Assembly: GCF_000855665.1 (NCBI RefSeq) | Contig: NZ_JXSS01000064.1 | Location: 1 to 61,242 of the forward strand | Origin: Lysobacter sp. A03 | GTDB lineage: Bacteria > Pseudomonadota > Gammaproteobacteria > Xanthomonadales > Xanthomonadaceae | Length of the DNA: 61,242 bases | Direction: 5' to 3' | Part shown: piece by piece, positions 1-61,242 of the stretch | Numbering within the stretch: the first letter of the stretch is position 1 | Layout: every line of letters begins with the position of its first letter | Translations under genes and position numbers: made by a program | Notes under the pieces: generated by a model | Database searches by the model: none | What the model saw: the letters and a program-made list of their open reading frames with translations, nothing else | What the model was told of the DNA's origin: nothing

Positions 1-1602
1 CCCGCTCAGGGGGCCGGGGTGGTTGCTGGCGTCTGCCAGGGCAAAGGGCGGGGCGACGTTGCCGTTGTAGAGCTGGCCGGTGATGACGGGTTGGTCGATG
101 TCGCCGTGCAGGAACTCGACCAGCACCTCGCTGCCGACGCGGGGCAGGGCGTGGCTGCCCCAATTGGCGCCGGCCATCCACTCGGCCACGCGCACCCAGG
201 TGCCGCTGGTGTCGTCGCCGGGCGCGTGGCCCTCCGGGTTGGCGCTGGATCCGGTCTCGGCGAGCCCGCCGGGGTTGGGCGCCGCGCCCCGCTGCCAGGG
301 AAACTGGATCCGCACCTGATGGTCGCGGGTGGAGGTAACGGCCGTTTCGGGCAGGCCGACCACGGTGGCAGTCTGCATTCCGGGCGCGGTGGGCTTGAAG
401 CGGTCGACAGGTACCACCGGGGTCTCGGCGGTGACGGCGAGAAACCGGTTGCGGTAGTTGCCGCGTTCGATCCCGCCGGCCGTATCCAGCAGTTCAACGA
501 TGCCGCTGTCCAGATTGTTGGCGGCGCGGTGTTCGATGACCAGCGGCACGAACGCCTGCCCGGACAGGTCGGGGTGCTGGCTCAGGGTGAAGGCAAAGCC
601 CGACGCCATGCTGCGGGCGCTGCCGGCGCCGGCATGCAGGCGCTGCGGCAGGCGCATCGCGTCCAGTTGCAGGACCGCGTGCTGGTCGGCGTCGCTGCGA
701 GCGGCAAAGCGCCCGCTGCGTGGGGTGCGGAAGCATTCAAGCGCGGGAGTGTTCGGTCCGGCTGGAGCGCCGGTGGCGACGGCCGCCACCGCCTCGACCT
801 GCTCGGGCTGCCAGCTGGCGGTACCCAGGACACTGGCGGTGACCTGGCGCTGCTCGCTGAAGCGCTGGATCGCGTCGGTCGCTTCGGTCGCGTCGCTGCG
901 GTGGAAGCGCAGCGTGGACTCGATCGCCTCCGGCACGCTCGCATCGCGATCGAAGACCACCAGGGTGACGCCGCCTTCGGCTTCCTGCGCATGCTCGAAC
1001 CGCCACGCCAGCCCAGCATTGGCCAGCAGACGGAACACGAACTGGTGGTCACTCTCGCGGTACTGGGTGGTGATGGGATAGACCGGCAGGGACTGGGTGG
1101 CGTCGACGCGCAGTGCCGCTTGCGGGTAGTCGTCCAGAACGCGTTCCAGCACGCCGAGCGCATCCAGGTCCTGGAACACCAGCGCGTTGCGGCGCAGCTT
1201 CAGGAATGCAGTCCACGGCTCCATCACCAGCCGGTAGCGTGCCAGGCCGCCGTCGCTGCCCAGTGCGACGACGCGGGTGCAGTGGCCGTGCCAGTGGCGC
1301 AGACTGCCCGCCGCTCCCGCGCATCCTGCGCCCGCGGCACTCGCGCGTCCTTGCGCATCGTCGGCCCGACGCAGGCGCAGCGCCATCGCGTTGCCGATTA
1401 GGGCACGTGTATCAAGAAATGCATCGGTGGACAGGCAGTCCACGTTGAAGACGAAATCGTCGCAGACGGCCTCACGGCCTTCGAAGCGCTCCACGACCAG
1501 CGCATCCGGCAGCGCGGTGGACAGCTCGATCAGGCGCTGTTCCTGCGAGACCCGGGCCAGTGCACGGGCGACAGACTGGATATCCATATCCATAGGTTGC
1601 AT
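1..1602 (-). CDS. vgrG: Type VI secretion tip protein VgrG, 3' end cut by window edge
   Basis: Reading the minus strand from ATG at 1602 gives 534 codons open to position 1. The protein begins MQPMDMDIQSVARAL. Late in the frame come VRIQFPWQRG, GTWVRVAEWMAGANWG, ALPRVGSEVLVEFLHGD and DQPVITGQLYNG, the gp5-like OB-fold and start of the needle of VgrG spikes; the N-terminal part is gp27-like. VgrG trimers cap the Hcp tube and carry effectors out of the cell. Alternative in-frame ATGs lie at 1593 and 1587, and no strong ribosome site decides between them. Any C-terminal effector or DUF2345 extension is outside the window. No other T6SS genes are present here, so this may be an orphan vgrG island. 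The family call is firm; the exact start is not. Confidence 0.93.
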   Translation of the reverse strand, partial: MQPMDMDIQSVARALARVSQEQRLIELSTALPDALVVERFEGREAVCDDFVFNVDCLSTDAFLDTRALIGNAMALRLRRADDAQGRASAAGAGCAGAAGSLRHWHGHCTRVVALGSDGGLARYRLVMEPWTAFLKLRRNALVFQDLDALGVLERVLDDYPQAALRVDATQSLPVYPITTQYRESDHQFVFRLLANAGLAWRFEHAQEAEGGVTLVVFDRDASVPEAIESTLRFHRSDATEATDAIQRFSEQRQVTASVLGTASWQPEQVEAVAAVATGAPAGPNTPALECFRTPRSGRFAARSDADQHAVLQLDAMRLPQRLHAGAGSARSMASGFAFTLSQHPDLSGQAFVPLVIEHRAANNLDSGIVELLDTAGGIERGNYRNRFLAVTAETPVVPVDRFKPTAPGMQTATVVGLPETAVTSTRDHQVRIQFPWQRGAAPNPGGLAETGSSANPEGHAPGDDTSGTWVRVAEWMAGANWGSHALPRVGSEVLVEFLHGDIDQPVITGQLYNGNVAPPFALADASNHPGPLSG

Positions 1603-1761
1603 CCACTTGCTTGGTGAAACGAGGCGGCGCTGGGATCACACCGTTGCTGGCCGGAAGATTAGCACCGTCCACGACGGGCCGCAGTGGCGGGAGCAGACGC
1701 GACCTCTCCCCGGTTTTGCGTCGCGGCCTATGCCCTGACGGTTCCCGACCGCCTCCATTCC

Positions 1762-2814
1762 CTACATCACTGCCAACGCCGAGTTGGTGAAGTGCCCCGG
1801 ATACTCGTCGCGGATCTCCAGTTTCCGTTCGATCGAGCCGATGATTTTCGCGGCGAAGTTGACGCCGGCCATCTCGCTGCAGCTGAACAGGTTGCCGGGA
1901 GAGAACACGTTCACTTCCAGGATGGTGTCGCCGATGATGTCGATGCCCACCAGGAACATGCCGTCGGCTTGCAGCTTGGGGCGGATCAGTTCGGCCAGGC
2001 GCAGTTCGCGGTCGGTGATCTTGACCGCCTTGGCGGTGCCGCCGGCGTGGATGTTGCTGCGCACGTCGTCCTCGGCGCCGACCCGGCGCATCGCCGCGTA
2101 CTTGCCGTCAATCTGCAGCGGATAGCCGTTCATGATGAACATGCGGATATCGCCCTTGTCGGCTTCGGGGACCACGGCCTGGGCAATGATGTACCCGTCG
2201 CGCTCAATCGCTTCGACCATCTGGTTGAGGTTGCCGGCCGACTTGGCATCGAGAACGAACACGCCCTGGCCGCCGGAGCCCTGCAACGGCTTGAGCACCA
2301 CTTTGCCGCCGTTGGCCTTGGCGAAGGCCTTGATGTCGCTGGAGTTGCGGCAGATCAGCGTTTTGGCACGCACCTCGCGCGGGAAGGACTGGAAATACAG
2401 CTTGTTGATCGCCTGCGACAGCGTGTCCGGGTCGTTGAGCACCAGTACGCCGGCATGGGCGGCGCGCTGGCCGAACTGGATGCCGATCTTCTCCGCCCAG
2501 GGGCGGTCGACGGCGTCGTTGGACGGGTCGCTGCGCATCATCAGCACGTCGATCTCGTCGATGTTGATCAGGGTGCTCTTCTTGCCGCTGCTCTTGAGCG
2601 CCTTGAAGAAGTCGTCGCGGCTGCGGGTCTTGCCCTTGCCGGCCGGGATTTTGCGCGCGTGCACCTGCAGGGTGTCTTCAGGGTTGAGGACGAAATCGCC
2701 GGGGGTGATGTAGCAGACGTCGTGGCCGCGGCGCGAGGCCTCGTGCGCCAGCACGGTGGTGGTGTAGCGCGGGTATTCGTCTTCGATCGAGTTGACGTAG
2801 AAGGCAATCAGCAC
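1762..2814 (-). CDS. Glutathione-synthetase-like ATP-grasp ligase
   Basis: 350 residues, GTG start. An ATP-grasp fold of the GshB type is indicated by VVLKPLQGSGGQGVF (glycine-rich ATP loop), GDIRMFIMNGYPLQ, and a metal-binding end segment with DIIGDTILEVNVFSPGN. It is slightly longer than housekeeping GshB (about 315 residues). The GTG start overlaps the stop of the QEGLA-motif gene upstream (GTGCTGA), so the two are translationally coupled. Known members of this subfamily travel with QEGLA-motif peptidases and N-formylglutamate amidohydrolases, exactly as here, rather than with gshA. It may therefore ligate a different substrate than gamma-glutamylcysteine and glycine. The reaction type (ATP-dependent amide bond formation) is well supported; the substrate is unknown. 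Confidence 0.85.
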   Translation of the reverse strand: MLIAFYVNSIEDEYPRYTTTVLAHEASRRGHDVCYITPGDFVLNPEDTLQVHARKIPAGKGKTRSRDDFFKALKSSGKKSTLINIDEIDVLMMRSDPSNDAVDRPWAEKIGIQFGQRAAHAGVLVLNDPDTLSQAINKLYFQSFPREVRAKTLICRNSSDIKAFAKANGGKVVLKPLQGSGGQGVFVLDAKSAGNLNQMVEAIERDGYIIAQAVVPEADKGDIRMFIMNGYPLQIDGKYAAMRRVGAEDDVRSNIHAGGTAKAVKITDRELRLAELIRPKLQADGMFLVGIDIIGDTILEVNVFSPGNLFSCSEMAGVNFAAKIIGSIERKLEIRDEYPGHFTNSALAVM

Positions 2815-4712
2815 GGGGATGGTTCCTTTAGCAGGTCAATGAAAGAGTGCCCTTCGCGCAGGCGGGCCAACCTGGCCTGGGCATCGGGACGGTCGAGAAA
2901 TTCGGGGGTGGCCACCGGCGGGCGCAACATGCCGCGCGCTTCCAGTTCTTCCACCACCGGCACATGGTGTTCGGCGATCTTCCCGTACCACAGGGGGTCG
3001 AGCGACAGGCCATCGGCGACGCGTCGCAGCACCTGCCGGAAGCCCCGCAGGTAGATCGCGTCCTTGGTCAGGCCACCGGAGCGGAAGATGCGCGCAACGA
3101 TGTTGAAGGCGCCCCGACTGGAGAAGCCGTGCTCCGCGCGCAGCAGGCGATGGCAGGTCATGAAATCGGCACCGTCGAGCATCGCGTGGACCACCAGCAC
3201 GCGCGCGGCCAGCAAGCGCAGCCGCGCCACGGTCAGGCCACCGACGATGAACTCGGCGAACACGCCGAGCCCTTCCTGCAGGCCCTCGTAGCCGGCCAAC
3301 CCGGCGCCAAAAATGCCCAGCCCCTGCTGGCTGCCGTTGATCCAGGTGAGCACATGCACGCTGATCTCGTGCTGCAGCAGTGGGTCCACGCGCGCGCTCG
3401 GCACGCTGGTCGAGGTGGAGATCAGCAGCGAACGGCCGGACACCATCAGTCCGGGGCCTGTGTCCGCGCGCAGGCAGGTCTGCGCGACGGCGAAGGCCGG
3501 CGTTCGCTGCACATAGCGCGCGAGTATCCGATCGGCGGCCGCCTGGACGCCGGCGGCATCGACGTACTCGCCGCTGCGCTCGCTGCCGGGCGCGAACGCC
3601 GCCAGCAGCTTGTTGGCCACCTCCAGCAGTTCCGGTTCGACCCCCCCGTACTGGAGCAGCGACACATGGCGGAACGCGGGGGTGTTGCGTCGTTGCAGCA
3701 TCATCAGCTGCTGGTCCAGCTCATGCCGCTTCTCGTCAAACAACTGTTCGAGCACCGGGTCCTCGACCGCGCGCAGATCGATCGCGTACAGGCGTCGCTT
3801 GACGATGTCGGGATTGATCGGCAACGGGCGGTAGTGGAACTCCGGCGCCTTGCGTCGTTGGCCAGCCTCGAACGCCTCGTAGGCCTCCACGGTGTTGATG
3901 GGCGAGACGCCGAGCAGGAAATCGAACGAGCCACTGATGGTCGCCAGCGCCTCGTCGGCACGCTTTGCCGCTTTGACGAAGCGCCGGCGGCCCAGCGAGC
4001 GGTGGTGCGGGCGTGGTGTGTCTGCGTGGCCGTCGTGCTCGGCCAGCTCAACGAAGTGGGCCGCCGCCTGCAGCAGTGCATCATGGATCGCGCTCTCGAC
4101 CTGGTGGTAGATCTGCGGATAGACGCGACGCGGGTCGCCGGGAATGCGGTGGATCTGCGGAATTCCCAGTGACAGCACGGAAATCCCCTCGCGACCGTCC
4201 AGCGCTTTGGCCAGCGCGGGCGATAACGGTGCGAGGTCTTCGGTACGGAACTCGGGCACGCGCAGGTCGATTTCAAGCTCCGACAACGCGGATTCCAGGG
4301 TTTCGGCGACGTCCTGCGCGACAGGATCGCTGCTGGCGGCCAGTTCGAACTGGAACGGTTCCAGCCGGGGGCTTTCCTCATGCAGGCTCAGGTCGCGCGG
4401 CAGGTCGTGCAGCACGATCACCAGAAATTTCGGATAGGCATCGCCCAGATGGTCGAGCAGCAGGCTCACTTCGGCGGCCGCGCCGGCCTCCGCCAGCTCG
4501 CCGCCGGCTTGTGGCCAGATAACGCTGGCCGCGCTGATCGAGGCAACGCGGCGGGCCAGGCTCAAGGGCTCATCCGGATGCCCGGCAAGCAGCAGGAAGG
4601 GCAGGGCCCGATCGACGTGCACGCGGCCACCGTCAGCCAACGAACGGCGATAAGCGTGCTCGCCATCGAGGTCGGGCGAGGGTGGCTGCTGCACCGGCAC
4701 GTTGCCGGTCAA
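2808..4712 (-). CDS. QEGLA-motif (DUF1704, MATCAP-like) metallopeptidase
   Basis: The frame could open at 4808, but a TTG at 4712 overlaps the TGA of the upstream gene (TTGA) and is the likelier start, giving 634 residues; a GTG at 4700 is another option. In TTG numbering the centre holds HEISVH (about residues 448-453), followed by GLQEGLGVF with Glu about 480. This is the HExxxH plus distal Glu zinc site of the family whose animal member MATCAP removes C-terminal tyrosine from tubulin. Bacterial members are annotated as flavohemoglobin expression-modulating QEGLA motif proteins, a label with little mechanistic meaning. A carboxypeptidase acting on a tag added by the neighbouring ATP-grasp ligase is a reasonable inference. 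Metallopeptidase fold: confident; substrate: unknown. Confidence 0.87.
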   Translation of the reverse strand: MTGNVPVQQPPSPDLDGEHAYRRSLADGGRVHVDRALPFLLLAGHPDEPLSLARRVASISAASVIWPQAGGELAEAGAAAEVSLLLDHLGDAYPKFLVIVLHDLPRDLSLHEESPRLEPFQFELAASSDPVAQDVAETLESALSELEIDLRVPEFRTEDLAPLSPALAKALDGREGISVLSLGIPQIHRIPGDPRRVYPQIYHQVESAIHDALLQAAAHFVELAEHDGHADTPRPHHRSLGRRRFVKAAKRADEALATISGSFDFLLGVSPINTVEAYEAFEAGQRRKAPEFHYRPLPINPDIVKRRLYAIDLRAVEDPVLEQLFDEKRHELDQQLMMLQRRNTPAFRHVSLLQYGGVEPELLEVANKLLAAFAPGSERSGEYVDAAGVQAAADRILARYVQRTPAFAVAQTCLRADTGPGLMVSGRSLLISTSTSVPSARVDPLLQHEISVHVLTWINGSQQGLGIFGAGLAGYEGLQEGLGVFAEFIVGGLTVARLRLLAARVLVVHAMLDGADFMTCHRLLRAEHGFSSRGAFNIVARIFRSGGLTKDAIYLRGFRQVLRRVADGLSLDPLWYGKIAEHHVPVVEELEARGMLRPPVATPEFLDRPDAQARLARLREGHSFIDLLKEPSPC

Positions 4713-5515
4713 GCAGCGCCTGCCAGCAAGTCGCGCGCCTTGGCGGCGGCATGGTTGATGAACGCACGCATCGCCGCAACCTCGTCCGGATAAGGACGAC
4801 CGGTCCACTCGTCCATATAGAACTTCTTGAATTCCAGTGCGATCGCGCAGCCCGTCTCGGGGTACCGATCGTGCACGAAGCGCGCCAGTTCGCCCTTGCC
4901 CTGGAAGGCGATGTTCTCGCGTACGTCCAGCTGGCGGCCGTTGAAGTCGAACTCGCCCATCGACTGGATCAGCGGGTCGAGCAGGAATGCCCAGTGGTCT
5001 CGCGGCATCGAAAAAGTGCCGATGTTCACGTCCGGCGCATCCTCCTGCGGTGTCGGCGGTGCATCGGCGCCGTCGCGGCGGTGGTTGTAGCTGTGCACGT
5101 CGAGCAGCACGAAGCGGCCGTGACGGGCGACCACGCTGTCCAGCAGTTCGCCCATCATCTGGTAGAAGCCGCGGTGGTAATCCTGCATGCCACGCAGCAG
5201 GTCACCGTCCGGCGTTGTCTGCCAGACCTTCAGCCCCCAGGACTGGCTTGGATCCAGGTACACGGCCGTGTCGAGGCTGCGGTTGAGGTCGGCCTCGAAC
5301 CGCGATCGCATCGCAATGACGTGGGTGGGGATGTCGAGGATCGCCTGGCCGGTGTGGGGATCTTCTTCCCGGAGGCGGCCAGCCTCGTCGAGCGCCATGG
5401 CTGCCGCGGCCTGCGGGCCAAGTCCGTGGCCGTCGTGGATCGCGGTGGCAATGATCGGATCGTCGCCACGTTGGACGATCCACCAGGGCGGGGTGGGTTG
5501 GTCGAATAATTCCAT
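4709..5515 (-). CDS. N-formylglutamate amidohydrolase family protein
   Basis: ATG at 5515 is preceded by AAGGTG at good spacing. A longer frame to 5572 lacks such support. The protein starts MELFDQPTPPWWIVQRGDDP and has IIATAIHDGHGLGP (zinc-ligand region), FVLLDVHSYNHRRDG (second metal-binding strand) and a C-terminal ALEFKKFYMDEWTG segment typical of the family. Relatives hydrolyse N-formyl-L-glutamate in histidine breakdown, but no hut genes are nearby. It is the first gene of a three-gene coupled operon with the QEGLA peptidase and the ATP-grasp ligase. That context suggests an amidohydrolase acting on a peptide-like or amide-tagged product. Family call is strong; a histidine-catabolic role is unlikely. 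Confidence 0.88.
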   Translation of the reverse strand: MELFDQPTPPWWIVQRGDDPIIATAIHDGHGLGPQAAAAMALDEAGRLREEDPHTGQAILDIPTHVIAMRSRFEADLNRSLDTAVYLDPSQSWGLKVWQTTPDGDLLRGMQDYHRGFYQMMGELLDSVVARHGRFVLLDVHSYNHRRDGADAPPTPQEDAPDVNIGTFSMPRDHWAFLLDPLIQSMGEFDFNGRQLDVRENIAFQGKGELARFVHDRYPETGCAIALEFKKFYMDEWTGRPYPDEVAAMRAFINHAAAKARDLLAGAA

Positions 5516-5636
5516 GGGCGCACCTTGGCCGAGGCCGCGTAGGCAAGGCGTGTATGGCGCACGGACATTCAACCTTCAGCCCCCGCCCCGGCGCGCGAGT
5601 GCGGTATCGCCCACGCGACCCTCCCGGAGGCCTTCA

Positions 5637-6437
5637 ATGCTGCGGTTATTACTCGCCCCGATCATGATCCTGGCAGCCGGTGTCGGCTCTCCGTTGCAGG
5701 GCGCTGATCATCCCGATGACGCAGACGGCTTCAGCTGCAGGGTCTGCGAACGAAAGGCGGCCGAGCTGGCGCGGTGCCAGGGCCTTGATCCGGATGAGTA
5801 CTTCACGGGTCTGGTCTTCAATCCGCCGGGAATGCAGACCGGGTTTGCGCGCTCATCCTGCTTCGACCGCCTGGCCCTGAATTACAGGGACGTGACGCTG
5901 TGCGCAGAGGTCAGGGAGCGCAAGTCAATGTGGTTCGATGGGTCGGCGCTCTCGCGCCAGGCGTGCGAGCGGCGGGTGCACGAGAGGGCTGCTGGGGATC
6001 CGCGAGTGGTCATCGCCGATATTCATCGGCTGGACGAGATGCAGTGGTTCCGCAATGGAAACGGCCGCGACTTCGACGTGCATGTACGCACCTCGGGCTC
6101 CTATGCGCACCGTTACGCGCTGAAGCTCCTGATGCTGGATAGTAAGGGTGCGCGCACGCGGACACTTTGGGATAACGAATACGGCTACCGGGGCGTAGAT
6201 CACAAGCGCCGAATCCCGATCCGGGCGGGTGATTTGCATGCGGCCGCGGCGGCGCTGGGCGTGGAGCCACCGTACCGCGTCCGATTGACGTTTGCGCTGG
6301 TGGAACCGACCCTGGCGGAACTGGAGCAGTTTTCGGCGATGTCGCCCACTGAGCGGGAAAGCAGCCTGGAGCAATGGGTGGATCCGGCCGCGCTGCGGCG
6401 GGATCCGCGGGACCTGGCCGGGGACATGAGACGCTGA
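5637..6437 (+). CDS. Secreted hypothetical protein
   Basis: ATG at 5637 follows GGAGG seven bases upstream. The 266-residue product has a cleavable signal peptide (MLRLLLAPIMILAAGVGSPLQGA) and a mature part rich in cysteines (FSCRVCERKAAELARCQG, SSCFDRL, TLCAEV, QACERR), suggesting disulfides in the periplasm. I do not recognise the family. It stands divergent from the amidohydrolase operon on one side and convergent with the secreted gene at 6492-7628 on the other. The intergenic sequence after it (6438-6491) holds no clear terminator. Confidence 0.72.
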   Translation: MLRLLLAPIMILAAGVGSPLQGADHPDDADGFSCRVCERKAAELARCQGLDPDEYFTGLVFNPPGMQTGFARSSCFDRLALNYRDVTLCAEVRERKSMWFDGSALSRQACERRVHERAAGDPRVVIADIHRLDEMQWFRNGNGRDFDVHVRTSGSYAHRYALKLLMLDSKGARTRTLWDNEYGYRGVDHKRRIPIRAGDLHAAAAALGVEPPYRVRLTFALVEPTLAELEQFSAMSPTERESSLEQWVDPAALRRDPRDLAGDMRR

Positions 6438-6491
6438 GATCCGCGGCTGACCACCTTACCTGCGAACGTGTCGCGATTGACTTGCCCGTAC

Positions 6492-7628
6492 CTACTTCGG
6501 CTGTTCCACCCGCCTGTAATCAAACAGCGCGGTAACGTCACAATCGAAGCGGTCGCCCATCAGTTGCTTCAACTTTGCCGGGGCGCGAACGTGCTGCTTC
6601 TGGACTCCCGCAATGTGAGTGGCAGACATCACCTCGATATCCAGGTTGACGTCAAAGGTCATCGCAGCGGAGGGTGACTGAGCCTGCAATGCATGCCATG
6701 AGTTGAGGCCGGTGCGATCCCAGTCAAGGTCCGGACCTTTCTGCATCAGCGGGCGGGGATGGAAGGGCCGGTCGAACTTGAGGTCCTGGCTGCCGTGGCT
6801 GCCGATCTGGGATTCCACGGCCGGCCGCAACTGCTTGGCAATCATTGGCGAGCACGAAGCCGTATCAATGCTCTTCATGGTGACGATCCAGGTACCGTCC
6901 AGCGGCTGGATGGCGCCGGTATCTTCGGGCTCCTCGACTTCGTCTCCGCATGGCCCGGTGGGAGAGCCGAGCGTGACACCGAGTCCTTCCAGGGATTCGC
7001 TGACAAGCCCGTCAAGCTCGCTCGTATCCGGGTTGTTTCCTTTGGCCTTGCCGACCCCGCGTGTGTAGGCAATCGTCGATTCAACATCGTGGGCTGCGCG
7101 GATATGCAGCTTCCCGTCCACGACGTCGTTTTCCCGCGCGTGCACGGAGTAGTGGTATCGCGTCACAAGTTTGTCCTTGCCGTCCATGCCCGCGATGCTC
7201 TCGATCGGCGCGGTCTCGCTGGTACGAATGATCTTTATGGTCACCGAACGCGACGGCTTCGCGGACTCCCTGTCGCGACTGTCGCAGTAGCTGGCATGGC
7301 GACTCATCCATCGCTTGCTCGGCAGCATGTGGCCGTCAGGGCCAAAGCGCAGCGTCAGGAGCGCGCTCGCAGCCGACTCGCCCTCGTAGGTGATCCTGTC
7401 GGCATCGATGTAGTCATCAAGGTCCAGACCGGCTTCGCCGGCGGGCGCCAGCCCCTTGCTTTGCAGCTCCGCCAACAGGGCTTTCCTGGCCAACACCACG
7501 TTGACGCCGTTGTCGGCCGATGCCGGCGGCGCGGCGAGCGCCAGCGCCAGCAGCACAGTCGCGATTTTCAGGCTGGAACGCTCCCGTCGCGGGTGGGCAG
7601 GGCCCACGTTGTCTCGCAGTGCTTTCAT
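6492..7628 (-). CDS. Secreted hypothetical protein, paralogue of neighbouring PKD protein
   Basis: ATG at 7628 has a strong GGAGGAG ribosome site; the frame is open further upstream but without support. The 378-residue product begins MKALRDNVGPAHPRRERSS, then a hydrophobic stretch ending APPASA (signal peptide). An N-terminal domain with LLAELQSKGLAP, DLDDYIDA, RFGPDGHMLPSKRW, YCDSRDRE and a SPTGPCG end matches, block by block, the N-terminal domain of the product of 7719-9236. The C-terminal half (WIVTMKSIDTASCSPM... DVTALFDYRRV) is unrelated to the PKD protein and unrecognised. Tandem duplication followed by divergence of the C-terminal part is the simplest reading. Function unknown; likely periplasmic or extracellular. 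Confidence 0.75.
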   Translation of the reverse strand: MKALRDNVGPAHPRRERSSLKIATVLLALALAAPPASADNGVNVVLARKALLAELQSKGLAPAGEAGLDLDDYIDADRITYEGESAASALLTLRFGPDGHMLPSKRWMSRHASYCDSRDRESAKPSRSVTIKIIRTSETAPIESIAGMDGKDKLVTRYHYSVHARENDVVDGKLHIRAAHDVESTIAYTRGVGKAKGNNPDTSELDGLVSESLEGLGVTLGSPTGPCGDEVEEPEDTGAIQPLDGTWIVTMKSIDTASCSPMIAKQLRPAVESQIGSHGSQDLKFDRPFHPRPLMQKGPDLDWDRTGLNSWHALQAQSPSAAMTFDVNLDIEVMSATHIAGVQKQHVRAPAKLKQLMGDRFDCDVTALFDYRRVEQPK

Positions 7629-7718
7629 TGTTCTCCTCCCCATGGTTGGTGCTCCATGCTTGGAATTTTCCGGTCCCGTCCGCACCTTCGCCATGCTGCA
7701 GGCCGACGCGGAATAGCC

Positions 7719-9236
7719 TTACATTGCTGCGGTATCGTCAGGCGCGGTCGTTCCGGAGCCACCGCGGATCTCCAGTGTCGTGACCTCGTTGACGCTGGAC
7801 GGGCCTTCCAGGGTGAGCGTGTTGCGGTAGACCTTGCGCGCGATGACGTCGGGTTCGTCCGTGGCTTCCCATTCGCTGAAATGGAACGACCCATCCGCCT
7901 GCACCTCGCGTTCGTGCGAGGCGACAAAGCTGGTCCACCAGGTCGCGCCGATGCCGGCAACCGCTTGCCTCATCAGAGGGCCGACAGGATTGCCTTCCAG
8001 GTTCGGGCAGCGCACGTCAGCCCCGGGTACCGCCTCCTGGATGGGCCGCGAACGGTCATGTGGAATCGTCACAGATACCTCTGTGCCGCCGGCCGTCTTG
8101 CCGGTCACGTCCGGCAGTGTTGCACGCGCCTCCAACACGCCGTCGCGAGGGGTGACTGTGCATCCGAGCGCGGTCACCATCCGGTCCGCGGCGGAGTTGG
8201 ACATCTCCACGTTGCGCAGCGGGGCGCTGCCCTGGAACGTGCCGTCGGCGGAGATCGAGAGCGGCACCACGGACTCGAACTTCGAGACGATCCGGGTATC
8301 GCCGGGTGCGCGCATTTCGATGCGCGAAGAGAAGTGCAGCGCCAGGCTGCCGCCGATGACCACCTCAAGCGTCTTGCTGGACGGTTCGACGTCCTTGCCT
8401 TCCACCGTGACGGTCACCGGGTACGTGCCGTTGCGGGCATATACGTGCTGGGCGCGCTTGCCGATGTCCTCGGGCGCGGATCCGTCGCCGAAGTCCCACG
8501 TGTAGTTCAGGTAACGACCATAGCTGCCCTGGAACCCGGCCTGGAACACGATCGGCTCGCCGACCTGGCTTCCCGACACGTGCTCCAGACGGATCTCGCC
8601 ACACGGCCCGACCATTGCGCGCGGCTTAAGCGGCATCCCGTCCATGGCTTCGCTCATCAGTGCGAACAGCGCATCTGCGTCCGGGTTTTCGCGAACACCG
8701 GACGTCGCGCCGATGTCCTGCATGACCGAGGATTCCCACTCCTGCTGATGGTTGATGGAACCGGTGGCAGTGTCGATGACCCCGCCAAAGACAAAGTACT
8801 GGTAGCGGGTCTTCCCGGCGTCGGTTTCCGTCAGCCGGTTCAACTTGAAACGGATCCGCTGTGCAGGCTCCAACGTCTCGCGTGCCCGTTGCTTGCAGTA
8901 CTCCTTATGCCCGTCGCGCCACTCGGCGCCGGGGATAATGTTCCCCTCTGGACCGATCGAGACCCAGACCCTGCGCTCACCGGCCTGGCCGGCGTTGCTC
9001 TCGATATAGTCGCCCATCGACAGCCCGGAGTTGGCCGGCGGCGTCAGGCCTCGGCTTTGCAGCACCTCGGCCATGACCGACCTTGCGGTCGCGGCGGGAA
9101 CCTCTCCCGAATCGTCAGCCAGGGCACTCCCAGCGACGGAAGCCAGTGCCAAACAGGTCGCCAGCACCGGCAGACAACGCCTCCGGCGCTTGCTTGGTGT
9201 CGAATCAAACCCTTGCCCATGCACTCGTAAGTTCAT
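7719..9236 (-). CDS. Secreted PKD-domain protein of unknown function
   Basis: ATG at 9236 lies behind AAGGAG; the open frame to 9527 is not supported. The 505-residue product has an N-terminal signal peptide (MNLRVHGQGFDS..., ending GSALA). Its first domain (VLQSRGLTPP, SMGDYIES, IGPEGNIIPGAEW, YCKQRARE, MVGPCG) is shared with the next gene downstream. A PKD domain follows: GEPIVFQAGF, YTWDFGDGSAPED, HVYARNGTYPVTVTVEG. The C-terminal ~200 residues are unrecognised. PKD domains usually mediate protein or glycan contact outside the cell. Spacing to the downstream paralogue is 90 bases on the same strand, so co-transcription is likely. Confidence 0.78.
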   Translation of the reverse strand: MNLRVHGQGFDSTPSKRRRRCLPVLATCLALASVAGSALADDSGEVPAATARSVMAEVLQSRGLTPPANSGLSMGDYIESNAGQAGERRVWVSIGPEGNIIPGAEWRDGHKEYCKQRARETLEPAQRIRFKLNRLTETDAGKTRYQYFVFGGVIDTATGSINHQQEWESSVMQDIGATSGVRENPDADALFALMSEAMDGMPLKPRAMVGPCGEIRLEHVSGSQVGEPIVFQAGFQGSYGRYLNYTWDFGDGSAPEDIGKRAQHVYARNGTYPVTVTVEGKDVEPSSKTLEVVIGGSLALHFSSRIEMRAPGDTRIVSKFESVVPLSISADGTFQGSAPLRNVEMSNSAADRMVTALGCTVTPRDGVLEARATLPDVTGKTAGGTEVSVTIPHDRSRPIQEAVPGADVRCPNLEGNPVGPLMRQAVAGIGATWWTSFVASHEREVQADGSFHFSEWEATDEPDVIARKVYRNTLTLEGPSSVNEVTTLEIRGGSGTTAPDDTAAM

Positions 9237-9396
9237 GCTCGCTCCTTGTGGTTTAGTCCCTATTACGTCGGAACGCTGCCGGATAGGACATCGCTGCGCT
9301 GGCCAGCCCGGCGGATGGATCGACCGATCGACCTTCCAACTGAACCGTTCAACTGCCGTCTCATCCAATGAGACTGCGAGCGGCGATTCTCGCGCG

Positions 9397-10656
9397 ATGA
9401 ATGTGACCCAGAAGCTTGCCGTGCTCGCCGATGCGGCCAAATACGACGCGTCATGCGCGTCCAGCGGTGCAGCCAAGCGGGATTCGTCCAAGACCGGTGG
9501 CGTGGGCAGCACCGGTGGCATGGGCATTTGTCATTCGTACACGCCCGACGGGCGCTGCGTGTCGCTGCTGAAGATCCTGCTGACCAACTTTTGCGTCTTC
9601 GACTGCGTGTACTGCGTCAACCGCGTGTCCAGCAATGTGCGGCGCGCGCGCTTCTCCACCGATGAGGTGGTGCGGCTGACGCTGGATTTCTACAAGCGCA
9701 ACTACATCGAAGGCCTGTTCCTCTCCAGCGGCATCATCCGCAGCGGCGACTACACCATGGAGCAGCTGGTGGAGGTGGCCCGCAGCCTGCGCGAGGACCA
9801 CCGCTTCGGTGGCTACATCCACCTCAAGACCATCCCGGACGCCGCGCCGGAGCTGCTCGCTGCGGCCGGTCGCTACGCGGACCGGCTCAGCATCAACGTT
9901 GAGCTGCCCACCCAGGCCGGGTTGGACGCGCTCGCCCCGGAGAAGAACCTGGGCAAGATTCGGGGCGCGATGGGCGAAGTCCGCTGGCGGATCGAGGAGG
10001 GCAAGGCGGCGCGCAAGGCGGTGCGGCGCGGTTCGGCCAAGCCGCCACGGTTTGCGCCGGCCGGTCAGAGCACCCAGATGATCATCGGCGCGGACGATGC
10101 CGACGACCGCAGCGTGCTGCAGTCCAGCGCCAACCTCTACGGCAACTACCGACTGCGGCGGGTGTACTACTCGGCGTTCAGCCCGATCCCGGATGCCGCT
10201 TCGTGCCTGCCGCGGGAAGCACCGCCGCTGGCGCGCGAGCACCGCCTGTACCAAGCCGACTGGTTGCTGCGTTTCTACGGGTTCGAGGTCGATGAGATCG
10301 CGCCGCCGGGTGGCAGCACTGCGGCCGGCAGCGGGATGCTCGACCTGGACATCGACCCCAAGCTGGCTTGGGCGCTGCGCCACCCGGAGAAGTTCCCGGT
10401 GGACCTCAACCACGCCCCACGCGAGATGTTGCTCCGGGTGCCGGGGCTGGGCACGCGCAACGTGGGGAGGATCGTCCAGTCGCGCCGCAGCGGCGGCCTG
10501 CGCGTGGCCGATCTGGCGCGGCTGCGTGCACCCATCGCCCGGGTGCTGCCGTTTGTGCAGTTGCTCGACCATCATCCCCGCGGCCAATTGGATGACCCGG
10601 TGCGCCTGCGTGCGCGACTCGCCCCTCCGCCTGTGCAGGGCGGACTGTTCGGCTGA
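9397..10656 (+). CDS. Putative DNA modification/repair radical SAM protein
   Basis: About 419 residues from ATG 9397; the open frame upstream reads as random sequence. The radical SAM 4Fe-4S motif is NFCVFDCVYCVNR (Cys-x3-Cys-x2-Cys), about residues 66-78. A partial TIM barrel follows, and the C-terminus carries a helix-hairpin-helix (VDLNHAPREMLLRVPGLG) that binds DNA non-specifically. This matches the family annotated as putative DNA modification/repair radical SAM protein, which is almost always next to a DUF4130/UdgX gene, as here with an 11-base gap. Chemistry on a DNA base is likely; the substrate is not established. The product ends QGGLFG. Confidence 0.92.
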   Translation: MNVTQKLAVLADAAKYDASCASSGAAKRDSSKTGGVGSTGGMGICHSYTPDGRCVSLLKILLTNFCVFDCVYCVNRVSSNVRRARFSTDEVVRLTLDFYKRNYIEGLFLSSGIIRSGDYTMEQLVEVARSLREDHRFGGYIHLKTIPDAAPELLAAAGRYADRLSINVELPTQAGLDALAPEKNLGKIRGAMGEVRWRIEEGKAARKAVRRGSAKPPRFAPAGQSTQMIIGADDADDRSVLQSSANLYGNYRLRRVYYSAFSPIPDAASCLPREAPPLAREHRLYQADWLLRFYGFEVDEIAPPGGSTAAGSGMLDLDIDPKLAWALRHPEKFPVDLNHAPREMLLRVPGLGTRNVGRIVQSRRSGGLRVADLARLRAPIARVLPFVQLLDHHPRGQLDDPVRLRARLAPPPVQGGLFG

Positions 10657-10667
10657 GCGGCGCAGCC

Positions 10668-12098
10668 ATGTATCGCACTCAGGTGGAGCCGGGCTGGAGT
10701 CTGGACGCGTGGCGTGGACGGACGCGGGCTGCATTGGCTGCTGGCGTGCCGCCCGAGGACCTGCAATGGGACGGCGACGCGCAGCAGGGGCTGGCGCTGG
10801 GCGCGCCGCTGCCGGACGCACCGGAAGCCGGCGCCCGGCTGGTCGTACCGGCGCGGTTTATGGACCTGTCCAGCGCCGTGCTGTGCCACCGCGACACAGG
10901 CCGCCATGGCCTGCTGTACCGCCTGCTTTGGCGCATTGTGAAAGGCGAGCGCGGCCTGTTGGATCGCGCCACCGATCCCGACGTCGTGGCCGCCTCGACG
11001 CTGGCCGCCGCGGTTCGCCGCGACAGCCACAAGATGAAGGCATTCGTGCGCTTTCGCCAGATCCGCGAGGGGGATGAGGCTTACGTGGCGTGGTTTGAGC
11101 CCGATCACTGGATCCTCGACCGGGTTGCGCCGTTCTTCGCCAAACGCTTTGCAGGAATGCGCTGGGCCATCCTCACGCCCTACCGCAGCGTGCGCTGGAA
11201 TGGGGAGGCGCTGGACTTCGGACCCGGCGGGGTGCGCGCTGACGCGCCCGCCGAGGATGCGCGCGAGGACTTGTGGCTCACTTATTACGCCAACATCTTC
11301 AATCCGGCCCGGCTCAATCCGACGATGATGCGGCAGGAGATGCCGCAGAAATACTGGAAGGGTCTGCCCGAGGCGGCCTTGCTGCCGTCACTGCTGCGCG
11401 AGGCCGGCAGCCGGGTGCGGGACATGGCCGAGCGCGAGGCGCAGGCGCCGCGTCGCCGCATTCCCGCGCGTGCCGCCGCGCCGGCGCCGGCCTCAGGCGA
11501 CGTGGGCGGACTGGCGGAAGCGCGCGCACAGGCAGCGGATTGCCGTCGTTGCCCGTTGTGGGAGCCAGCCACCCAGACCGTCTGGGGCGAGGGGCCGGAG
11601 GACGCGCGTTTGATGTTCATCGGTGAGCAGCCGGGGGACGCCGAGGACCTGACGGGCCGGCCGTTTGTCGGCCCCGCCGGGGCGCTGCTCGACCGTGCGT
11701 TCGCCGACGCCGGCATCGACCGCGCGGCGGCCTATCTGACCAACGCCGTCAAGCATTTCCGCTTCGAACAGCGTGGCAAGGTGCGATTGCACAAGCGGCC
11801 GGACGCCAGCCACGTGCGCGCCTGCCACACGTGGCTCCAGCGCGAGCTGGCGACCGTGCGACCGGACACGGTCGTGTGCCTGGGCGCCAACGCCGCGTCG
11901 GCTGTGTTCGGGTCCGGCTTCAGGCTCACGGATGAGCGCGGACGCTGGCACACGCTGGGCAACGGCGTGCGGGCGATCGCCACGGTGCATCCGGCGTGGG
12001 TACTTCGACAGCCTGCAGCGGCGCGGGAATCCGCTTACCGCGGTTTGGTGGCGGACCTGCTTGCGGTTTCATCGGGACGCTCGGAATCCGCTCGCTGA
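10668..12098 (+). CDS. DUF4130 - UdgX fusion (uracil-DNA crosslinking glycosylase family)
   Basis: 476 residues. Residues 1-250 are a DUF4130-type domain (YRLLWRIVKGERG, DSHKMKAFVRFRQ, ILTPYRSVRWNG, YYANIFNPARLNPTMM, MPQKYWKGLPEA). After a Pro/Ala linker, residues 285-476 are a family 4/5-like UDG with iron-sulfur cysteines (C292, C295, C386, C404 by position), motif GEQPGD (319-324), the UdgX R-loop KVRLHKRP with His375, and VHPAW. In mycobacterial UdgX the equivalent His of KRRIH forms a covalent bond with the abasic deoxyribose after uracil excision. Conservation of His and the loop predicts a true UdgX rather than a normal UDG. It is paired with the radical SAM gene upstream. Its 3' end overlaps the convergent hydrolase gene by 64 bases. 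Confidence 0.93.
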   Translation: MYRTQVEPGWSLDAWRGRTRAALAAGVPPEDLQWDGDAQQGLALGAPLPDAPEAGARLVVPARFMDLSSAVLCHRDTGRHGLLYRLLWRIVKGERGLLDRATDPDVVAASTLAAAVRRDSHKMKAFVRFRQIREGDEAYVAWFEPDHWILDRVAPFFAKRFAGMRWAILTPYRSVRWNGEALDFGPGGVRADAPAEDAREDLWLTYYANIFNPARLNPTMMRQEMPQKYWKGLPEAALLPSLLREAGSRVRDMAEREAQAPRRRIPARAAAPAPASGDVGGLAEARAQAADCRRCPLWEPATQTVWGEGPEDARLMFIGEQPGDAEDLTGRPFVGPAGALLDRAFADAGIDRAAAYLTNAVKHFRFEQRGKVRLHKRPDASHVRACHTWLQRELATVRPDTVVCLGANAASAVFGSGFRLTDERGRWHTLGNGVRAIATVHPAWVLRQPAAARESAYRGLVADLLAVSSGRSESAR

Positions 12099-12829
12099 AG
12101 CAGTTCGCGCATCGCGGGCTTCCACAGTTTCCAGTTGTGCTTGCCCGGCAAGACGATGACGTGATCGGCTGGCAGCAGAGGCGTCATCAGTTCAATCGGA
12201 CGCCGGAATGGTTCGTCGGCGCCGTACGCAACCCAGGTCGATTCCGTGCGTTCCGGGCGTCCTGACCAGGCTTGCAGTGAGCGCCACAGCTCGTGCTGGA
12301 ACGAATCCGGCCCCGTCGCCTGTGGCGGTCCCGCCCGCCATGCCGCAAGCCCGCCGGCGTGGCGGATCTGCTGATGGATGGCGTCCTCGCCAAGATAGGG
12401 CGAGAGCAGCAACAGGCCGTCCATCCGGTCCGGGTACTCGCGGTCGTACAGCAGCGCGCCCATCCCGCCGAGCGAGATGCCAGCGAGCCACACCTGCTCG
12501 TACCCCTTGCGTCGGGCCGGCTCGATCACCTCGTCGTGCAGCCGCTGGACAGCGCGACCTTGCTGGTAGAACGGCATGGTCAGCCCGGTGAGCACCACGT
12601 CGGCATCGGGCCAGTTTTGCTGGATGATCCCCGCAACGTCGGTGTCAGTGAGCTTCTGCAAGCTGTCACCGCGCCCGGGCAAAATCACCACCAGCCGATG
12701 CGCCGGCTGCGATGCCGCGACGAAGGTGGTGGGCACCGGCTGGGTGACATCGCCGCCTGCGGCGCAACCTGCCAGAACCAGCAGACACGCGAGCAGCGTC
12801 GGGACGGTTAATCGGCGGGATCTCGTCAT
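12035..12829 (-). CDS. Alpha/beta hydrolase lipoprotein
   Basis: 264 residues from ATG 12829. The N-terminus MTRSRRLTVPTLLACLLVLAGC carries a lipobox (LAGC), so the protein should be membrane-anchored in the envelope. Alpha/beta hydrolase features: LVVILPGRGDS (oxyanion region), nucleophile elbow AGISLGG, acid region GADEPF and catalytic His in LPGKHNWKLW. No substrate can be assigned. The stop lies inside the convergent UdgX gene (64-base tail-to-tail overlap), and the frame is conserved through the overlap. A degraded relative of its C-terminus sits at 14245-14362. Confidence 0.84.
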   Translation of the reverse strand: MTRSRRLTVPTLLACLLVLAGCAAGGDVTQPVPTTFVAASQPAHRLVVILPGRGDSLQKLTDTDVAGIIQQNWPDADVVLTGLTMPFYQQGRAVQRLHDEVIEPARRKGYEQVWLAGISLGGMGALLYDREYPDRMDGLLLLSPYLGEDAIHQQIRHAGGLAAWRAGPPQATGPDSFQHELWRSLQAWSGRPERTESTWVAYGADEPFRRPIELMTPLLPADHVIVLPGKHNWKLWKPAMRELLQRADSERPDETASRSATKPR

Positions 12830-13010
12830 GGCAACGTGCCTGCGAAGGGTGGGGGCAGGGCGGCGGAAAAATCGCTCAGGTACTTCCTGTCCGGCAGACC
12901 ATTCCAATCGTTACTTCCCAACTGGCGCGAATGCGGGAGTTGATGTTCCGGTCCCGCTGAACACGCGCAGAGGCGCGACGCGGATGCGCGGCTGCAGTCG
13001 AAGTGGACGG

Positions 13011-13844
13011 CTACCGCGTGCCGGCGAACGCGCTCGCAAGTACATGGTCGTCAAAAGAGGGCACGACGTCTCCCTGGGTGGCATAGCGGTACAACGCCGC
13101 CGAATAGATGGCTTTGACCGCTGTGATTGAAACCCACACTACCAACAGTCCGGCGTAGATCAAGACCAAAGTGGTTCCCATGCCGATCGCGCCCGCAAAA
13201 TACATGAAAACCGCTGGCCAGACGAACAGCGCGCAACCCGCGCACGCTGCAATCTCGAAACCGATCTGTCCAATCAGATTCTCTCCCCACGTGCTGCTTA
13301 GCAGTCGAACGCTTTCCTTGAGCGCATCGACCGGGCCCACTTCGCGATGAACGATTACCGGGATCACAAGGAACGACGTCACTGTCCAGGTCAGTCCGAG
13401 CAGTGCGGTGGTGAGCCGTCCCAGTAAATCCACACGCTCCTCCAGCGCGTCCAGAATTATGCTGATTGCAGCACAGATGAACGAGTAACCGAAGATTGCC
13501 GGAAGCTTGATGAGGGCGATCTCGAACCCGTCCGTGAGGGTGGGTTCACGTCCATCGAAGCGGATCATCGCTGCGCCGACCAATGCGACGTTGAAGAAAT
13601 TGATGACCAGGTGGCTGAGCAGATAGATAATGAACAGAAGCACGTAGGCCTCCGCACTCAGCGCTGTTCCTTCGGCTTTTGCTTCGAGCAAACCGGTGGA
13701 AATGGACGGTGAGAGGAAAACGGCAAAAATCAGCACGAGCGACAGACCCGAGAGCAGCGGGAACAGCCACAGCTTCCTGTCTGTCATCAATACGGATACG
13801 GCGGGTTTCACCAGCTCCCAGCTTCGCTCGAACCTTTCGAACAT
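13011..13844 (-). CDS. DUF6159-like integral membrane protein
   Basis: 277 residues from ATG 13844 with AGGGGA upstream; the open frame to 14009 is not needed. The sequence starts MFERFERSWELVKPAVSVL and shows about six hydrophobic segments (WLFPLLSGLSLVLIFAVFL, YVLLFIIYLLSHLVINFF, GYSFICAAISIIL, LLGLTWTVTSFLVIPVIV, CALFVWPAVFMYFAGAIG, LVLIYAGLLVVWVSITAVK). This pattern and the SWELVKPA opening match proteins annotated DUF6159. Function unknown. It is divergent from the small gene at 13960. The intergenic region has a minus-strand TTGGCA that could serve as a -35 with a poor -10. Confidence 0.74.
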   Translation of the reverse strand: MFERFERSWELVKPAVSVLMTDRKLWLFPLLSGLSLVLIFAVFLSPSISTGLLEAKAEGTALSAEAYVLLFIIYLLSHLVINFFNVALVGAAMIRFDGREPTLTDGFEIALIKLPAIFGYSFICAAISIILDALEERVDLLGRLTTALLGLTWTVTSFLVIPVIVHREVGPVDALKESVRLLSSTWGENLIGQIGFEIAACAGCALFVWPAVFMYFAGAIGMGTTLVLIYAGLLVVWVSITAVKAIYSAALYRYATQGDVVPSFDDHVLASAFAGTR

Positions 13845-13959
13845 GCGCACGTCCCCTGTGTTGGATATGGTGCCCGCCTGTGGCACCTGCCAATTATTAC
13901 TGGGAACGCGGGCAGGAAAAAGGCCGTGTCGCCCGCCGCACGCATCTGGAGCCGAAGGA

Positions 13960-14244
13960 ATGAAGACCACTGTCGTGGGCCTGATCACGCCGCATTTTCT
14001 GAGAGTCATTGATCTTGCCAGTCAAGCCGAGAAGGGTGTCCAGGTTGACTGGCACTTGCGCAATGAAGTGGCAGCCACTGTCTCGAGTCTTGCGGAGCAG
14101 TACAACGCGCGTGAATTGCTCACGGCGTACGTCCACGGACTGCAGGCGGCGGCCAAGGATGCGGGTACGCACCGGAAGCGCTACGCGGATATGCTGGGGA
14201 CTGCGGCCTCGCTGGCTGCACAGGAGATCGAAAGGCTGGATTGA
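13960..14244 (+). CDS. Small hypothetical protein (94 aa)
   Basis: ATG 13960 follows GGAGCCGAAGGA. The product (MKTTVVGLITPHFLRVIDLASQAEKG...) is predicted helical, without signal peptide or membrane segment, and I do not recognise it. A conserved-looking stretch WHLRNEVAATVSSLAEQYNAREL and acidic-polar composition argue for a real gene. It lies divergent from the DUF6159 gene. Its stop abuts the antisense remnant of an alpha/beta hydrolase. Confidence 0.55.
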   Translation: MKTTVVGLITPHFLRVIDLASQAEKGVQVDWHLRNEVAATVSSLAEQYNARELLTAYVHGLQAAAKDAGTHRKRYADMLGTAASLAAQEIERLD

Positions 14245-14362
14245 GCGGGATTTTCCTGGCCTCCTTTTCCCGGTTCAACACATCCCGCATGTCTCGATTC
14301 CACAATTTCCAGTTGAGCCTGCCGGGGAGCATCACGACGTGCTCCGCTCGCCTGAATCCTTG
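14245..14362 (-). pseudogene. C-terminal remnant of an alpha/beta hydrolase
   Basis: The minus strand encodes AEHVVMLPGRLNWKLWNRD and then MRDVLNREKEARK. This aligns with ADHVIVLPGKHNWKLWKPA and MRELLQRADSE at the end of the intact hydrolase (12035-12829); the DNA is also clearly similar. The catalytic His of KHNW is replaced by Leu (RLNW). Only about 35 codons remain, without a start or the nucleophile region, so this is a dead fragment. It probably derives from a tandem duplication now separated from the intact copy by the DUF6159 and 94-residue genes. Confidence 0.72.
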
Positions 14363-14466
14363 ACCTCGCGGACCGCTCCGGCGGCGGCGTTTGCGTCGCG
14401 TACACGCGATGTGATTGACTGCCTAGTTTGCGGGCGCCTGCCCGCCGCAGTTGAAAGTGGGGTTTT

Positions 14467-15960
14467 ATGGCGATTGGTGTCTGGATCAGTTTGGGCCTGT
14501 ATTTCGCGTTGATGCTGGGGATCGGCTTCTACGCGTACCGCAATTCCACTTCCTCCTCCGAGGAGTACACGCTGGGCGGACGCAGCCTGTCCCCGGCGGT
14601 TGCGGCGCTGTCTGCCGGCGCCTCCGACATGAGCGGCTGGTTGCTGCTCGGCCTGCCGGGTGCGCTGTACATCAGCGGCCTGGTGTCAGCCTGGATCGGC
14701 ATTGGCTTGACCTTGGGCGCGCTGGTGAACTGGATCGTGGTCGCGCCTCGGCTGCGTGAGCAGACCGAGCGTTACGACAACAGCCTGACGATCCCGCAGT
14801 TCCTCTCCAACCGGTTCCCCAGCCGCGCGATGGCGCTGCGTGTGATCTCGGCGCTGATCGTGGTGGTGTTTTTCTCTGTGTACACGGCCTCCGGCCTGGT
14901 GGCGGGCGGCAAGCTGGCCCAGAGCGCGTTCAGCGCAGTGCTGCAGTTCGATGCGATGAGCGACTACGCAGTGGGCGTGTCGCTGACGCTCGGCGTGGTG
15001 CTGGCCTACACCGTCATCGGCGGCTTTCTTGCTGTCAGCCTGACCGACTTCGTGCAGGGCGTGATCATGATGCTGGCGCTGATCATCATGCCGCTGGTGG
15101 TGCTGCTCGGGCCGGGTGGTGGTGGACTTTCGCAGGCCACTGAGACCCTGGCAGTGCTGGGACCAGACTATCTGTCGTGGTTCTCCGGGCTGTCTGTCAT
15201 CGGATTCCTGTCGGCGATCGCGTGGGGGCTTGGCTACTTCGGCCAGCCGCACATCATCGTGCGCTTCATGGCGCTGCGCTCGGTCAAGGACGTGCCCCGG
15301 GCCCGCAACATCGGCATGTCGTGGATGGCGATCTCGGTGTTGGGCTCGATCAGCCTGGGCATCTTCGGGCGGGCCTATGCCCTGCGCAACGGGCTGGTGG
15401 TGGACGACCCGGAGACGATCTTCATCGTGCTGGCCGACCTGCTGTTCCATCCGCTGGTGACCGGCTTCCTGTTTGCGGCGCTGCTGGCTGCGGTGATGAG
15501 CACGATTTCCAGCCAGTTGCTGGTCGCCTCGTCCTCGTTGACCGAGGATTTCTACCGGCTGTTCCTGCGCAAGGACGCGGGCGACAGGGAGACCGTGCTG
15601 GTCGGTCGCATCAGCGTAATGCTGGTGGGTATCGTCGCCGCGTTCCTGGCGTGGGATCCCGACTCGAAGGTCCTGGATCTGGTCAGCCATGCGTGGGCCG
15701 GGTTCGGTGCCGCGTTCGGACCGCTGATCGTGCTCTCCCTGACCTGGCCGCGGATGACCGGAACCGGGGCGGTCGCCGGGTTGGTGATCGGTGCCGCTAC
15801 CGTGATCGGCTGGATCCTGCTGGGTTGGGATGTGCGCTTCATGGGTGGCCCGGGCATCTACGAGATCATCCCGGGTTTTGCCGCCGCGTGGGCCGCGATC
15901 TACTTCGTCAGCCTGTCAACGCAGGGTCAGGACGAGTTCCGCGCGCTGCCGGAGGTTTGA
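14467..15960 (+). CDS. putP: Sodium/proline symporter (SSS family)
   Basis: 497 residues with the twelve to thirteen hydrophobic segments of sodium:solute symporters. PutP hallmarks are present: YTLGGRSLSPAVAALSAGASDMSGWLLLGLPG near the N-terminus (sodium and proline site), VFFSVYTASGLVAGGKLAQ, WGLGYFGQPHIIVRFMA and LLAAVMSTISSQLLVASSSLTEDFYR. It imports proline with sodium across the inner membrane. No putA or regulator is adjacent. The start ATG has only a weak purine-rich leader (AAAGTGGGG). Confidence 0.95.
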   Translation: MAIGVWISLGLYFALMLGIGFYAYRNSTSSSEEYTLGGRSLSPAVAALSAGASDMSGWLLLGLPGALYISGLVSAWIGIGLTLGALVNWIVVAPRLREQTERYDNSLTIPQFLSNRFPSRAMALRVISALIVVVFFSVYTASGLVAGGKLAQSAFSAVLQFDAMSDYAVGVSLTLGVVLAYTVIGGFLAVSLTDFVQGVIMMLALIIMPLVVLLGPGGGGLSQATETLAVLGPDYLSWFSGLSVIGFLSAIAWGLGYFGQPHIIVRFMALRSVKDVPRARNIGMSWMAISVLGSISLGIFGRAYALRNGLVVDDPETIFIVLADLLFHPLVTGFLFAALLAAVMSTISSQLLVASSSLTEDFYRLFLRKDAGDRETVLVGRISVMLVGIVAAFLAWDPDSKVLDLVSHAWAGFGAAFGPLIVLSLTWPRMTGTGAVAGLVIGAATVIGWILLGWDVRFMGGPGIYEIIPGFAAAWAAIYFVSLSTQGQDEFRALPEV

Positions 15961-16118
15961 AGAACTGGGATTGGTCCGGCTTCGCGTCGCTTTGATTGCC
16001 GAATCGGCACCCTGACCGCTGTCTTCGACCATGGAGCTGGCGGATGCCGGTGCGAAATGAGATCTGCCAACGCTGACGTGGGGTCGCTGGGATGGTCGTA
16101 GGCGGCCATCTGGACCAG

Positions 16119-17411
16119 ATGTTCCACTCGCTGAGGATCTTCAACTACCGGCTGTGGGCCGGTGGCGCGCTGGTATCCAATGTCGGCACGTGGATGCAAC
16201 GCATCGGCCAGGACTGGCTGGTGCTGACCGTCCTGACCGATGGCAATGCCACTGCGGTGGGAACGGTTATGGCGCTGCAGTTCGGGCCTCCGCTGCTGCT
16301 GTTGCCGCTGACCGGCTTCGCTGCGGACCACTGGGACCGACGCAAGCTGCTGCTCGCCACGCAGGCGATCTCGGGGCTGCTGGCACTTGGGCTGGGCCTC
16401 CTGACCTTGGCCGGCGTCGTCCAGCTCTGGCATGTCTACGGCTTTGCCTTGCTGCTGGGCTGCGTGACCGCGTTTGACGCCCCGGCCCGGCAGGCGTTCG
16501 TATCGGATCTGGTCAGTGATGACGACCTGGCCAATGCGGTGGCGCTGAACTCGGCCTCCTTCAATGCGGCGCGCATGTTGGGCCCGGCTGCAGCGGGCGT
16601 CCTGATCGCGGCGGTCGGGGAGGGCTGGCTGTTCGTGATCAACGCTGGTTCCTATGCGGCGGTACTGGTCTCGCTGTGGTTCATCCGCGTCCACGAGCTG
16701 TTTACCGAGGCCCGGCCGGAACGCTCGCGCGGCAGTCTGCTGGCCGGCTTCCGCTACGTGTGGAGCCGCCCCGACCTGATGGCGGTGCTGGTGATGCTCT
16801 TCCTGCTGGGGATGCTCGGCTTCAACTTCGCCATCTTCATATCCACCATGTCGGTCAAGGAGTTTGGCGGTGACGCCAGCCAGTTTGGCCTGCTGACCTC
16901 GGCGATGGCGGTGGGCACGATGACCGGCGCACTGTTGTCGGCCCGGCGACCGGTGCCAGGGATGGTCCTGATGGCGGTTTCGGCGGCCGCGTTCGGCACC
17001 AGCATGGTGGTGGCTGCGGTGATGCCCGGTCCAATCCTGTTTGCGGTGGTGCTGTTCTTTGTCGGGTTGGCGGCGTTGACGTTCATGACCGCCAGCAACT
17101 CGATGATGCAACTCACCACCGAGCGCAGCATGCGCGGTCGCGTGCTTGCACTGCGCATCGCCGTGGTCATGGGCGGCACACCGCTGGGCGCGCCGTTGGT
17201 GGGTTGGGTGGTGGATCGCTTCGGCGCGCGCTGGGCGATGGGCGTCGGCGCGCTGTCGGGGCTTGCGGCGGCCGGGGTAGCGGTCGCCTATCTGGCCCGG
17301 CACCGGCAGTTGCGGTTGAGCCGGGATGAAGGCCGATTACGGCTGCTCATCGAGCCCGACCCGAACCATATGACCATGACGCGGGTGGCGGCGGGCGAGC
17401 GGGTGACCTGA
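16119..17411 (+). CDS. MFS transporter, EntS-like (MFS_3) exporter
   Basis: 430 residues from ATG 16119 (MFHSLRIFNYRLWAGG); a start at 16092 would add nine residues. The N-terminal FNYRLWAGGALVSNVGTWMQRIGQDWLV, ADHWDRRKLLL loop, CVTAFDAPARQAFVSDLV and TASNSMMQLTTERSMRGRVLAL are the marks of the DUF894/EntS-like MFS_3 group. Twelve hydrophobic helices are evident. Members export siderophores or small toxic compounds. No siderophore genes are near, so the substrate is open. It lies alone on the plus strand, about 130 bases after the symporter. Confidence 0.88.
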   Translation: MFHSLRIFNYRLWAGGALVSNVGTWMQRIGQDWLVLTVLTDGNATAVGTVMALQFGPPLLLLPLTGFAADHWDRRKLLLATQAISGLLALGLGLLTLAGVVQLWHVYGFALLLGCVTAFDAPARQAFVSDLVSDDDLANAVALNSASFNAARMLGPAAAGVLIAAVGEGWLFVINAGSYAAVLVSLWFIRVHELFTEARPERSRGSLLAGFRYVWSRPDLMAVLVMLFLLGMLGFNFAIFISTMSVKEFGGDASQFGLLTSAMAVGTMTGALLSARRPVPGMVLMAVSAAAFGTSMVVAAVMPGPILFAVVLFFVGLAALTFMTASNSMMQLTTERSMRGRVLALRIAVVMGGTPLGAPLVGWVVDRFGARWAMGVGALSGLAAAGVAVAYLARHRQLRLSRDEGRLRLLIEPDPNHMTMTRVAAGERVT

Positions 17412-17482
17412 GCCGGGTCCGGCCCGCCGGCGGCCGACGACTTCCTGCGCTTGCCTTCACGCCGCGCGCCTATGCTGTGCGA

Positions 17483-18244
17483 ATGAAAAAGCTCGCTGAA
17501 ACCTTCTGGAATATCCGTGGTGTCCACCGCGTCGCCGGTGTGCTGGATATCGGTACGCACATGTCGCTGGTGAAGCGGGGCAATGGCCGCTTTGTGATCG
17601 TGGACGGTTGCGATCCCGACGATGCCCAACGCGAGGCCATGCTGTCGCTCACCGGCGGGGGGGAGCTCGTCGATGCGGTGGTGCACGTGCACCCGTTCCA
17701 CACCCTGCACGTGGAGGCGACCCAGCGGTTCTTTCCGGGCGCGACGCTCTATGGGACGGCGCGCCATCGCCAAAAAGCGCCGACGCTGCCGTGGTCGGGC
17801 ATTCCGGTGGAAGAATGGGGCGAGGATCATCCCCTGGCGGACGTATTCGATCTCTCGGTCCCTGACGGTGTCGGGTTCGTCACCGACGATGAGAGCGTGC
17901 ACGTGGCGTCGGTGCTGGTGCGCGATCGCCAGAGCCGCATCGTCCACGTGGATGACACGCTCAACGTCATGGCGGCGCCGGGGTTTCTCCGCCCGCTGTT
18001 GCCGCAGTCATCGCTGCGCATGCATCCGATGCTGTCGCGCGCGCTGATCCCGGCCGCGGGCGCCGCTGACGCCTACGCCGCGTGGGCGCGTGGGCTTGCC
18101 GCTCGGTGGGCCGACACCCCGGTTGTCTGCGCGGCGCATTCGGCCGTTCGCGACCTGTCAGTCGGCGGCTTCGCCAGGGAAATGGAGGCCGCACTGGACA
18201 AGGTGGCGGGCACGCTCAGTCGGCATCGAGCGCGTTACGGTTAG
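17483..18244 (+). CDS. Metallo-hydrolase-like (DUF4336-type) protein
   Basis: 253 residues from ATG 17483 (MKKLAETFWNIRGVHRVAG); a GTG lies two codons earlier. The fold resembles a metallo-beta-lactamase shape: GTHMSLVKRGNGRFVIVDGC, DAVVHVHPFHTLHVEATQRFFPGA with a histidine-rich HVHPFHTLH segment, IVHVDDTLNVM, and CAAHSAVRDLS near the end. The canonical HxHxDH is not intact, as in DUF4336-like relatives, so activity is uncertain. Cytoplasmic, no signal peptide. No operon partner is obvious. Confidence 0.7.
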   Translation: MKKLAETFWNIRGVHRVAGVLDIGTHMSLVKRGNGRFVIVDGCDPDDAQREAMLSLTGGGELVDAVVHVHPFHTLHVEATQRFFPGATLYGTARHRQKAPTLPWSGIPVEEWGEDHPLADVFDLSVPDGVGFVTDDESVHVASVLVRDRQSRIVHVDDTLNVMAAPGFLRPLLPQSSLRMHPMLSRALIPAAGAADAYAAWARGLAARWADTPVVCAAHSAVRDLSVGGFAREMEAALDKVAGTLSRHRARYG

Positions 18245-18290
18245 CGCTCCGATACAGTCGCGCTTTCTCTCAGTTCAACTGGAGTCCGGA

Positions 18291-18683
18291 ATGGCCACGC
18301 AGTTTCGTTTTCTCACCTTGGGCGCGGCTTGTACCATGGTTTTGCTCGCCGCTGTGGGATGCACAAGCACGACGGCGCAGTCCGGATCTGCGCTGGTGGA
18401 GGGGAGCCAGGCCAGTGTGGATGGGACCATCGCCGCGGTGGACATGCAGCCGTGGACCTATGACGGCAATGCGGTGGTGATTCTGGATACGGCGGCATAC
18501 GGGCGGATCTCAGTGCAACTGCCGGCAAGATGGAACCTGTGCAAGGCCACTTCGGTCGACACCGCGTACCTGGCTGTCGGAGCGCACGCGCATGCGGTCG
18601 GGACTGTCACCGCCGACGGGGAAATACTTGTGTGCGAAGGCGCCGACCATCAGCTGGTGCTGGCGCGCCAGGCGAGGCCGTAG
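18291..18683 (+). CDS. Small lipoprotein of unknown function
   Basis: 130 residues. GGAG precedes ATG 18291 by seven bases. The leader [24 protein letters not shown] has a lipobox (AVGC), so the protein should be lipidated and stay in the envelope. The mature part ([30 protein letters not shown]...) looks like a small beta-barrel OB-type domain, ending [11 protein letters not shown]. Its stop abuts a remnant of a PfpI-type gene. Confidence 0.72.
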
Positions 18684-18685
18684 TC

Positions 18686-18829
18686 GCCGGCGCGGACGTG
18701 GTCGAGGAGGAAGTGGTCACCGACAAAGGCCTGGTGTCGAGCCGGAATCCCGATGATCTGCCCGCGTTCTGCAAGAAGATTGTCGAGGAGTTTGCGGAAG
18801 GGCGGCACGAGGATCGCCGGTCGCCCTGA
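18686..18829 (+). pseudogene. 3' remnant of a PfpI/DJ-1-type glutamine amidotransferase-like gene
   Basis: Frame 2 reads [20 protein letters not shown], then [21 protein letters not shown] and a TGA. This is the conserved C-terminus of the PfpI/YhbO (DJ-1 superfamily) proteins, whose usual ending is VVVDqGLVTSRxPDDLPAF...EEFAEGRH. The rest of the gene, including the nucleophilic-elbow Cys, is missing; the homology starts two bases after the stop of the lipoprotein gene. A deletion that removed about three quarters of pfpI is the simplest explanation. Confidence 0.75.
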
Positions 18830-18900
18830 TTTCGAGGACAAGGACGGTGCCAACGGACGTGCCTTGCGCACTGGACACCGCCCAGAGCCGTTCCTCGCGC

Positions 18901-19623
18901 TTACGGCATCCTCGGAAGTTCGTGCGGACGCAGGTCGAACACCAGCACCTCGGCATCCTTGCCGCCGCCCAGGGTCAGCGTTTCGGGTTTGCGCATGCGC
19001 ACGCCGTCGCCGGCTTCCAGCTTCTCGCCGTTGAGTGCCACGCTGCCGCGTGCGACATGGACGTAAGCGTGGCGGTCCTTTTCCAGCGTCAGCGTGGCGC
19101 TTTCGTCGCCGTCAAACAGGCCGGCGTAGATGCGGGTGTCTTGCTGGATGCGCAGCGAGCCGTCCTGGCCGTCGGGGGAGATGATCAGGCGCAGGCGCCC
19201 GCGCTTGTCCGCTTCGCTGAAGTGCTGCTGCTGGTAGACCGGCTTGCCACCGGAGTGGGCGGGCATGATCCAGATCTGCAGGAAGTGCACCGGCTCATCA
19301 TCGGACCCGTTGAACTCGCTGTGGGTGACGCCGGTGCCCGCGCTCATCAACTGCACGTCGCCGGGCAGGATCTTCGAGCCGGTGCCCATGCTGTCGCTGT
19401 GTGCCAGAGCGCCTTCCAGGACGTAGGAAAAAATCTCCATGTCGCTGTGCGGGTGCGTACCGAAACCCTGACCCGGTGCAACGCGGTCCTCGTTGATCAC
19501 GCGCAGGTCTGAGAATCCGATCTGGTGGGGATCGCGGTAGCCGGCAAACGAAAAGGTGTGGCGCGAGCTGAGCCAGCCGTGCTCGGCGACTCCGCGGTCG
19601 GCGGCCTTGCGTACTTGGATCAT
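18901..19623 (-). CDS. Pirin family protein (quercetinase-like bicupin)
   Basis: 240 residues from ATG 19623, preceded by AAGGAG. Cupin signatures: FSFAGYRDPHQIGFSDLRVINEDRV, FGTHPHSDMEIFSYVLEGALAHSDS (His-x-His metal site), DVQLMSAGTGVTHSEFN, and a second cupin around AYVHVARGSVALNGEKL. This is the YhaK/YhhW-like pirin group; E. coli YhhW has quercetin 2,3-dioxygenase activity. It follows the glutathionyl-hydroquinone reductase gene by 70 bases on the same strand, which hints at a shared role in quinone or electrophile handling. Confidence 0.93.
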   Translation of the reverse strand: MIQVRKAADRGVAEHGWLSSRHTFSFAGYRDPHQIGFSDLRVINEDRVAPGQGFGTHPHSDMEIFSYVLEGALAHSDSMGTGSKILPGDVQLMSAGTGVTHSEFNGSDDEPVHFLQIWIMPAHSGGKPVYQQQHFSEADKRGRLRLIISPDGQDGSLRIQQDTRIYAGLFDGDESATLTLEKDRHAYVHVARGSVALNGEKLEAGDGVRMRKPETLTLGGGKDAEVLVFDLRPHELPRMP

Positions 19624-19693
19624 GCTATTTCTCCTTCTCTGACGGAGGTTCTGGAGCCGTTCCTTCCGTGGCATTCACCGCTTACGCGGGACG

Positions 19694-20698
19694 TTACGCG
19701 TCGCGGATCTCCCGCTTGCCCAGCCGCTCGCGGTCGTGCGGCGCACTGAAGCCCAGCTCGGGGCCGATCGACACGATCCCGTAAGGATTGATGGTCGGGT
19801 GGCTGCGGAAGTAATGGTGGCGGATGTGGTCCATGTGGACCGTCTCGGCCACGCCGGGCATCTGGTGGATATCGCGCAGAAAGCCGGTGAGATTCGGATA
19901 ATCGGCGATACGTTTCCGGTCGCACTTGAAGTGCGTCACGTACACGGCGTCAAAGCGCACCAGCGTCGTCCATAGCCGCAGATCGGCTTCGGTCAGGGTG
20001 TTGCCCACCAGGTACCGGCTTTCACCAAGTCGCAGCTCCAGATCCTCGAGGGTGGCGAACAGCGCCGTTACCGCCTCGTCGTAGGCCGCCTGTGTGGTGG
20101 AGAAGCCTGCCTTGTAGACCCCGTTGTTGACGTGCTCGTAAACCGGCGCGTTGATGCGATCTATTTCCGCACGCAGGTCCTCAGGGTAGTAGTCGCCGGG
20201 ACGCGCGCCGACTTTGTTGAACGCACTGTTCAACATGCGGATGATGTCGGCGGACTCGTTGCTGACGATCGTCTCGCGCTGCTTGTCCCACAGCGTCGGG
20301 ACCGTCACTCGTCCGCTGTAGTTCGGATCGGCCTTCAGGTAGAGCTGGTAGGTCTTGTCGAATCCGTACAACGGGTCGCCGGTGGCGCCATCGAAATCCG
20401 TCCGCAATTCCCAGCCGTCCTCGAGCATCAGCGGATGGACCACCGACACCCCGATGTGCTCTTCAAGCCCCTTCCACGCCCGCATCAGAAGCGTCCGGTG
20501 CGCCCACGGACACGCGTAGGACACGTACAGGTGATAGCGGCCACTCTCAGCCTTGAAGCCGTCCTTGCCGTCGGGGCCGGCTGAGCCGTCAGCGGTGATC
20601 CAGTTGCGGAACTGGCTTTTGGAGCGTTCGAAGCGCCCGCCCGTTTCCTCGGTGTCGTACCACTCGTCGTGCCACTGCCCGTCTACCAGAAGTCCCAT
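19694..20698 (-). CDS. yqjG: Glutathionyl-hydroquinone reductase (Xi-class GST)
   Basis: 334 residues, the usual length for YqjG/EcfG/PcpF enzymes. The catalytic motif YACPWAHRTLLMR is present near residue 60, followed by TVPTLWDKQRETIVSNESADIIRMLNSAF (thioredoxin-like half) and the helical half with ALFATLEDLELRLGESRYLVGNTLTEADLRLWTTLVRFDAVYVTHFKC. The C-terminal NPYGIVSIGPELGFSAPHDRE loop is specific to the Xi class. It reduces glutathionyl-hydroquinones to hydroquinones using glutathione. Cytoplasmic. Likely co-transcribed with the pirin gene downstream. Confidence 0.95.
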   Translation of the reverse strand: MGLLVDGQWHDEWYDTEETGGRFERSKSQFRNWITADGSAGPDGKDGFKAESGRYHLYVSYACPWAHRTLLMRAWKGLEEHIGVSVVHPLMLEDGWELRTDFDGATGDPLYGFDKTYQLYLKADPNYSGRVTVPTLWDKQRETIVSNESADIIRMLNSAFNKVGARPGDYYPEDLRAEIDRINAPVYEHVNNGVYKAGFSTTQAAYDEAVTALFATLEDLELRLGESRYLVGNTLTEADLRLWTTLVRFDAVYVTHFKCDRKRIADYPNLTGFLRDIHQMPGVAETVHMDHIRHHYFRSHPTINPYGIVSIGPELGFSAPHDRERLGKREIRDA

Positions 20699-20762
20699 GA
20701 TTGCCTCGAACTGCTTCCAAAAGAGAGGCTCAGGGTAACGGGCGCTCCGTTAAGCGGCGTTG

Positions 20763-21026
20763 CTAGCCGCCTTCGCGACGTCGCAGGCGGCGCACCCGTT
20801 TGCGGTAGGCACGCACGTTGTCGCCGTTGATGCGCGTCTGCTGCGTGCCCTTTATCTCGTTGATCTTGTGGTCGGAGCCGGTCACCGGTTTGGCCTCGAC
20901 GGCCGTCTCATGCTCGAACGCGTGCGATTTATCGGTGTTGCGGTAGAAACGGTAGAGCGCCCAATACAGTCCGGCGGCGCCCGCCGGTCCGAGGGAGAGC
21001 AGCCAGAGTCCACTGTCGTCGCTCAT
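20763..21026 (-). CDS. Small membrane protein (87 aa) of SPFH/zinc-ribbon operon
   Basis: ATG 21026 overlaps the TGA of the zinc-ribbon gene (ATGA), so translation is coupled. The product begins MSDDSGLWLLSLGPAGAAGLYWALYRFYRN, one transmembrane segment, and ends in a very basic tail (RAYRKRVRRLRRREGG). I do not recognise it. It is the last gene of a three-gene operon. Confidence 0.72.
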   Translation of the reverse strand: MSDDSGLWLLSLGPAGAAGLYWALYRFYRNTDKSHAFEHETAVEAKPVTGSDHKINEIKGTQQTRINGDNVRAYRKRVRRLRRREGG

Positions 21027-22336
21027 GATGCGAACACCAGAAAAGTGAGGACAAAGCCTTCAATGAAGGTGCCCACGGTGAGCGCGGCCAGCAACAGTTT
21101 CCACTGCTGCACCGGCACGCTGCCCATCGTCTCGCCGGTGCGTCCGTTCACCGCGATGTAGTGCAGCATGCCGCCGTTCCGGCCGGGCTGCTGGTAGGAA
21201 TACAGCCATACCGGCAGGTACATCGACACCCAGCGTGACCCGTGCACCTGTACGTCCTCCTCGTCCCAGCGCACGCCGCGGTCGTAACGACCCACGGATT
21301 TCTCGATCTTGGCGCGGGCGATCGACATCAACTGGTCCTCGAGGCGCGGGTGGAGGTGGTCCACGTCGCGGTCGCGCTTCTCCGAGCTGAAGCCGGACAG
21401 GAAGGATGCGTTCCACTTCACCGCGTTCTTGGTGTCGAACGGCAGGATGGTGTTGATGATGTTGTTGGTGTTGGTGGCCGCGTCGAGGTTGCCGCGTTCG
21501 GTGGAGGACTCCAGTGGCAGGTCGTCGACGGTGAAGTCCACATGCCGGTCCACCTGGTAGACGTCGGCGTCGTAATACGTCGTCTTCTGCTTGCCGTTCT
21601 GGCGCGTGTAGCGCCGCGTCTCGATCTCGCCCTGGCCGGCGACGTCCACGCTCGCCTTGCCGTCCACGATCATGTACGGCAGATAGACGCCGATGACGTT
21701 CTCCGGGGTGAACTCGTCCTTGAACGCCTTCAAAGCGAACATCCGCCGCTTGTCAACGAACTGACGGATGCGGGCGACCGCGTCGTCCTTCTTGATGTGG
21801 AAGGGCAGGACCGCGTCGGGCACCGCGCCGTTGGCCACCTGCTCGTTGACGCCGAAGACGTGCCGGCACCAGTGGCAGCGCGCCGTCATCGCGTTTTCGG
21901 TATTGATCGTGACCTCGGCGCCGCAGCCGGTGCACTTGAAGCTCATAAGGCTGGCGGCATCGGCTGCGATGTCCTGCGCGCCGGACGCGATGATCGTGCC
22001 CTCCAGGTCATCCAGCCCTGTGCCGAGTCCGAACTCCTCCTCGACCCGCTGGCCCTGCCACTCGTTGCGGCAGTACAGGCAGACGAGCAGGTCGCTGCCG
22101 GGCTTCTGCCGGATCTCGGTGGAGCCGCATTTCGGGCAGCGGTTGAGGCCGTCCTTGAGCTCCTCGGCGGCAGTGTCAATGGCCACCGGGTCGGGCGCCA
22201 GCACCTCTTCGCGGATCGGGTCGGGCAGGGTGTCCGGATCGATCGGAAAGCTGCCCGGGGCAGGGGGCACGTCCCGGGGTGAACCGGGGCCGGTGACCGG
22301 AGGGACCGGCGGCGACGGAGTATCAGACTTCGACAT
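21023..22336 (-). CDS. TFIIB-type zinc-ribbon membrane protein
   Basis: 437 residues. After a proline-rich start there are two zinc ribbons: NRCPKCGSTEIRQ...LLVCLYCRNEW and FKCTGCGAEVTI...ARCHWCRHVF (paired CxxC). A long central domain (AVLPFHIKKDDAVARIRQF, VYLPYMIVDGKASVDVAGQGE, KWNASFLSGFSSEKRD, SMYLPVWLYSYQQPG) follows. One C-terminal hydrophobic segment (LLLAALTVGTFIEGFVLTFLVF) is a likely membrane anchor. Proteins of this type are found beside SPFH-domain genes, as here. Function unknown; a chaperone- or scaffold-like role with the SPFH protein is speculation. Confidence 0.83.
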   Translation of the reverse strand: MSKSDTPSPPVPPVTGPGSPRDVPPAPGSFPIDPDTLPDPIREEVLAPDPVAIDTAAEELKDGLNRCPKCGSTEIRQKPGSDLLVCLYCRNEWQGQRVEEEFGLGTGLDDLEGTIIASGAQDIAADAASLMSFKCTGCGAEVTINTENAMTARCHWCRHVFGVNEQVANGAVPDAVLPFHIKKDDAVARIRQFVDKRRMFALKAFKDEFTPENVIGVYLPYMIVDGKASVDVAGQGEIETRRYTRQNGKQKTTYYDADVYQVDRHVDFTVDDLPLESSTERGNLDAATNTNNIINTILPFDTKNAVKWNASFLSGFSSEKRDRDVDHLHPRLEDQLMSIARAKIEKSVGRYDRGVRWDEEDVQVHGSRWVSMYLPVWLYSYQQPGRNGGMLHYIAVNGRTGETMGSVPVQQWKLLLAALTVGTFIEGFVLTFLVFAS

Positions 22337-22357
22337 GGGCGCTTCCGAGGTCGTGGC

Positions 22358-23518
22358 TTACAGGCCCAACGCCTTGGTCTTGACTGCGTCGTAGTCGGCT
22401 TGGGTGATCAGTCCCAGATCCAGCATCTCCTTGGCCTTGGTCAGCTTGGCAATCGGATCGTCAGCCGCCGGGGCAGCCGGCGCGGCGGGCGTTGCTGGCT
22501 GCTGCAGGCTGCCAATGCCGCCCATCATTCCCGACGCCATGCCCAGGCCCATGATTCCGGCGGCACCGCTGTTTTCGCCGGCCGACTGCATGCCAGCTGC
22601 AACGCTGGCCTGCAGGTTGGAGTTGCCGCGCGAACCGGCCAGTGCGTCGGCGCGCTGTACGGTCTTCAGCAGTTCCCGCGTGTTCTCGTCGTACTCGATC
22701 GACACGATGGCGGTCTTGACGATCGCCAGACCGCGATCGGACTTCCACTGGTACGCGTTCTCTACCGCGGCCGACAGGCTCTGGGCGAAGCCGAGCGAAT
22801 CCTGCTGCAGTTTGGTGATGCGATTGCCCTTGGCTGGATCGTTGGTGTACAGGCTGAAAGCCGGCGCGAGAGAACCCACCACTTCGTTGAAAAGCTGGCC
22901 GGCGGCGGCATTGTCCATGTCGGTGAAGTCGAACACCTGACCGGTCTGCAGATAGCGGGCCGGCACAAAATTCTTCACGAACAGGATCGGGTCAACAATC
23001 TTCAACGTGTAGGAACCGCGCGTGACCGCGCCGACCTGGGTGCCGAGGAAACCGTCGTCCCAGTAGATTTCCGACTGGGTGCCGAAGCGGTTCTCGGGCA
23101 GCTCCTTCAGCGAGACGAAAAATGCCGCCTGCTGCGAACCCGGCTGGCCGCCGAACTTGAAGCGCTCCCAGCTCTGTTTGATAAGGGGACTGACGATGCC
23201 GTCGCCGGCGAAGATCGATTTGGAGTCCAGATGGTCGGAGCGCCACTCGTAACCGCCCGGCTCGGCGGCGAATCCCGTGATTGCGCCATCCTGGAACAGC
23301 AGCAGCCCGTAGCCCTCGGGAACGATGATCTTCGACCCGTTGGTGATGATGTTTTCCGAACCACGGGTATTGGAGCCGCGCCCGGCATTGGTGCCACGCG
23401 GTACCGCTGCGAACAGGGCCGCCGTGGCTGGCAAGCCGTCCGGAATCGTGTAGAAGTCCTTCCACTGGTCCGCCAGCGCACTGCCCACCGCGCCTACCAC
23501 TGCCTGTACAAGACCCAT
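22358..23518 (-). CDS. SPFH-domain protein with C-terminal SHOCT motif
   Basis: 386 residues from ATG 23518, which has GGAGAG upstream; the open frame to 23869 is spurious. It begins MGLVQAVVGAVGSALADQWKDFY, then an SPFH/band-7-like domain (IIVPEGYGLLLFQDGAITG, FFVSLKELPENRFGTQSEIYWDD, SYTLKIVDPILFVKNFVP). A Gly/Met-rich, Ala/Pro-rich linker leads to a SHOCT-type oligomerisation helix pair (DDPIAKLTKAKEMLDLGLIT). This is the YdjI / virion-core-protein-like SPFH group. It starts a three-gene operon with the zinc-ribbon and small membrane proteins. Likely a membrane scaffold; no precise role is known. Confidence 0.88.
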   Translation of the reverse strand: MGLVQAVVGAVGSALADQWKDFYTIPDGLPATAALFAAVPRGTNAGRGSNTRGSENIITNGSKIIVPEGYGLLLFQDGAITGFAAEPGGYEWRSDHLDSKSIFAGDGIVSPLIKQSWERFKFGGQPGSQQAAFFVSLKELPENRFGTQSEIYWDDGFLGTQVGAVTRGSYTLKIVDPILFVKNFVPARYLQTGQVFDFTDMDNAAAGQLFNEVVGSLAPAFSLYTNDPAKGNRITKLQQDSLGFAQSLSAAVENAYQWKSDRGLAIVKTAIVSIEYDENTRELLKTVQRADALAGSRGNSNLQASVAAGMQSAGENSGAAGIMGLGMASGMMGGIGSLQQPATPAAPAAPAADDPIAKLTKAKEMLDLGLITQADYDAVKTKALGL

Positions 23519-23651
23519 GCCGACTCTCCACGATTCGTGGGCGGGCACCGTACCCGCCATTCCCGCCGAACTATACATTCCCCACTGAAGAGCACGAGTC
23601 GGGCACGACGATTGCAGCCACAATACGGATCCTTCCGAAACCCGCATCCCC

Positions 23652-24566
23652 ATGGTCCAGGTACGCATCGCCCTGATTTTCCTGCTGCTCGCGCTCAGCA
23701 CCGTTTTGCATGTCGTGCCTCTGCTGCTGGTGGCGGTGGTCAAGGCGCTGCTGCCCATCGACCGGCTGCGCAAGGCCAGCAATTCCGTACTCACTGCAAT
23801 CGCCGAGAGCTGGATCGGGATCAACAGCTTGGTAGTGGGACGGTTTTCCCGTACGCGTTTCGAGGTCAAGGAGGACGGGATCCTGCAGCGCGACGGCCAT
23901 TACCTGGTGCTGGCCAACCACCAGAGTTGGGTCGACATCATCGTTCTGCAGAAAGTGTTCAACCGGCGCATTCCGCTGCTGCGTTTTTTCCTGAAGCGCG
24001 AGTTGTTCTGGGTGCCCTTGCTGGGACTGGCGTGGTGGGCGCTGGATTTCCCCTTCATGGGTCGGCATACGCCCAAGCAGATCGCGCGCCGCCCCGAGCT
24101 GGCAGGACGCGATATCGATGCCACCCGCCGAGCCTGCGAGAAATTCCGCGAGATCCCGGTGTCGATCATGAACTTCGTGGAGGGCACGCGCTTCACCCCG
24201 GCCAAGCACGCCAAGCAGGGCTCGCCATATCGGTATCTGCTCAAACCCAAGTCCGGCGGCGTGGCCTTCGTGCTGGACGCGATGGGGCAGGGGCTGCACG
24301 CGATCCTCGACATCACCATCGCCTATCCGGCGGGTCGACCGTCGCTGATGGACCTGATGGCGGATCGGGTTCCGGTAGTCCAGGTGCAGGTGCGCCAACG
24401 CGCTATCCCGCAAGACTTGCTGGGCGGCGACTACAAGAACGACCGCGACTTCCGGATCCGCTTCCAGCGCTGGATCAACGGCTTGTGGCAGGACAAGGAT
24501 AAGGACCTTGGCACGCTGCTGGGTCCGACGTCGAGCGCGGTTGAGGGTTCAGATGAGAGCACCTGA
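23652..24566 (+). CDS. PlsC/LPLAT-type acyltransferase
   Basis: 304 residues. An N-terminal hydrophobic helix (IALIFLLLALSTVLHVVPLLLVAVV) precedes the acyltransferase motifs: block I LANHQSWVDIIVLQ (HxxxxD variant), block III SIMNFVEGTRFTP, block IV LDITIAYP. The order and length match YihG-like lysophospholipid acyltransferases, which acylate lysophosphatidic acid or related lipids at the inner membrane. It is divergent from the SPFH operon and 86 bases upstream of a PHB-depolymerase-like esterase gene. Confidence 0.9.
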   Translation: MVQVRIALIFLLLALSTVLHVVPLLLVAVVKALLPIDRLRKASNSVLTAIAESWIGINSLVVGRFSRTRFEVKEDGILQRDGHYLVLANHQSWVDIIVLQKVFNRRIPLLRFFLKRELFWVPLLGLAWWALDFPFMGRHTPKQIARRPELAGRDIDATRRACEKFREIPVSIMNFVEGTRFTPAKHAKQGSPYRYLLKPKSGGVAFVLDAMGQGLHAILDITIAYPAGRPSLMDLMADRVPVVQVQVRQRAIPQDLLGGDYKNDRDFRIRFQRWINGLWQDKDKDLGTLLGPTSSAVEGSDEST

Positions 24567-24652
24567 ATGGCGACGCAGACAGCAACCGCGTTTTCACAGA
24601 CATTCCGTATGCTGCGCTGCAACAGTTTGACTGCCCGATTCCGGAGTTTTCG

Positions 24653-25837
24653 TTGAAGCCACTTCACAGCATCCTCTCGCGCATCGCGCGCGCCACGCCG
24701 CACGTGATCGCCCCGCGCGATCGCACTGCCCCTGGCGTCGATATAGCGGCGACGATTGACCAGGCGCTGACCACCGCTGGCCTGCTGCCGCGACGCCGGG
24801 ATGACGCGATCATCAAATCCGGCGTGAGTTCACTGCCTGCCCGGGCAACGGCTGACACCGGCGCCACGCCGCTGAACGCACGCAAGACCCCGCCATCGCG
24901 GCCCGGTTCCAGGAAGGCCTCCACGAGCAAGGACAAGGTGCCCGCCGGGACCTCCGTCGATCGGTCCTACACGAACGCCGCGGGCACACGCGCTTACAAG
25001 CTGTACATTCCGGTCGATCTTGACCCGGCAGCGCCGGCGCCTCTGCTGATGATGCTGCACGGCTGCACGCAGGATCCCGACGACTTCGCCACCGGGACGC
25101 GCATGAACTCGCTGGCAGACGAGAATGGCGTGCTGGTCGCGTATCCCGCGCAGACGGCGCGCGCGAACGGGTCCAACTGCTGGAACTGGTTCCGCAGCCA
25201 GGACCAGGCGCGCGGCGCCGGTGAGCCTTCGATCCTTGCCGGGATCGTCGCCGATATCGCGGAGGATCACCGGATCGACGAAACCCGCGTCTACGTGGCC
25301 GGACTATCCGCGGGTGCGGCGATGGCTGTGATCCTGGGACGGACGTATTCGGACGTATTCGCCGGCGTGGGAGTGCATTCTGGCCTGCCCTTCGGCGCGG
25401 CCACGGACATGCCGGGCGCCTTCGCCGCCATGCAGGGCCGGGCGACAACCCGGAGCGCTGCGGCGGATGCAAGCTCCAGCGCTACCAGGCGAGCAAACCG
25501 GATCGTGCCCACGATCGTGTTCCACGGCGACGCCGATCGCACGGTTAATTCAGGCAATGGCCGTGCCATCGTCGATGACATTCTTGAGTCACCGCAGGCA
25601 CCAGCGCAGCTCACAGTGGACAGCACTGAAGCCACGGCGGGCGGGCGAGCCTATACGCGACAGACCTACGCTGACGATTCGGGCACGCCTATCGTTGAGC
25701 TGTGGGAGCTGCACGGCGCCGGACACGCGTGGAGCGGCGGAAACCCGGCCGGCAGTTTCGCCGATGCCGGGGGTCCCGATGCATCCGCAGAGATGCTGCG
25801 GTTCTTCCTTCAACACAGCAATGCGGACGGCGCCTGA
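24653..25837 (+). CDS. PHB depolymerase family esterase
   Basis: 394 residues from a TTG start at 24653 with GGAG ten bases upstream. After a Ser/Pro/Ala-rich N-terminal region the esterase domain follows: LLMMLHGCTQDPDDFATGTRMN, then VAYPAQTARANGSNCWNWF, nucleophile YVAGLSAGAAM, acid VFHGDADRTVNSGN and His ELHGAGHAWSGGNP. These are the LpqC/PHB-depolymerase family signatures. The N-terminus is not a clear signal peptide, which suggests a cytoplasmic or leaderless protein. Substrate could be short-chain PHB, feruloyl or other esters. Confidence 0.87.
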   Translation: MKPLHSILSRIARATPHVIAPRDRTAPGVDIAATIDQALTTAGLLPRRRDDAIIKSGVSSLPARATADTGATPLNARKTPPSRPGSRKASTSKDKVPAGTSVDRSYTNAAGTRAYKLYIPVDLDPAAPAPLLMMLHGCTQDPDDFATGTRMNSLADENGVLVAYPAQTARANGSNCWNWFRSQDQARGAGEPSILAGIVADIAEDHRIDETRVYVAGLSAGAAMAVILGRTYSDVFAGVGVHSGLPFGAATDMPGAFAAMQGRATTRSAAADASSSATRRANRIVPTIVFHGDADRTVNSGNGRAIVDDILESPQAPAQLTVDSTEATAGGRAYTRQTYADDSGTPIVELWELHGAGHAWSGGNPAGSFADAGGPDASAEMLRFFLQHSNADGA

Positions 25838-25929
25838 TCGCGCCCGGGCCTTGCGCCAAGCCAGCGGAAGCCACGCCGCGTTCACGATCGATGCGTACAA
25901 ATGACGTCATCTGTCATCGGGAGCGCGCC

Positions 25930-26640
25930 ATGAAGCATCGAATCCGGGTTGTAGGCATGCTGCTGGCTACCGGCATGCTCATGCTGCTTACAGGATGCGT
26001 CACCCCCGGCGGCTATGGGAACCAGGGTGGCTATGGTGGTGTGCCCGGCGGCTATGACCAGCCATCAGCTGGCTACCCGTCCCAGTACGGTACGCAGGTG
26101 CAGGGAACGGTCGATGGGGTTGAACCCCGTTACAGCCGTCTTTCGCTCGTGATTGACGACCCACGGACGGGGCGCAGACAGCGAACCGACCTCCGCTACG
26201 ACCAGAACACCCGTTTGTTCTATCAAGGCAGGCAGCACCCGGTCGACGGGCTGGAGCGGGGCGACGTGGTTCGCGTTAACGTCACCCAATCGGGTCGCGA
26301 GCTCTGGGCACGATCCATCGAGGTGGTGCGCAATGTCCGTGACACCGGCTATCGCGGCGGCTACGGCGACGACCCCTACGGCGGTGGCTATGGCAGCGAC
26401 CTGCGCGGCGCGGTCAACTTTGTTGATACGCGTGCGCGCCTGATCCGGCTCGAGGGCGCGGGCTACGGCAACAATCAACAGGTCGCCTACGACGGTCGCA
26501 CGACGGTCGAATATCAGGGTCGCAGTTATCGCCCGGAGAACCTGCAGCGGGGCGATCAGGTGCGTATCCAGGCGCGCCAGGTGGGCACCAACCAGTGGCT
26601 GGCGGAGCGGATCATCGTGGAGCGTTCGGTTGGGCGTTGA
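25930..26640 (+). CDS. Gly/Tyr-rich lipoprotein
   Basis: 236 residues from ATG 25930. Signal and lipobox: MKHRIRVVGMLLATGMLMLLTGC. The mature start is a Gly-Tyr repeat (GGYGNQGGYGGVPGGYDQ). Two homologous beta-rich units follow, each with a pattern VDGVEPRYSRLSLVID... TRLFYQGRQHPVDGLERGDVVRV and VDTRARLIRLEG... TVEYQGRSYRPENLQRGDQVRI, separated by another GGYGDD-rich linker. This looks like an internal duplication of an OB-type (DUF5666-like) module. Function unknown; probably outer-membrane-associated. Confidence 0.72.
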   Translation: MKHRIRVVGMLLATGMLMLLTGCVTPGGYGNQGGYGGVPGGYDQPSAGYPSQYGTQVQGTVDGVEPRYSRLSLVIDDPRTGRRQRTDLRYDQNTRLFYQGRQHPVDGLERGDVVRVNVTQSGRELWARSIEVVRNVRDTGYRGGYGDDPYGGGYGSDLRGAVNFVDTRARLIRLEGAGYGNNQQVAYDGRTTVEYQGRSYRPENLQRGDQVRIQARQVGTNQWLAERIIVERSVGR

Positions 26641-26740
26641 TCGTTCCGATCGAGCGTCTGGCGGCTTCGTCTTTTGCGTCTTGATTCGAGGCTCACGGAC
26701 GTTCTGAGAGATTGACTGTTCCGCAACCCAAGAGCCCCGC

Positions 26741-27247
26741 ATGAATATTATTGACTTCGTAAAGAACGCTGGTGAAAAGATCTTCAAACCTGGTGAGGCG
26801 CGTCGCGAGTCTGCGATCGAGAAGCACCTTGCCAAGTACGGCATCAGCGGCATTGAGGTCGAGGTTGACGGCGACAAGGCCACTCTTACCGGCACCGCGG
26901 CCGATACCGCGACCCGTGAAAAGGCCGTCCTCATTGCCGGCAATATTGACGGTATTGCCAATGTCGAGGATCGAATCCGGGTGACCAATCCGACGCCCGC
27001 GCCCGCCGCCGGCGCAACGCCCGCCGCAACCACCGCCTCCGCACAGTCCTCCACGACGGCTTCTGGAAACGGATGGCAATCGCGTACCTACACGGTGAAG
27101 TCGGGCGACTCGCTGTCGAAGATCGCAAAAGAGATGTATGGCGATGCCAGCAAGTACCCGCAGATCTTCGAGGCCAACAAGCCCATGCTGTCGGATCCAG
27201 ACAAGATCTATCCCGGTCAGGTGCTTCGCGTGCCGCCGGAGCGGTAA
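26741..27247 (+). CDS. BON and LysM domain protein (Kbp/YgaU-like)
   Basis: 168 residues: a BON domain (residues ~20-85: IEKHLAKYGISGIEVEVDGDKATLTGTA... VEDRIRV), an Ala/Thr/Pro linker and a C-terminal LysM (YTVKSGDSLSKIAKEMYGDASKYPQIFEANKPML... IYPGQVLRVP). The same arrangement and size are found in E. coli Kbp (YgaU), a cytoplasmic potassium-binding protein. No signal peptide is seen, in line with that. A strong rho-independent terminator follows at 27275-27300. Confidence 0.93.
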   Translation: MNIIDFVKNAGEKIFKPGEARRESAIEKHLAKYGISGIEVEVDGDKATLTGTAADTATREKAVLIAGNIDGIANVEDRIRVTNPTPAPAAGATPAATTASAQSSTTASGNGWQSRTYTVKSGDSLSKIAKEMYGDASKYPQIFEANKPMLSDPDKIYPGQVLRVPPER

Positions 27248-27274
27248 GCAATAATTCCCCAGCGCTTAGAGGAA

Positions 27275-27300
27275 ACAGCCGGGAAACCGGCTGTTTTTTT
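27275..27300 (+). terminator. Rho-independent terminator after BON-LysM gene
   Basis: Perfect 8-base stem ACAGCCGG / CCGGCTGT around a GAAA tetraloop, followed by a run of T. It lies 28 bases after the stop at 27247. Confidence 0.92.
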
Positions 27301-27322
27301 GCATTCAGGCGCACCGCAACGT

Positions 27323-27342
27323 CTGATATTGACCCATATCAG
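27323..27342. promoter_or_regulatory. Perfect inverted repeat upstream of porin gene
   Basis: CTGATATTGACCCATATCAG: two 7-base arms in exact inverted symmetry around six bases, ending 65 bases before the porin start. Read from 27329 it also gives TTGAC-N4-ATCAG, an 8/10 match to the FNR/Anr-type TTGAT-N4-ATCAA box. Position suits a transcription-factor site at about -40 relative to a start near 27375. Which regulator binds is not known. Confidence 0.5.
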
Positions 27343-27407
27343 TACGGCCAGGTCGCAACAATGTTGAGATGCGTGCCAGGATCCTTTCCCTCGACGAGGT
27401 ACACCCC

Positions 27408-28601
27408 ATGTCTCCCCCTGTTCCCGATCGCCGTCGCTGCCCGGCAACGATCAGCACTGCCATCCGCGCGTCCTTGCTGCTTGCGGCCACCGGACTTGTC
27501 AGTTTCGGCGCTATCGCCGCTCCCGCCGATGCCGATGGCTGGCAGTTCAGCGGTGACTTCCGCGGCGGCTACTTCGCCAGCGAGCGAACCGCGCGAGATG
27601 GCAGCGAGTCCGACGAGGACGCGCTCAACGCGCGCATCCGCCTCGCCTTCGAGCGCAACCTCAGTGAGACGTGGAGGTTCCGTACCCGGGTCGCCGGACG
27701 CTTCGGCACAGAGCAGGACGACATCGATGTCTACCTGCGGAGTTATGCGCCGACCCGCGGCGGTGCCGACTTGGGGGACATCACCCTGGACGAGGCGTAT
27801 TTCGGCTATCAGGCGCCAGATGACGGGCTACGCTTCAAGGTGGGCCGCATGCAGACCGCGTTTGCCGTGCCGGGCGTTGCCTCAAAGGGCCTGGACCGCA
27901 ACGACAGTCCCAACGTCGGGGTGAACTGGACCGACGGCGTGCACCTGGATATGCCCGTCGCAGGCGGCTGGCGCGGACACGTGATCGCCCAATACCAGGA
28001 CTCGAAGGGCAGCGGCAGCGTTACCGCGGCGCCGCTGGACTTCACTGCCAGCGGCAGCCGCACGACGCTGTTTCTGGGCCTGGAAAACAAACAGCGGGTG
28101 GGCGCGATCACCCAACGGATGCTGTCGCTGACCTGGATGCCCGACAGTCTGGCCGACCTCGGCCTGGCGAACCCGTCGCGGCAGGACTACGTCACCGTCG
28201 ACGCGCGCGTTGCCGCCGAATGGCCGGTGGGGACGGCCGGGGCGAGGTTCGTCACCGGCGCCGAGGTCGGGTACGCGCTGGAAACCCCCGTCGACGCCGT
28301 CAGCGGCACGGGTGGAACCGGCGACACCGGCGGCCTGGCGTGGCAGGTGCAGGCCAGCGTCTATGACTTTGCGCCCAACCACAATATCGGCGTGGCCGTA
28401 GGCCGCGCGGATGCGGGCTGGTTGATCTCGCCCGACTACCGCCCCAACGACAGTTCGCTGGAAGTGAGGTACCAGTGGCAGTTCCTGCCGAAGACGTCGA
28501 TGGAAGCGCGGGTGCGCGAGCGCCGTGAACTTGAGCACCCCACCGGCACTCGCGCGCGGGTTGATCGCGATCTTTACGTGCGGGTATCGCACAAGTTCTG
28601 A
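27408..28601 (+). CDS. Outer-membrane porin-like beta-barrel
   Basis: 397 residues from ATG 27408 with GAGGT upstream; an ATG at 27369 would add 13 residues. A signal peptide ends near AAPADA. The mature protein shows alternating aromatic/hydrophobic strands (WQFSGDFRGGYFASER, LNARIRLAFERNLSETWRFRTRVAGRF, EAYFGYQAPDDGLRFKVGRMQTAF) and ends in Phe (LYVRVSHKF), the BamA recognition signal. KVGRMQTAFAVPG resembles the strand-loop of alginate/phosphate-porin-type barrels. The cargo is unknown. A symmetric operator-like site lies just upstream. Confidence 0.85.
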   Translation: MSPPVPDRRRCPATISTAIRASLLLAATGLVSFGAIAAPADADGWQFSGDFRGGYFASERTARDGSESDEDALNARIRLAFERNLSETWRFRTRVAGRFGTEQDDIDVYLRSYAPTRGGADLGDITLDEAYFGYQAPDDGLRFKVGRMQTAFAVPGVASKGLDRNDSPNVGVNWTDGVHLDMPVAGGWRGHVIAQYQDSKGSGSVTAAPLDFTASGSRTTLFLGLENKQRVGAITQRMLSLTWMPDSLADLGLANPSRQDYVTVDARVAAEWPVGTAGARFVTGAEVGYALETPVDAVSGTGGTGDTGGLAWQVQASVYDFAPNHNIGVAVGRADAGWLISPDYRPNDSSLEVRYQWQFLPKTSMEARVRERRELEHPTGTRARVDRDLYVRVSHKF

Positions 28602-28664
28602 CTGAATTGTCGGCCCCGCAAGCGTTTGCTACGCTCGCCTGCACTCTGATCGGCGGGCAGCAGC

Positions 28665-29708
28665 ATGCACAGGCGACAGTTTCTCGCACACGCAGCAGGC
28701 GCTGCAGTTATCCTGCCGTTCCTGCGCGCGAGCAAGGTTTTTGCTACGCCCTCGTCCGGCAAGTTGCTGCCGGTTCCGCTGGCAAAAGGCGATTGGGTCG
28801 GGCTGGTCAGTCCCTCATCGGCCCTCAACGACGGGTTCGACCTGCAACTGGCGCAGGAGGTCATGCAAGCGCTGGGGTTCAAGGTCAAGACGGGCGAGCA
28901 CTACGCTGAGCGGCGAGGGCATCTGGCGGGGACAGATGCCGGGCGCGCCGGCGACATCAATGCCATGTTCTCCGATCCGGAGGTCAAGGCCGTCATCGCC
29001 ACGCGTGGTGGCTCCGGCGCGGCGCGCCTGCTTCCGCTGCTGGACTACAAGGCAATCCGCCGCAATCCCAAGGCGCTGCTCGGGTTCTCGGATATCACTG
29101 CACTCCACAACGCCATCCACGCGCAAACCGGGCTGGTGACCTTCCACGGCCCCAATGGCTCCGGCAGCTGGAACCGCTTCAACGTCGACCAGTTCGAGCG
29201 CGTGTTCTTCAAGCGCGAACTGATGCAATACCGCAATGTCCAGGACCCCGGCGATGAGCTGGTGCAGCGCCGCAATCGCACGATCACGATCGCCGGTGGC
29301 ACGGGTCGCGGCGAGCTCGTTGGCGGAAACCTGTCGGTCCTGGTGGCCCTGGCAGGGTCGCCCTACCTGCCGGATTTCACCGGCAAGATCCTGTTCATTG
29401 AGGATGTGTCCGAAGCGCCGTACCGCATCGATCGCATGCTCACCACGTTGAAGCTGATGGGTGTGCTCGACGCGATCGCCGGGGTGATCTTCGGTGATTG
29501 CAGCGACTGCGAACCGGGCAACGGCTACGGATCGCTGACGTTGTCGCAGATCCTCGACGATCATCTCAAGCCGCTGAAGATCCCCGCCTTCCAGGGCGCG
29601 ATGATCGGCCACATCCGCCAGCAGTTCATCGTGCCGGTGGGCGGGTTGGTGGAGATGGATGCCGACGCCGGCACTTTCCGCATGCTGGAGCCGGTGTTCC
29701 AGTCCTGA
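28665..29708 (+). CDS. LD-carboxypeptidase (S66 family), Tat-like signal
   Basis: 347 residues. The N-terminus MHRRQFLAHAAGAAVILPFLR has a twin-arginine motif (RRQFL). S66 features: DWVGLVSPSSALN, YAERRGHLAGTDAGRAGDINAMF, VIATRGGSGAARLLPLLDY, nucleophile region LLGFSDITALHNA, and FIEDVSEAPYRIDRML plus MIGHIRQ carrying the acid and base. These enzymes trim the terminal D-Ala from murein tetrapeptides (LdcA) or cleave microcin C-type compounds (MccF). E. coli LdcA is cytoplasmic; the exported form here should act in the periplasm. Confidence 0.93.
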   Translation: MHRRQFLAHAAGAAVILPFLRASKVFATPSSGKLLPVPLAKGDWVGLVSPSSALNDGFDLQLAQEVMQALGFKVKTGEHYAERRGHLAGTDAGRAGDINAMFSDPEVKAVIATRGGSGAARLLPLLDYKAIRRNPKALLGFSDITALHNAIHAQTGLVTFHGPNGSGSWNRFNVDQFERVFFKRELMQYRNVQDPGDELVQRRNRTITIAGGTGRGELVGGNLSVLVALAGSPYLPDFTGKILFIEDVSEAPYRIDRMLTTLKLMGVLDAIAGVIFGDCSDCEPGNGYGSLTLSQILDDHLKPLKIPAFQGAMIGHIRQQFIVPVGGLVEMDADAGTFRMLEPVFQS

Positions 29709-29953
29709 GCCGCGCAACGTTTGCGGCGTAATTGCACTGGTCTGATGATCAGCGCAACGATTCTGCGGACGCTGGATCTCGAGACCGCGTCGGCATTGGG
29801 GCGTCCGGGACACATTGTCTCGGGCAGTGCCTTGGTGGGCCCATCCCGTGGAACGCTGTAGGCCATGAGTGCCCGGTTTGACCCCGGCGGCGGGCGGCAC
29901 ACTCGAGCCCCGGACCATTCGGTCCTCATCCTCCCCCACATATCAGGACATCC

Positions 29954-30403
29954 ATGAGCACACATATATTGGAAGTTGCCGCCCGCAGTCAGTGGACATC
30001 AGGCGTACAGACGGTTACCCGGGTTCGTGATTTCGCACCCTTTGTCATGGACGAGCCGGCGGCTCTCGGTGGCCAGAACGAGGGTCCGAATCCCCTGGAA
30101 TTTCTCGTTGCATCGCTCAATGGCTGCAAGGGGGTGATGATCCCGTTGATTGCGCGCGAAATGGATTTCGAGTTCACCGAGTTGAACTTCGCAAGCGAAG
30201 GTGTGATTGACGTGCGTGGACTGATGGGACAAGAGGGAATCTCGACCCACTTCCAAAGCCTCGACTTCCAGGTGACCATCAGGACCGAAGAGTCCGACGA
30301 GCGCCTGAAGGCGCTGGAGGATGCGGTTTCCGCTCGATGCCCCATCTACAATCTCCTGCGCGAGGCGAAGGTTGCGCTGCGGACGCACTGGCGGCGAGCC
30401 TAG
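29954..30403 (+). CDS. OsmC family peroxiredoxin-like protein
   Basis: 149 residues. OsmC/Ohr fold: VRDFAPFVMDEPAALGGQNEGPNPLEFLVASLNGCKGVMIPLIAREM and a second cysteine in ALEDAVSARCPIYNLLREAKV. The two cysteines (LNGCKG and ARCPIY) are the redox pair that reduces organic hydroperoxides. Cytoplasmic. It stands alone between the LD-carboxypeptidase and amidohydrolase genes. The 245-base region before it (29709-29953) holds no gene; I see only a short CTGATGATCAG palindrome in it. Confidence 0.92.
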   Translation: MSTHILEVAARSQWTSGVQTVTRVRDFAPFVMDEPAALGGQNEGPNPLEFLVASLNGCKGVMIPLIAREMDFEFTELNFASEGVIDVRGLMGQEGISTHFQSLDFQVTIRTEESDERLKALEDAVSARCPIYNLLREAKVALRTHWRRA

Positions 30404-30461
30404 GAAAGGGCAACCTTCTGCTATCGTCGAAAGACGCGAAGGCGATCCATCAATGACAAAC

Positions 30462-30490
30462 AAGGGCCCGCCAATGCGGGCCTTCGTCGT
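30462..30490 (+). terminator. Possible weak terminator after osmC-like gene
   Basis: GGCCCGC and GCGGGCC pair around CAAT with one bulged base, but the following T-rich tract is broken (TTCGTCGTT). It lies between the OsmC stop and the amidohydrolase start. Low confidence. Confidence 0.4.
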
Positions 30491-30505
30491 TACAAGGGGA
30501 GTTGC

Positions 30506-32317
30506 ATGCTGATGTACTCGAACGTGTGGAGGGCAGGTTCGCTTGCAGTCCTGCTGGTCTTTGGAATGTCCGGCACCGCCTTGGCGCGCGACACCGGCAC
30601 GACGACCGCGATCATCAATGCGTTGGTCTTTGACGGCACCGGGAAAGCGGCCTATCCAGCCACCGTACTGATCCGCGATCAGCGCATCGTGGACGTGGGC
30701 ACCAGGCTGAGGGTGCCCAAGGGCGCGATCAGTGTGGACGCCGATGGCAAGACGCTCATGCCGGGGCTGTTCGACCTGCATACGCACTGGACACCCAATT
30801 CGAGTCCGTCCTCCAGCGCGGTCCTTTCGGGGGTCTATCTGGCGGCAGGCGTCACCACGGTCAACGATTTCCACCAGGCGCCGGAGTCCTATGCGCCGCG
30901 CCGCGAATGGCTGGGCAGCATGGTCGCGCCGCATGTCAACTTTGCTGCGCGCATGAGCACCCCCTTGGGTCACGGCGCCGACTGGGCCGATACGGCGACC
31001 ACGCGCTGGGTGAATTCGCCCGACGCGGCGCGCGATGCCGTCCGCGAGCTGGCGCCCTACAAGCCGGACATGATCAAGGTGTTCACCGATGGCTGGCGCT
31101 ATGGCCACATGCCCGACAACACCAGCATGGATCCGTGGACGTTGACGGCCCTGGTTGAGGAGGCGCATGCCAACGGACTCAAGGTCGCCACCCACACCGT
31201 CACCGCAGAACGCGCGGGATGGGCCGGCGACGCCAAGGTTGACCTGATTGCCCACAGCATCCAGGACCGCGTGGTGGATGCAGAGACCATCGCCCGGCTG
31301 AAAGCCGGTGGTACGTTTTACGCGCCCACGCTGGCGGTCTACGAGCCGGTCAAGATGGGCAGTTCGCAGCCGGCCGATCCCGAGTCTCCCGCGTTTCTGA
31401 GCCGCCAACGCAACTTCCGCAACGCGATGGAAAATGTTCGCGTGCTGCACAAGGCCGGCGTACCGATCGCGCTGGGCACCGACGCCGGCATGCCGGGCAC
31501 GCCACACGGTGCGGCCACTTTGCGCGAGCTGGAATTGCTTGTGCAGGCGGGCTTGAGTCCGGCCGAGGCACTGCAGGCAGGCACTGCAACCAGCGCGGCA
31601 GCCATCGGCTTGCAGGACGACCGGGGTCGCATTGCCAAGGGCCAGCGCGCCGACCTGTTGCTGGTGGATGGCAGACCCTGGGAAAACATCCAGGACATCA
31701 ACAAGCTCAGTCGGGTCTGGCTGGACGGCCAACTCGTGCTCGGCCCGGGCGCGCAACTGCCGGCCAGCAACTCGCGCCCGTACCCGCGGCCCGAAGTCGT
31801 GGGACCGCTGGTGGATGATTTTGAGCGTGCGGACGAGCGCACCGCCCTGGACACACTGCGCACCGACGACAATGACGGCGGCAACGACCGCACCTGGCAA
31901 TTGACCCGGGTCGTGGTGCGTGGCGAAGGCGGGCACGCGCTGCGGACCATGGCGCGGATGTCCAGCAAGGACCGGGCGTATGCCGCGGTGGTGCTGCCAT
32001 TGAGCCGTGGCTCGGTAAAGCCCGTAGACCTGCGTGGCTATCGTGGCGTGCGGTTCGACATCCGCGGAGAGGACGGCCGCCACGCGTTGATGGTCAAAGG
32101 ACTGGAAGGCGGGCGATGGAAAACCGCCATCAACGTGCAGCCACAATGGCAGCAGGTCAGCGTCGATTTCAGCCAGCTGGAGTACGCGCCCTATCGGGCG
32201 GTCGAGGGCGAGACCCTGCCATGGCGCGGCGACGATGCAACCGATCTGCAGTTCATCGTTGATGGTGAAGGCGCTGCAATGCCATGGTTTGAACTCGACA
32301 ATGTGGAGTTCTACTGA
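30506..32317 (+). CDS. Secreted amidohydrolase with C-terminal CIA30-like domain
   Basis: 603 residues, start ATG 30506 (a second ATG at 30512). Signal peptide ends near GTALA. The amidohydrolase TIM barrel has LMPGLFDLHTHWTPN (metal HxH), DMIKVFTDGW (bridging Lys position), VATHTVTAERAG, DLIAHSIQD and PIALGTDAGMPGTPHG (terminal metal Asp), closing with the composite beta-sandwich DLLLVDGRPWENI. From about residue 430 a second domain follows (LVDDFERADERTALDTL, YRGVRFDIRGEDGRHALMVK, WQQVSVDFSQL, FELDNVEFY), resembling CIA30/CBM11-like jelly rolls. The combination of an imidazolonepropionase-like hydrolase and a carbohydrate-binding-like domain suggests a secreted enzyme on a bound substrate. 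It is followed 46 bases later by an M20 peptidase gene. Confidence 0.88.
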   Translation: MLMYSNVWRAGSLAVLLVFGMSGTALARDTGTTTAIINALVFDGTGKAAYPATVLIRDQRIVDVGTRLRVPKGAISVDADGKTLMPGLFDLHTHWTPNSSPSSSAVLSGVYLAAGVTTVNDFHQAPESYAPRREWLGSMVAPHVNFAARMSTPLGHGADWADTATTRWVNSPDAARDAVRELAPYKPDMIKVFTDGWRYGHMPDNTSMDPWTLTALVEEAHANGLKVATHTVTAERAGWAGDAKVDLIAHSIQDRVVDAETIARLKAGGTFYAPTLAVYEPVKMGSSQPADPESPAFLSRQRNFRNAMENVRVLHKAGVPIALGTDAGMPGTPHGAATLRELELLVQAGLSPAEALQAGTATSAAAIGLQDDRGRIAKGQRADLLLVDGRPWENIQDINKLSRVWLDGQLVLGPGAQLPASNSRPYPRPEVVGPLVDDFERADERTALDTLRTDDNDGGNDRTWQLTRVVVRGEGGHALRTMARMSSKDRAYAAVVLPLSRGSVKPVDLRGYRGVRFDIRGEDGRHALMVKGLEGGRWKTAINVQPQWQQVSVDFSQLEYAPYRAVEGETLPWRGDDATDLQFIVDGEGAAMPWFELDNVEFY

Positions 32318-32363
32318 GCCTTGCCCTCGACTGTTTTGTAGTCGGCACCAAAAGGAGCCACAT

Positions 32364-33857
32364 GTGAAGTTGATGAGTAAGACCGCGCTGGCGATCATTG
32401 CCGCACTGGCACTGCAGGGTGCGGTTGTCGCTGGTCAGGGCGACGTCGCTGACCCTGACGTGTCCCGTGCCGATACCACTGCGGCCGTGGGCCAGCCCTT
32501 GCTGCAGCGCCTTGATGCGTACGCGCCGCAGATCATCCGCATGGCCGACCAGATGTGGCAGGAGCCCGAACTCGGCTATCTGGAGAACGCGTCTTCGGCA
32601 TTGATGCAGGAGGAGCTGCGGGCGCACGGGTTCCAGATCGAGGCCGGGGTGGCTGGGATGCCGACAGCCTTTGTGGCTACCGCGGGCAAGCGCGGCAAGG
32701 GACCGGTGATCGGCCTGCTGGCGGAGATGGATGCGCTACCGGGAATGTCGCAGGCGGCGGTTCCGCAGCGGCAGTCCATCGCCGGCCAGGATCCGGGCCA
32801 CGCCTGCGGGCATAACCTGTTTGGCGCCGGCACGGTGGGCGCAGCGGTGGCGTTGAAGGAATGGCTCGACAGCAGCGGCACCGAGGGCGAGATACGGGTG
32901 TTCGGCACGCCGGCCGAGGAGGGCGGCTCGGGTAAGGTCTACATGGTCCGCGACGGACTGTTCAACGACGTCGACGTGGCGCTGCACTGGCACCCCGACT
33001 CGCAGAATTCCGCTTCGCAGAGCATCAGTCTGGCCAACATCAGCGGCAAGTTCCGCTTCAGCGGGCAGGCCTCGCACGCAGCGATGGCGCCGGAGCGTGG
33101 ACGCTCTGCGCTGGACGGAGTGGAAGCGCTGAACTACATGGCCAACATGCTTCGCGAGCACGTCCCGCAGGAAACCCGCATCCACTACATCATCAGCAAC
33201 GGCGGCGGATCGGCGCCCAACGTGGTGCCGGCCTCGGCGGAAGCCTACTACTACGTTCGCCATCCCGATCCCGTGGTGGTGCGGAGCGTGTTCAATCGAT
33301 TGACCGACGCCGCCGAGGGCGCGGCGCTGGGCACCGGCACCAGCTTCGAATTCGAGCAGACCGGCGGAGTGTTTAGCCTTCTGCCCAACGACACGCTGGG
33401 CAAGGTCATGCATGCGTCCCTGCAGCAGGTGGGCGGCGTGGAATACAGCACCGCGGACGTCGCGTTCGCAAAAGAGCTGCAGACTCACCTCGAGCAGCAG
33501 GTCGATATCAGCGAGGCGTCCCAGGTAGCACCGTATTCGGTCGACGGCGACGGGTTTGGTTCGACCGACGTCGGCGATGTGAGTTGGGCGGTTCCCACGG
33601 TCGGCATGGGAGCTGCGACCTGGGTGCCCGGCACGCCCGCGCACAGCTGGCAGGCGGTGGCCGCATCGGGCATGGGCATCGGCCACAAGGGCGCAGTCGT
33701 GGCGGCCAAGGCGCTGTCATTGACTGCGATGCGGCTGTTCTCCGAGCCGGAGCTGGTGCAGCAGGCGCGCGCGGAGTTCGAACGCCGACGCGGCAAGGAT
33801 TTCCGCTACGAGCCGTTGCTGCAGCGAGAGAAGCCGCCGCTGGACTACCGGAAGTAA
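32364..33857 (+). CDS. Secreted M20-family amidohydrolase/peptidase (AbgB-like)
   Basis: 497 residues from GTG 32364, which has AAAGGAG seven bases upstream; ATG 32373 is an alternative. A signal peptide ends near GAVVAG. M20D features: MWQEPELGYLENASSALMQEEL, GLLAEMDALPGM, DPGHACGHNLFGAGTVGAAVALKEW, RVFGTPAEEGGSGKVYMV, DVALHWHPDS and GQASHAAMAPERGRSALDGVEALNYM. The AbgB-like subgroup cleaves aminoacyl amides such as p-aminobenzoyl-glutamate. Secreted here. It probably forms an operon with the preceding secreted amidohydrolase, suggesting extracellular turnover of peptides or amidated compounds. Confidence 0.92.
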   Translation: MKLMSKTALAIIAALALQGAVVAGQGDVADPDVSRADTTAAVGQPLLQRLDAYAPQIIRMADQMWQEPELGYLENASSALMQEELRAHGFQIEAGVAGMPTAFVATAGKRGKGPVIGLLAEMDALPGMSQAAVPQRQSIAGQDPGHACGHNLFGAGTVGAAVALKEWLDSSGTEGEIRVFGTPAEEGGSGKVYMVRDGLFNDVDVALHWHPDSQNSASQSISLANISGKFRFSGQASHAAMAPERGRSALDGVEALNYMANMLREHVPQETRIHYIISNGGGSAPNVVPASAEAYYYVRHPDPVVVRSVFNRLTDAAEGAALGTGTSFEFEQTGGVFSLLPNDTLGKVMHASLQQVGGVEYSTADVAFAKELQTHLEQQVDISEASQVAPYSVDGDGFGSTDVGDVSWAVPTVGMGAATWVPGTPAHSWQAVAASGMGIGHKGAVVAAKALSLTAMRLFSEPELVQQARAEFERRRGKDFRYEPLLQREKPPLDYRK

Positions 33858-33893
33858 TCAGAACGCGCGCCTGGCAACCGAGGTGCGCTTCCC

Positions 33894-34802
33894 TTACCCG
33901 GTGCGTTCGTCCGGCGGCAATTTTGCCCCGTCCTGCGCAGCCTTCAGCCGCATCAGGTGGCCGTGGAGCATTTCCGTCGACAGGCCGTGCAGTGACAGAC
34001 GGTAGCCCGCGCGCAGAGTGGACATCGGCACCAGCGGGTGTTTGTTGTTGACCAGTCCGAGGTGGTCGCGGGCGTCGAGGATGGTAGCGACGTAGATGCC
34101 GATGGTTTCATCGAGCTGCAGCGAATTGGTCGCCCGCCAGAAGTCGTCATCGCTCAGGAACAGCTGATAGACCGGGGTGAAAAGCTCGATCGCGCTCTGC
34201 AGGTCGAGGAAGTTCCGGCGCCGGTTGGGCATGTCCTCGATCCGCAGATGGTCCGGCTGGTGCATCATCGAGAAATCCGGCGTTTCGACCTTCCCGAGCT
34301 GCTTGCCGCTGGCGCGCAGCGCGCTGTTGAGCCGGATCACGAAATTGTAGAGGTTGAGGTCGTGGACCAGATACATGTCCGGGGCGACGTCGGCGATTTT
34401 TTCCGGTCGCAAGGGATTGGTCTGGATATCGACCGGTGCATTGGCAGCGATGAAGGACAACGCCTGCGAGCCGATGCAGAAGTGGCGCAGGATCAGCCAG
34501 TTGGCCTCCGGGCGGATGAAGTTCTGCATCCCCCAGGCAAGCAGCCGGTGGAGCGTGGGCGAAAACGCCAGTTTGCGTGGAGTGAACACCTTGAGTATCT
34601 GCAGCAGGATGATCGCCAGCCGCGCAAACGGGCGGATGAAGGGCAGCACGTACTGGCGTGACCTCGAGCTGGAGTCCACCAGCCAGGCGTGTTTCACCGC
34701 CGGATCAATCGGTGTGGACTGGTCCAGGTACAGCGCCAGCCACGGGCTGGGATCGCGCGGGTCATGTTCCTGCTCGAGGAAGTCCGGGGTGCGCTGGGTC
34801 AT
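33894..34802 (-). CDS. Unknown protein, third gene of KAS-diiron operon
   Basis: 302 residues, start ATG 34802 overlapping the TGA of the fused ketosynthase gene (ATGA). It begins MTQRTPDFLEQEHDPRDPSPWLALYLDQS and has one hydrophobic stretch (RPFARLAIILLQILKVF). Polar regions follow with several His/Asp-rich segments (LILRHFCIGSQALSF, MYLVHDLNLYNFVIRLNSAL, FSMMHQPDHLRIEDMPNRR). I recall similar proteins annotated DUF6999, but no function is known. Tight coupling to the hydroxylase and ketosynthase-diiron genes implies a part in the same pathway, perhaps as a membrane-associated partner or tailoring enzyme. Confidence 0.8.
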   Translation of the reverse strand: MTQRTPDFLEQEHDPRDPSPWLALYLDQSTPIDPAVKHAWLVDSSSRSRQYVLPFIRPFARLAIILLQILKVFTPRKLAFSPTLHRLLAWGMQNFIRPEANWLILRHFCIGSQALSFIAANAPVDIQTNPLRPEKIADVAPDMYLVHDLNLYNFVIRLNSALRASGKQLGKVETPDFSMMHQPDHLRIEDMPNRRRNFLDLQSAIELFTPVYQLFLSDDDFWRATNSLQLDETIGIYVATILDARDHLGLVNNKHPLVPMSTLRAGYRLSLHGLSTEMLHGHLMRLKAAQDGAKLPPDERTG

Positions 34803-36712
34803 GCCGGAGTTTCCCGCAGGGGTGTGACGTGCTGGAACTGCATCAGGTACATCTCCGCGGTGCGTTTGGCCGTATCCAGGATATCCATCGCCAGATGTCC
34901 GTGGCTGTCGTGCTCCAGGGCGATTTCCACCGCCCGCAACCAGCGCAGCAAGTGGTGCTCGTCATTCTCGCCGTGGTATTCGAGGAAGCGGAATGCGTCG
35001 CGTGGCACGTCCTTGAGCGCGGCCTTCATCAGCGGGAGCAGGGCGGGAATGATCCGCTGTCCGGTGCCTTCGATGATGTAGATCGCGCCCAGCAGGCCGA
35101 TCGGGTTCTGCGTTGCGGCCAACGCGTGCAGGTACGCGTTCAGTGCCTCCCCGCCCGGGTTGCGCTGCAGACGGTCGATGTCCGCGACCGGGCCGCCGGC
35201 CTTGCCGTAGTCGCTGAACAGGATTTCGAAGTCGTCCTGTTCTTCGCCCGCGTGCGTCTCGATCAGCGCCGCCAGCGGCTCGAAAGGGGAGGTGACGCTG
35301 GCTGCCCCCTCGCGCATCCACAGGCTGCCCTCGCGCACCTGGGGGATCCAGTGGCTCATCCAGCCCAGATAGTCGGCCCGGGTCCAGTCGCCCTCGCGCA
35401 GGCGCCTGACCACGGGCGTGCGCCAGACCCGCGAGCGGTAGTCGTGCCACACACCGGCGAGTTTGCCGAGCAGGTCGCGCAAGGCTTCGGGCGCGTCCGC
35501 CGGGTCGTGGGGCGCGGGAACAGGGGTGTCCAGAGAGGGCGCGGAGGTAGTGGACGTTGCCCGCGCTACCGGAGCAGCCAACGGGCTGTCAGCTGCTTCG
35601 ACCTCGATCAATACGAAGGACGCAGTAAAGCGGCCGGACTCCGGGACAAAACACAGGATCTGCTGGCCAGCCTCGATCTCGCGGGTGCGCAGGAACTCGT
35701 CAAGCATGATGAAGATCGATGCCGCGCCCGTGTTGCCACGCGTTGCCAGGTTGCTGTACCAGCGCTCTCGCGGGATCGCCAGGCCGGCCTTCTGCATCAG
35801 GTCGTCCACCACCGGTGCGAACTTCTCCGATGAGTAGTGACACAGGAAATGGTCGACACGATCAGGGTGGATATCGCCGGCCTGCACAAGGCGGACGTAC
35901 TCGTGGATGCAGACGTCGAACAGGTTCGGCAGCAGCCGGATGTCCTGGCGCAACAGCAGTGCGCCGTCGGCTTCCGCGTCCTGCCAGCGGTCGTAATCGA
36001 GATGGGAGCGCCCCCCTTTGGCCGACAGTCCCAATTGCATGCAGACCGGGTAGTCGCCCGAAAACGAGCGCTGGTGGATGAAGCGCAATTTCAGCCGCAG
36101 CTTCGCATCTTGGCTGGGCCGGGACGACAACAGCACCGCGCCGGCACCGTCGGACAGCATCCAGCGCAGGAAATGGGCATCGAAGTCGGCGTTGTAGCCG
36201 CAGCCGGCAAAACGCGAGCGCTTGAACAACCGCGACGGCATTTCCGCCGCCGCCACCAGTGCATGCTCGTGGGAGCGCAATTCCACCGCACTTGCCGCGG
36301 CCTCCCATGCCGCGATCCCGGATGCGCAGATCCCCAGCGAGCTCAGGGTCTGCATTGGCGGGCCGTTGAGTTCGCCCAGCACCATGTTGGCAAAGCCGGG
36401 CAGCAGTGCGTCGCCGCCGCATCCGCCGGTGGCAAGCATCCCTACGTCGTCCAACAATTGCCCGGCGCTATGCAGGCACTCGCTGATTGCGCTCGCCGCC
36501 ATCGCCTCGGGCGAGGTGTGAGTGGTGCCGTCCTGGTTGATACCGTAGTGGCGGGTGGTGATCCCGTTCTGGTCGAGGATGCGCTGCTTGATGCGCGAGG
36601 ACAGCTGGTTGAGCGGTGCGACAAACGCATCCATGCCAGCGTTGTCGATCGCCGGGCCGGGCAGGTGGCGTGCGTGGCCGGTGATGTACACGTTGTTGAA
36701 GCGGGTGGTCAT
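34799..36712 (-). CDS. KASIII-like ketosynthase fused to heme-oxygenase-like diiron domain
   Basis: 637 residues. Residues 1-375 are a beta-ketoacyl synthase III-like thiolase fold with the triad intact: Cys129 (SLGICASG), His292 (FLCHYSSEKF) and Asn327 (TRGNTGAAS). After a Pro/Ala/Thr linker (376-405), residues 410-630 are a heme-oxygenase/TENA/PqqC-like helical domain. Its putative metal ligands match the heme-oxygenase-like diiron oxidase pattern: Glu485 and His487 (IETHAGEE), Glu548 (YIIEGTG), His580, Asp584 and His586/587 (YHGENDEHH). Separately known relatives make carbon-carbon bonds (KASIII, StlD/DarB) and oxidise fatty acyl or amine groups (UndA-type). The fusion sits between a sterol-desaturase-type hydroxylase and an unknown protein, both overlapping by four bases. 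Product unknown. Confidence 0.88.
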   Translation of the reverse strand: MTTRFNNVYITGHARHLPGPAIDNAGMDAFVAPLNQLSSRIKQRILDQNGITTRHYGINQDGTTHTSPEAMAASAISECLHSAGQLLDDVGMLATGGCGGDALLPGFANMVLGELNGPPMQTLSSLGICASGIAAWEAAASAVELRSHEHALVAAAEMPSRLFKRSRFAGCGYNADFDAHFLRWMLSDGAGAVLLSSRPSQDAKLRLKLRFIHQRSFSGDYPVCMQLGLSAKGGRSHLDYDRWQDAEADGALLLRQDIRLLPNLFDVCIHEYVRLVQAGDIHPDRVDHFLCHYSSEKFAPVVDDLMQKAGLAIPRERWYSNLATRGNTGAASIFIMLDEFLRTREIEAGQQILCFVPESGRFTASFVLIEVEAADSPLAAPVARATSTTSAPSLDTPVPAPHDPADAPEALRDLLGKLAGVWHDYRSRVWRTPVVRRLREGDWTRADYLGWMSHWIPQVREGSLWMREGAASVTSPFEPLAALIETHAGEEQDDFEILFSDYGKAGGPVADIDRLQRNPGGEALNAYLHALAATQNPIGLLGAIYIIEGTGQRIIPALLPLMKAALKDVPRDAFRFLEYHGENDEHHLLRWLRAVEIALEHDSHGHLAMDILDTAKRTAEMYLMQFQHVTPLRETPA

Positions 36713-37512
36713 TCTCGGGAGTCCTTGGCGTGCGACGGGGCGGCCAGATGGTCGGCTGCGCCTGCATCAATAGTGGTTCCTGCCAGACGGTCGAGCACGT
36801 CCAGCAGGAAGCCGTAGTTGCCGTGATAGACGGCGTGATGGAGATGATGGCGTCGGCTGGCAGCGAGCGGCCCCCCAGCGGGCGCGCGGCGGCTGAACTC
36901 GTAGTTCGCGTGACCCAGGTTGTTGAGCACGATGCTCATCACCGGCAGGCAGAACAGCGCGACGGGGCTGAAGTCGTGCACCAGCATGGGCAGGATCGGC
37001 ACGCTGCCCAGCAACAGGGTTTCCACCGGGTGGAAGGCGTAGGTCGAAAACGGGGTCGGCGTCAGCGAGCGGTGGTGATCGGCGTGGAAGCGCCGCAGCG
37101 GCCGCGTGTGCAGCAACCGATGGCAGACATAGAAGTGCAGCTCGTTCCACAGGAACAGGGCCAGAAGCTCGAGCACGATGCGCAGCCCCGACGGCTCATG
37201 GGCCAGCCCGGCCCAGCCGCTGCGCAGCAGCCACCACGGCACCAGGACGCCGACGCCAAACAGCAGGATCGAACTGCAGGATTCAGCGATCTCGCGGCGC
37301 AGCTGCCCCGGCCGAAGAGGCCGCTGATCCAGCACCCTGCCGAAGCCCACGCGTGGCAATGCCGACTGCGTGAGCCACCAGGTCACTGCGCCAGTCACGA
37401 AATACAGCACGGCGAAGTAGAGCGTCGCCCACAGGACCACCTGCCACGGCGGCAGCGCGATGAAGTCGTGTGCGAAGCGGGTAATGCCGGTGAGCTCCAG
37501 ACGTGATCCCAT
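36709..37512 (-). CDS. Sterol desaturase/fatty acid hydroxylase family protein
   Basis: 267 residues from ATG 37512; an extension to 37572 lacks support. An integral membrane diiron hydroxylase is indicated by hydrophobic helices (WQVVLWATLYFAVLYFVTGAVTWWL, ILLFGVGVLVPWWLL, LPVMSIVLNNLGH) and the three histidine clusters: FYVCHRLLH, RRFHADHH and ASRRHHLHHA. It is the first gene of the three-gene overlapping operon (stop overlaps the start of the KAS-diiron gene by ATGA). It probably hydroxylates or desaturates the lipid-like product of the ketosynthase. The substrate is not known. Confidence 0.9.
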   Translation of the reverse strand: MGSRLELTGITRFAHDFIALPPWQVVLWATLYFAVLYFVTGAVTWWLTQSALPRVGFGRVLDQRPLRPGQLRREIAESCSSILLFGVGVLVPWWLLRSGWAGLAHEPSGLRIVLELLALFLWNELHFYVCHRLLHTRPLRRFHADHHRSLTPTPFSTYAFHPVETLLLGSVPILPMLVHDFSPVALFCLPVMSIVLNNLGHANYEFSRRAPAGGPLAASRRHHLHHAVYHGNYGFLLDVLDRLAGTTIDAGAADHLAAPSHAKDSRE

Positions 37513-37745
37513 CCCTGGCTGGCTGGCTGGATTCGTGGCCAAAGGGTACCCGCGGCGCCCAGCGCTGGCCAATCGTCGGCCGGGCTTGCGCGACAGGTTG
37601 TGCGCGTTAGCTGGATGCCCGGTTTGGCGAGCATCTCAGCGGAACCTACCGGCAGCGCGATCCCAGCGGAGTGGTGATCGACTTTGGCATCAGCGGCCTG
37701 CCAGAGGAATAGTTTTCCGGTCGCGTCGCTACCGTCTGGCTGGAC

Positions 37746-38264
37746 CTACTTGGCGTCGAGCTCGGCGTCGGCGGCGATCGCATCGAGCTGGGCGGCGAAA
37801 TCAAGCACGTTCGCGCGCTGGCTCTCGAGATCCGCCGCGACGGTGAAGTCGTTGGACTCGATTGAATCCTTCAGGGTCGCCACCCGAGATAGATCGATCC
37901 CACCTGCGTCCTTCTGGATGTGGCCGAGCGCTTCCGCGGCTTCGTGCAGTCGCGTGTTGGCAATGCCGAAATTGCGCTGGTCCAGGTCGACTGCCGTGCG
38001 GTACAGATCCACCCGCGCGCGCATCAGATGGTTGCGGTTCTGCACTTTCGCCAGGTCGGCCTTGGCCGCGCCAAGAGTCTGGTTGCCCTGCTCGATCTGT
38101 TGCTCGTAGTGGACCTTCTGCGTCGCCAACTCCTTGCGGCCCTGGCTCAGCCCTACGTAGTACAGCACTCCTGCGATCACGATGAAGACCCCGGCGGCAA
38201 TGAGCATCGCCGTGGTGGACACGAGGTGACCCTGTCGGGGCGATGTTGTGGCTGTCTCGTTCAT
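37746..38264 (-). CDS. Membrane-anchored coiled-coil protein
   Basis: 172 residues from ATG 38264 with AGGAC upstream. A short cytoplasmic head (MNETATTSPRQGHLVS) precedes one transmembrane helix (TTAMLIAAGVFIVIAGVLYYVGL). A long helical, heptad-rich tail follows (RKELATQKVHYEQQIEQGNQTLGAAKADLAKVQN... LDQRNFGIANTRLHEAAEAL). No signal cleavage is expected. Architecture resembles HemX-like or envelope scaffold proteins. Function unknown. Confidence 0.72.
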   Translation of the reverse strand: MNETATTSPRQGHLVSTTAMLIAAGVFIVIAGVLYYVGLSQGRKELATQKVHYEQQIEQGNQTLGAAKADLAKVQNRNHLMRARVDLYRTAVDLDQRNFGIANTRLHEAAEALGHIQKDAGGIDLSRVATLKDSIESNDFTVAADLESQRANVLDFAAQLDAIAADAELDAK

Positions 38265-38446
38265 GGCATGTCCTGAGGTGGTGGTGATCCGACGTCCGGA
38301 TCCAGACTGCGAGGTTACATCCTGCCTGACATCGCGCCGAAGATGAATGAAAGCTGCGTGCATCGGGTGATCTGGCCGCGACGATCACGAGCGGTCGGGC
38401 AGGGTGGTAACGCTACACCGCATCCCCCCTTGAAGGAGTACCTGCC

Positions 38447-38791
38447 ATGGTCAATACCAATCAACATCTGTCCGCAACCAGCCTCATCGGCGACGACATC
38501 AAGAACCCACAAGGTGAGTCTCTGGGTGATTTGAAGGAACTGATGATTGACCTGGGTGCGGGGACCATCAGCTACGCGGTAGTCGCATTTGGCGGCGTGC
38601 TGGGCATGGGCGAGAAACTCTTCGCCGTGCCGTGGCAGTCCCTTCGTGTCGACCACGAGAACAAGTGCCTCGTGCTGAACGTGTCCAAGGAAAAGCTGAA
38701 GGACGCACCGGGATTCGACAAGAGCAACTGGCCCAACTTCAGTGACCCGACCTTCAGCGAGCAAATCGGGCGCTACTATCGCGCGGGTTGA
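38447..38791 (+). CDS. PRC-barrel domain protein
   Basis: 114 residues; GAAGGAG is eight bases before ATG 38447. PRC-barrel signature: SATSLIGDDIKNPQGESLGDLKELMIDLGAGTISYAVVAFGGVLGMGEKLFAVPWQSLRVD. These stand-alone small proteins are common in stress-responsive loci of proteobacteria, often with general-stress genes. A terminator follows at 38810-38841. Confidence 0.92.
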   Translation: MVNTNQHLSATSLIGDDIKNPQGESLGDLKELMIDLGAGTISYAVVAFGGVLGMGEKLFAVPWQSLRVDHENKCLVLNVSKEKLKDAPGFDKSNWPNFSDPTFSEQIGRYYRAG

Positions 38792-38809
38792 TCGACGCAG
38801 GGTTCATGG

Positions 38810-38841
38810 AGAGGCCGGCGTTTTGCCGGCCTCTTTGTTTT
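38810..38841 (+). terminator. Rho-independent terminator after PRC-barrel gene
   Basis: AGAGGCCGGC pairs with GCCGGCCTCT around a GTTTT loop, followed by TTGTTTT. Strong 10-base stem. Confidence 0.92.
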
Positions 38842-38897
38842 AACCGGGATTGATCCTTCGATGGCAGCCGGCGTCCAGTGCAGCGAGCGTCCGCGGA

Positions 38898-39377
38898 TCA
38901 GCTCAGATCGACGTCGCCCGCCTTGGCCTTGTAGCTCTCCTTGGGGTCGATGCCCAGAAGCAGCTTTACTCCGGCCACCATCGTGTGTTCGTTGAGCCAC
39001 ACGTGCGCGCTGTCCAGATCCATCCGCACCAGCCGGAGCCTCGGGTCGTCCTTGCCCTCGAACCATGCGCCAACAAACGGGTTCCAAAGGCGTTCGATCA
39101 CGGTGCGGTCGTTGTCGATCACCACGTTGCCGGTAAATGAGGCGAATACCTCGTGGTCCTTGGCTGTCAGCGTGCCTGTTCCGCGCTGGGCAGCACGACC
39201 TTCCAGTGCAATGCCGAAATCGGTCTCGCTTGACGTGAAGAACCACATGGGGGACCTCTCGTCTTCTGCGATCCCGGTCATGGGCCTGGGGGGAACCGTG
39301 TCGGTAGCGAGCATCACGGTCCGTTCGCTCTTGAGCGCCTTCCAGAATTTCTGTTCGAGTTCTTTCGCGTCGGCCAT
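38898..39377 (-). CDS. Pyridoxamine 5'-phosphate oxidase-like general stress protein
   Basis: 159 residues (MADAKELEQKFWKALKSERTVMLATD). It has the FMN-binding split-barrel pattern of the general stress protein 26 group: PRPMTGIAEDERSPMWFFTSSETDF, GTLTAKDHEVFASFTGNVVIDNDRTVIERLWNPFVGAWFEGKDDPRLRLVRMDLDSAHVWL. These proteins bind flavin; substrates are unclear. It is convergent with the PRC-barrel gene, another stress-type protein. It lies 139 bases downstream of the terminator of the azurin gene. Confidence 0.88.
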   Translation of the reverse strand: MADAKELEQKFWKALKSERTVMLATDTVPPRPMTGIAEDERSPMWFFTSSETDFGIALEGRAAQRGTGTLTAKDHEVFASFTGNVVIDNDRTVIERLWNPFVGAWFEGKDDPRLRLVRMDLDSAHVWLNEHTMVAGVKLLLGIDPKESYKAKAGDVDLS

Positions 39378-39515
39378 GGGTCAGTCCTGTAGGGAGGGAC
39401 CTCATTGGACCAGCGTGACCGTAAGCATCGCGAGAACGACGCTCCAACCAAGCCCGCGGGGGTGTTGTCTGACTCGGCAAGATCCCGGAAAGCGGGCTCA
39501 CCTATGTGCCTGCAA

Positions 39516-39550
39516 AACAAAAAAAGACAGGGGCCTTTCGACCCCTGTCT
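39516..39550 (-). terminator. Rho-independent terminator after azurin gene
   Basis: On the minus strand AGACAGGGG pairs with CCCCTGTCT around TCGAAAGG, followed by TTTTTTTGTT. It lies 34 bases past the azurin stop. Confidence 0.92.
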
Positions 39551-39583
39551 TGCCTCACATCTGCGTTATAGCACCCGGACGGA

Positions 39584-40177
39584 TTACTCGACCGCGATGG
39601 TGCCCTTCATGATGGCCGAGTGGCCGGGGAAGCTGCAGAAGAACTCGTAAGGACCGTCGCCCTTGATCTTGCTGACATCGAAGCTCACGGACGTGGTCTC
39701 GCCGCCGCCGATCATCTTGGTGTGCGCGATGACGCGGTCGTCGCCAGGCTTCACATAGTCGTTGTCGATCCCGGCGCCCATACCGTCGGCCGCGACCTTC
39801 TTCATGTCGTCCAGCGTGGTGATGACCACGTTGTGACCCATGGCGGCGACGGGCATCTTGCCGGTGTGCTTGAGCGTGATCTTGAACTCGCTGCACGAGG
39901 CCGGAACAGTGATGGACTTGACGTTGAACTGCATCGCGTCATTGCCTTCGATCTCGGTCGCGCAGTCGTTGACAACCGCCGCGCCGCCGGCGCCGACGGG
40001 AGCAGACGCCGTCGTGGATGCGGCCGGAGTGGTCTCGGCCGGAGCGGTCTCAGCCGGTGCGGTCGTCGCAGGCGCAGTCGTCGCGGGTGCGGCCGGAGCC
40101 GGCGGCGGGGACTTGTCGCCGCAAGCGGCGAGGGCCAGTGCACAAGCGGCAGTCAGCACGGTAATTTTGACATTCAT
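39584..40177 (-). CDS. azu: Lipoprotein azurin (Laz-like) with Pro-Ala-Thr linker
   Basis: 197 residues from ATG 40177 with AGGAG upstream. Signal and lipobox MNVKITVLTAACALALAACGDKS, then about 45 residues of Pro/Ala/Thr linker that should extend the copper domain away from the membrane, as in neisserial Laz. The cupredoxin domain (from AAVVNDCATEIEGNDAMQFN) has type 1 copper ligands His (MAAMGHNVVI context), Cys and His (YEFFCSFPGHSAIM), and axial Met. It shuttles electrons in the periplasm. Its nearness to the nos operon makes it a plausible electron donor to NosZ (inference). Confidence 0.95.
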   Translation of the reverse strand: MNVKITVLTAACALALAACGDKSPPPAPAAPATTAPATTAPAETAPAETTPAASTTASAPVGAGGAAVVNDCATEIEGNDAMQFNVKSITVPASCSEFKITLKHTGKMPVAAMGHNVVITTLDDMKKVAADGMGAGIDNDYVKPGDDRVIAHTKMIGGGETTSVSFDVSKIKGDGPYEFFCSFPGHSAIMKGTIAVE

Positions 40178-40305
40178 TGGAGAATCTCCTGTGGGGGTAA
40201 ACGGTTACATGGTTGGCGCGCACGGCTTTGGATAGTGTGAAGGCGCTGCCCAGCCGACAGCTTACGCGCAGTTGCAATCGGGACCCAAACGGAACCCCTC
40301 CATGT

Positions 40306-41304
40306 TCAGGGATGGCGCATCTGCAGCGATATCTGTGAGATGCGTTCAACAACGCGGCCCATGGCGGCAGCGGCCTCCTCGAACAGCTCACCGTCGGAGT
40401 TCGCCATGACGGTTTCGAGCATGTCGGCCAGCGACTCGAGCGGCTTTTGCGCATCCACCAGCAGGTGACGCGGATCTTCCGTGCCCGATGAGGTGGCGGT
40501 CGGCCGGGATGCCTCAGCCGGAGACGGCACTGTTCCGGCGGGAATGGCGCGCTCCAGCAATTCCGCACTGGCGTGGTCGCCGGCAGCGCGCAATCGCGGC
40601 ACCAAGGCGCGATGCACGGCAGCGATTTCGGCGTCCTTCTGCGCCAAGGCATCGCGCAGCCCCTCGATGGAATCGATCTCCACCGGCTCACTGCGGGCCG
40701 GGCGTCGCTCGCGATGGTAGGCGCGGCGACGCCATTTGCGAAGCAACGCCGCGTGACGCAGCTCCTCGCCGCCGAGCTTCTCCGCCTCTGCCCTGATTTC
40801 CTCGTTCTCGGCATGCGCGGCGAGGTATGCGTAGAAGGAAAACGCGCGCTCCTCGTTCTCGACCGCCAGGGCGAAGGCCCGATACGGCGTCAGCAGGGCA
40901 CTGCCAGCCACCTTGTCCCAGGAGGTGGAGAGGTCGGCGGGCAATTGCCATTCGAAATCCTCGGCCGATATGTCGGGCTCGCCCACGGAGGCGGCCCAGC
41001 GATCGACGGCCTGGACGTGGCTTTGCTCTTCTTCCAGCATCACCCGGAACGCGGCGGCGGTGGACGTCTCACCACGACTCTCCATCAACTCGGCGAGGAA
41101 GCGGTAGCGCCGGACCGCCTCGTCCTCGATGGCCTTGGCGATGCCCACCAGAGTGGGCATGTCGACCACGTCGATGTCTGGATCATCGCGCAGCAACGAT
41201 CGCCGCCGCGCGTACTCCATCGGGCTGACGCGCCGCTGGCCGGCGGTGTTCTGGGCGAGCGCCAAGGGCTCGCGGGATTCATTGTCGGAAGTGGTTCGAC
41301 GCAT
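40306..41304 (-). CDS. Ferritin-like diiron protein next to nos operon
   Basis: 332 residues. A four-helix ferritin-like core has helix pairs AIEDEAVRRYRFLAELMESRG and FRVMLEEEQSHVQAV, then FALAVENEERAFSFYAYLAAHA and AEKLGGEELRHAALL: two Glu plus two ExxH motifs, as in rubrerythrin-type diiron sites. It lacks the rubredoxin domain. The C-terminal third (LRDALAQKDAEIAAVHRALV... MLETVMANSDGELFEEAAAAM) is helical and unrecognised. The gene is divergent from nosR with a 99-base shared intergenic region. A peroxide- or NO-protective role is conjecture. Confidence 0.83.
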   Translation of the reverse strand: MRRTTSDNESREPLALAQNTAGQRRVSPMEYARRRSLLRDDPDIDVVDMPTLVGIAKAIEDEAVRRYRFLAELMESRGETSTAAAFRVMLEEEQSHVQAVDRWAASVGEPDISAEDFEWQLPADLSTSWDKVAGSALLTPYRAFALAVENEERAFSFYAYLAAHAENEEIRAEAEKLGGEELRHAALLRKWRRRAYHRERRPARSEPVEIDSIEGLRDALAQKDAEIAAVHRALVPRLRAAGDHASAELLERAIPAGTVPSPAEASRPTATSSGTEDPRHLLVDAQKPLESLADMLETVMANSDGELFEEAAAAMGRVVERISQISLQMRHP

Positions 41305-41403
41305 AACGGAAGCCTCGGATATACTCGCCTCGGAAGGGCTGTCGCGAATCGTGGCTGCGGCAGCGTGGCGTCAATCATCCTACAAGCATCCCGGGGTTGG
41401 ATT

Positions 41404-43722
41404 TTGAGAGATCCCACAAGCGTGACATGGCGATTCGTCCTTGCCCTTGTTCTCTTCGCGGCGTTTTCCTGGCTGCCGGCCGGTGCGCAGAACGCAGCGA
41501 CCTTCGACACATTTGCGAATCAGGTGGTTCCCGGTGAAGTTGTTCCCGGTGCCGACCGCTTCGGACCCACCCAGCAGTCCCCACCGGTTGCCCAGGTGTT
41601 CCGCGGCGATGAACTGGTCGGCTATGCGTACCTGAACTCGCAGTACGTAAACGCTGACGGCTACTCAAGCAAGCCGATCCACATCATCGTCGGGCTGGAC
41701 ACGACGGGCACGATCGTGGGCATGAAGATGGTGGCCCACAGCGAGCCGATCGTGCTGATCGGTATTCCCGAGAAACGCGTGGTCGACTACATGGCCGCCT
41801 TCATCGGCTACAACCCGCTGAAGGCAGCGGCCGATGGCAGCGGGCCACCGCGCGTGAACCTGGTCAGCGGTGCAACGGTCACCGCGCTGGTCATGGGCGA
41901 AAGTATTACCCGATCGGCAGTGCGCGTGGCGCGGCTGCTGGGGCTGGGCGGCGCCGGAGCGGCGGGCGGCGACGCGTCGGCGGCGCGCTCGATCGACTCT
42001 GGCGCCGGGGAACTCCAGGGTTGGCAAGACCTGCTGGAGGAGGGCGGCGTCAAGCATCTCCACCTGACCGTGGGTGAGGTCAACCAAAAGTTTCTGGAAA
42101 GCGGCGACCCGGTGGCGGCGAGATTCCCCCAGGCGGGCGCGGACGACGACGCCTTCATCGACCTGTACGTGGCACTGGTATCGCAGCCGGCAATCGGACG
42201 CAGCCTGCTGGGCGATAGCGAGTACGCCAGCATGCAGCAGATGCTGGGGCCCGATCAGCAGGCCATCCTCGTGGGCGGCGACGGGATCTACTCGTTCAAG
42301 GGTTCTGGCTACGTGCGCGGCGGCATCTTCGACCGTATCGAGCTGATCCAGGGCGCGGAGACGATCCGCTTTCGTGACCAGTTCCATCGCCGCGTGGGGG
42401 CGATCGCGGCGGAGGGCGCCCCAGCGCTCAAGGAAATAGGGATCTTCGTCATTCCGGAGGGGAGCGAGTTCGATCCCGCAGCGCCCTGGCGCCTGCAACT
42501 GCTGGTCCAGCGCGCGACCGGCGCGCTGACCAAGGTGTTCGAGTCCTTCGATCTTCCGTACGCGATTCCGGCCCGCTACACCAAGGCGGATTCGCCGGCG
42601 GTCGCAGAGTCTGGACGTGGGCGCGGAGCGGGAGCCGGGGCAGGCCCCGGGCCTGGACCCGGGGCGGGGCATGCGTCAACGGCGGGCCAGGCCGCGGTCG
42701 GAAGGGGCGGCATTGCCGCGGATGCCAACCAGTGGTTCGACGAGGAAGACGAAGGCGACCCGCTGTGGAAGCGGATATGGCAGAGCAAGGTCGTTGCCAT
42801 CGCCATGCTGGGCATCATGCTCGTCGTCCTGACCCTGATCTTCTTTTTCCAGGACGCGTTGGTTAAACACGAGAAGGTGTATGACCGTGTTCGTCTCGCC
42901 TACCTTGCAACCACGCTGTTCTGGTTGGGCTGGGTGGCACAGGCGCAGCTGTCGGTGGTCAACGTCCTGACATTCTTCAGTTCGCTGCGCTCGGGCTTCA
43001 ACTGGTCCTCGTTCCTGATTGATCCGCTGATCTTCATCCTGTGGTGTTCGGTGGCGGTGTCGCTGCTGTTCTGGGGCCGGGGTGCGTTCTGCGGGTGGCT
43101 GTGTCCGTTCGGTGCGCTGCAGGAGCTGAGCAACCGGATCGCGAAGGCTCTCAAGGTGCCGCAACTCAAGATTCCCTGGGCGGTTCACGAGCGCCTGTGG
43201 CCGATCAAATACATCATCTTCCTTGGTCTGTTCGCGGTGTCGCTGGGTTCCCTGGCCTTCGCCGAGCAGCTGGCCGAGGTTGAGCCCTTCAAGACGGCGA
43301 TCGTGCTCCACTTCATGCGTGAGTGGTGGTTCGTCCTGTTTGCCGTGTCGCTGATCGTCGCTGGCCTGTTCGTTGAACGCTTCTTCTGCCGCTACATGTG
43401 TCCGCTGGGCGCCGCGCTGGCGATTCCCGGGCGCATGCGGATGTTCAACTGGCTCAAGCGCTACCGTGAATGCGGCAATCCGTGCATGCGCTGCTTCAAG
43501 GAGTGCCCGGTGGAGGCGATCCATCCGGAAGGGCATATCAACCCGAACGAATGCATCCAGTGTCTGCATTGCCAGGTCCTGTACCACAGCGAGCAGAAGT
43601 GCCCGGTCAAGATCCAACGCAGGCTGAAGCGAGAGAAGCGCGAAGCGTTCGCGCAGCGCATTCCCATTGCGGTCTTGCCCGACAAGGACGGGCCCGCCCC
43701 TCAACCCGATCCCGCGTCCTGA
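41404..43722 (+). CDS. nosR: NosR, flavin/iron-sulfur electron donor and regulator of N2O reductase
   Basis: 772 residues from TTG 41404 (a GTG at 41422 is an alternative; no start is strongly marked). Layout: signal-like helix to about residue 22; periplasmic FMN-binding domain with [18 protein letters not shown], where Thr of SGATVT takes covalent FMN; a Gly/Pro/Arg low-complexity insert (about residues 401-421); several membrane helices ([17 protein letters not shown] onward); NapH-like motifs [14 protein letters not shown] and [15 protein letters not shown]; and C-terminal ferredoxin clusters [21 protein letters not shown] and [19 protein letters not shown]. NosR passes quinol electrons to NosZ. 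First gene of nosRZDFYLX. Confidence 0.95.
42607..42675 (+). repeat. Low-complexity G/C-rich tract inside nosR
   Basis: Encodes [20 protein letters not shown], a simple Gly-Ala/Gly-Pro run between the periplasmic domain and the first membrane helix of the NosR core. In frame, so a flexible linker; replication slippage could change its length. Confidence 0.7.
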
Positions 43723-43777
43723 CCCCGTCGCGGCCACTACCATCCCCTGTATTCCGCTTGAAATGGAGAGAACGAAC

Positions 43778-45769
43778 GTGACTGACGACAAGAACAAACC
43801 GATGGTCGAGGCGACCGAAAAATCGGGCATGCCCGATTCCGGTCGAAGGGCGGTATTGACCGGAGGCGTCATGGCGCTGACAGCCGGCGTTGCTGCAACC
43901 GGCTTCCTCTCCGGCTGTGGTGACAGGACCGCGGCGCCAGCCGCTGGTGGCGCGGTTCCCGCCGGCTCGCCTCCTGCGGGCAAGAACGCAACTTCGGATG
44001 CCTTCGCCAAGACGCACATCGCGCCGGGCGAACTCGACGAGTACTACGGCTTCCTCTCCGGCGGACAGAGCGGTGAGATGCGCATCATGGGCATACCGTC
44101 GATGCGCGTGCTGATGCGCGTTCCGGTGTTCAACCGCTGCAGCGCAACCGGCTGGGGGCAGACCAACGAAAGCCTCAAGATCCTGACCGAGGGGCTCACC
44201 CCGGAGACGAAAAAATACCTGGAAAGCCGCGGCGGCACCTACATCAACGGCGACCTGCACCACCCGCACCTGTCGTTCACCGATGGCGCGCACGACGGCC
44301 GTTACCTGTTCATGAACGACAAGGCCAACACCCGCGTCGCGCGGATCCGCTGCGATGTCATGAAGTGCGACAAGATCATCGAGTTGCCCAACCAGCACAC
44401 CGTGCACGGGCTGCGCCTGCAAAAGTATCCCAAGACCGGCTACGTGTTCTGCAACGGTGAGGACGCGGTGCCGATCCCCAACAACGGCATGAACCTGGAC
44501 GATCCGTCCGAGTACCGCTGCATCTTCACTGCGGTCGATGGCGATACGATGGAGGTGGCCTGGCAGATCATCGTCAGCGGCAACCTGGACAACGTGGACT
44601 GCGACTACCAGGGCCTGTACGCATTCTCCACCTGCTACAACTCCGAGGAGGGCGTGACCCTCGCCGAGATGACCGCAGCGGAGCAGGACTGGGTAACGGT
44701 TTTCGACCTCAAGGCGATCGAGGCAGCAGTCAAGGACGGGAAGGCCGAGATGATCAGCGGCGTACCGGTACTGGACGGCCGCAAGGAAGCCAATTCGCCG
44801 TTTACCCGTTACATCCCGGTCCCGAACAGCCCGCACGGCATCAATACCGCTCCCGACGGTGTCCACGTGGTGGTCAACGGAAAGCTTTCGCCGACCTGCA
44901 CCGTGTTCGACGTGCGCAAGTTCCCGGACGTCTTCTCAGGCAAGATCAAGCCGCGCGACGCCGTTGTCGCCGAACCGGAGCTGGGTCTGGGCCCGCTGCA
45001 CACGGCATTTGATGGCCGTGGCAATGCGTACACCACGCTGTTCATCGACAGCCAGATCGTCAAGTGGGACATCGCCAAGGCGGTTGCCAAGTTCAGTGGC
45101 GAGGATGTCGAGCCGATCATCCAGAAGCTCGACGTGCACTACCAGCCGGGCCACAACCACACCTCGATGGGCGAGAGCAAGGAAGCCGACGGCAAGTGGC
45201 TCATGTCCCTGAACAAGTTCTCCAAGGACCGGTTCCTCAACGTCGGACCGCTGAAGCCCGAGAACGATCAGCTGATCGACATCTCCGGTGACGAGATGAT
45301 CCTGGTCCACGACGGCCCGTCGTTTGCCGAGCCGCACGACCTGGAGATCATCCACCGTTCCAAGATCAACCCGGTCAACGTCTGGGACCGTGGCGACGTG
45401 ACCTGGGAAGACGCGCGCAAGCAGGCCGAGGCCGACGGTGTCGACCTGGACGCAGCCGCCGACGTGATCCGGGACGGCAACAAGGTCCGCGTCTACATGA
45501 CCTCGGTCGCGCCGACCTTCAGCCTCACCGATTTCAAGGTCAAGCGTGGCGATGAAGTGACCGTTTACGTGACCAACAAGGACACGGTCGAGGATCTGAC
45601 CCACGGGTTCACTGTGGTCAACTACGGCGTGGCTATGGAAGTCGCTCCGCAGGCGACCGCCTCGGTCACCTTCACCGCCGACCGTCCTGGCGTCTACTGG
45701 TACTACTGCCAGTGGTTCTGCCATGCCCTGCATATGGAAATGAAGGGGCGGATGCTGGTCGAGGCCTAG
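43778..45769 (+). CDS. nosZ: Nitrous-oxide reductase NosZ
   Basis: 663 residues from GTG 43778, seven bases after GGAGAG; ATG 43763 would overlap that site. The leader has a Tat motif ([10 protein letters not shown]) and an unusual lipobox ending TGFLSGCGD. The beta-propeller carries CuZ ligands in [44 protein letters not shown] and [11 protein letters not shown]. The C-terminal cupredoxin domain carries CuA: DLTHGF and [13 protein letters not shown] (two Cys, Trp, His, Met). It reduces N2O to N2 in the periplasm. Fifty-five bases after nosR and four before nosD. Confidence 0.97.
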
Positions 45770-45773
45770 TCCG

Positions 45774-47114
45774 ATGGAGAGCGGGAGCGGTCCGGTGGGT
45801 TTGTTTGGGCCGCTTCGCCCGGTCGGCTGGTGGCGTGCGGTCGGCGTCAGGGCGGCCGCGCACGTTTTGGCGTGCGTGGTCTTCACTGCCGGCTGGCTGG
45901 TGTCGGCGCCTTTGGCTTCCGCGGCAGAGCTGCAGGTGCAGCCCGGGGCGTCGCTGCAAGCGGTTATCGATGCGGCGACACCGGGCGATACCATTCGTCT
46001 GGCGGCGGGGCGCTACGACGGTCCGCTACTGATCGAACGGAAGCTGGCGCTGCTCGGTGAGCCCGGGGCCGTTCTCACGGGGCCCGGTAAAGGCAGCGTG
46101 GTGACGGTCACGGCGCCGGACGTCCAGATCCGCGGGATTGAGATCACCGGCTCCGGGCTGGACGTGCCCGCCATGGATTCGGCGATCCTCGTACGGGAAT
46201 CCGCGCCGCGCGCGGACATCCGTGACAACCACCTGGTCGACAATCTTTTCGGCGTCTACCTGCACGGGGCTGCTGGCTCGATCGTGGAGGACAACGTCAT
46301 CACCGGGCGCAAAGACCTTCGTCTGGCAGAAGCGGGTAACGGGGTGTCGATATGGAACGCCCCGGATGCCAAGGTGATCGGCAACACCATCAGCCATGGC
46401 CGCGACGGCATTTTCGTCAAGGTCAGCAAACGCAACACGTTTGAAAACAACACGTTTTCGGATCTGCGCTTCGCGATCCACTACATGTACACGCACGACA
46501 GCCGGATCGTGGGCAACCGCTCGCGCGGCAACCACGTGGCGTGGGCGATCATGTACTCCGAGCGCCTGGAGATCCGCAATAACGTCTCCGACAACGACCG
46601 CGACCACGGTCTCATGCTGAATTCAACCAACGCCTCTCAGGTGGTCGGCAACACCGTCCGGGGCGGCGGGGAGAAATGCGTCTTTGTCTACAATGCGAAC
46701 GTCAACCGGATCGTCGAGAACTGGTTCGAAGGCTGTCCCATCGGGATCCATTTCACTGCCGGGTCCGAGGGCAACGTCATGACCGGCAATGCGTTCGTCG
46801 CCAACCGGATGCAGGTTAAATACGTGGGAACGCGTTACGTCGACTGGGCCTCGGAAGGTCGAGGCAACTATTGGAGTGACAATCCGGCCTATGACCTGGA
46901 CGGCGACGGTATCGCCGATCGTCCGTATCGGCCCAACGACGTGATGGACGAGATCCTGTGGACGCTGCCCCAGGCCAAGGTGCTGGTCAGCAGCCCTGCG
47001 GTGCAGATGGTGCGCTGGGCGCAGGCCCGATTTCCGGCGCTTTATCCCGGCGGTGTCGTGGACAGTGCACCGCTGATGCGTCCCCCTCAGATGACCAGGC
47101 CAGACGCGCTGTGA
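45774..47114 (+). CDS. nosD: NosD, periplasmic copper/sulfur maturation factor
   Basis: 446 residues with a signal peptide ending near LASAA. A right-handed parallel beta-helix of carbohydrate-binding/sugar-hydrolase (CASH) repeats is evident from the recurring pattern: DIRDNHLVDNLFGVYLHG, IVEDNVITG, VIGNTISHGRDGIFVK, NTFENNTFSDLRFAIHYMYTHDSRIVGNRSRGN, QVVGNTVRGGG. NosD receives copper and sulfur from the NosFY transporter and NosL to build the CuZ centre. Its stop overlaps the GTG start of nosF (GTGA). Confidence 0.96.
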   Translation: MESGSGPVGLFGPLRPVGWWRAVGVRAAAHVLACVVFTAGWLVSAPLASAAELQVQPGASLQAVIDAATPGDTIRLAAGRYDGPLLIERKLALLGEPGAVLTGPGKGSVVTVTAPDVQIRGIEITGSGLDVPAMDSAILVRESAPRADIRDNHLVDNLFGVYLHGAAGSIVEDNVITGRKDLRLAEAGNGVSIWNAPDAKVIGNTISHGRDGIFVKVSKRNTFENNTFSDLRFAIHYMYTHDSRIVGNRSRGNHVAWAIMYSERLEIRNNVSDNDRDHGLMLNSTNASQVVGNTVRGGGEKCVFVYNANVNRIVENWFEGCPIGIHFTAGSEGNVMTGNAFVANRMQVKYVGTRYVDWASEGRGNYWSDNPAYDLDGDGIADRPYRPNDVMDEILWTLPQAKVLVSSPAVQMVRWAQARFPALYPGGVVDSAPLMRPPQMTRPDAL

Positions 47115-48034
47115 GCGCGATTGCACAGTGGGACGGCGTGACCAAGCGCTATGGCAACGTGGTGGCGGTGCAGGACGTGACCCTGGCCTTGCATCCGGGC
47201 GAGGCGACGGCGCTGGTCGGCCACAACGGCGCGGGCAAGACCACCCTGATCAAGCTGCTGCTCGGGCTTATCCGGCCCGAGGAGGGCGCGGTGCGTGTGT
47301 CGGGTATTGACCCGGCGGGTGCGCACGGAGCGGATGCCCGACGGGCCCTCGGTTTCCTTCCCGAGAACGTGGCCTTCCACGGCGCAATGACCGGCCACGA
47401 ACTGATGTCCTTCTACGCGGGGCTCAAAGGTCACTCCACCAAGCGCAACGGCGAACTGCTGTCGTTGGTCGGGATCGCCGACGCCGCCGGTCGCCGCGTG
47501 TCGACGTATTCCAAAGGCATGCGCCAACGACTTGGTATTGCCCAGGCGTTGATCGGCGAGCCGCGCTTGCTGCTGTTTGACGAGCCGACCAGCGGCCTTG
47601 ACCCCGCGTCCAGGATTGATGTTTTCAACACCATCGACATGCTCCGTGGCAGTGGTGCGACCGTTCTTGTCAGCACCCATGCGCTGGCGGAAGTGGAGAA
47701 TCGCGTGGACCGCGTGGCGGTCATGCACCGCGGCAAGCTGCTGGCGGCGGGGACACTGGAGGATTTGCGCGAAGGCGTGGTGCCCCACGTCGGACTGCGG
47801 GTGCGGTTACGCAACTGCGACACGGAACGCTTGCTCGCTGCGCTTCCACCGGGAATCGAGTGCAAGGAGCGCGCTGACGACCTCCTTACGCTGCGGGTGC
47901 CGGCCGAGGACAAGATGAACGCGTTGCGCGCGCTGGCCGGGATGGGCGATGCAGTGGAAGACATCCAGACCGTGACGCCGGGGCTCGAAGATCTGTATCG
48001 GCGCCTGGTCCAGCAGGAGGCGAGCGCGGCATGA
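47111..48034 (+). CDS. nosF: NosF, ABC transporter ATPase for NosZ maturation
   Basis: 307 residues from GTG 47111, overlapping the nosD stop. Walker A ALVGHNGAGKTTLIK, Q-loop region around GFLPENVAFHGAMTG, signature TYSKGMRQRLGIAQAL, Walker B LLLFDEPTSGLDPASR and H-loop LVSTHALAEVE. The C-terminal domain (GLRVRLRNCDTERLL...) is as in other NosF. It pairs with NosY to drive sulfur/copper delivery to NosD. Ends with the nosY start (ATGA overlap). Confidence 0.96.
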   Translation: MSAIAQWDGVTKRYGNVVAVQDVTLALHPGEATALVGHNGAGKTTLIKLLLGLIRPEEGAVRVSGIDPAGAHGADARRALGFLPENVAFHGAMTGHELMSFYAGLKGHSTKRNGELLSLVGIADAAGRRVSTYSKGMRQRLGIAQALIGEPRLLLFDEPTSGLDPASRIDVFNTIDMLRGSGATVLVSTHALAEVENRVDRVAVMHRGKLLAAGTLEDLREGVVPHVGLRVRLRNCDTERLLAALPPGIECKERADDLLTLRVPAEDKMNALRALAGMGDAVEDIQTVTPGLEDLYRRLVQQEASAA

Positions 48035-48855
48035 ATGTCTTCAAGCTTGCGATGCAGGAAATACGCGCGGGATTCCGCAACCGCTGGGTGGTAGCCACCA
48101 CGCTGCTGCTGGCTGCGCTGGCCCTGTCGCTGGTGCTGCTGGGCAGCGCGCCGACCGGTGTGGTCAAGGCCGACCCCTTGGCGGTGGTGGTGGTCAGCCT
48201 GGCAAGCCTGACAATCTTCCTGGTGCCGCTGATCGCCTTGCTGCTGTCCTTCGACGCGATCGTCGGTGAGCAGGAGCGCGGGACCCTGATGCTGCTGCTC
48301 TCTTATCCTGTTTCGCGCTGGGAGGTGATCCTCGGCAAGGCGCTGGGCCAGATCTGCATCCTCGGCATCGCGACACTGCTCGGCTACGGGGTGGCCGCCG
48401 GTGCGCTTTCCCTGAAGACCGAAATCGGCGCTCCCGCCTGGGGCGCATTCGGAGCCATGGTCCTCACCTCGATCATGCTCGGCGCCGCGTTTGTCTCGAT
48501 GGGTGTCCTGGCGAGTGCGATCGTTCGCGAACGCGCCACCGCCGCCGGGTTGGCGGTGGGGATATGGCTGTTTTTCGTGCTGCTTTATGACACCGCGCTG
48601 CTGGGCATCCTGGTCGCCGACCAGGGTAAACACGTGACCCAAAGCACCCTGGATCTGGTGCTGCTACTCAATCCGGCGGACGTGTACCGGATATTCAACA
48701 TGACCGCGAGCGACAGCGTTGCCATCTACAGTGGCTTGGCCGGTCCAGGAAGTGCGGCCACTCTTTCACCGGCGGTTCTGTTCGCGGTACTGGCGGCGTG
48801 GATTGTCGCGCCGTTGGCGTTGGCCGTGCTGGCGTTCCGGAGGAAATCGGTATGA
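48031..48855 (+). CDS. nosY: NosY, ABC transporter permease
   Basis: 274 residues, six hydrophobic helices: FRNRWVVATTLLLAALALSLVLLG, VVVVSLASLTIFLVPLIALLLSF, ILGKALGQICILGIATLLGYGVAAG, AFGAMVLTSIMLGAAFVSMGVLAS, AGLAVGIWLFFVLLYDTALLGIL and LFAVLAAWIVAPLALAVLAF. The conserved DAIVGEQERGTLMLLLSYPVSRWEVILGK is typical of NosY/ABC-2 permeases. Starts within nosF and overlaps the nosL start (ATGA). Confidence 0.95.
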   Translation: MNVFKLAMQEIRAGFRNRWVVATTLLLAALALSLVLLGSAPTGVVKADPLAVVVVSLASLTIFLVPLIALLLSFDAIVGEQERGTLMLLLSYPVSRWEVILGKALGQICILGIATLLGYGVAAGALSLKTEIGAPAWGAFGAMVLTSIMLGAAFVSMGVLASAIVRERATAAGLAVGIWLFFVLLYDTALLGILVADQGKHVTQSTLDLVLLLNPADVYRIFNMTASDSVAIYSGLAGPGSAATLSPAVLFAVLAAWIVAPLALAVLAFRRKSV

Positions 48856-49481
48856 AGATCGGTCGCGCAACCTGGGCCGGCATTGGCCTGGCGATCCTGA
48901 TGCTGGCAGGGTGTGGGAAGGAGGCGCCGGACGCGCCACCTCCAGCGCCCGCCGAGGTCTCCGATGAGGCGACCGGGCACTACTGCGGCATGCTGCTGGC
49001 CGACCACGAGGGACCGAAAGGCCAGATCCACCTGGCCAGCCGCGAGGGACCGCTCTGGTTCTCCTCGGTGCGCGACACGATCGCGTTCCTGCGGCTGCCC
49101 GAGGAAGCCAAGGATGTCGTTGCGGTGTACGTCAACGACATGGGCAAGGCGCAGCACTGGGCGCAGCCAGAGGCGGGCACCTGGGTGGACGCGCACTCTG
49201 CGTGGTTCGTCATCGACAGTTCCATGCGCGGCGGCATGGGCGCAAATGAAGCGGTCCCATTCGCGACCGAATCGGCGGCCGAAGCCTTTCGTGTCAAGCA
49301 CGGCGGCACCATCGCCCGGCTTGACGATATTCCCGATGCTTACGTCCTGGGGCCGGTGGATCTGTCGTCCCCGATGCCCGGCATGGGCGCGGCAGACGCC
49401 GACCCGGCCGATGCGGATCGGCCAGCCGACGGCGACGACGCTGCGGAAGCTCACGGGCACGTCCAGCATCCTGACCACTGA
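48852..49481 (+). CDS. nosL: NosL, copper chaperone lipoprotein
   Basis: 209 residues. Lipoprotein leader MKIGRATWAGIGLAILMLAGC. The copper-binding GHYCGMLLADHEGPKGQIHL holds the conserved Cys-Gly-Met of NosL, followed by WFVIDSSMRGGMGANEAVPFATESAAEAF. It hands Cu(I) to the NosDFY complex. An acidic His-containing tail (ADADPADADRPADGDDAAEAHGHVQHPDH) is longer than usual. ATG overlaps the nosY stop. Confidence 0.95.
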   Translation: MKIGRATWAGIGLAILMLAGCGKEAPDAPPPAPAEVSDEATGHYCGMLLADHEGPKGQIHLASREGPLWFSSVRDTIAFLRLPEEAKDVVAVYVNDMGKAQHWAQPEAGTWVDAHSAWFVIDSSMRGGMGANEAVPFATESAAEAFRVKHGGTIARLDDIPDAYVLGPVDLSSPMPGMGAADADPADADRPADGDDAAEAHGHVQHPDH

Positions 49482-49491
49482 GGACTCCATC

Positions 49492-50523
49492 ATGGTGAAT
49501 CGCCGACGTTTTCTTTCGATCGCCGCCTCGTGTGCGGTCATGGGCTCCATGCCTGTGCGGCTGGCACTCGCCGCGACGCCCTCATCGCCGGTACCAGTCG
49601 TCTGGAAAGGCTCCGCGATGGGCGCGCTGGCGTCGATGACGCTGGTCCATCCCGACCGCCCGTACGCCCAGGCAATGATCGCGCGCTGCGTGGCCGAGAT
49701 TGACCGGCTCGAATCAGTTTTCAGCCTCTATCGACCCGATTCCGCCCTGTCACGCCTCAATGCGACGGGCGTGCTCGCGGAGCCGCCATCCGAACTGGTC
49801 GAGCTTCTCTCCTTCAGCCTGTCTCTGGCGCAGGCGAGCAAGGGCGCGTTCGACCCGACCGTCCAACCGCTGCTCAGCCTCTATTTCCAACACTTCGCAA
49901 AGCCGGGCGCCTCGCCTGCCGGGCCAGGGGCGAGCGCGATTGCACAGGCGCGCCAGCGCATCGGTTTCGCGGACGTCGAGGTGGACACGCACCGGATCCG
50001 TCTCGGCCGGCCGGACGCCGCCATTACCCTCAACGGCGTGGCGCAGGGTTTTGTCACCGACCGGGTTGCAGACCTGTTGCACGCCGGTGGCTTCAGCAAC
50101 GTGTTGATCGACCTCGGCGAAGGGCGCGCGCTGGGACGGGGCCCGGATGGAAAGCCGTGGCGGGCCGCGGTTGCCGACCCGACCAAGCCGGACCACACCT
50201 TATTCGAACTGTCGCTGGGCAGCGATCAGGGACAAAGCCCGGCGTTGGCGACGTCCGGAGGATACGGCACGCGCTTCGGCAGCGATCCGCTGGTCCATCA
50301 CCTCATGGATCCGCACAGCGGTCGCAGCGCCAACCATTACGGGTCGGTTTCGGTGGCCGCACCGCGCGCCACGCTGGCCGACGGGCTGTCCACGACGCTG
50401 TCCATCGTGCAGCCGGCAAGCCGCGCGCCGCTGCTCGCCGACTACCCGCTGGCGCGCGCGTGGTTCGTCGACAGGACTGGCCGCGTGACGGGGCCTGACG
50501 GCGAGCGGGTGATTCAGGCCTAG
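49492..50523 (+). CDS. nosX: NosX, ApbE-type FAD:protein FMN transferase
   Basis: 343 residues; GAGGA precedes ATG 49492. The leader MVNRRRFLSIAASCAV is a Tat signal (RRRFLS). ApbE features: WKGSAMGALASMTLVHP, FSLYRPDSALSRLNATG, ASKGAFDPTVQPL, ITLNGVAQGFVTDRVADLLHAGGFSNVLIDLGEGRALG and ALATSGGYGTRF. It attaches FMN covalently to Thr of the NosR SGATVT motif in the periplasm. Last gene of the nos operon; a hairpin follows at 50550-50567. Confidence 0.95.
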   Translation: MVNRRRFLSIAASCAVMGSMPVRLALAATPSSPVPVVWKGSAMGALASMTLVHPDRPYAQAMIARCVAEIDRLESVFSLYRPDSALSRLNATGVLAEPPSELVELLSFSLSLAQASKGAFDPTVQPLLSLYFQHFAKPGASPAGPGASAIAQARQRIGFADVEVDTHRIRLGRPDAAITLNGVAQGFVTDRVADLLHAGGFSNVLIDLGEGRALGRGPDGKPWRAAVADPTKPDHTLFELSLGSDQGQSPALATSGGYGTRFGSDPLVHHLMDPHSGRSANHYGSVSVAAPRATLADGLSTTLSIVQPASRAPLLADYPLARAWFVDRTGRVTGPDGERVIQA

Positions 50524-50549
50524 CACTTGGGGCGCCTCCGCTGCGCGTT

Positions 50550-50567
50550 ACTGGGGAATACCCCAGT
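50550..50567 (+). terminator. Hairpin after nos operon, possible terminator
   Basis: ACTGGGG pairs perfectly with CCCCAGT around AATA, 27 bases past the nosX stop. There is no T-run after it, so it could instead stabilise the mRNA 3' end. Confidence 0.45.
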
Positions 50568-50626
50568 TGTGCGGTCCAAGATGGGTTCCTACGCTGATGG
50601 CACCCCAATGCCGCGTGGAGAGAACG

Positions 50627-52234
50627 ATGGCCGACATCCAACAGATTGCCTCCGACGTTCTCGACAAGGGCGACCGTTTCCTACGCGTTGACGACTACGA
50701 AGCGCGGATGGACTATTTCGCGCAGGAGCTCGAAAAACTCGACCCCTCTGCGCGGGCGGCGTTGTTTGATGAGGTTCTCGAGCAGGACTCCGGCGCGCCG
50801 ATGTCGTGGTTGACCACCGAGAGGCTGGACACCCTGGTATCCGAAGGGCGCATCACGTCGCAAGAGCGCAGCGCGGTTGTGGATGCATTCGGCCAGGCGT
50901 ATGTCGACGGCGATATCGACCTGGTGGAGGCGCTGCAATTCACCAATATTTTCGGTAGCGGTGCGATCGGGCCAATGGGGATGATGTCGCCGGCGTCGGA
51001 CCAGCTGGAAGCCCTCATGCAGACATTGACGGAAAGCAACAGCAGCTATTCGTCGGAGTTTATCGAGAAGTTCGCGTCCGACGTGCTGACCCAGCGCGTG
51101 TTGGCGGAACCCACAATGTTCTCGCCCGCCGAGCAGGGCGCCTATGTCGGCGTGCTGCTCAACGCCCTGTCGCAGTCCGGCCGCAGCACAGCCGTGCACA
51201 ACGTGGTTTCGCAGTTGTCGCCGGAGCAGCAATCCGCGGTGCGAAGCGCTGCCGGCGGCGAGGGGCTGACGTTCGGAAACCCGGCTTACGACGGCGCCGG
51301 TGTGCGCGACCCGATGGCGATACTGACCGAGGCGGTTTCGCGTCACGGTACGTCGGCGGAGGTTCTGGACCTGGTGAAATATGCCGGTGCACACTCCAGC
51401 GGCAACGTTCTGGAGAACCAGTTCCTCGACCACGACAACAAACCCTATGACCAGCGCGCCGAAGCGCTCGGTGAGCTGTTTGAAACCCATTCGGCCACGA
51501 TCCTCAGGGACCTCACCGTCGCCAATCCGACCCAGACATCCGGGTCGAGCAATGATCGCGCGACGGTGGTCGGCGACAACCTCGCCGCGCTTTCCAACCT
51601 GGTACGACTTACGGGCCTCAACCCCGACAACAGCCATTCGGCGGCGGTCATGTCGGCGCTTGGTGATTTCTCCAGCGAGAATATCCGCGTGGGCAACATG
51701 GCGGAAAATACCGACGCCAACGGCGATGGGCGCATCGACGATGCCGATATCCAGGCCATTGATACCGGCAACGGCCGTACAGCCATGATTGGCGCGGTCC
51801 TCCAGGACGCGGTGAGTTCGGGCTACGTCGACCTGCGCGCCGACCAGGCCGCGCGCGAGGCGTTTCTGGGTTTCGTGATTGACGTGGCGGTCTCGGCGAT
51901 TCCCGTCGGAGGCAAGTTTGCCGGCAAGGCGATCACCGAACAGGTGTCAGCGGCGCTTGGCGGTTTGAACGAGCAGGCGCGCAGCGCCATCACCGATGCA
52001 CTGGCCGCCATCCCCACCAAGCTGTTGACCGATGCCCAGGGCCAGCTGACGGCCGAGGCCAAGAAGGCGATCATCGATGCGTTGCCTACCGACTACCAGT
52101 ATCTGGAAGGCATCAAGGAGCAATCGAACGGCTTCATTGAGAACACGATCCTCGGGAGCACGGTGCGCGACTACCAGATCACCGAATCGATATCCGATTA
52201 CCGCGGTTACATCGATAATTCCAAGGGACGCTGA
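50627..52234 (+). CDS. Unrecognised 535-residue protein with EF-hand-like loop
   Basis: ATG 50627 follows GGAGAG. No signal peptide or lipobox. The N-terminal half is mostly helical (QIASDVLDKGDRFLRVDDYEARMDYFAQELEKL, LTTERLDTLVSEGRITSQERSAVVDAFGQAYVDGDI). Residues near 365-377 read DANGDGRIDDADI, a calcium-binding EF-hand/dockerin-like loop. A later hydrophobic stretch (AFLGFVIDVAVSAIPVGGKFAGKAI) precedes a helical C-terminus (GLNEQARSAITDALAAIPTKLL). I do not recognise the family. A secreted effector without N-terminal signal is possible but unproven. A terminator follows. Confidence 0.75.
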   Translation: MADIQQIASDVLDKGDRFLRVDDYEARMDYFAQELEKLDPSARAALFDEVLEQDSGAPMSWLTTERLDTLVSEGRITSQERSAVVDAFGQAYVDGDIDLVEALQFTNIFGSGAIGPMGMMSPASDQLEALMQTLTESNSSYSSEFIEKFASDVLTQRVLAEPTMFSPAEQGAYVGVLLNALSQSGRSTAVHNVVSQLSPEQQSAVRSAAGGEGLTFGNPAYDGAGVRDPMAILTEAVSRHGTSAEVLDLVKYAGAHSSGNVLENQFLDHDNKPYDQRAEALGELFETHSATILRDLTVANPTQTSGSSNDRATVVGDNLAALSNLVRLTGLNPDNSHSAAVMSALGDFSSENIRVGNMAENTDANGDGRIDDADIQAIDTGNGRTAMIGAVLQDAVSSGYVDLRADQAAREAFLGFVIDVAVSAIPVGGKFAGKAITEQVSAALGGLNEQARSAITDALAAIPTKLLTDAQGQLTAEAKKAIIDALPTDYQYLEGIKEQSNGFIENTILGSTVRDYQITESISDYRGYIDNSKGR

Positions 52235-52266
52235 TCTACCGCCCAACGCCGCAGCGTCGATAGCAC

Positions 52267-52289
52267 AGGCCCCGTTCACGGGGCCTTTT
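52267..52289 (+). terminator. Rho-independent terminator
   Basis: AGGCCCCG pairs with CGGGGCCT around TTCA, followed by TTTT. It lies 33 bases after the stop at 52234. Confidence 0.88.
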
Positions 52290-52359
52290 GCTGTCCGAAC
52301 CACACCGGCGGGGACCGGTGTAGAGTGGCCGCGTTTCGATATCAGGAGCACGCTGCATC

Positions 52360-53283
52360 ATGAACACAGATTTTTCGTATCCCATCGGTACGCCCGGAAC
52401 GCCCTGGGGCCGCTCCGAAGTCGCCCAATGGCGCTCACAGCAGAAGGTCCAGCGCAGCTATGCGGAGGACGTGCTCAGCAAAATCGACCGGCTGCGGGAG
52501 CGCTTCGACGTCGAGCAATACGGGCAGTTGGACTACGGGTCGGACACCTACCCGCTCTACGCGGTCCGCAGCGGACACTGGAACGATCAACTTCCCAGCG
52601 TGCTGGTGACCGGCGGAGTGCATGGCTACGAGACCAGCGGCGTCCACGGTGCATTGCAGTTTCTCGATCAGCATGCCTCGGAGTACGAGGGCCGGGTGAA
52701 CCTGCTGGTTGCCCCTTGCGTGAGTCCGTGGGCGTACGAGCGGATCCACCGCTGGAACGTGGACGCGGTGGACCCGAACCGTTCGTTCGTCAGTGACAGT
52801 CCCGCCGGTGAGTCGGCGGCAGTGATGAGACTCGTCGCGCCCCTGCGTGACAAGCTGTTGGTGCATGTCGACCTGCATGAAACCACCGACACCGACGAAT
52901 CCGAGTTCCGTCCTGCTCTCGCAGCCCGTGACGGCAAACCGTCCGAGCCCGGCGAGATTCCGGACGGTTTCTACCTGGTGGGCGACAGCGAGGATCCGCA
53001 GCCGCAGTTCCAGCAGGCGATCATCGACGCGGTGGCCAGGGTCACCCACATCGCACCGGCCGATGCGCATGGTCAGATCATCGGCACGCCGATGGTCGCG
53101 CCGGGCGTGATCAACTACCCGGTGAAATCGCTGGGCCTGTGCGCCGGTGTCAGCAACGCGCGCTACCGGACCACCACCGAGGTGTATCCCGACAGCCCGC
53201 GGGCGACCCCGCAGCAGTGCAACGACGCCCAGGTCGCCGCAGTTCGCGCTGCGATTGATTACGCGCTCGCCCAGCAAGGCTGA
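52360..53283 (+). CDS. M14-like metallopeptidase (AstE/aspartoacylase type)
   Basis: 307 residues; AGGAG precedes ATG 52360. Zinc ligands of the M14/succinylglutamate desuccinylase fold: VLVTGGVHGYETSGVHGALQFL (HxxE) and LLVHVDLHETTDTDESEF (His); substrate-binding Arg in DAVDPNRSF. The catalytic Glu may lie in TTTEVYPD near the C-terminus. Cytoplasmic by sequence. It could remove an acyl or amino acid group from a small substrate. No partner gene is obvious. Confidence 0.9.
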   Translation: MNTDFSYPIGTPGTPWGRSEVAQWRSQQKVQRSYAEDVLSKIDRLRERFDVEQYGQLDYGSDTYPLYAVRSGHWNDQLPSVLVTGGVHGYETSGVHGALQFLDQHASEYEGRVNLLVAPCVSPWAYERIHRWNVDAVDPNRSFVSDSPAGESAAVMRLVAPLRDKLLVHVDLHETTDTDESEFRPALAARDGKPSEPGEIPDGFYLVGDSEDPQPQFQQAIIDAVARVTHIAPADAHGQIIGTPMVAPGVINYPVKSLGLCAGVSNARYRTTTEVYPDSPRATPQQCNDAQVAAVRAAIDYALAQQG

Positions 53284-53424
53284 TCCGAGCGCCGGGTGCG
53301 GCGCATCTCCGGCAGCCAGCCGCCGCCGCCGATGACGTCGCGCTGACGCACGCACTGCTCCACTGACGGCTCTGCCGGAGGGCATCGTGGAGCGGGGTGG
53401 GTTCTGGCAAGCACGTCCGAACTG

Positions 53425-54402
53425 GTGGTGAATACGCCCGACGGGCTGTACTGTCCGGCCGGCGATTTCCATGTCGATCCCTGGCGACCCGTGCCCCGTG
53501 CGGTGATTACGCACGGCCATGGCGACCACGCCCGCACCGGCATGGGCTGCTACCACGTGGTGGATGCCGGCCTGCCGATCCTGCAGTGGCGCCTGGGTGA
53601 TCAGGACTACCAGGTCCATGCCCACGGCGAGCGCTTCCAGCTTGGCGAGGCGACCGTCTCCTTCCACCCGGCTGGCCACGTGCTCGGCTCGACCCAGGTG
53701 CGTATCGAGGCACATGGCCAGACCTGGGTGTTGTCGGGCGACTTCAAGCGCGATCCGGATCCGACCTGCCTGCCATTCGAAGTGGTGCCCTGCGATGTAT
53801 TCGTTACCGAGTCCACGTTCGGTTTGCCCGTATTCCGCTGGCCCTCGGCGTCGGATGTGGCGCGCGACATCGTGGCGTGGCGCGAGGAGTGCGCCGCCAA
53901 CGATGAGGCCGCCATTCTATACTGCTATGCGCTGGGCAAGGCACAACGGGTGCTGGCCGAGTTGATGGCCCATACCGACCAGCCTGCATGGCTGCACGGC
54001 GCGATCGATGCGGGCGTGCAGGTCTACCGCGCGGCGGGCGTGCCGATGCTCGAAACCCGAAAAGTCGCTGACGAGGCGCGCGGGACCGACTTCGCCGGTG
54101 AGCTGATCATCGCTCCGCCGTCGGCCGCCGGCAGTGCGTGGACCCGCCGCTTCCGCCATGCACAGCAGGGATTCGCGTCTGGCTGGATGCGGATCCGTGG
54201 CAACCGGCGTCGGCGCAATTATGACCGGGGCTTCGTGCTTTCCGACCATGCCGATTGGCCGTCCCTGCTGCAAACCGTGCGCGAGACCGGGGCACGCCGT
54301 GTGATCGCTACCCACGGTGACACCGACGCGCTGGTGCGTGTGCTGTGCGAGTCGGGTATCGACGCTGGTGGTTTCCAGACCGCGTACGGCGAGGAGGACT
54401 GA
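53425..54402 (+). CDS. Ligase-associated MBL-fold DNA exonuclease
   Basis: 325 residues from GTG 53425 (second GTG at 53428). Metallo-beta-lactamase/beta-CASP fold: AVITHGHGDHARTG (HxHxDH), FHPAGHVLGSTQVRIEAHGQTWVLSGDF, DVFVTESTFGLPVFRWP, LYCYALGKAQRVL, FVLSDHADWPSLL and VIATHGD. It matches the mRNA-3'-end-processing-like exonuclease that always accompanies the ATP-dependent ligase in this cassette. Its TGA overlaps the ligase ATG by one base. First gene of four. Confidence 0.94.
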   Translation: MVNTPDGLYCPAGDFHVDPWRPVPRAVITHGHGDHARTGMGCYHVVDAGLPILQWRLGDQDYQVHAHGERFQLGEATVSFHPAGHVLGSTQVRIEAHGQTWVLSGDFKRDPDPTCLPFEVVPCDVFVTESTFGLPVFRWPSASDVARDIVAWREECAANDEAAILYCYALGKAQRVLAELMAHTDQPAWLHGAIDAGVQVYRAAGVPMLETRKVADEARGTDFAGELIIAPPSAAGSAWTRRFRHAQQGFASGWMRIRGNRRRRNYDRGFVLSDHADWPSLLQTVRETGARRVIATHGDTDALVRVLCESGIDAGGFQTAYGEED

Positions 54403-56006
54403 TGCGGCGTTTTGCAGCGTTGTACGAGCGCCTCGATCGGACCACCGGCACCACCGACAAGCGAGCAGCGCTGGCGGATTACTTCCGCTCTGCGCCGCCG
54501 CATGACGCCGCATGGGCGCTGTGGCTGCTGGCCGGAGGCAAGATCGGCGGCACCCGCGCCCGTATCGCCAGCACCGGCGAGCTGCGTGCGTGGGTCGCCG
54601 AGGAGAGCGGCAATCCCGACTGGCTGGTCGAGGCCAGCCATCACGCCGTTGGTGATCTGGCGGAAACGCTGGCGTTGCTGCTCGATGATCCGGCGCACCC
54701 CGGCGACGATGGTGGTCTGGCCGAATGGGTCGAGCAGCGTCTGGTTCCCGTCGCCAATGCCGAGCCGGAGTCGCGGCGTGAGGCCGTGGTCGGCGCCTGG
54801 CGCACGCTGTGTTTCCGCGAGCGTCTGGCTTTCAACAAGCTGCTGACGGGGGCGTTGCGGGTGGGTGTCTCTGCCGGCTTGGTGCAAAAGGCGTTGGCGG
54901 AATCGTCCGGGTTGGATGTGGCACGGATAGCGCAGCGCATGCTCGGGCGGTGGACGCCGTCGGCGGACTTCCTTGAAAAGCTGCTCTCCGAGGAAGTCCA
55001 GCCCGGAGATGCGGCGCTGCCGTATCCGTTCTTCCTGGCTTCACCGCTGGAAGGGCTGCCGGGCGAGTTGGGCGCGATCGATGACTGGCTTCTGGAGTGG
55101 AAGTGGGATGGCATCCGCCTGCAGCTCATCCGTCGCGGCCCGGACATCGCACTGTGGTCGCGCGGGGAGGAGCGCATGGACGGGCGCTTTCCGGAGATCG
55201 AAGCGGCCGCTGCTGAACTCCCGCGTGATGCGGTCATCGATGCTGAGTTGCTGGCGTGGCGACCCGGCGAGGACATGCCATTGCCGTTCTCCGCGCTGCA
55301 AACCCGGATCCAACGCCTGAAGCCCGGGCCGAAGGTCCTGGCCAAGACGCCAGTCCGGGTGAGCTCCTACGACCTGCTTGAGCTGGACGGCGAGGACCTG
55401 CGGGGGCGTCCGCTCGACGAGCGTCGCCGCCTGCTGAAGGAGCTGCTTGAGGCGGTCGATCACCCCGTGTTGCAACTTTCGTTGGGGATCGAGGCTGCCG
55501 ATTGGGAGCACGCTGCGGAGCTGCGCGAGCAATCCCGCGAACTCGGTGTTGAAGGCCTGATGCTGAAGCGCCGCAATTCGCCCTATCGGCACGGACGCAA
55601 GCGCGGCGATTGGTGGAAGTGGAAGGTCGATCCGCTTTCCGTGGACGCGGTGCTGATCTACGCCCAGTCGGGTTCGGGCCGCCGCAGCACGCTCTACACC
55701 GACTACACCTTCGCCCTTTGGGACGGCGACGTACTGGTGCCGGTCGCCAAGGCGTACTCGGGGCTCACCGACAAGGAGATCCTGCAGTTGGACCGGTGGA
55801 TCCGCGGGAACACGCTGCAGCGATTCGGCCCGGTGCGTTCGGTGCCGGCGGAGCAGGTGTTCGAGATCGCCTTCGAGGGCGTCAATGTGTCGGCCCGGCA
55901 CAAATCAGGGATTGCGGTGCGCTTCCCGCGCATCGTGCGTTGGCGGTCCGACAAGCCTGCCGCCGAGGCGGACCGGGTGGAAACGTTGCGGGCACTCGCC
56001 CGGTGA
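54402..56006 (+). CDS. ATP-dependent DNA ligase of the ligase-associated repair cassette
   Basis: 534 residues. An N-terminal helical domain precedes the nucleotidyltransferase core: catalytic Lys234 in LLEWKWDGIRLQL, VSSYDLLELDGEDLRGRPLDERRRLL, ELGVEGLMLKRRNSPYRHGRKRGDWWKWKVDP, and an OB-fold end (FEIAFEGVNVSARHKSGIAVRFPRI). The group seals nicks using ATP and is distinct from NAD-dependent LigA. Starts on the exonuclease stop (TGATG) and ends overlapping the helicase GTG (GTGA), so all are coupled. Confidence 0.96.
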   Translation: MRRFAALYERLDRTTGTTDKRAALADYFRSAPPHDAAWALWLLAGGKIGGTRARIASTGELRAWVAEESGNPDWLVEASHHAVGDLAETLALLLDDPAHPGDDGGLAEWVEQRLVPVANAEPESRREAVVGAWRTLCFRERLAFNKLLTGALRVGVSAGLVQKALAESSGLDVARIAQRMLGRWTPSADFLEKLLSEEVQPGDAALPYPFFLASPLEGLPGELGAIDDWLLEWKWDGIRLQLIRRGPDIALWSRGEERMDGRFPEIEAAAAELPRDAVIDAELLAWRPGEDMPLPFSALQTRIQRLKPGPKVLAKTPVRVSSYDLLELDGEDLRGRPLDERRRLLKELLEAVDHPVLQLSLGIEAADWEHAAELREQSRELGVEGLMLKRRNSPYRHGRKRGDWWKWKVDPLSVDAVLIYAQSGSGRRSTLYTDYTFALWDGDVLVPVAKAYSGLTDKEILQLDRWIRGNTLQRFGPVRSVPAEQVFEIAFEGVNVSARHKSGIAVRFPRIVRWRSDKPAAEADRVETLRALAR

Positions 56007-58495
56007 GCGACGCGCCCGTCCGCACCCGGCGGCGAGCAAAGGACGCAGCGCTGACCGACTGGTTTGTGTCGCGGGGCTGGCGCCCGGCGCCATTCCAGCG
56101 CGAGGCTTGGCGACGTTACCTGGCCGGCGAGTCGGGCCTGTTGGTGACGCCGACCGGCAGTGGCAAGACGCTCGCAGCGCTGGGTGGGCCGCTGCTACAG
56201 GCGCTGGCGCTGGGAGACACGCCGGCGAAAACCCGCCGTGGCGTCGCTGCGACCCCACGTCTCAGACTTCTGTGGATCACCCCGCTGCGCGCGCTGGCTG
56301 TCGATACGGTGCGCTCGATGCAGGAGCCCATCGCTGCGCTGGGCGTGCCCTGGACAGTGGCGATGCGTACCGGCGACGCCAGCGCACGCGACAAGCGCCT
56401 GGCCCGCAAGGGCCTGTCGGACGTACTGGTCACGACGCCGGAGTCCTTCGCGCTGATGCTGTCCTATCCCGACGCAGCGCAACTGCTCGCCGGCGTGCGC
56501 GGGGTGGTGGTCGATGAGTGGCACGAGCTGTTGGGCAACAAACGCGGGGTGCTGTTGCAGTTGTGCCTGGCGCGGCTGCGCGGCATCGTGCCCGCGGCGC
56601 CGGTGTGGGGTCTTTCGGCCACGCTCGGCAATCTGGAGGAGGCGCGCGACGTTCTGCTGCCGCACCGTCCTGATGCGGCCATCATCAGGTCTGCCCGCCG
56701 GCGACGGATGACCTTGCAGACATTGTTGCCGAGCCAGGGTGAGCGCTTTCCGTGGGCGGGGCACCTGGGCCTCTCGCAACTGGCACGGGTCTCGGCGGTG
56801 TTGCAGAAGGCGCGATCCAGCCTGTTGTTCACCAATACCCGCTCGCAGGCAGAGCTGTGGCATCGCGCGCTGCAAGCGGTGTGGTTGGACGATCCCGCGA
56901 CGCTCGCACTGCATCACGGTTCCCTCGACGCATCCCTCCGGGCGGCTGCCGAGGCCGGGCTACGTGACGGCACCGTCCGCTGCGTGGTTGCGACGTCCAG
57001 CCTCGACCTTGGCGTGGATTTCCCGGCCGTTGACCAGGTCCTTCAGGTCGGCAGTCCGAAGGGCATGGCCCGCTTGTGGCAGCGGGGCGGGCGCGCCCGT
57101 CATCGTCCCGGTGAGGTGGGGAAGGTGATCTGTGTCCCGACGCACGCGCTGGAGCTGGCGGAGTACGCCGCCGCGCGGGTGGCGCTCGCCCACGGGCGGG
57201 TGGAGTCACGGCCACCATTGCGGCTGTCGCTGGACGTGCTGGCGCAGCACTGCGTCACCCTGGCGTTGGGCGGCGGCTTCGACCCCGTGGCATTGCTGGA
57301 CGAGGTGCGAGGCACCCACGCATTTGCGCGGTTGGGCGAGGACGCGTGGACCGCGGTGCTCGACTTCATCGTCCGCGGCGGCAGCGCACTGGAAAACTAC
57401 CCCGACTATCGTCGCGTCATACGCGACGAGGACGGCTGCTATCGCGTCCATGATCGCCGCGTGGCATTCCGGCACCGGTTGTCGATTGGCACGATCACCA
57501 GCGACGGCAGCGTGCAGGTGCGCTACATGAAAGGCGGCTGGCTGGGCTCGGTGGAGGAGGCGTTCATTAGTCGGCTGCGTCCGCGCGACCGCTTCCAGTT
57601 CGCCGGCAAGACGCTGGAACTGGTCCAGCTGCGCGACATGACGGCGTTCGTCCGCATCGCCAAGGCCGGCGAGGGCAGGGTGCCGCGCTGGCAGGGTGGC
57701 CGCATGCCGCTGTCCAGCGAGTTGGGGGCCGAGGTCGAGGCGATCCTGCATGAGCCCGCGGCAAGCCCCGAGATGCGTGCGCTGCAACCGCTGCTGCATC
57801 TGCAGGCGCGTCTTTCGGAGCTGCCGGGACCGGATCGCCTGCTGGTCGAGACGGTCAAGACGCGTCAGGGTTGGCATCTGTTCGCCTACCCGTCTGCCGG
57901 ACGCGCCGTGCACGAAGGATTGGCCGCCCTGATGGCGCTGCGCTGGGGACGTGAGACCCCCAATACCTTCAGTTGGGCGGTAAACGACTATGGGCTGGCG
58001 CTGACGGCCCAGTCCGAGGCGTGGCCAGACTCGTGGCTTATCCAGCGGCTGTTGACGCCGGAGGGTCTACTGGACGATCTGCTGGCCAGCCTCAACATTG
58101 CGGAGCTGGCGCGGCGGCAGTTCCGCGAGATCGCCCGGGTGGCCGGGCTCCTGCCTCCTTCCTTGCCGGGGCGGGCCGCCCGGTCACTGCGCCAGCTGCA
58201 GGCGTCGAGCAGCCTCCTGTTTGACGTGTTGCGCCAGCACGACCCTGGGCACGTGCTTCTGGCCTAGGCCGAGCGCGAGGTGATGGAGGCGCAACTCGAC
58301 GTCCAGAACTTGCGGGCGGTCCTGACGCGCTGCGGGGAAAGGCGGCTGGCACTGCATCGTCCCCGCAGCCTGACGCCGCTGGGGTTCCCGCTCTGGGCGG
58401 AGGCCATCCGTGGCCAGCTCAGCACCGAGGATTGGCGCACCCGCGTCGCGCGGGCCGCGCAACAGTTGGAGCGGCGGCATGCCCGGAATGATTGA
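56003..58495 (+). pseudogene. Ligase-associated DEXH-box helicase (Lhr-like), interrupted by in-frame TAG
   Basis: GTG 56003 overlaps the ligase stop. Motifs: LVTPTGSGKTLAAL (I), LWITPLRALAVD (Ia), VVVDEWHEL (II), GLSATLGN (III), SLLFTNTRSQAELWHRAL (IV), ATSSLDLGVDFPAVDQVLQVGSPKGMARLWQRGGRARHRPG (V, VI), then the winged-helix and Lhr-core parts. Codon 755 is TAG (58265-58267). In the same frame the conserved family C-terminus continues: AEREVMEAQLDVQNLRAVL... SLTPLGFPLWAEAIRGQLSTEDWRTRV to TGA at 58493-58495. Relatives have Gln before the AxxEV segment, so CAG to TAG is likely. Either the product is 754 residues, lacking the last 75, or TAG is read through, or the base is an error. Confidence 0.9.
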
Positions 58496-59120
58496 ACGCA
58501 ACGTGGCGGGGGAGGCGCTGCAGTTCCACGCCGATCGCGCGGTGTTCTGGCCTTCGCGCAACCGGTTGATGATCGCGGACCTGCACTTGGGCAAGGGTGA
58601 TGTGATGCGGGCAGCTGGCATAGCGGTGCCGACAGGCGGCACCGCCCACGACCTGGCCCGGCTGGACGTCCTCCTACGCGTGACTTGCGCCACCGAGCTG
58701 TGGGTTCTTGGGGACTTCCTGCACGGCAGGCGGAGTGCTGCCGTCGAGCGCGCGTGGAGGGCACTGCTGGTGAGTCATTCGACGGTTGTAGTGAGCGTGG
58801 TGGGTGGCAACCACGATCGCGCACTGGTGCCGGACGCTCTGGATGTGGCGTTGCTGCCGGAGGACGTCCGCGACGGCCCGTTCCGGTTCCGCCATCACCC
58901 GCGGCCAGCCGGAGATGAGACCGGCGGGCACGTGCTTTGCGGTCATCTGCATCCCGTGGTGAAGCTGCCGGGCTTGCCGGGACGCTACCCGGCGTTCGTA
59001 CTCGATGCAGATGAAACGGTGTTGCCCGCGTTCTCAGCATTTACCGGCGGTATGCGCATTGAAGATCCCGCCCAGCGATGGATCGCGTGTGCGAAGGGCA
59101 TGTTGGCGGGAAACGCTTAG
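58479..59120 (+). CDS. pdeM: PdeM, ligase-associated DNA damage response endonuclease
   Basis: 213 residues from ATG 58479 (ATG 58488 is an alternative; both overlap the end of the full-length helicase frame). Calcineurin-like phosphoesterase motifs: LMIADLHLGKGDVMR, WVLGDFLHGRR, VVGGNHDR and VLCGHLHPVVKLPG. It is the fourth member of the exonuclease-ligase-helicase cassette. The overlap with the distal helicase frame shows that the helicase C-terminus was until recently, or still is, translated: start context lies inside it. Confidence 0.95.
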   Translation: MPGMIERNVAGEALQFHADRAVFWPSRNRLMIADLHLGKGDVMRAAGIAVPTGGTAHDLARLDVLLRVTCATELWVLGDFLHGRRSAAVERAWRALLVSHSTVVVSVVGGNHDRALVPDALDVALLPEDVRDGPFRFRHHPRPAGDETGGHVLCGHLHPVVKLPGLPGRYPAFVLDADETVLPAFSAFTGGMRIEDPAQRWIACAKGMLAGNA

Positions 59121-59200
59121 GACTTTGATATATGAGGGCGACGGAGCGGACGCCGCAGCGGCGACGCCCGTCCATCGCGTGAAGAGGTTGCTGCGGGCTA

Positions 59201-59488
59201 TCAGCCCTTGGTGCCCGTGCTGGCGGTCTTGGTGGCCGCCTTGCGCGCCGTGTTGCCGCGCGAACGGAAGGCGGTCGCGTTGACACGTGGCCGGATGGGC
59301 GTGTTGCCCAGTACCTCTACGCGGCCACCCTGCTTGCGGAAAGCGGCGAGGTCGGCGGCGATGCTTTCGCTCGTGATGCCATTGTTGGCGTTCTTGGCGC
59401 TACCGGTGGAGCGGCGGCGCAGCGGCGCGCTGGCGCCACGATTGGCAGTGCGGGTGGTTGTGGCGGACTTGGTCGAGTTGCTTGACAT
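59201..59488 (-). CDS. Small basic protein with conserved GGRVEVLGNTP core
   Basis: 95 residues (MSSNSTKSATTTRTANRGAS...), very rich in Ser/Thr/Arg/Lys at both ends. The middle (SIAADLAAFRKQGGRVEVLGNTPIRPR) looks conserved; I recall related short proteins in Xanthomonadaceae annotated SyrB-like regulators, which is not proof of function. A basic, disordered, DNA-associated protein is plausible. Upstream lies an AT-rich stretch with a TATAAT hexamer (59665-59670). Confidence 0.62.
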   Translation of the reverse strand: MSSNSTKSATTTRTANRGASAPLRRRSTGSAKNANNGITSESIAADLAAFRKQGGRVEVLGNTPIRPRVNATAFRSRGNTARKAATKTASTGTKG

Positions 59489-59639
59489 TGGCTCTCCTGG
59501 ATATAGGCCATCCCCGGGCGGGACGGCACAGCCGGCGGATAGCGGCGCGCCACCGCATGACGCGGTGATGCCGATGCCGTGGTTCCCAAGCTCGTTAAAC
59601 GAAGCATTTCTGAACGCGCAGTTGTCTGCGGCAGAAAAC

Positions 59640-59700
59640 GTCGGAATAACTTGGGAAGTTGGTTATTATAGCATAACTTCCACTAAAGTGCCGGCAACGT
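59640..59700 (-). promoter_or_regulatory. AT-rich promoter/operator-like island
   Basis: The 345-base space between 59489 and 59833 is much more AT-rich than the rest of the window around here. On the minus strand a perfect TATAAT (59670-59665) is centred in an inverted repeat GGAAGTT (59654-59660) and AACTTCC (59675-59681). No good -35 is seen at 17 bases, which suits a regulated promoter for the small basic protein. Inference from sequence only. Confidence 0.45.
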
Positions 59701-59767
59701 CGTCTATCTTCATGACATAGGAGTTTGGGAAGCTGGTGTTTCGGCGACGCTGCGAATTCTATTCCCC

Positions 59768-59810
59768 ACAAAAAAACGCCCCGCACCCAACCTCGGTTGA
59801 ATGCGGGGCG
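59768..59810 (-). terminator. Rho-independent terminator after adhesin gene
   Basis: On the minus strand CGCCCCGCA pairs with TGCGGGGCG around a 16-base loop, followed by seven T. It begins 23 bases after the adhesin stop. Confidence 0.88.
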
Positions 59811-59833
59811 CTTCGCGTGCGCTCGGTCAGGAC

Positions 59834-61242
59834 TTACCAGCTGAAACCGGCACCTGCGGACACGCTGCTCTCGCCGCCGGCAATTGCACCGCCCAGCGAC
59901 ACGCTCGCGCGAGCGCCGATGGCGCGGCGATAGCCGATGGCCAACGCTTGCTGGCCGCCCTGGGACCCGATGCCGACGCCGATATTGTTGGCGCCGCCCA
60001 GGCCCGCCGTGTTGGCCGCGAGCCCCGCGTATGCGGCGCTTGTGGCGCCCATGCGATCGATACGGCGGTCAAGCGTATGGAAGCGATCGTCCATTTCCAT
60101 GCGGAACTCATCCAGACCGTGGTTGAAACGGGCCACCTGCTGATCCGTGTATGCGTTCGCGGACTGCAGCGTGGCGGCATCGCCGGTGTCGGCGTAGGTG
60201 TTGGCAGTCTGCAACGTCTGCGTCGCCGTGGTGGCCGTGTAGGCGCGGGCGTCGCTCAAGGTGCGGGCGTCGCCGGAATCGGTGTAGGCATTCGCGCTGG
60301 CAAGGGTCTGGGTGTCGCCAGCATCCGAGTAGGCGTTTGCGTCAGCAAGCGTCTGCACGTCACCAGCATCCGAATAGGCGTTGGCGTCGGTCAGGGTTTG
60401 CGCGTCACCGGCGTCGGCGATCGCCTGGACCTGGTTTTCGGTGATGCTGCCGGCAGATATCACCTGCGCATCGATGTAGATCTTCGCATCTGCCAGCGCC
60501 TGAGCGGTTCCCGAGTCCGTGTACGTGTACGCATCCGTCAAGGTTTGCGCGCTGCTGGCATCGGTGTAGGCATTCGCATCGGCCAACGTCTGCGTGGTGC
60601 CGGCATCGGTGTAGCTGTTGGCGTCGGCCAACGTCTGAGCGGCACTGGCATCGGTATAGGCATTCGCATCGGTCAGCGTCTGCGCGTCGCCCGCATCGGC
60701 GATTGCCTGCACCTGCGCGGGGGTGATGCTGCCTGCAGCGATGATCTGCGAGTCGGTGTAGGCATTCGCGTCGGCGAGGGTTTGCGCATCGCCTGCATCC
60801 ACCACGGTCTGCACCTGGGGCATGGTGACTCCGCCAACACCGGCAATTGCCGACTGCATCTGGCGCAGGTTGACTGCGTCGGTGGCGACAGTGGCGTCGG
60901 CGACGTTGACGATCTGCCGTTCGCCGCCTGTGGTCCCCACCGAAACCGTGTTCACCCGGTCAGCGACGGAGTTTGAGCCCAGCGCGACGCTGTCAGCGAC
61001 GCTTGCGTGCGCCGAACTGCCCAGCGCGCTGCTGCCAGCGGCGGTCGCGCGTGCGCCTGAGCCGAATGCAGCACTTTGCAGGGCGCTGGCGGGGGGGGCG
61101 GGGGCCGCGGGGGCCGCCGGGCGCCCCCCCTGCCGGGGGTTTCCCCCCCACACCCCCACCCCCCTGCCGCCCGCCACCCCCCCCGTGCCCCCCACGCCGC
61201 TCTGGTCACCCGTGGCGCGCCGCCCCCCCCCCCCCGCCCTCG
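59834..61242 (-). CDS. Trimeric autotransporter adhesin (YadA-type), 5' end cut and low quality
   Basis: The minus-strand frame is open to the window edge. From about 61087 inward: head-type motifs (GSSALGSSAHASVADSVALGSNS), neck (NTVSVGTTGGERQIVNVADATVATDAVNLRQMQ), a stalk of about twelve 15-residue repeats (DAQTLADANAYTD type; 60143-60799) broken twice by an AAGSITPAQVQAIA-like insert, a short coiled coil (FNHGLDEFRMEMDDRFHTLDRRIDRM), and the membrane anchor (YAGLAANTAGLGGANNIGVGIGSQGGQQALAIGYRRAIG... VSAGAGFSW). Fifteen-residue periodicity matches the right-handed coiled coil of the YadA stalk. The anchor forms a 12-strand barrel as a trimer. Sequence beyond 61090 is homopolymer-rich and untrustworthy, though the frame stays open. 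Confidence 0.9.
   Translation of the reverse strand, partial: RAGGGGRRATGDQSGVGGTGGVAGGRGVGVWGGNPRQGGRPAAPAAPAPPASALQSAAFGSGARATAAGSSALGSSAHASVADSVALGSNSVADRVNTVSVGTTGGERQIVNVADATVATDAVNLRQMQSAIAGVGGVTMPQVQTVVDAGDAQTLADANAYTDSQIIAAGSITPAQVQAIADAGDAQTLTDANAYTDASAAQTLADANSYTDAGTTQTLADANAYTDASSAQTLTDAYTYTDSGTAQALADAKIYIDAQVISAGSITENQVQAIADAGDAQTLTDANAYSDAGDVQTLADANAYSDAGDTQTLASANAYTDSGDARTLSDARAYTATTATQTLQTANTYADTGDAATLQSANAYTDQQVARFNHGLDEFRMEMDDRFHTLDRRIDRMGATSAAYAGLAANTAGLGGANNIGVGIGSQGGQQALAIGYRRAIGARASVSLGGAIAGGESSVSAGAGFSW
60143..60799 (-). repeat. 45-base tandem repeats encoding adhesin stalk pentadecads
   Basis: About twelve diverged copies of a 45-base unit encoding xxxAQTLADANAYTD, in two blocks (about 5-6 and 6 units), each led by an AQVQAIADAGDAQTL unit. 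Repeat number is likely to vary between strains. Confidence 0.85.

What the first reader, a model, noticed from the sequence alone, without database searches (positions are those of the whole stretch)
33894..37512. Coupled operon: hydroxylase, KASIII fused to a heme-oxygenase-like diiron domain, and an unknown protein
Three minus-strand genes overlap by ATGA at both junctions. The central gene fuses a complete KASIII-like domain (Cys129, His292, Asn327) to a helical domain with a diiron-oxidase ligand pattern (Glu485, His487, Glu548, His580, Asp584, His586/587). KASIII enzymes form carbon-carbon bonds; heme-oxygenase-like diiron oxidases (UndA type) cut or oxidise acyl or amine groups; the sterol-desaturase-type partner is a membrane diiron hydroxylase. 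A chain-extension product that is then oxidised twice (possibly an alkene, hydroxyketone or modified membrane lipid) is a coherent but untested hypothesis. I know of no described pathway with this fusion.
Basis: partly seen in the sequence, partly recalled or inferred. Interest (0 to 1): 0.8.

Follow-up and report, generated by a model that had tools for sequence, protein, structure and literature searches.

The report
Ring-forming ketosynthase fused to iron oxidase
A bacterial gene set, for which I found no description, joins a relative of the enzymes that weld two fatty-acid pieces into a six-carbon ring to a putative iron-dependent oxidase, apparently in place of the partner enzyme used by those relatives, so it may make ring-headed lipids or signals by a new oxidation step.

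Summary
The operon is real: three overlapping minus-strand genes at 33894-37512, the middle one a true two-domain fusion. Its ketosynthase (KS) half belongs to a sister clade of the StlD/DarB ring-forming ketosynthases (2,5-dialkylcyclohexane-1,3-diones, dialkylresorcinols). Its other half is a Pfam Haem_oxygenas_2 (HDO) domain. The third gene is Pfam DUF6999, function unknown. KS, HDO and DUF6999 form a conserved core: separate genes in a second class (probably Alphaproteobacteria) and Pseudoalteromonas; fused, apparently once, in Lysobacteraceae and Betaproteobacteria, where most loci add a fatty-acid hydroxylase and usually a desaturase, which the window lineage lacks. Of 12 DarB-like KS loci, 11 have a DarA-like neighbour; the twelfth has HDO and DUF6999. 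DarA-like genes were found in 0 of 14 HDO-type genomes against 4 of 4 DarB-type ones (one is the query's own). I infer that HDO (with DUF6999) replaces DarA: UndA-like oxidative decarboxylation of a 4-carboxycyclohexane-1,3-dione would give a dialkylresorcinol. No product is shown. My searches of the held library found no paper on the fusion.

The parts
36709..37512 (-). membrane fatty-acid hydroxylase (sterol-desaturase superfamily), 267 aa; His boxes HRLLH, HADHH, HHLHH read by eye
   Evidence: Pfam FA_hydroxylase 7.6e-24, 85.1 bits against a cut-off of 31; OlsE equivalog not met, 23.7 against 475; detected upstream of KS-HDO in 73 of 80 named loci
36709..36712 (-). ATGA stop/start overlap, hydroxylase to KS-HDO
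   Evidence: sequence
34799..36712 (-). KS-HDO fusion protein, 637 aa
   Evidence: single ORF; the 16 fused sequences sampled form one group, 100/100 support
35600..36712 (-). ketosynthase domain, residues 1-371; Cys129, His292, Asn327
   Evidence: StlD/DarB subfamily profile 4e-89, 299 bits, below cut-off 450; StlD 5gk0 best in sequence and fold
35501..35599 (-). linker, residues 372-404, rich in Pro and Ala by eye
   Evidence: pLDDT under 50 at residues 381-398; variable in the alignment
34823..35500 (-). HDO domain, residues 405-630; invariant H487, E491, D494, E548, H580, D584, H587
   Evidence: Pfam Haem_oxygenas_2 5.4e-07; profile hit to the heme-oxygenase-like fold 3dde, 3.7e-12; conservation
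34799..34802 (-). ATGA stop/start overlap, KS-HDO to DUF6999
   Evidence: sequence
33894..34802 (-). DUF6999 protein, 302 aa, helical in the model; among 15 invariant residues are D27, R49, R106, H107, N121, H147, D148, D200, N226, D231, H272
   Evidence: Pfam DUF6999 1.9e-125; 14-sequence alignment; model pLDDT 78.1; no significant fold match

Best explanation
A biosynthetic module. Step 1 (inferred from kinship and shared residues): the KS domain joins two fatty-acid-derived thioesters by Claisen and Michael steps into a 4-carboxy-2,5-dialkylcyclohexane-1,3-dione, as DarB does. Step 2 (inferred from the fusion, the conserved ligand-like residues and the absence of DarA): the attached HDO domain activates O2, removes the hydrogen at C5 (the beta-carbon of the carboxylate) and drives loss of CO2, as UndA does with fatty acids; the enedione tautomerises to a 2,5-dialkylresorcinol or is oxidised further. 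It thus does the job of the DarA aromatase. Step 3 (role unknown): DUF6999 is a constant partner, perhaps a further enzyme acting on the ring product. The hydroxylase, and in most relatives the desaturase, would modify the alkyl chains or their precursors. Shown: the gene set, its conservation, a single fused group, the DarA/HDO alternation in the loci examined. Not shown: any product or activity.
For: KS nearest to StlD/DarB by profile, PDB sequence and fold. 38 positions are at least 95% fixed in both the 24 HDO-type and the 11 DarB-type KS sequences with the same residue, and none is fixed with different residues. The 24 HDO-type KSs sampled fall in one group (98/99) with one other sequence inside it, and the 16 fused ones form one group (100/100). 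Of the 12 higher-scoring DarB-profile loci, 11 have a DarA-like gene beside the KS and no HDO or DUF6999; the twelfth has HDO and DUF6999, no DarA-like gene, and falls in the HDO group; none of the 12 HDO-type loci compared has a DarA-like gene. DarA-like genes in 4 of 4 DarB-type genomes (one of them the source of the query, so 3 independent) and 0 of 14 HDO-type genomes. Core kept together: of 80 DUF6999 loci, 77 hold KS and HDO (66 all five parts, 7 without detected desaturase, 2 without hydroxylase, 2 without either); 1 short contig holds HDO and DUF6999 only; in 2 Variovorax the locus holds hydroxylase and DUF6999, and desaturase plus KS-HDO lie elsewhere in the same genomes. Literature: DarB makes 4-carboxy-2,5-dialkylcyclohexane-1,3-diones (PMC5515871, passage, citing Fuchs 2013); darB with darA expressed together gave a dialkylresorcinol (PMC3992019, passage); DarA is listed as DAR-aromatase (PMC3949708, Table 1 passage); UndA turns fatty acids into 1-alkenes and CO2 (PMC13108848, passage).
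Against: Window KS identity to DarB-type sequences is only 30-37%, and the curated StlD/DarB (299 of 450 bits) and DarB (241 of 550) cut-offs are not met. One Streptomyces plasmid KS with a DarA-like neighbour sits inside the HDO group (L145), so the partner swap is not perfectly clean. Two Bacteroidota KS loci have neither partner. 'DarA-like' rests on position and mutual similarity; Pfam and NCBIfam give no match for the ones tested, and none of the 12 DarB-like loci reaches the curated DarB cut-off either. The HDO ligand pattern is not the canonical E-H-X-H-D-H, so UndA-type chemistry cannot be assumed, and the HDO fold was not confirmed by structure search (one search lists only ketosynthases in its 50 rows). 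The role of DUF6999 is unexplained. I did not search for an ACP gene.
Confidence: 0.42

Rival explanations
1. KS makes the cyclohexanedione, but the HDO oxygenates the ring or a side chain rather than aromatising it, giving a hydroxylated cyclohexanedione, hydroxyquinol or quinone-like lipid; decarboxylation is spontaneous.
For: Non-canonical first-helix residues (invariant H487, E491, D494) allow other chemistry; HDOs do N-oxygenation, rearrangement and C-C cleavage (PMC13108848, passages).
Against: No DarA-like gene in any of the 14 HDO-type genomes tested, which fits replacement of that step.
Confidence: 0.22
2. The KS does a single condensation (beta-keto acid, pyrone or ketone) and the HDO cuts or desaturates that chain; the hydroxylase then acts on the chain.
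For: OleA, PqsD, AbyA1 and FabH folds also match, more weakly.
Against: StlD is clearly first by sequence and fold; no position is fixed differently between this KS group and the 11 DarB-type KSs.
Confidence: 0.18
3. The HDO domain is not a two-metal O2-activating oxidase but binds one metal or none and acts as a mononuclear oxygenase, cyclase, lyase or scaffold.
For: FlcD is an HDO with a single iron, and about 9% of HDO groups had no strong motif prediction (PMC11363339, passages and section 10); the canonical His of the first ligand helix aligns with Asp494 here.
Against: H580, D584, H587, E548, E491, D494 and H487 are the same in 24 of 24 and 17 of 17 sequences.
Confidence: 0.13

Closest known systems
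DarA/DarB dialkylresorcinol pathway (and StlD of isopropylstilbene synthesis)
   Same: Ketosynthase of the same larger family, with the same catalytic triad and no position fixed differently; two-component layout of KS plus a second protein.
   Different: Curated DarB/StlD cut-offs not met; partner is an HDO (fused here) plus DUF6999 instead of DarA; hydroxylase and in most relatives a desaturase added.
UndA and other heme-oxygenase-like dimetal oxidases (HDO, PF14518)
   Same: Pfam cut-off met; second-helix Glu and third-helix HxxxDxxH pattern present and invariant.
   Different: The usual first-helix E-H pair aligns with E-D here, with an extra invariant His one turn earlier; fused to a ketosynthase; substrate probably the KS product.
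OlsE and other FA_hydroxylase-superfamily enzymes
   Same: Pfam domain and three His boxes (boxes by eye).
   Different: OlsE equivalog score 23.7 against 475 required; operon partner of KS-HDO.
DUF6999 (PF22523)
   Same: Full-length match, 417.9 bits.
   Different: No function known; here tied to KS and HDO.

Membership tests
DarB / StlD-DarB ketosynthase (NF053539, NF005293) | score above the curated cut-off | tested here: not met
   241.2 against 550 and 299.3 against 450 bits
DarB / StlD-DarB ketosynthase (NF053539, NF005293) | Cys-His-Asn triad and residues fixed in DarB-type sequences | tested here: met
   triad present; 38 positions fixed alike and 0 fixed differently between 24 HDO-type and 11 DarB-type KSs at the 95% level
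DarA/DarB pathway | DarA partner | tested here: not met
   no DarA-like gene in the window genome; 0 of 14 HDO-type genomes, 4 of 4 DarB-type genomes, one of these the source of the query
DarA/DarB pathway | cyclohexanedione or resorcinol product | not testable with these tools
   needs expression and mass spectrometry
HDO superfamily | Pfam Haem_oxygenas_2 gathering score | tested here: met
   30 against 28.9 bits; L105 36.5 and L142 37.7; the Pseudoalteromonas protein in L109 gave no such hit
HDO superfamily | canonical E-H-X-H-D-H ligand motif | tested here: not met
   H-D-H and the second-helix Glu present; the canonical first-helix His aligns with invariant Asp494, extra invariant His487 (motif from PMC11363339 section 10)
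HDO superfamily | bound dimetal site, ligands converging in space | not testable with these tools
   no model coordinates; pdb_via library absent
FA_hydroxylase superfamily | Pfam score and His boxes | tested here: met
   85.1 against 31 bits; boxes read by eye
DUF6999 | Pfam score | tested here: met
   417.9 against 27 bits

The most novel reading that the evidence does not exclude
A new enzymatic route to aromatic or cyclohexanedione lipids: a ring-forming ketosynthase covalently joined to an O2-using HDO domain with an unusual metal site (H-E-D / E / H-D-H) that replaces the DarA aromatase by UndA-like oxidative decarboxylation, with DUF6999 as a previously unassigned third enzyme, spread through several families of Pseudomonadota.
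Probability: 0.33. Interest if true: 0.8.

Novelty: new variant of a known kind. Interest (0 to 1): 0.62.

Why it matters
Dialkylresorcinols are parts of pigments (PMC3949708, passages) and biocontrol compounds (PMC6403133, abstract start in the listing); that dialkylresorcinols and cyclohexanediones also serve as bacterial signals is recalled. If this gene set makes them (or oxidised relatives) without DarA, it adds a new metalloenzyme step and a large uncharacterised producer group: one scan of a collection with one genome per species found 510 stretches encoding DUF6999 relatives. It also gives DUF6999, a family with no known role, a testable pathway, and offers an HDO whose ligand-like residues depart from the known motif.

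Tried and rejected
DUF6999 as a hidden second HDO: UndA and PolF chains appeared among Foldseek hits, but at E 2.7 or worse with TM-scores of 0.12-0.16, and profile comparison with the HDO alignment gave a probability of 0.4%: rejected. PDB search with the DUF6999 profile gave one hit, E 0.5. OlsE-type ornithine-lipid hydroxylation: score far below cut-off. Defence system: no PADLOC match at E<=0.01 for the three proteins. A relocated desaturase in the window genome: not found, 0 of 8 genomes (that search had no positive control in it). Desaturase as a core part: rejected, its presence needs 4 changes on the tree of 21 KS-HDO proteins, at least 3 forced by well-supported branches. The count of stop/start overlaps at the KS-HDO/DUF6999 junction in relatives failed (79 of 80 unresolved) and is not used. 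The Foldseek list for the fusion model shows only ketosynthases in the 50 rows printed. The second KASIII-like locus of the window genome (L150) was offered to the KS tree but gave no usable match, so only one FabH, with a very long branch, served as outgroup.
Full report
What is there. Searches show three minus-strand genes with ATGA overlaps at both junctions: 36709-37512 (267 aa), 34799-36712 (637 aa) and 33894-34802 (302 aa). Pfam gives FA_hydroxylase (7.6e-24), ACP_syn_III_C plus Haem_oxygenas_2 (4.3e-10 and 5.4e-07), and DUF6999 (1.9e-125). A search of the window genome with the fusion gave only the fusion itself at E<=0.001. The nearest named relative is Lysobacter antarcticus (L019, 97% identity in DUF6999; 96% in the fusion).

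The ketosynthase. NCBIfam ranks the StlD/DarB subfamily first (4e-89) but below its curated cut-off (299 of 450 bits; DarB 241 of 550). In the PDB, StlD is first by single sequence (2e-57), by profile (5.5e-86) and by Foldseek (2.3e-27; the best non-StlD hit is 1e-17). Among 229 genomes of the class 15 had a DarB-profile match at E<=1e-40, none over the curated cut-off, in two score groups: 12 at 387-533 bits and 3 at 242-255 bits; the three are fused proteins (window, L009, L143). A tree of 39 ketosynthases sampled from my loci puts the 24 HDO-associated sequences plus one Streptomyces sequence (L145) in one group (98/99 support) and the 16 fused ones in one group (100/100), nested among unfused relatives (outgroup one distant FabH). 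At the 95% level 38 positions are fixed alike in the 24 HDO-type and 11 DarB-type sequences, Cys129, His292 and Asn327 among them, and none is fixed differently. Window-to-DarB-type identity is 30-37%.

The partner swap. I fetched the surroundings of the 12 higher-scoring KS loci and one fused locus. In 11 of the 12 (L131-L141) a DarA-like gene lies beside the KS (in L138 on the other strand) and no HDO or DUF6999 was detected at E<=1e-4. The twelfth (L142, 387 bits) has KS, HDO and a distant DUF6999 and no DarA-like gene, and its KS falls in the HDO group. The 12 HDO-type loci in that comparison (L142, L143, L109, L010, L104-L108, L007-L009) showed no DarA-like gene. Against a clean split: one Streptomyces plasmid KS inside the HDO group has a DarA-like neighbour (L145), and two Bacteroidota plasmid KSs have neither partner (L144, L146). 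At genome level, with a DarA-like query from one DarB-type genome, matches at E<=1e-8 came in 4 of 4 DarB-type genomes tested (the query's own included; the match in G023 holds a TGA) and 0 of 14 HDO-type genomes; the other DarB-type genomes were not put in. The label DarA-like rests on its position beside DarB, as in the published clusters (PMC3949708 and PMC3992019, passages), and on mutual similarity; Pfam and NCBIfam gave no match.

The conserved core and its additions. DUF6999 occurs in 5 of 299 genomes of the phylum and 6 of 289 of the class of G223, ten genomes in all since G223 is in both. In all ten KS and HDO lie beside it. The nine fusion genomes found among 299 of the order all carry DUF6999 next to the fusion (eight relatives, and the window). 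Of the 80 best named DUF6999 loci kept from 510 confirmed stretches, 66 have hydroxylase, desaturase, KS, HDO and DUF6999 in that order; in 7 the desaturase was not detected, in 2 the hydroxylase, in 2 neither (two contigs of 3 and 11 kb); 1 short contig has HDO and DUF6999; 2 Variovorax loci have hydroxylase and DUF6999 only. In the last two genomes the KS-HDO is elsewhere with the desaturase beside it, so the set is kept although the operon is split. KS and HDO share one open frame in 75 of the 77 loci that hold both, and in two (L030, L036) the frame is the same but a stop lies within the matched stretch, not resolved. In six loci of the second class (L010, L104-L108), in L142 and in Pseudoalteromonas sp. 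THAF3 (L109) KS, HDO and DUF6999 are separate genes, and no hydroxylase or desaturase was detected with my queries; nor was one at the fused locus L143. The desaturase is not found in the window genome or in seven relatives that lack it at the locus (0 of 8, no positive control in that search), and its presence changed several times within Lysobacteraceae.

The HDO site. H487, E491, D494, E548, H580, D584 and H587 are the same in 24 of 24 sequences (A4) and in a set of 17 that adds L142, L143 and L109; Q458 and E522 are also invariant in the 17. Residue 485 is E in 7 of 24 and residue 586 is H in 11 of 24. The last three match the HxxxDxxH of the third ligand helix and E548 the second-helix ligand. 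Alignment with two other HDOs from plasmids (L147, L148) shows that their first-helix ExxH corresponds to E491/D494 here, with the extra H487 one turn earlier. A survey of HDO groups reports E-H-X-H-D-H or E-H-X-H-E-H in about 85% of 150 groups (PMC11363339, section 10 read), so this family departs from the usual motif. The domain profile matches the heme-oxygenase-like protein 3dde (3.7e-12). The AlphaFold model has mean pLDDT 78.9, pTM 0.56 and a low-confidence linker at 381-398; ligand distances could not be measured.

DUF6999. Its model is all-helical (pLDDT 78.1) without a significant fold match. Fifteen residues are invariant in 14 diverse sequences, including R106-H107, H147-D148, D200, N226, D231 and H272, which looks like an active site, but of what kind I cannot say. 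The library holds no paper with the term DUF6999.

Mechanism. DarB makes 4-carboxy-2,5-dialkylcyclohexane-1,3-diones (PMC5515871, passage, citing Fuchs 2013), darB and darA together give a dialkylresorcinol (PMC3992019, passage), and DarA is listed as the DAR-aromatase (PMC3949708, Table 1 passage). In such a ring acid the carbon beta to the carboxylate that bears the alkyl group is C5. [quoted passage not shown] that it starts at the beta-hydrogen is recalled). The same reaction on the ring acid would give an enedione that tautomerises to a resorcinol. This is why I propose that HDO replaces DarA. It is an inference; the rivals are ring or chain oxygenation, a single-condensation KS, and a one-metal or non-oxidase role.

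Literature. Full-text searches for the combination and for DUF6999 in the held open-licence library returned no title or abstract describing this fusion or gene set; I saw listings (25 of 47 papers, 25 of 33) and passages of the papers named here. The primary DarB and StlD papers were not read. Of the papers I opened, PMC13232832 and PMC12614342 were seen as passages only and not used.

Noticed in passing
L147 (2959-3624) and L148 (2965-3654): Another HDO operon, on plasmids of Citrobacter freundii and Variovorax paradoxus: 'thermostable hemolysin' - AMP-binding protein - iron-containing redox enzyme - SDR oxidoreductase, with no ketosynthase in the stretch shown.
   Followed up: no
L037, L040 with L113, L114: In two Variovorax genomes the set is split into hydroxylase + DUF6999 at one place and desaturase + KS-HDO at another.
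   Followed up: partly
L144, L146: StlD/DarB-like ketosynthase genes on Bacteroidota plasmids directly after a TetR/AcrR or helix-turn-helix regulator gene, with neither DarA-like nor HDO partner detected.
   Followed up: no
L145 4703-11092: Streptomyces plasmid cluster: ACP, KS of the HDO group, DarA-like protein, FAD-dependent monooxygenase, SCP2-like protein, FabF, P450; it breaks the clean KS/partner split in the tree.
   Followed up: partly
L109 5621-6178 and 8825-10729: Two hypothetical genes on the same strand flank the KS-HDO-DUF6999 trio on the Pseudoalteromonas THAF3 plasmid: one of 185 aa without Pfam match and one of 634 aa with only weak matches.
   Followed up: partly
window 40573-50523: By eye (recalled families, no profile run): a nitrous-oxide reductase (nos) gene cluster with NosR-like, NosZ, NosD, ABC and ApbE-like genes near the operon (ORFs).
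   Followed up: no
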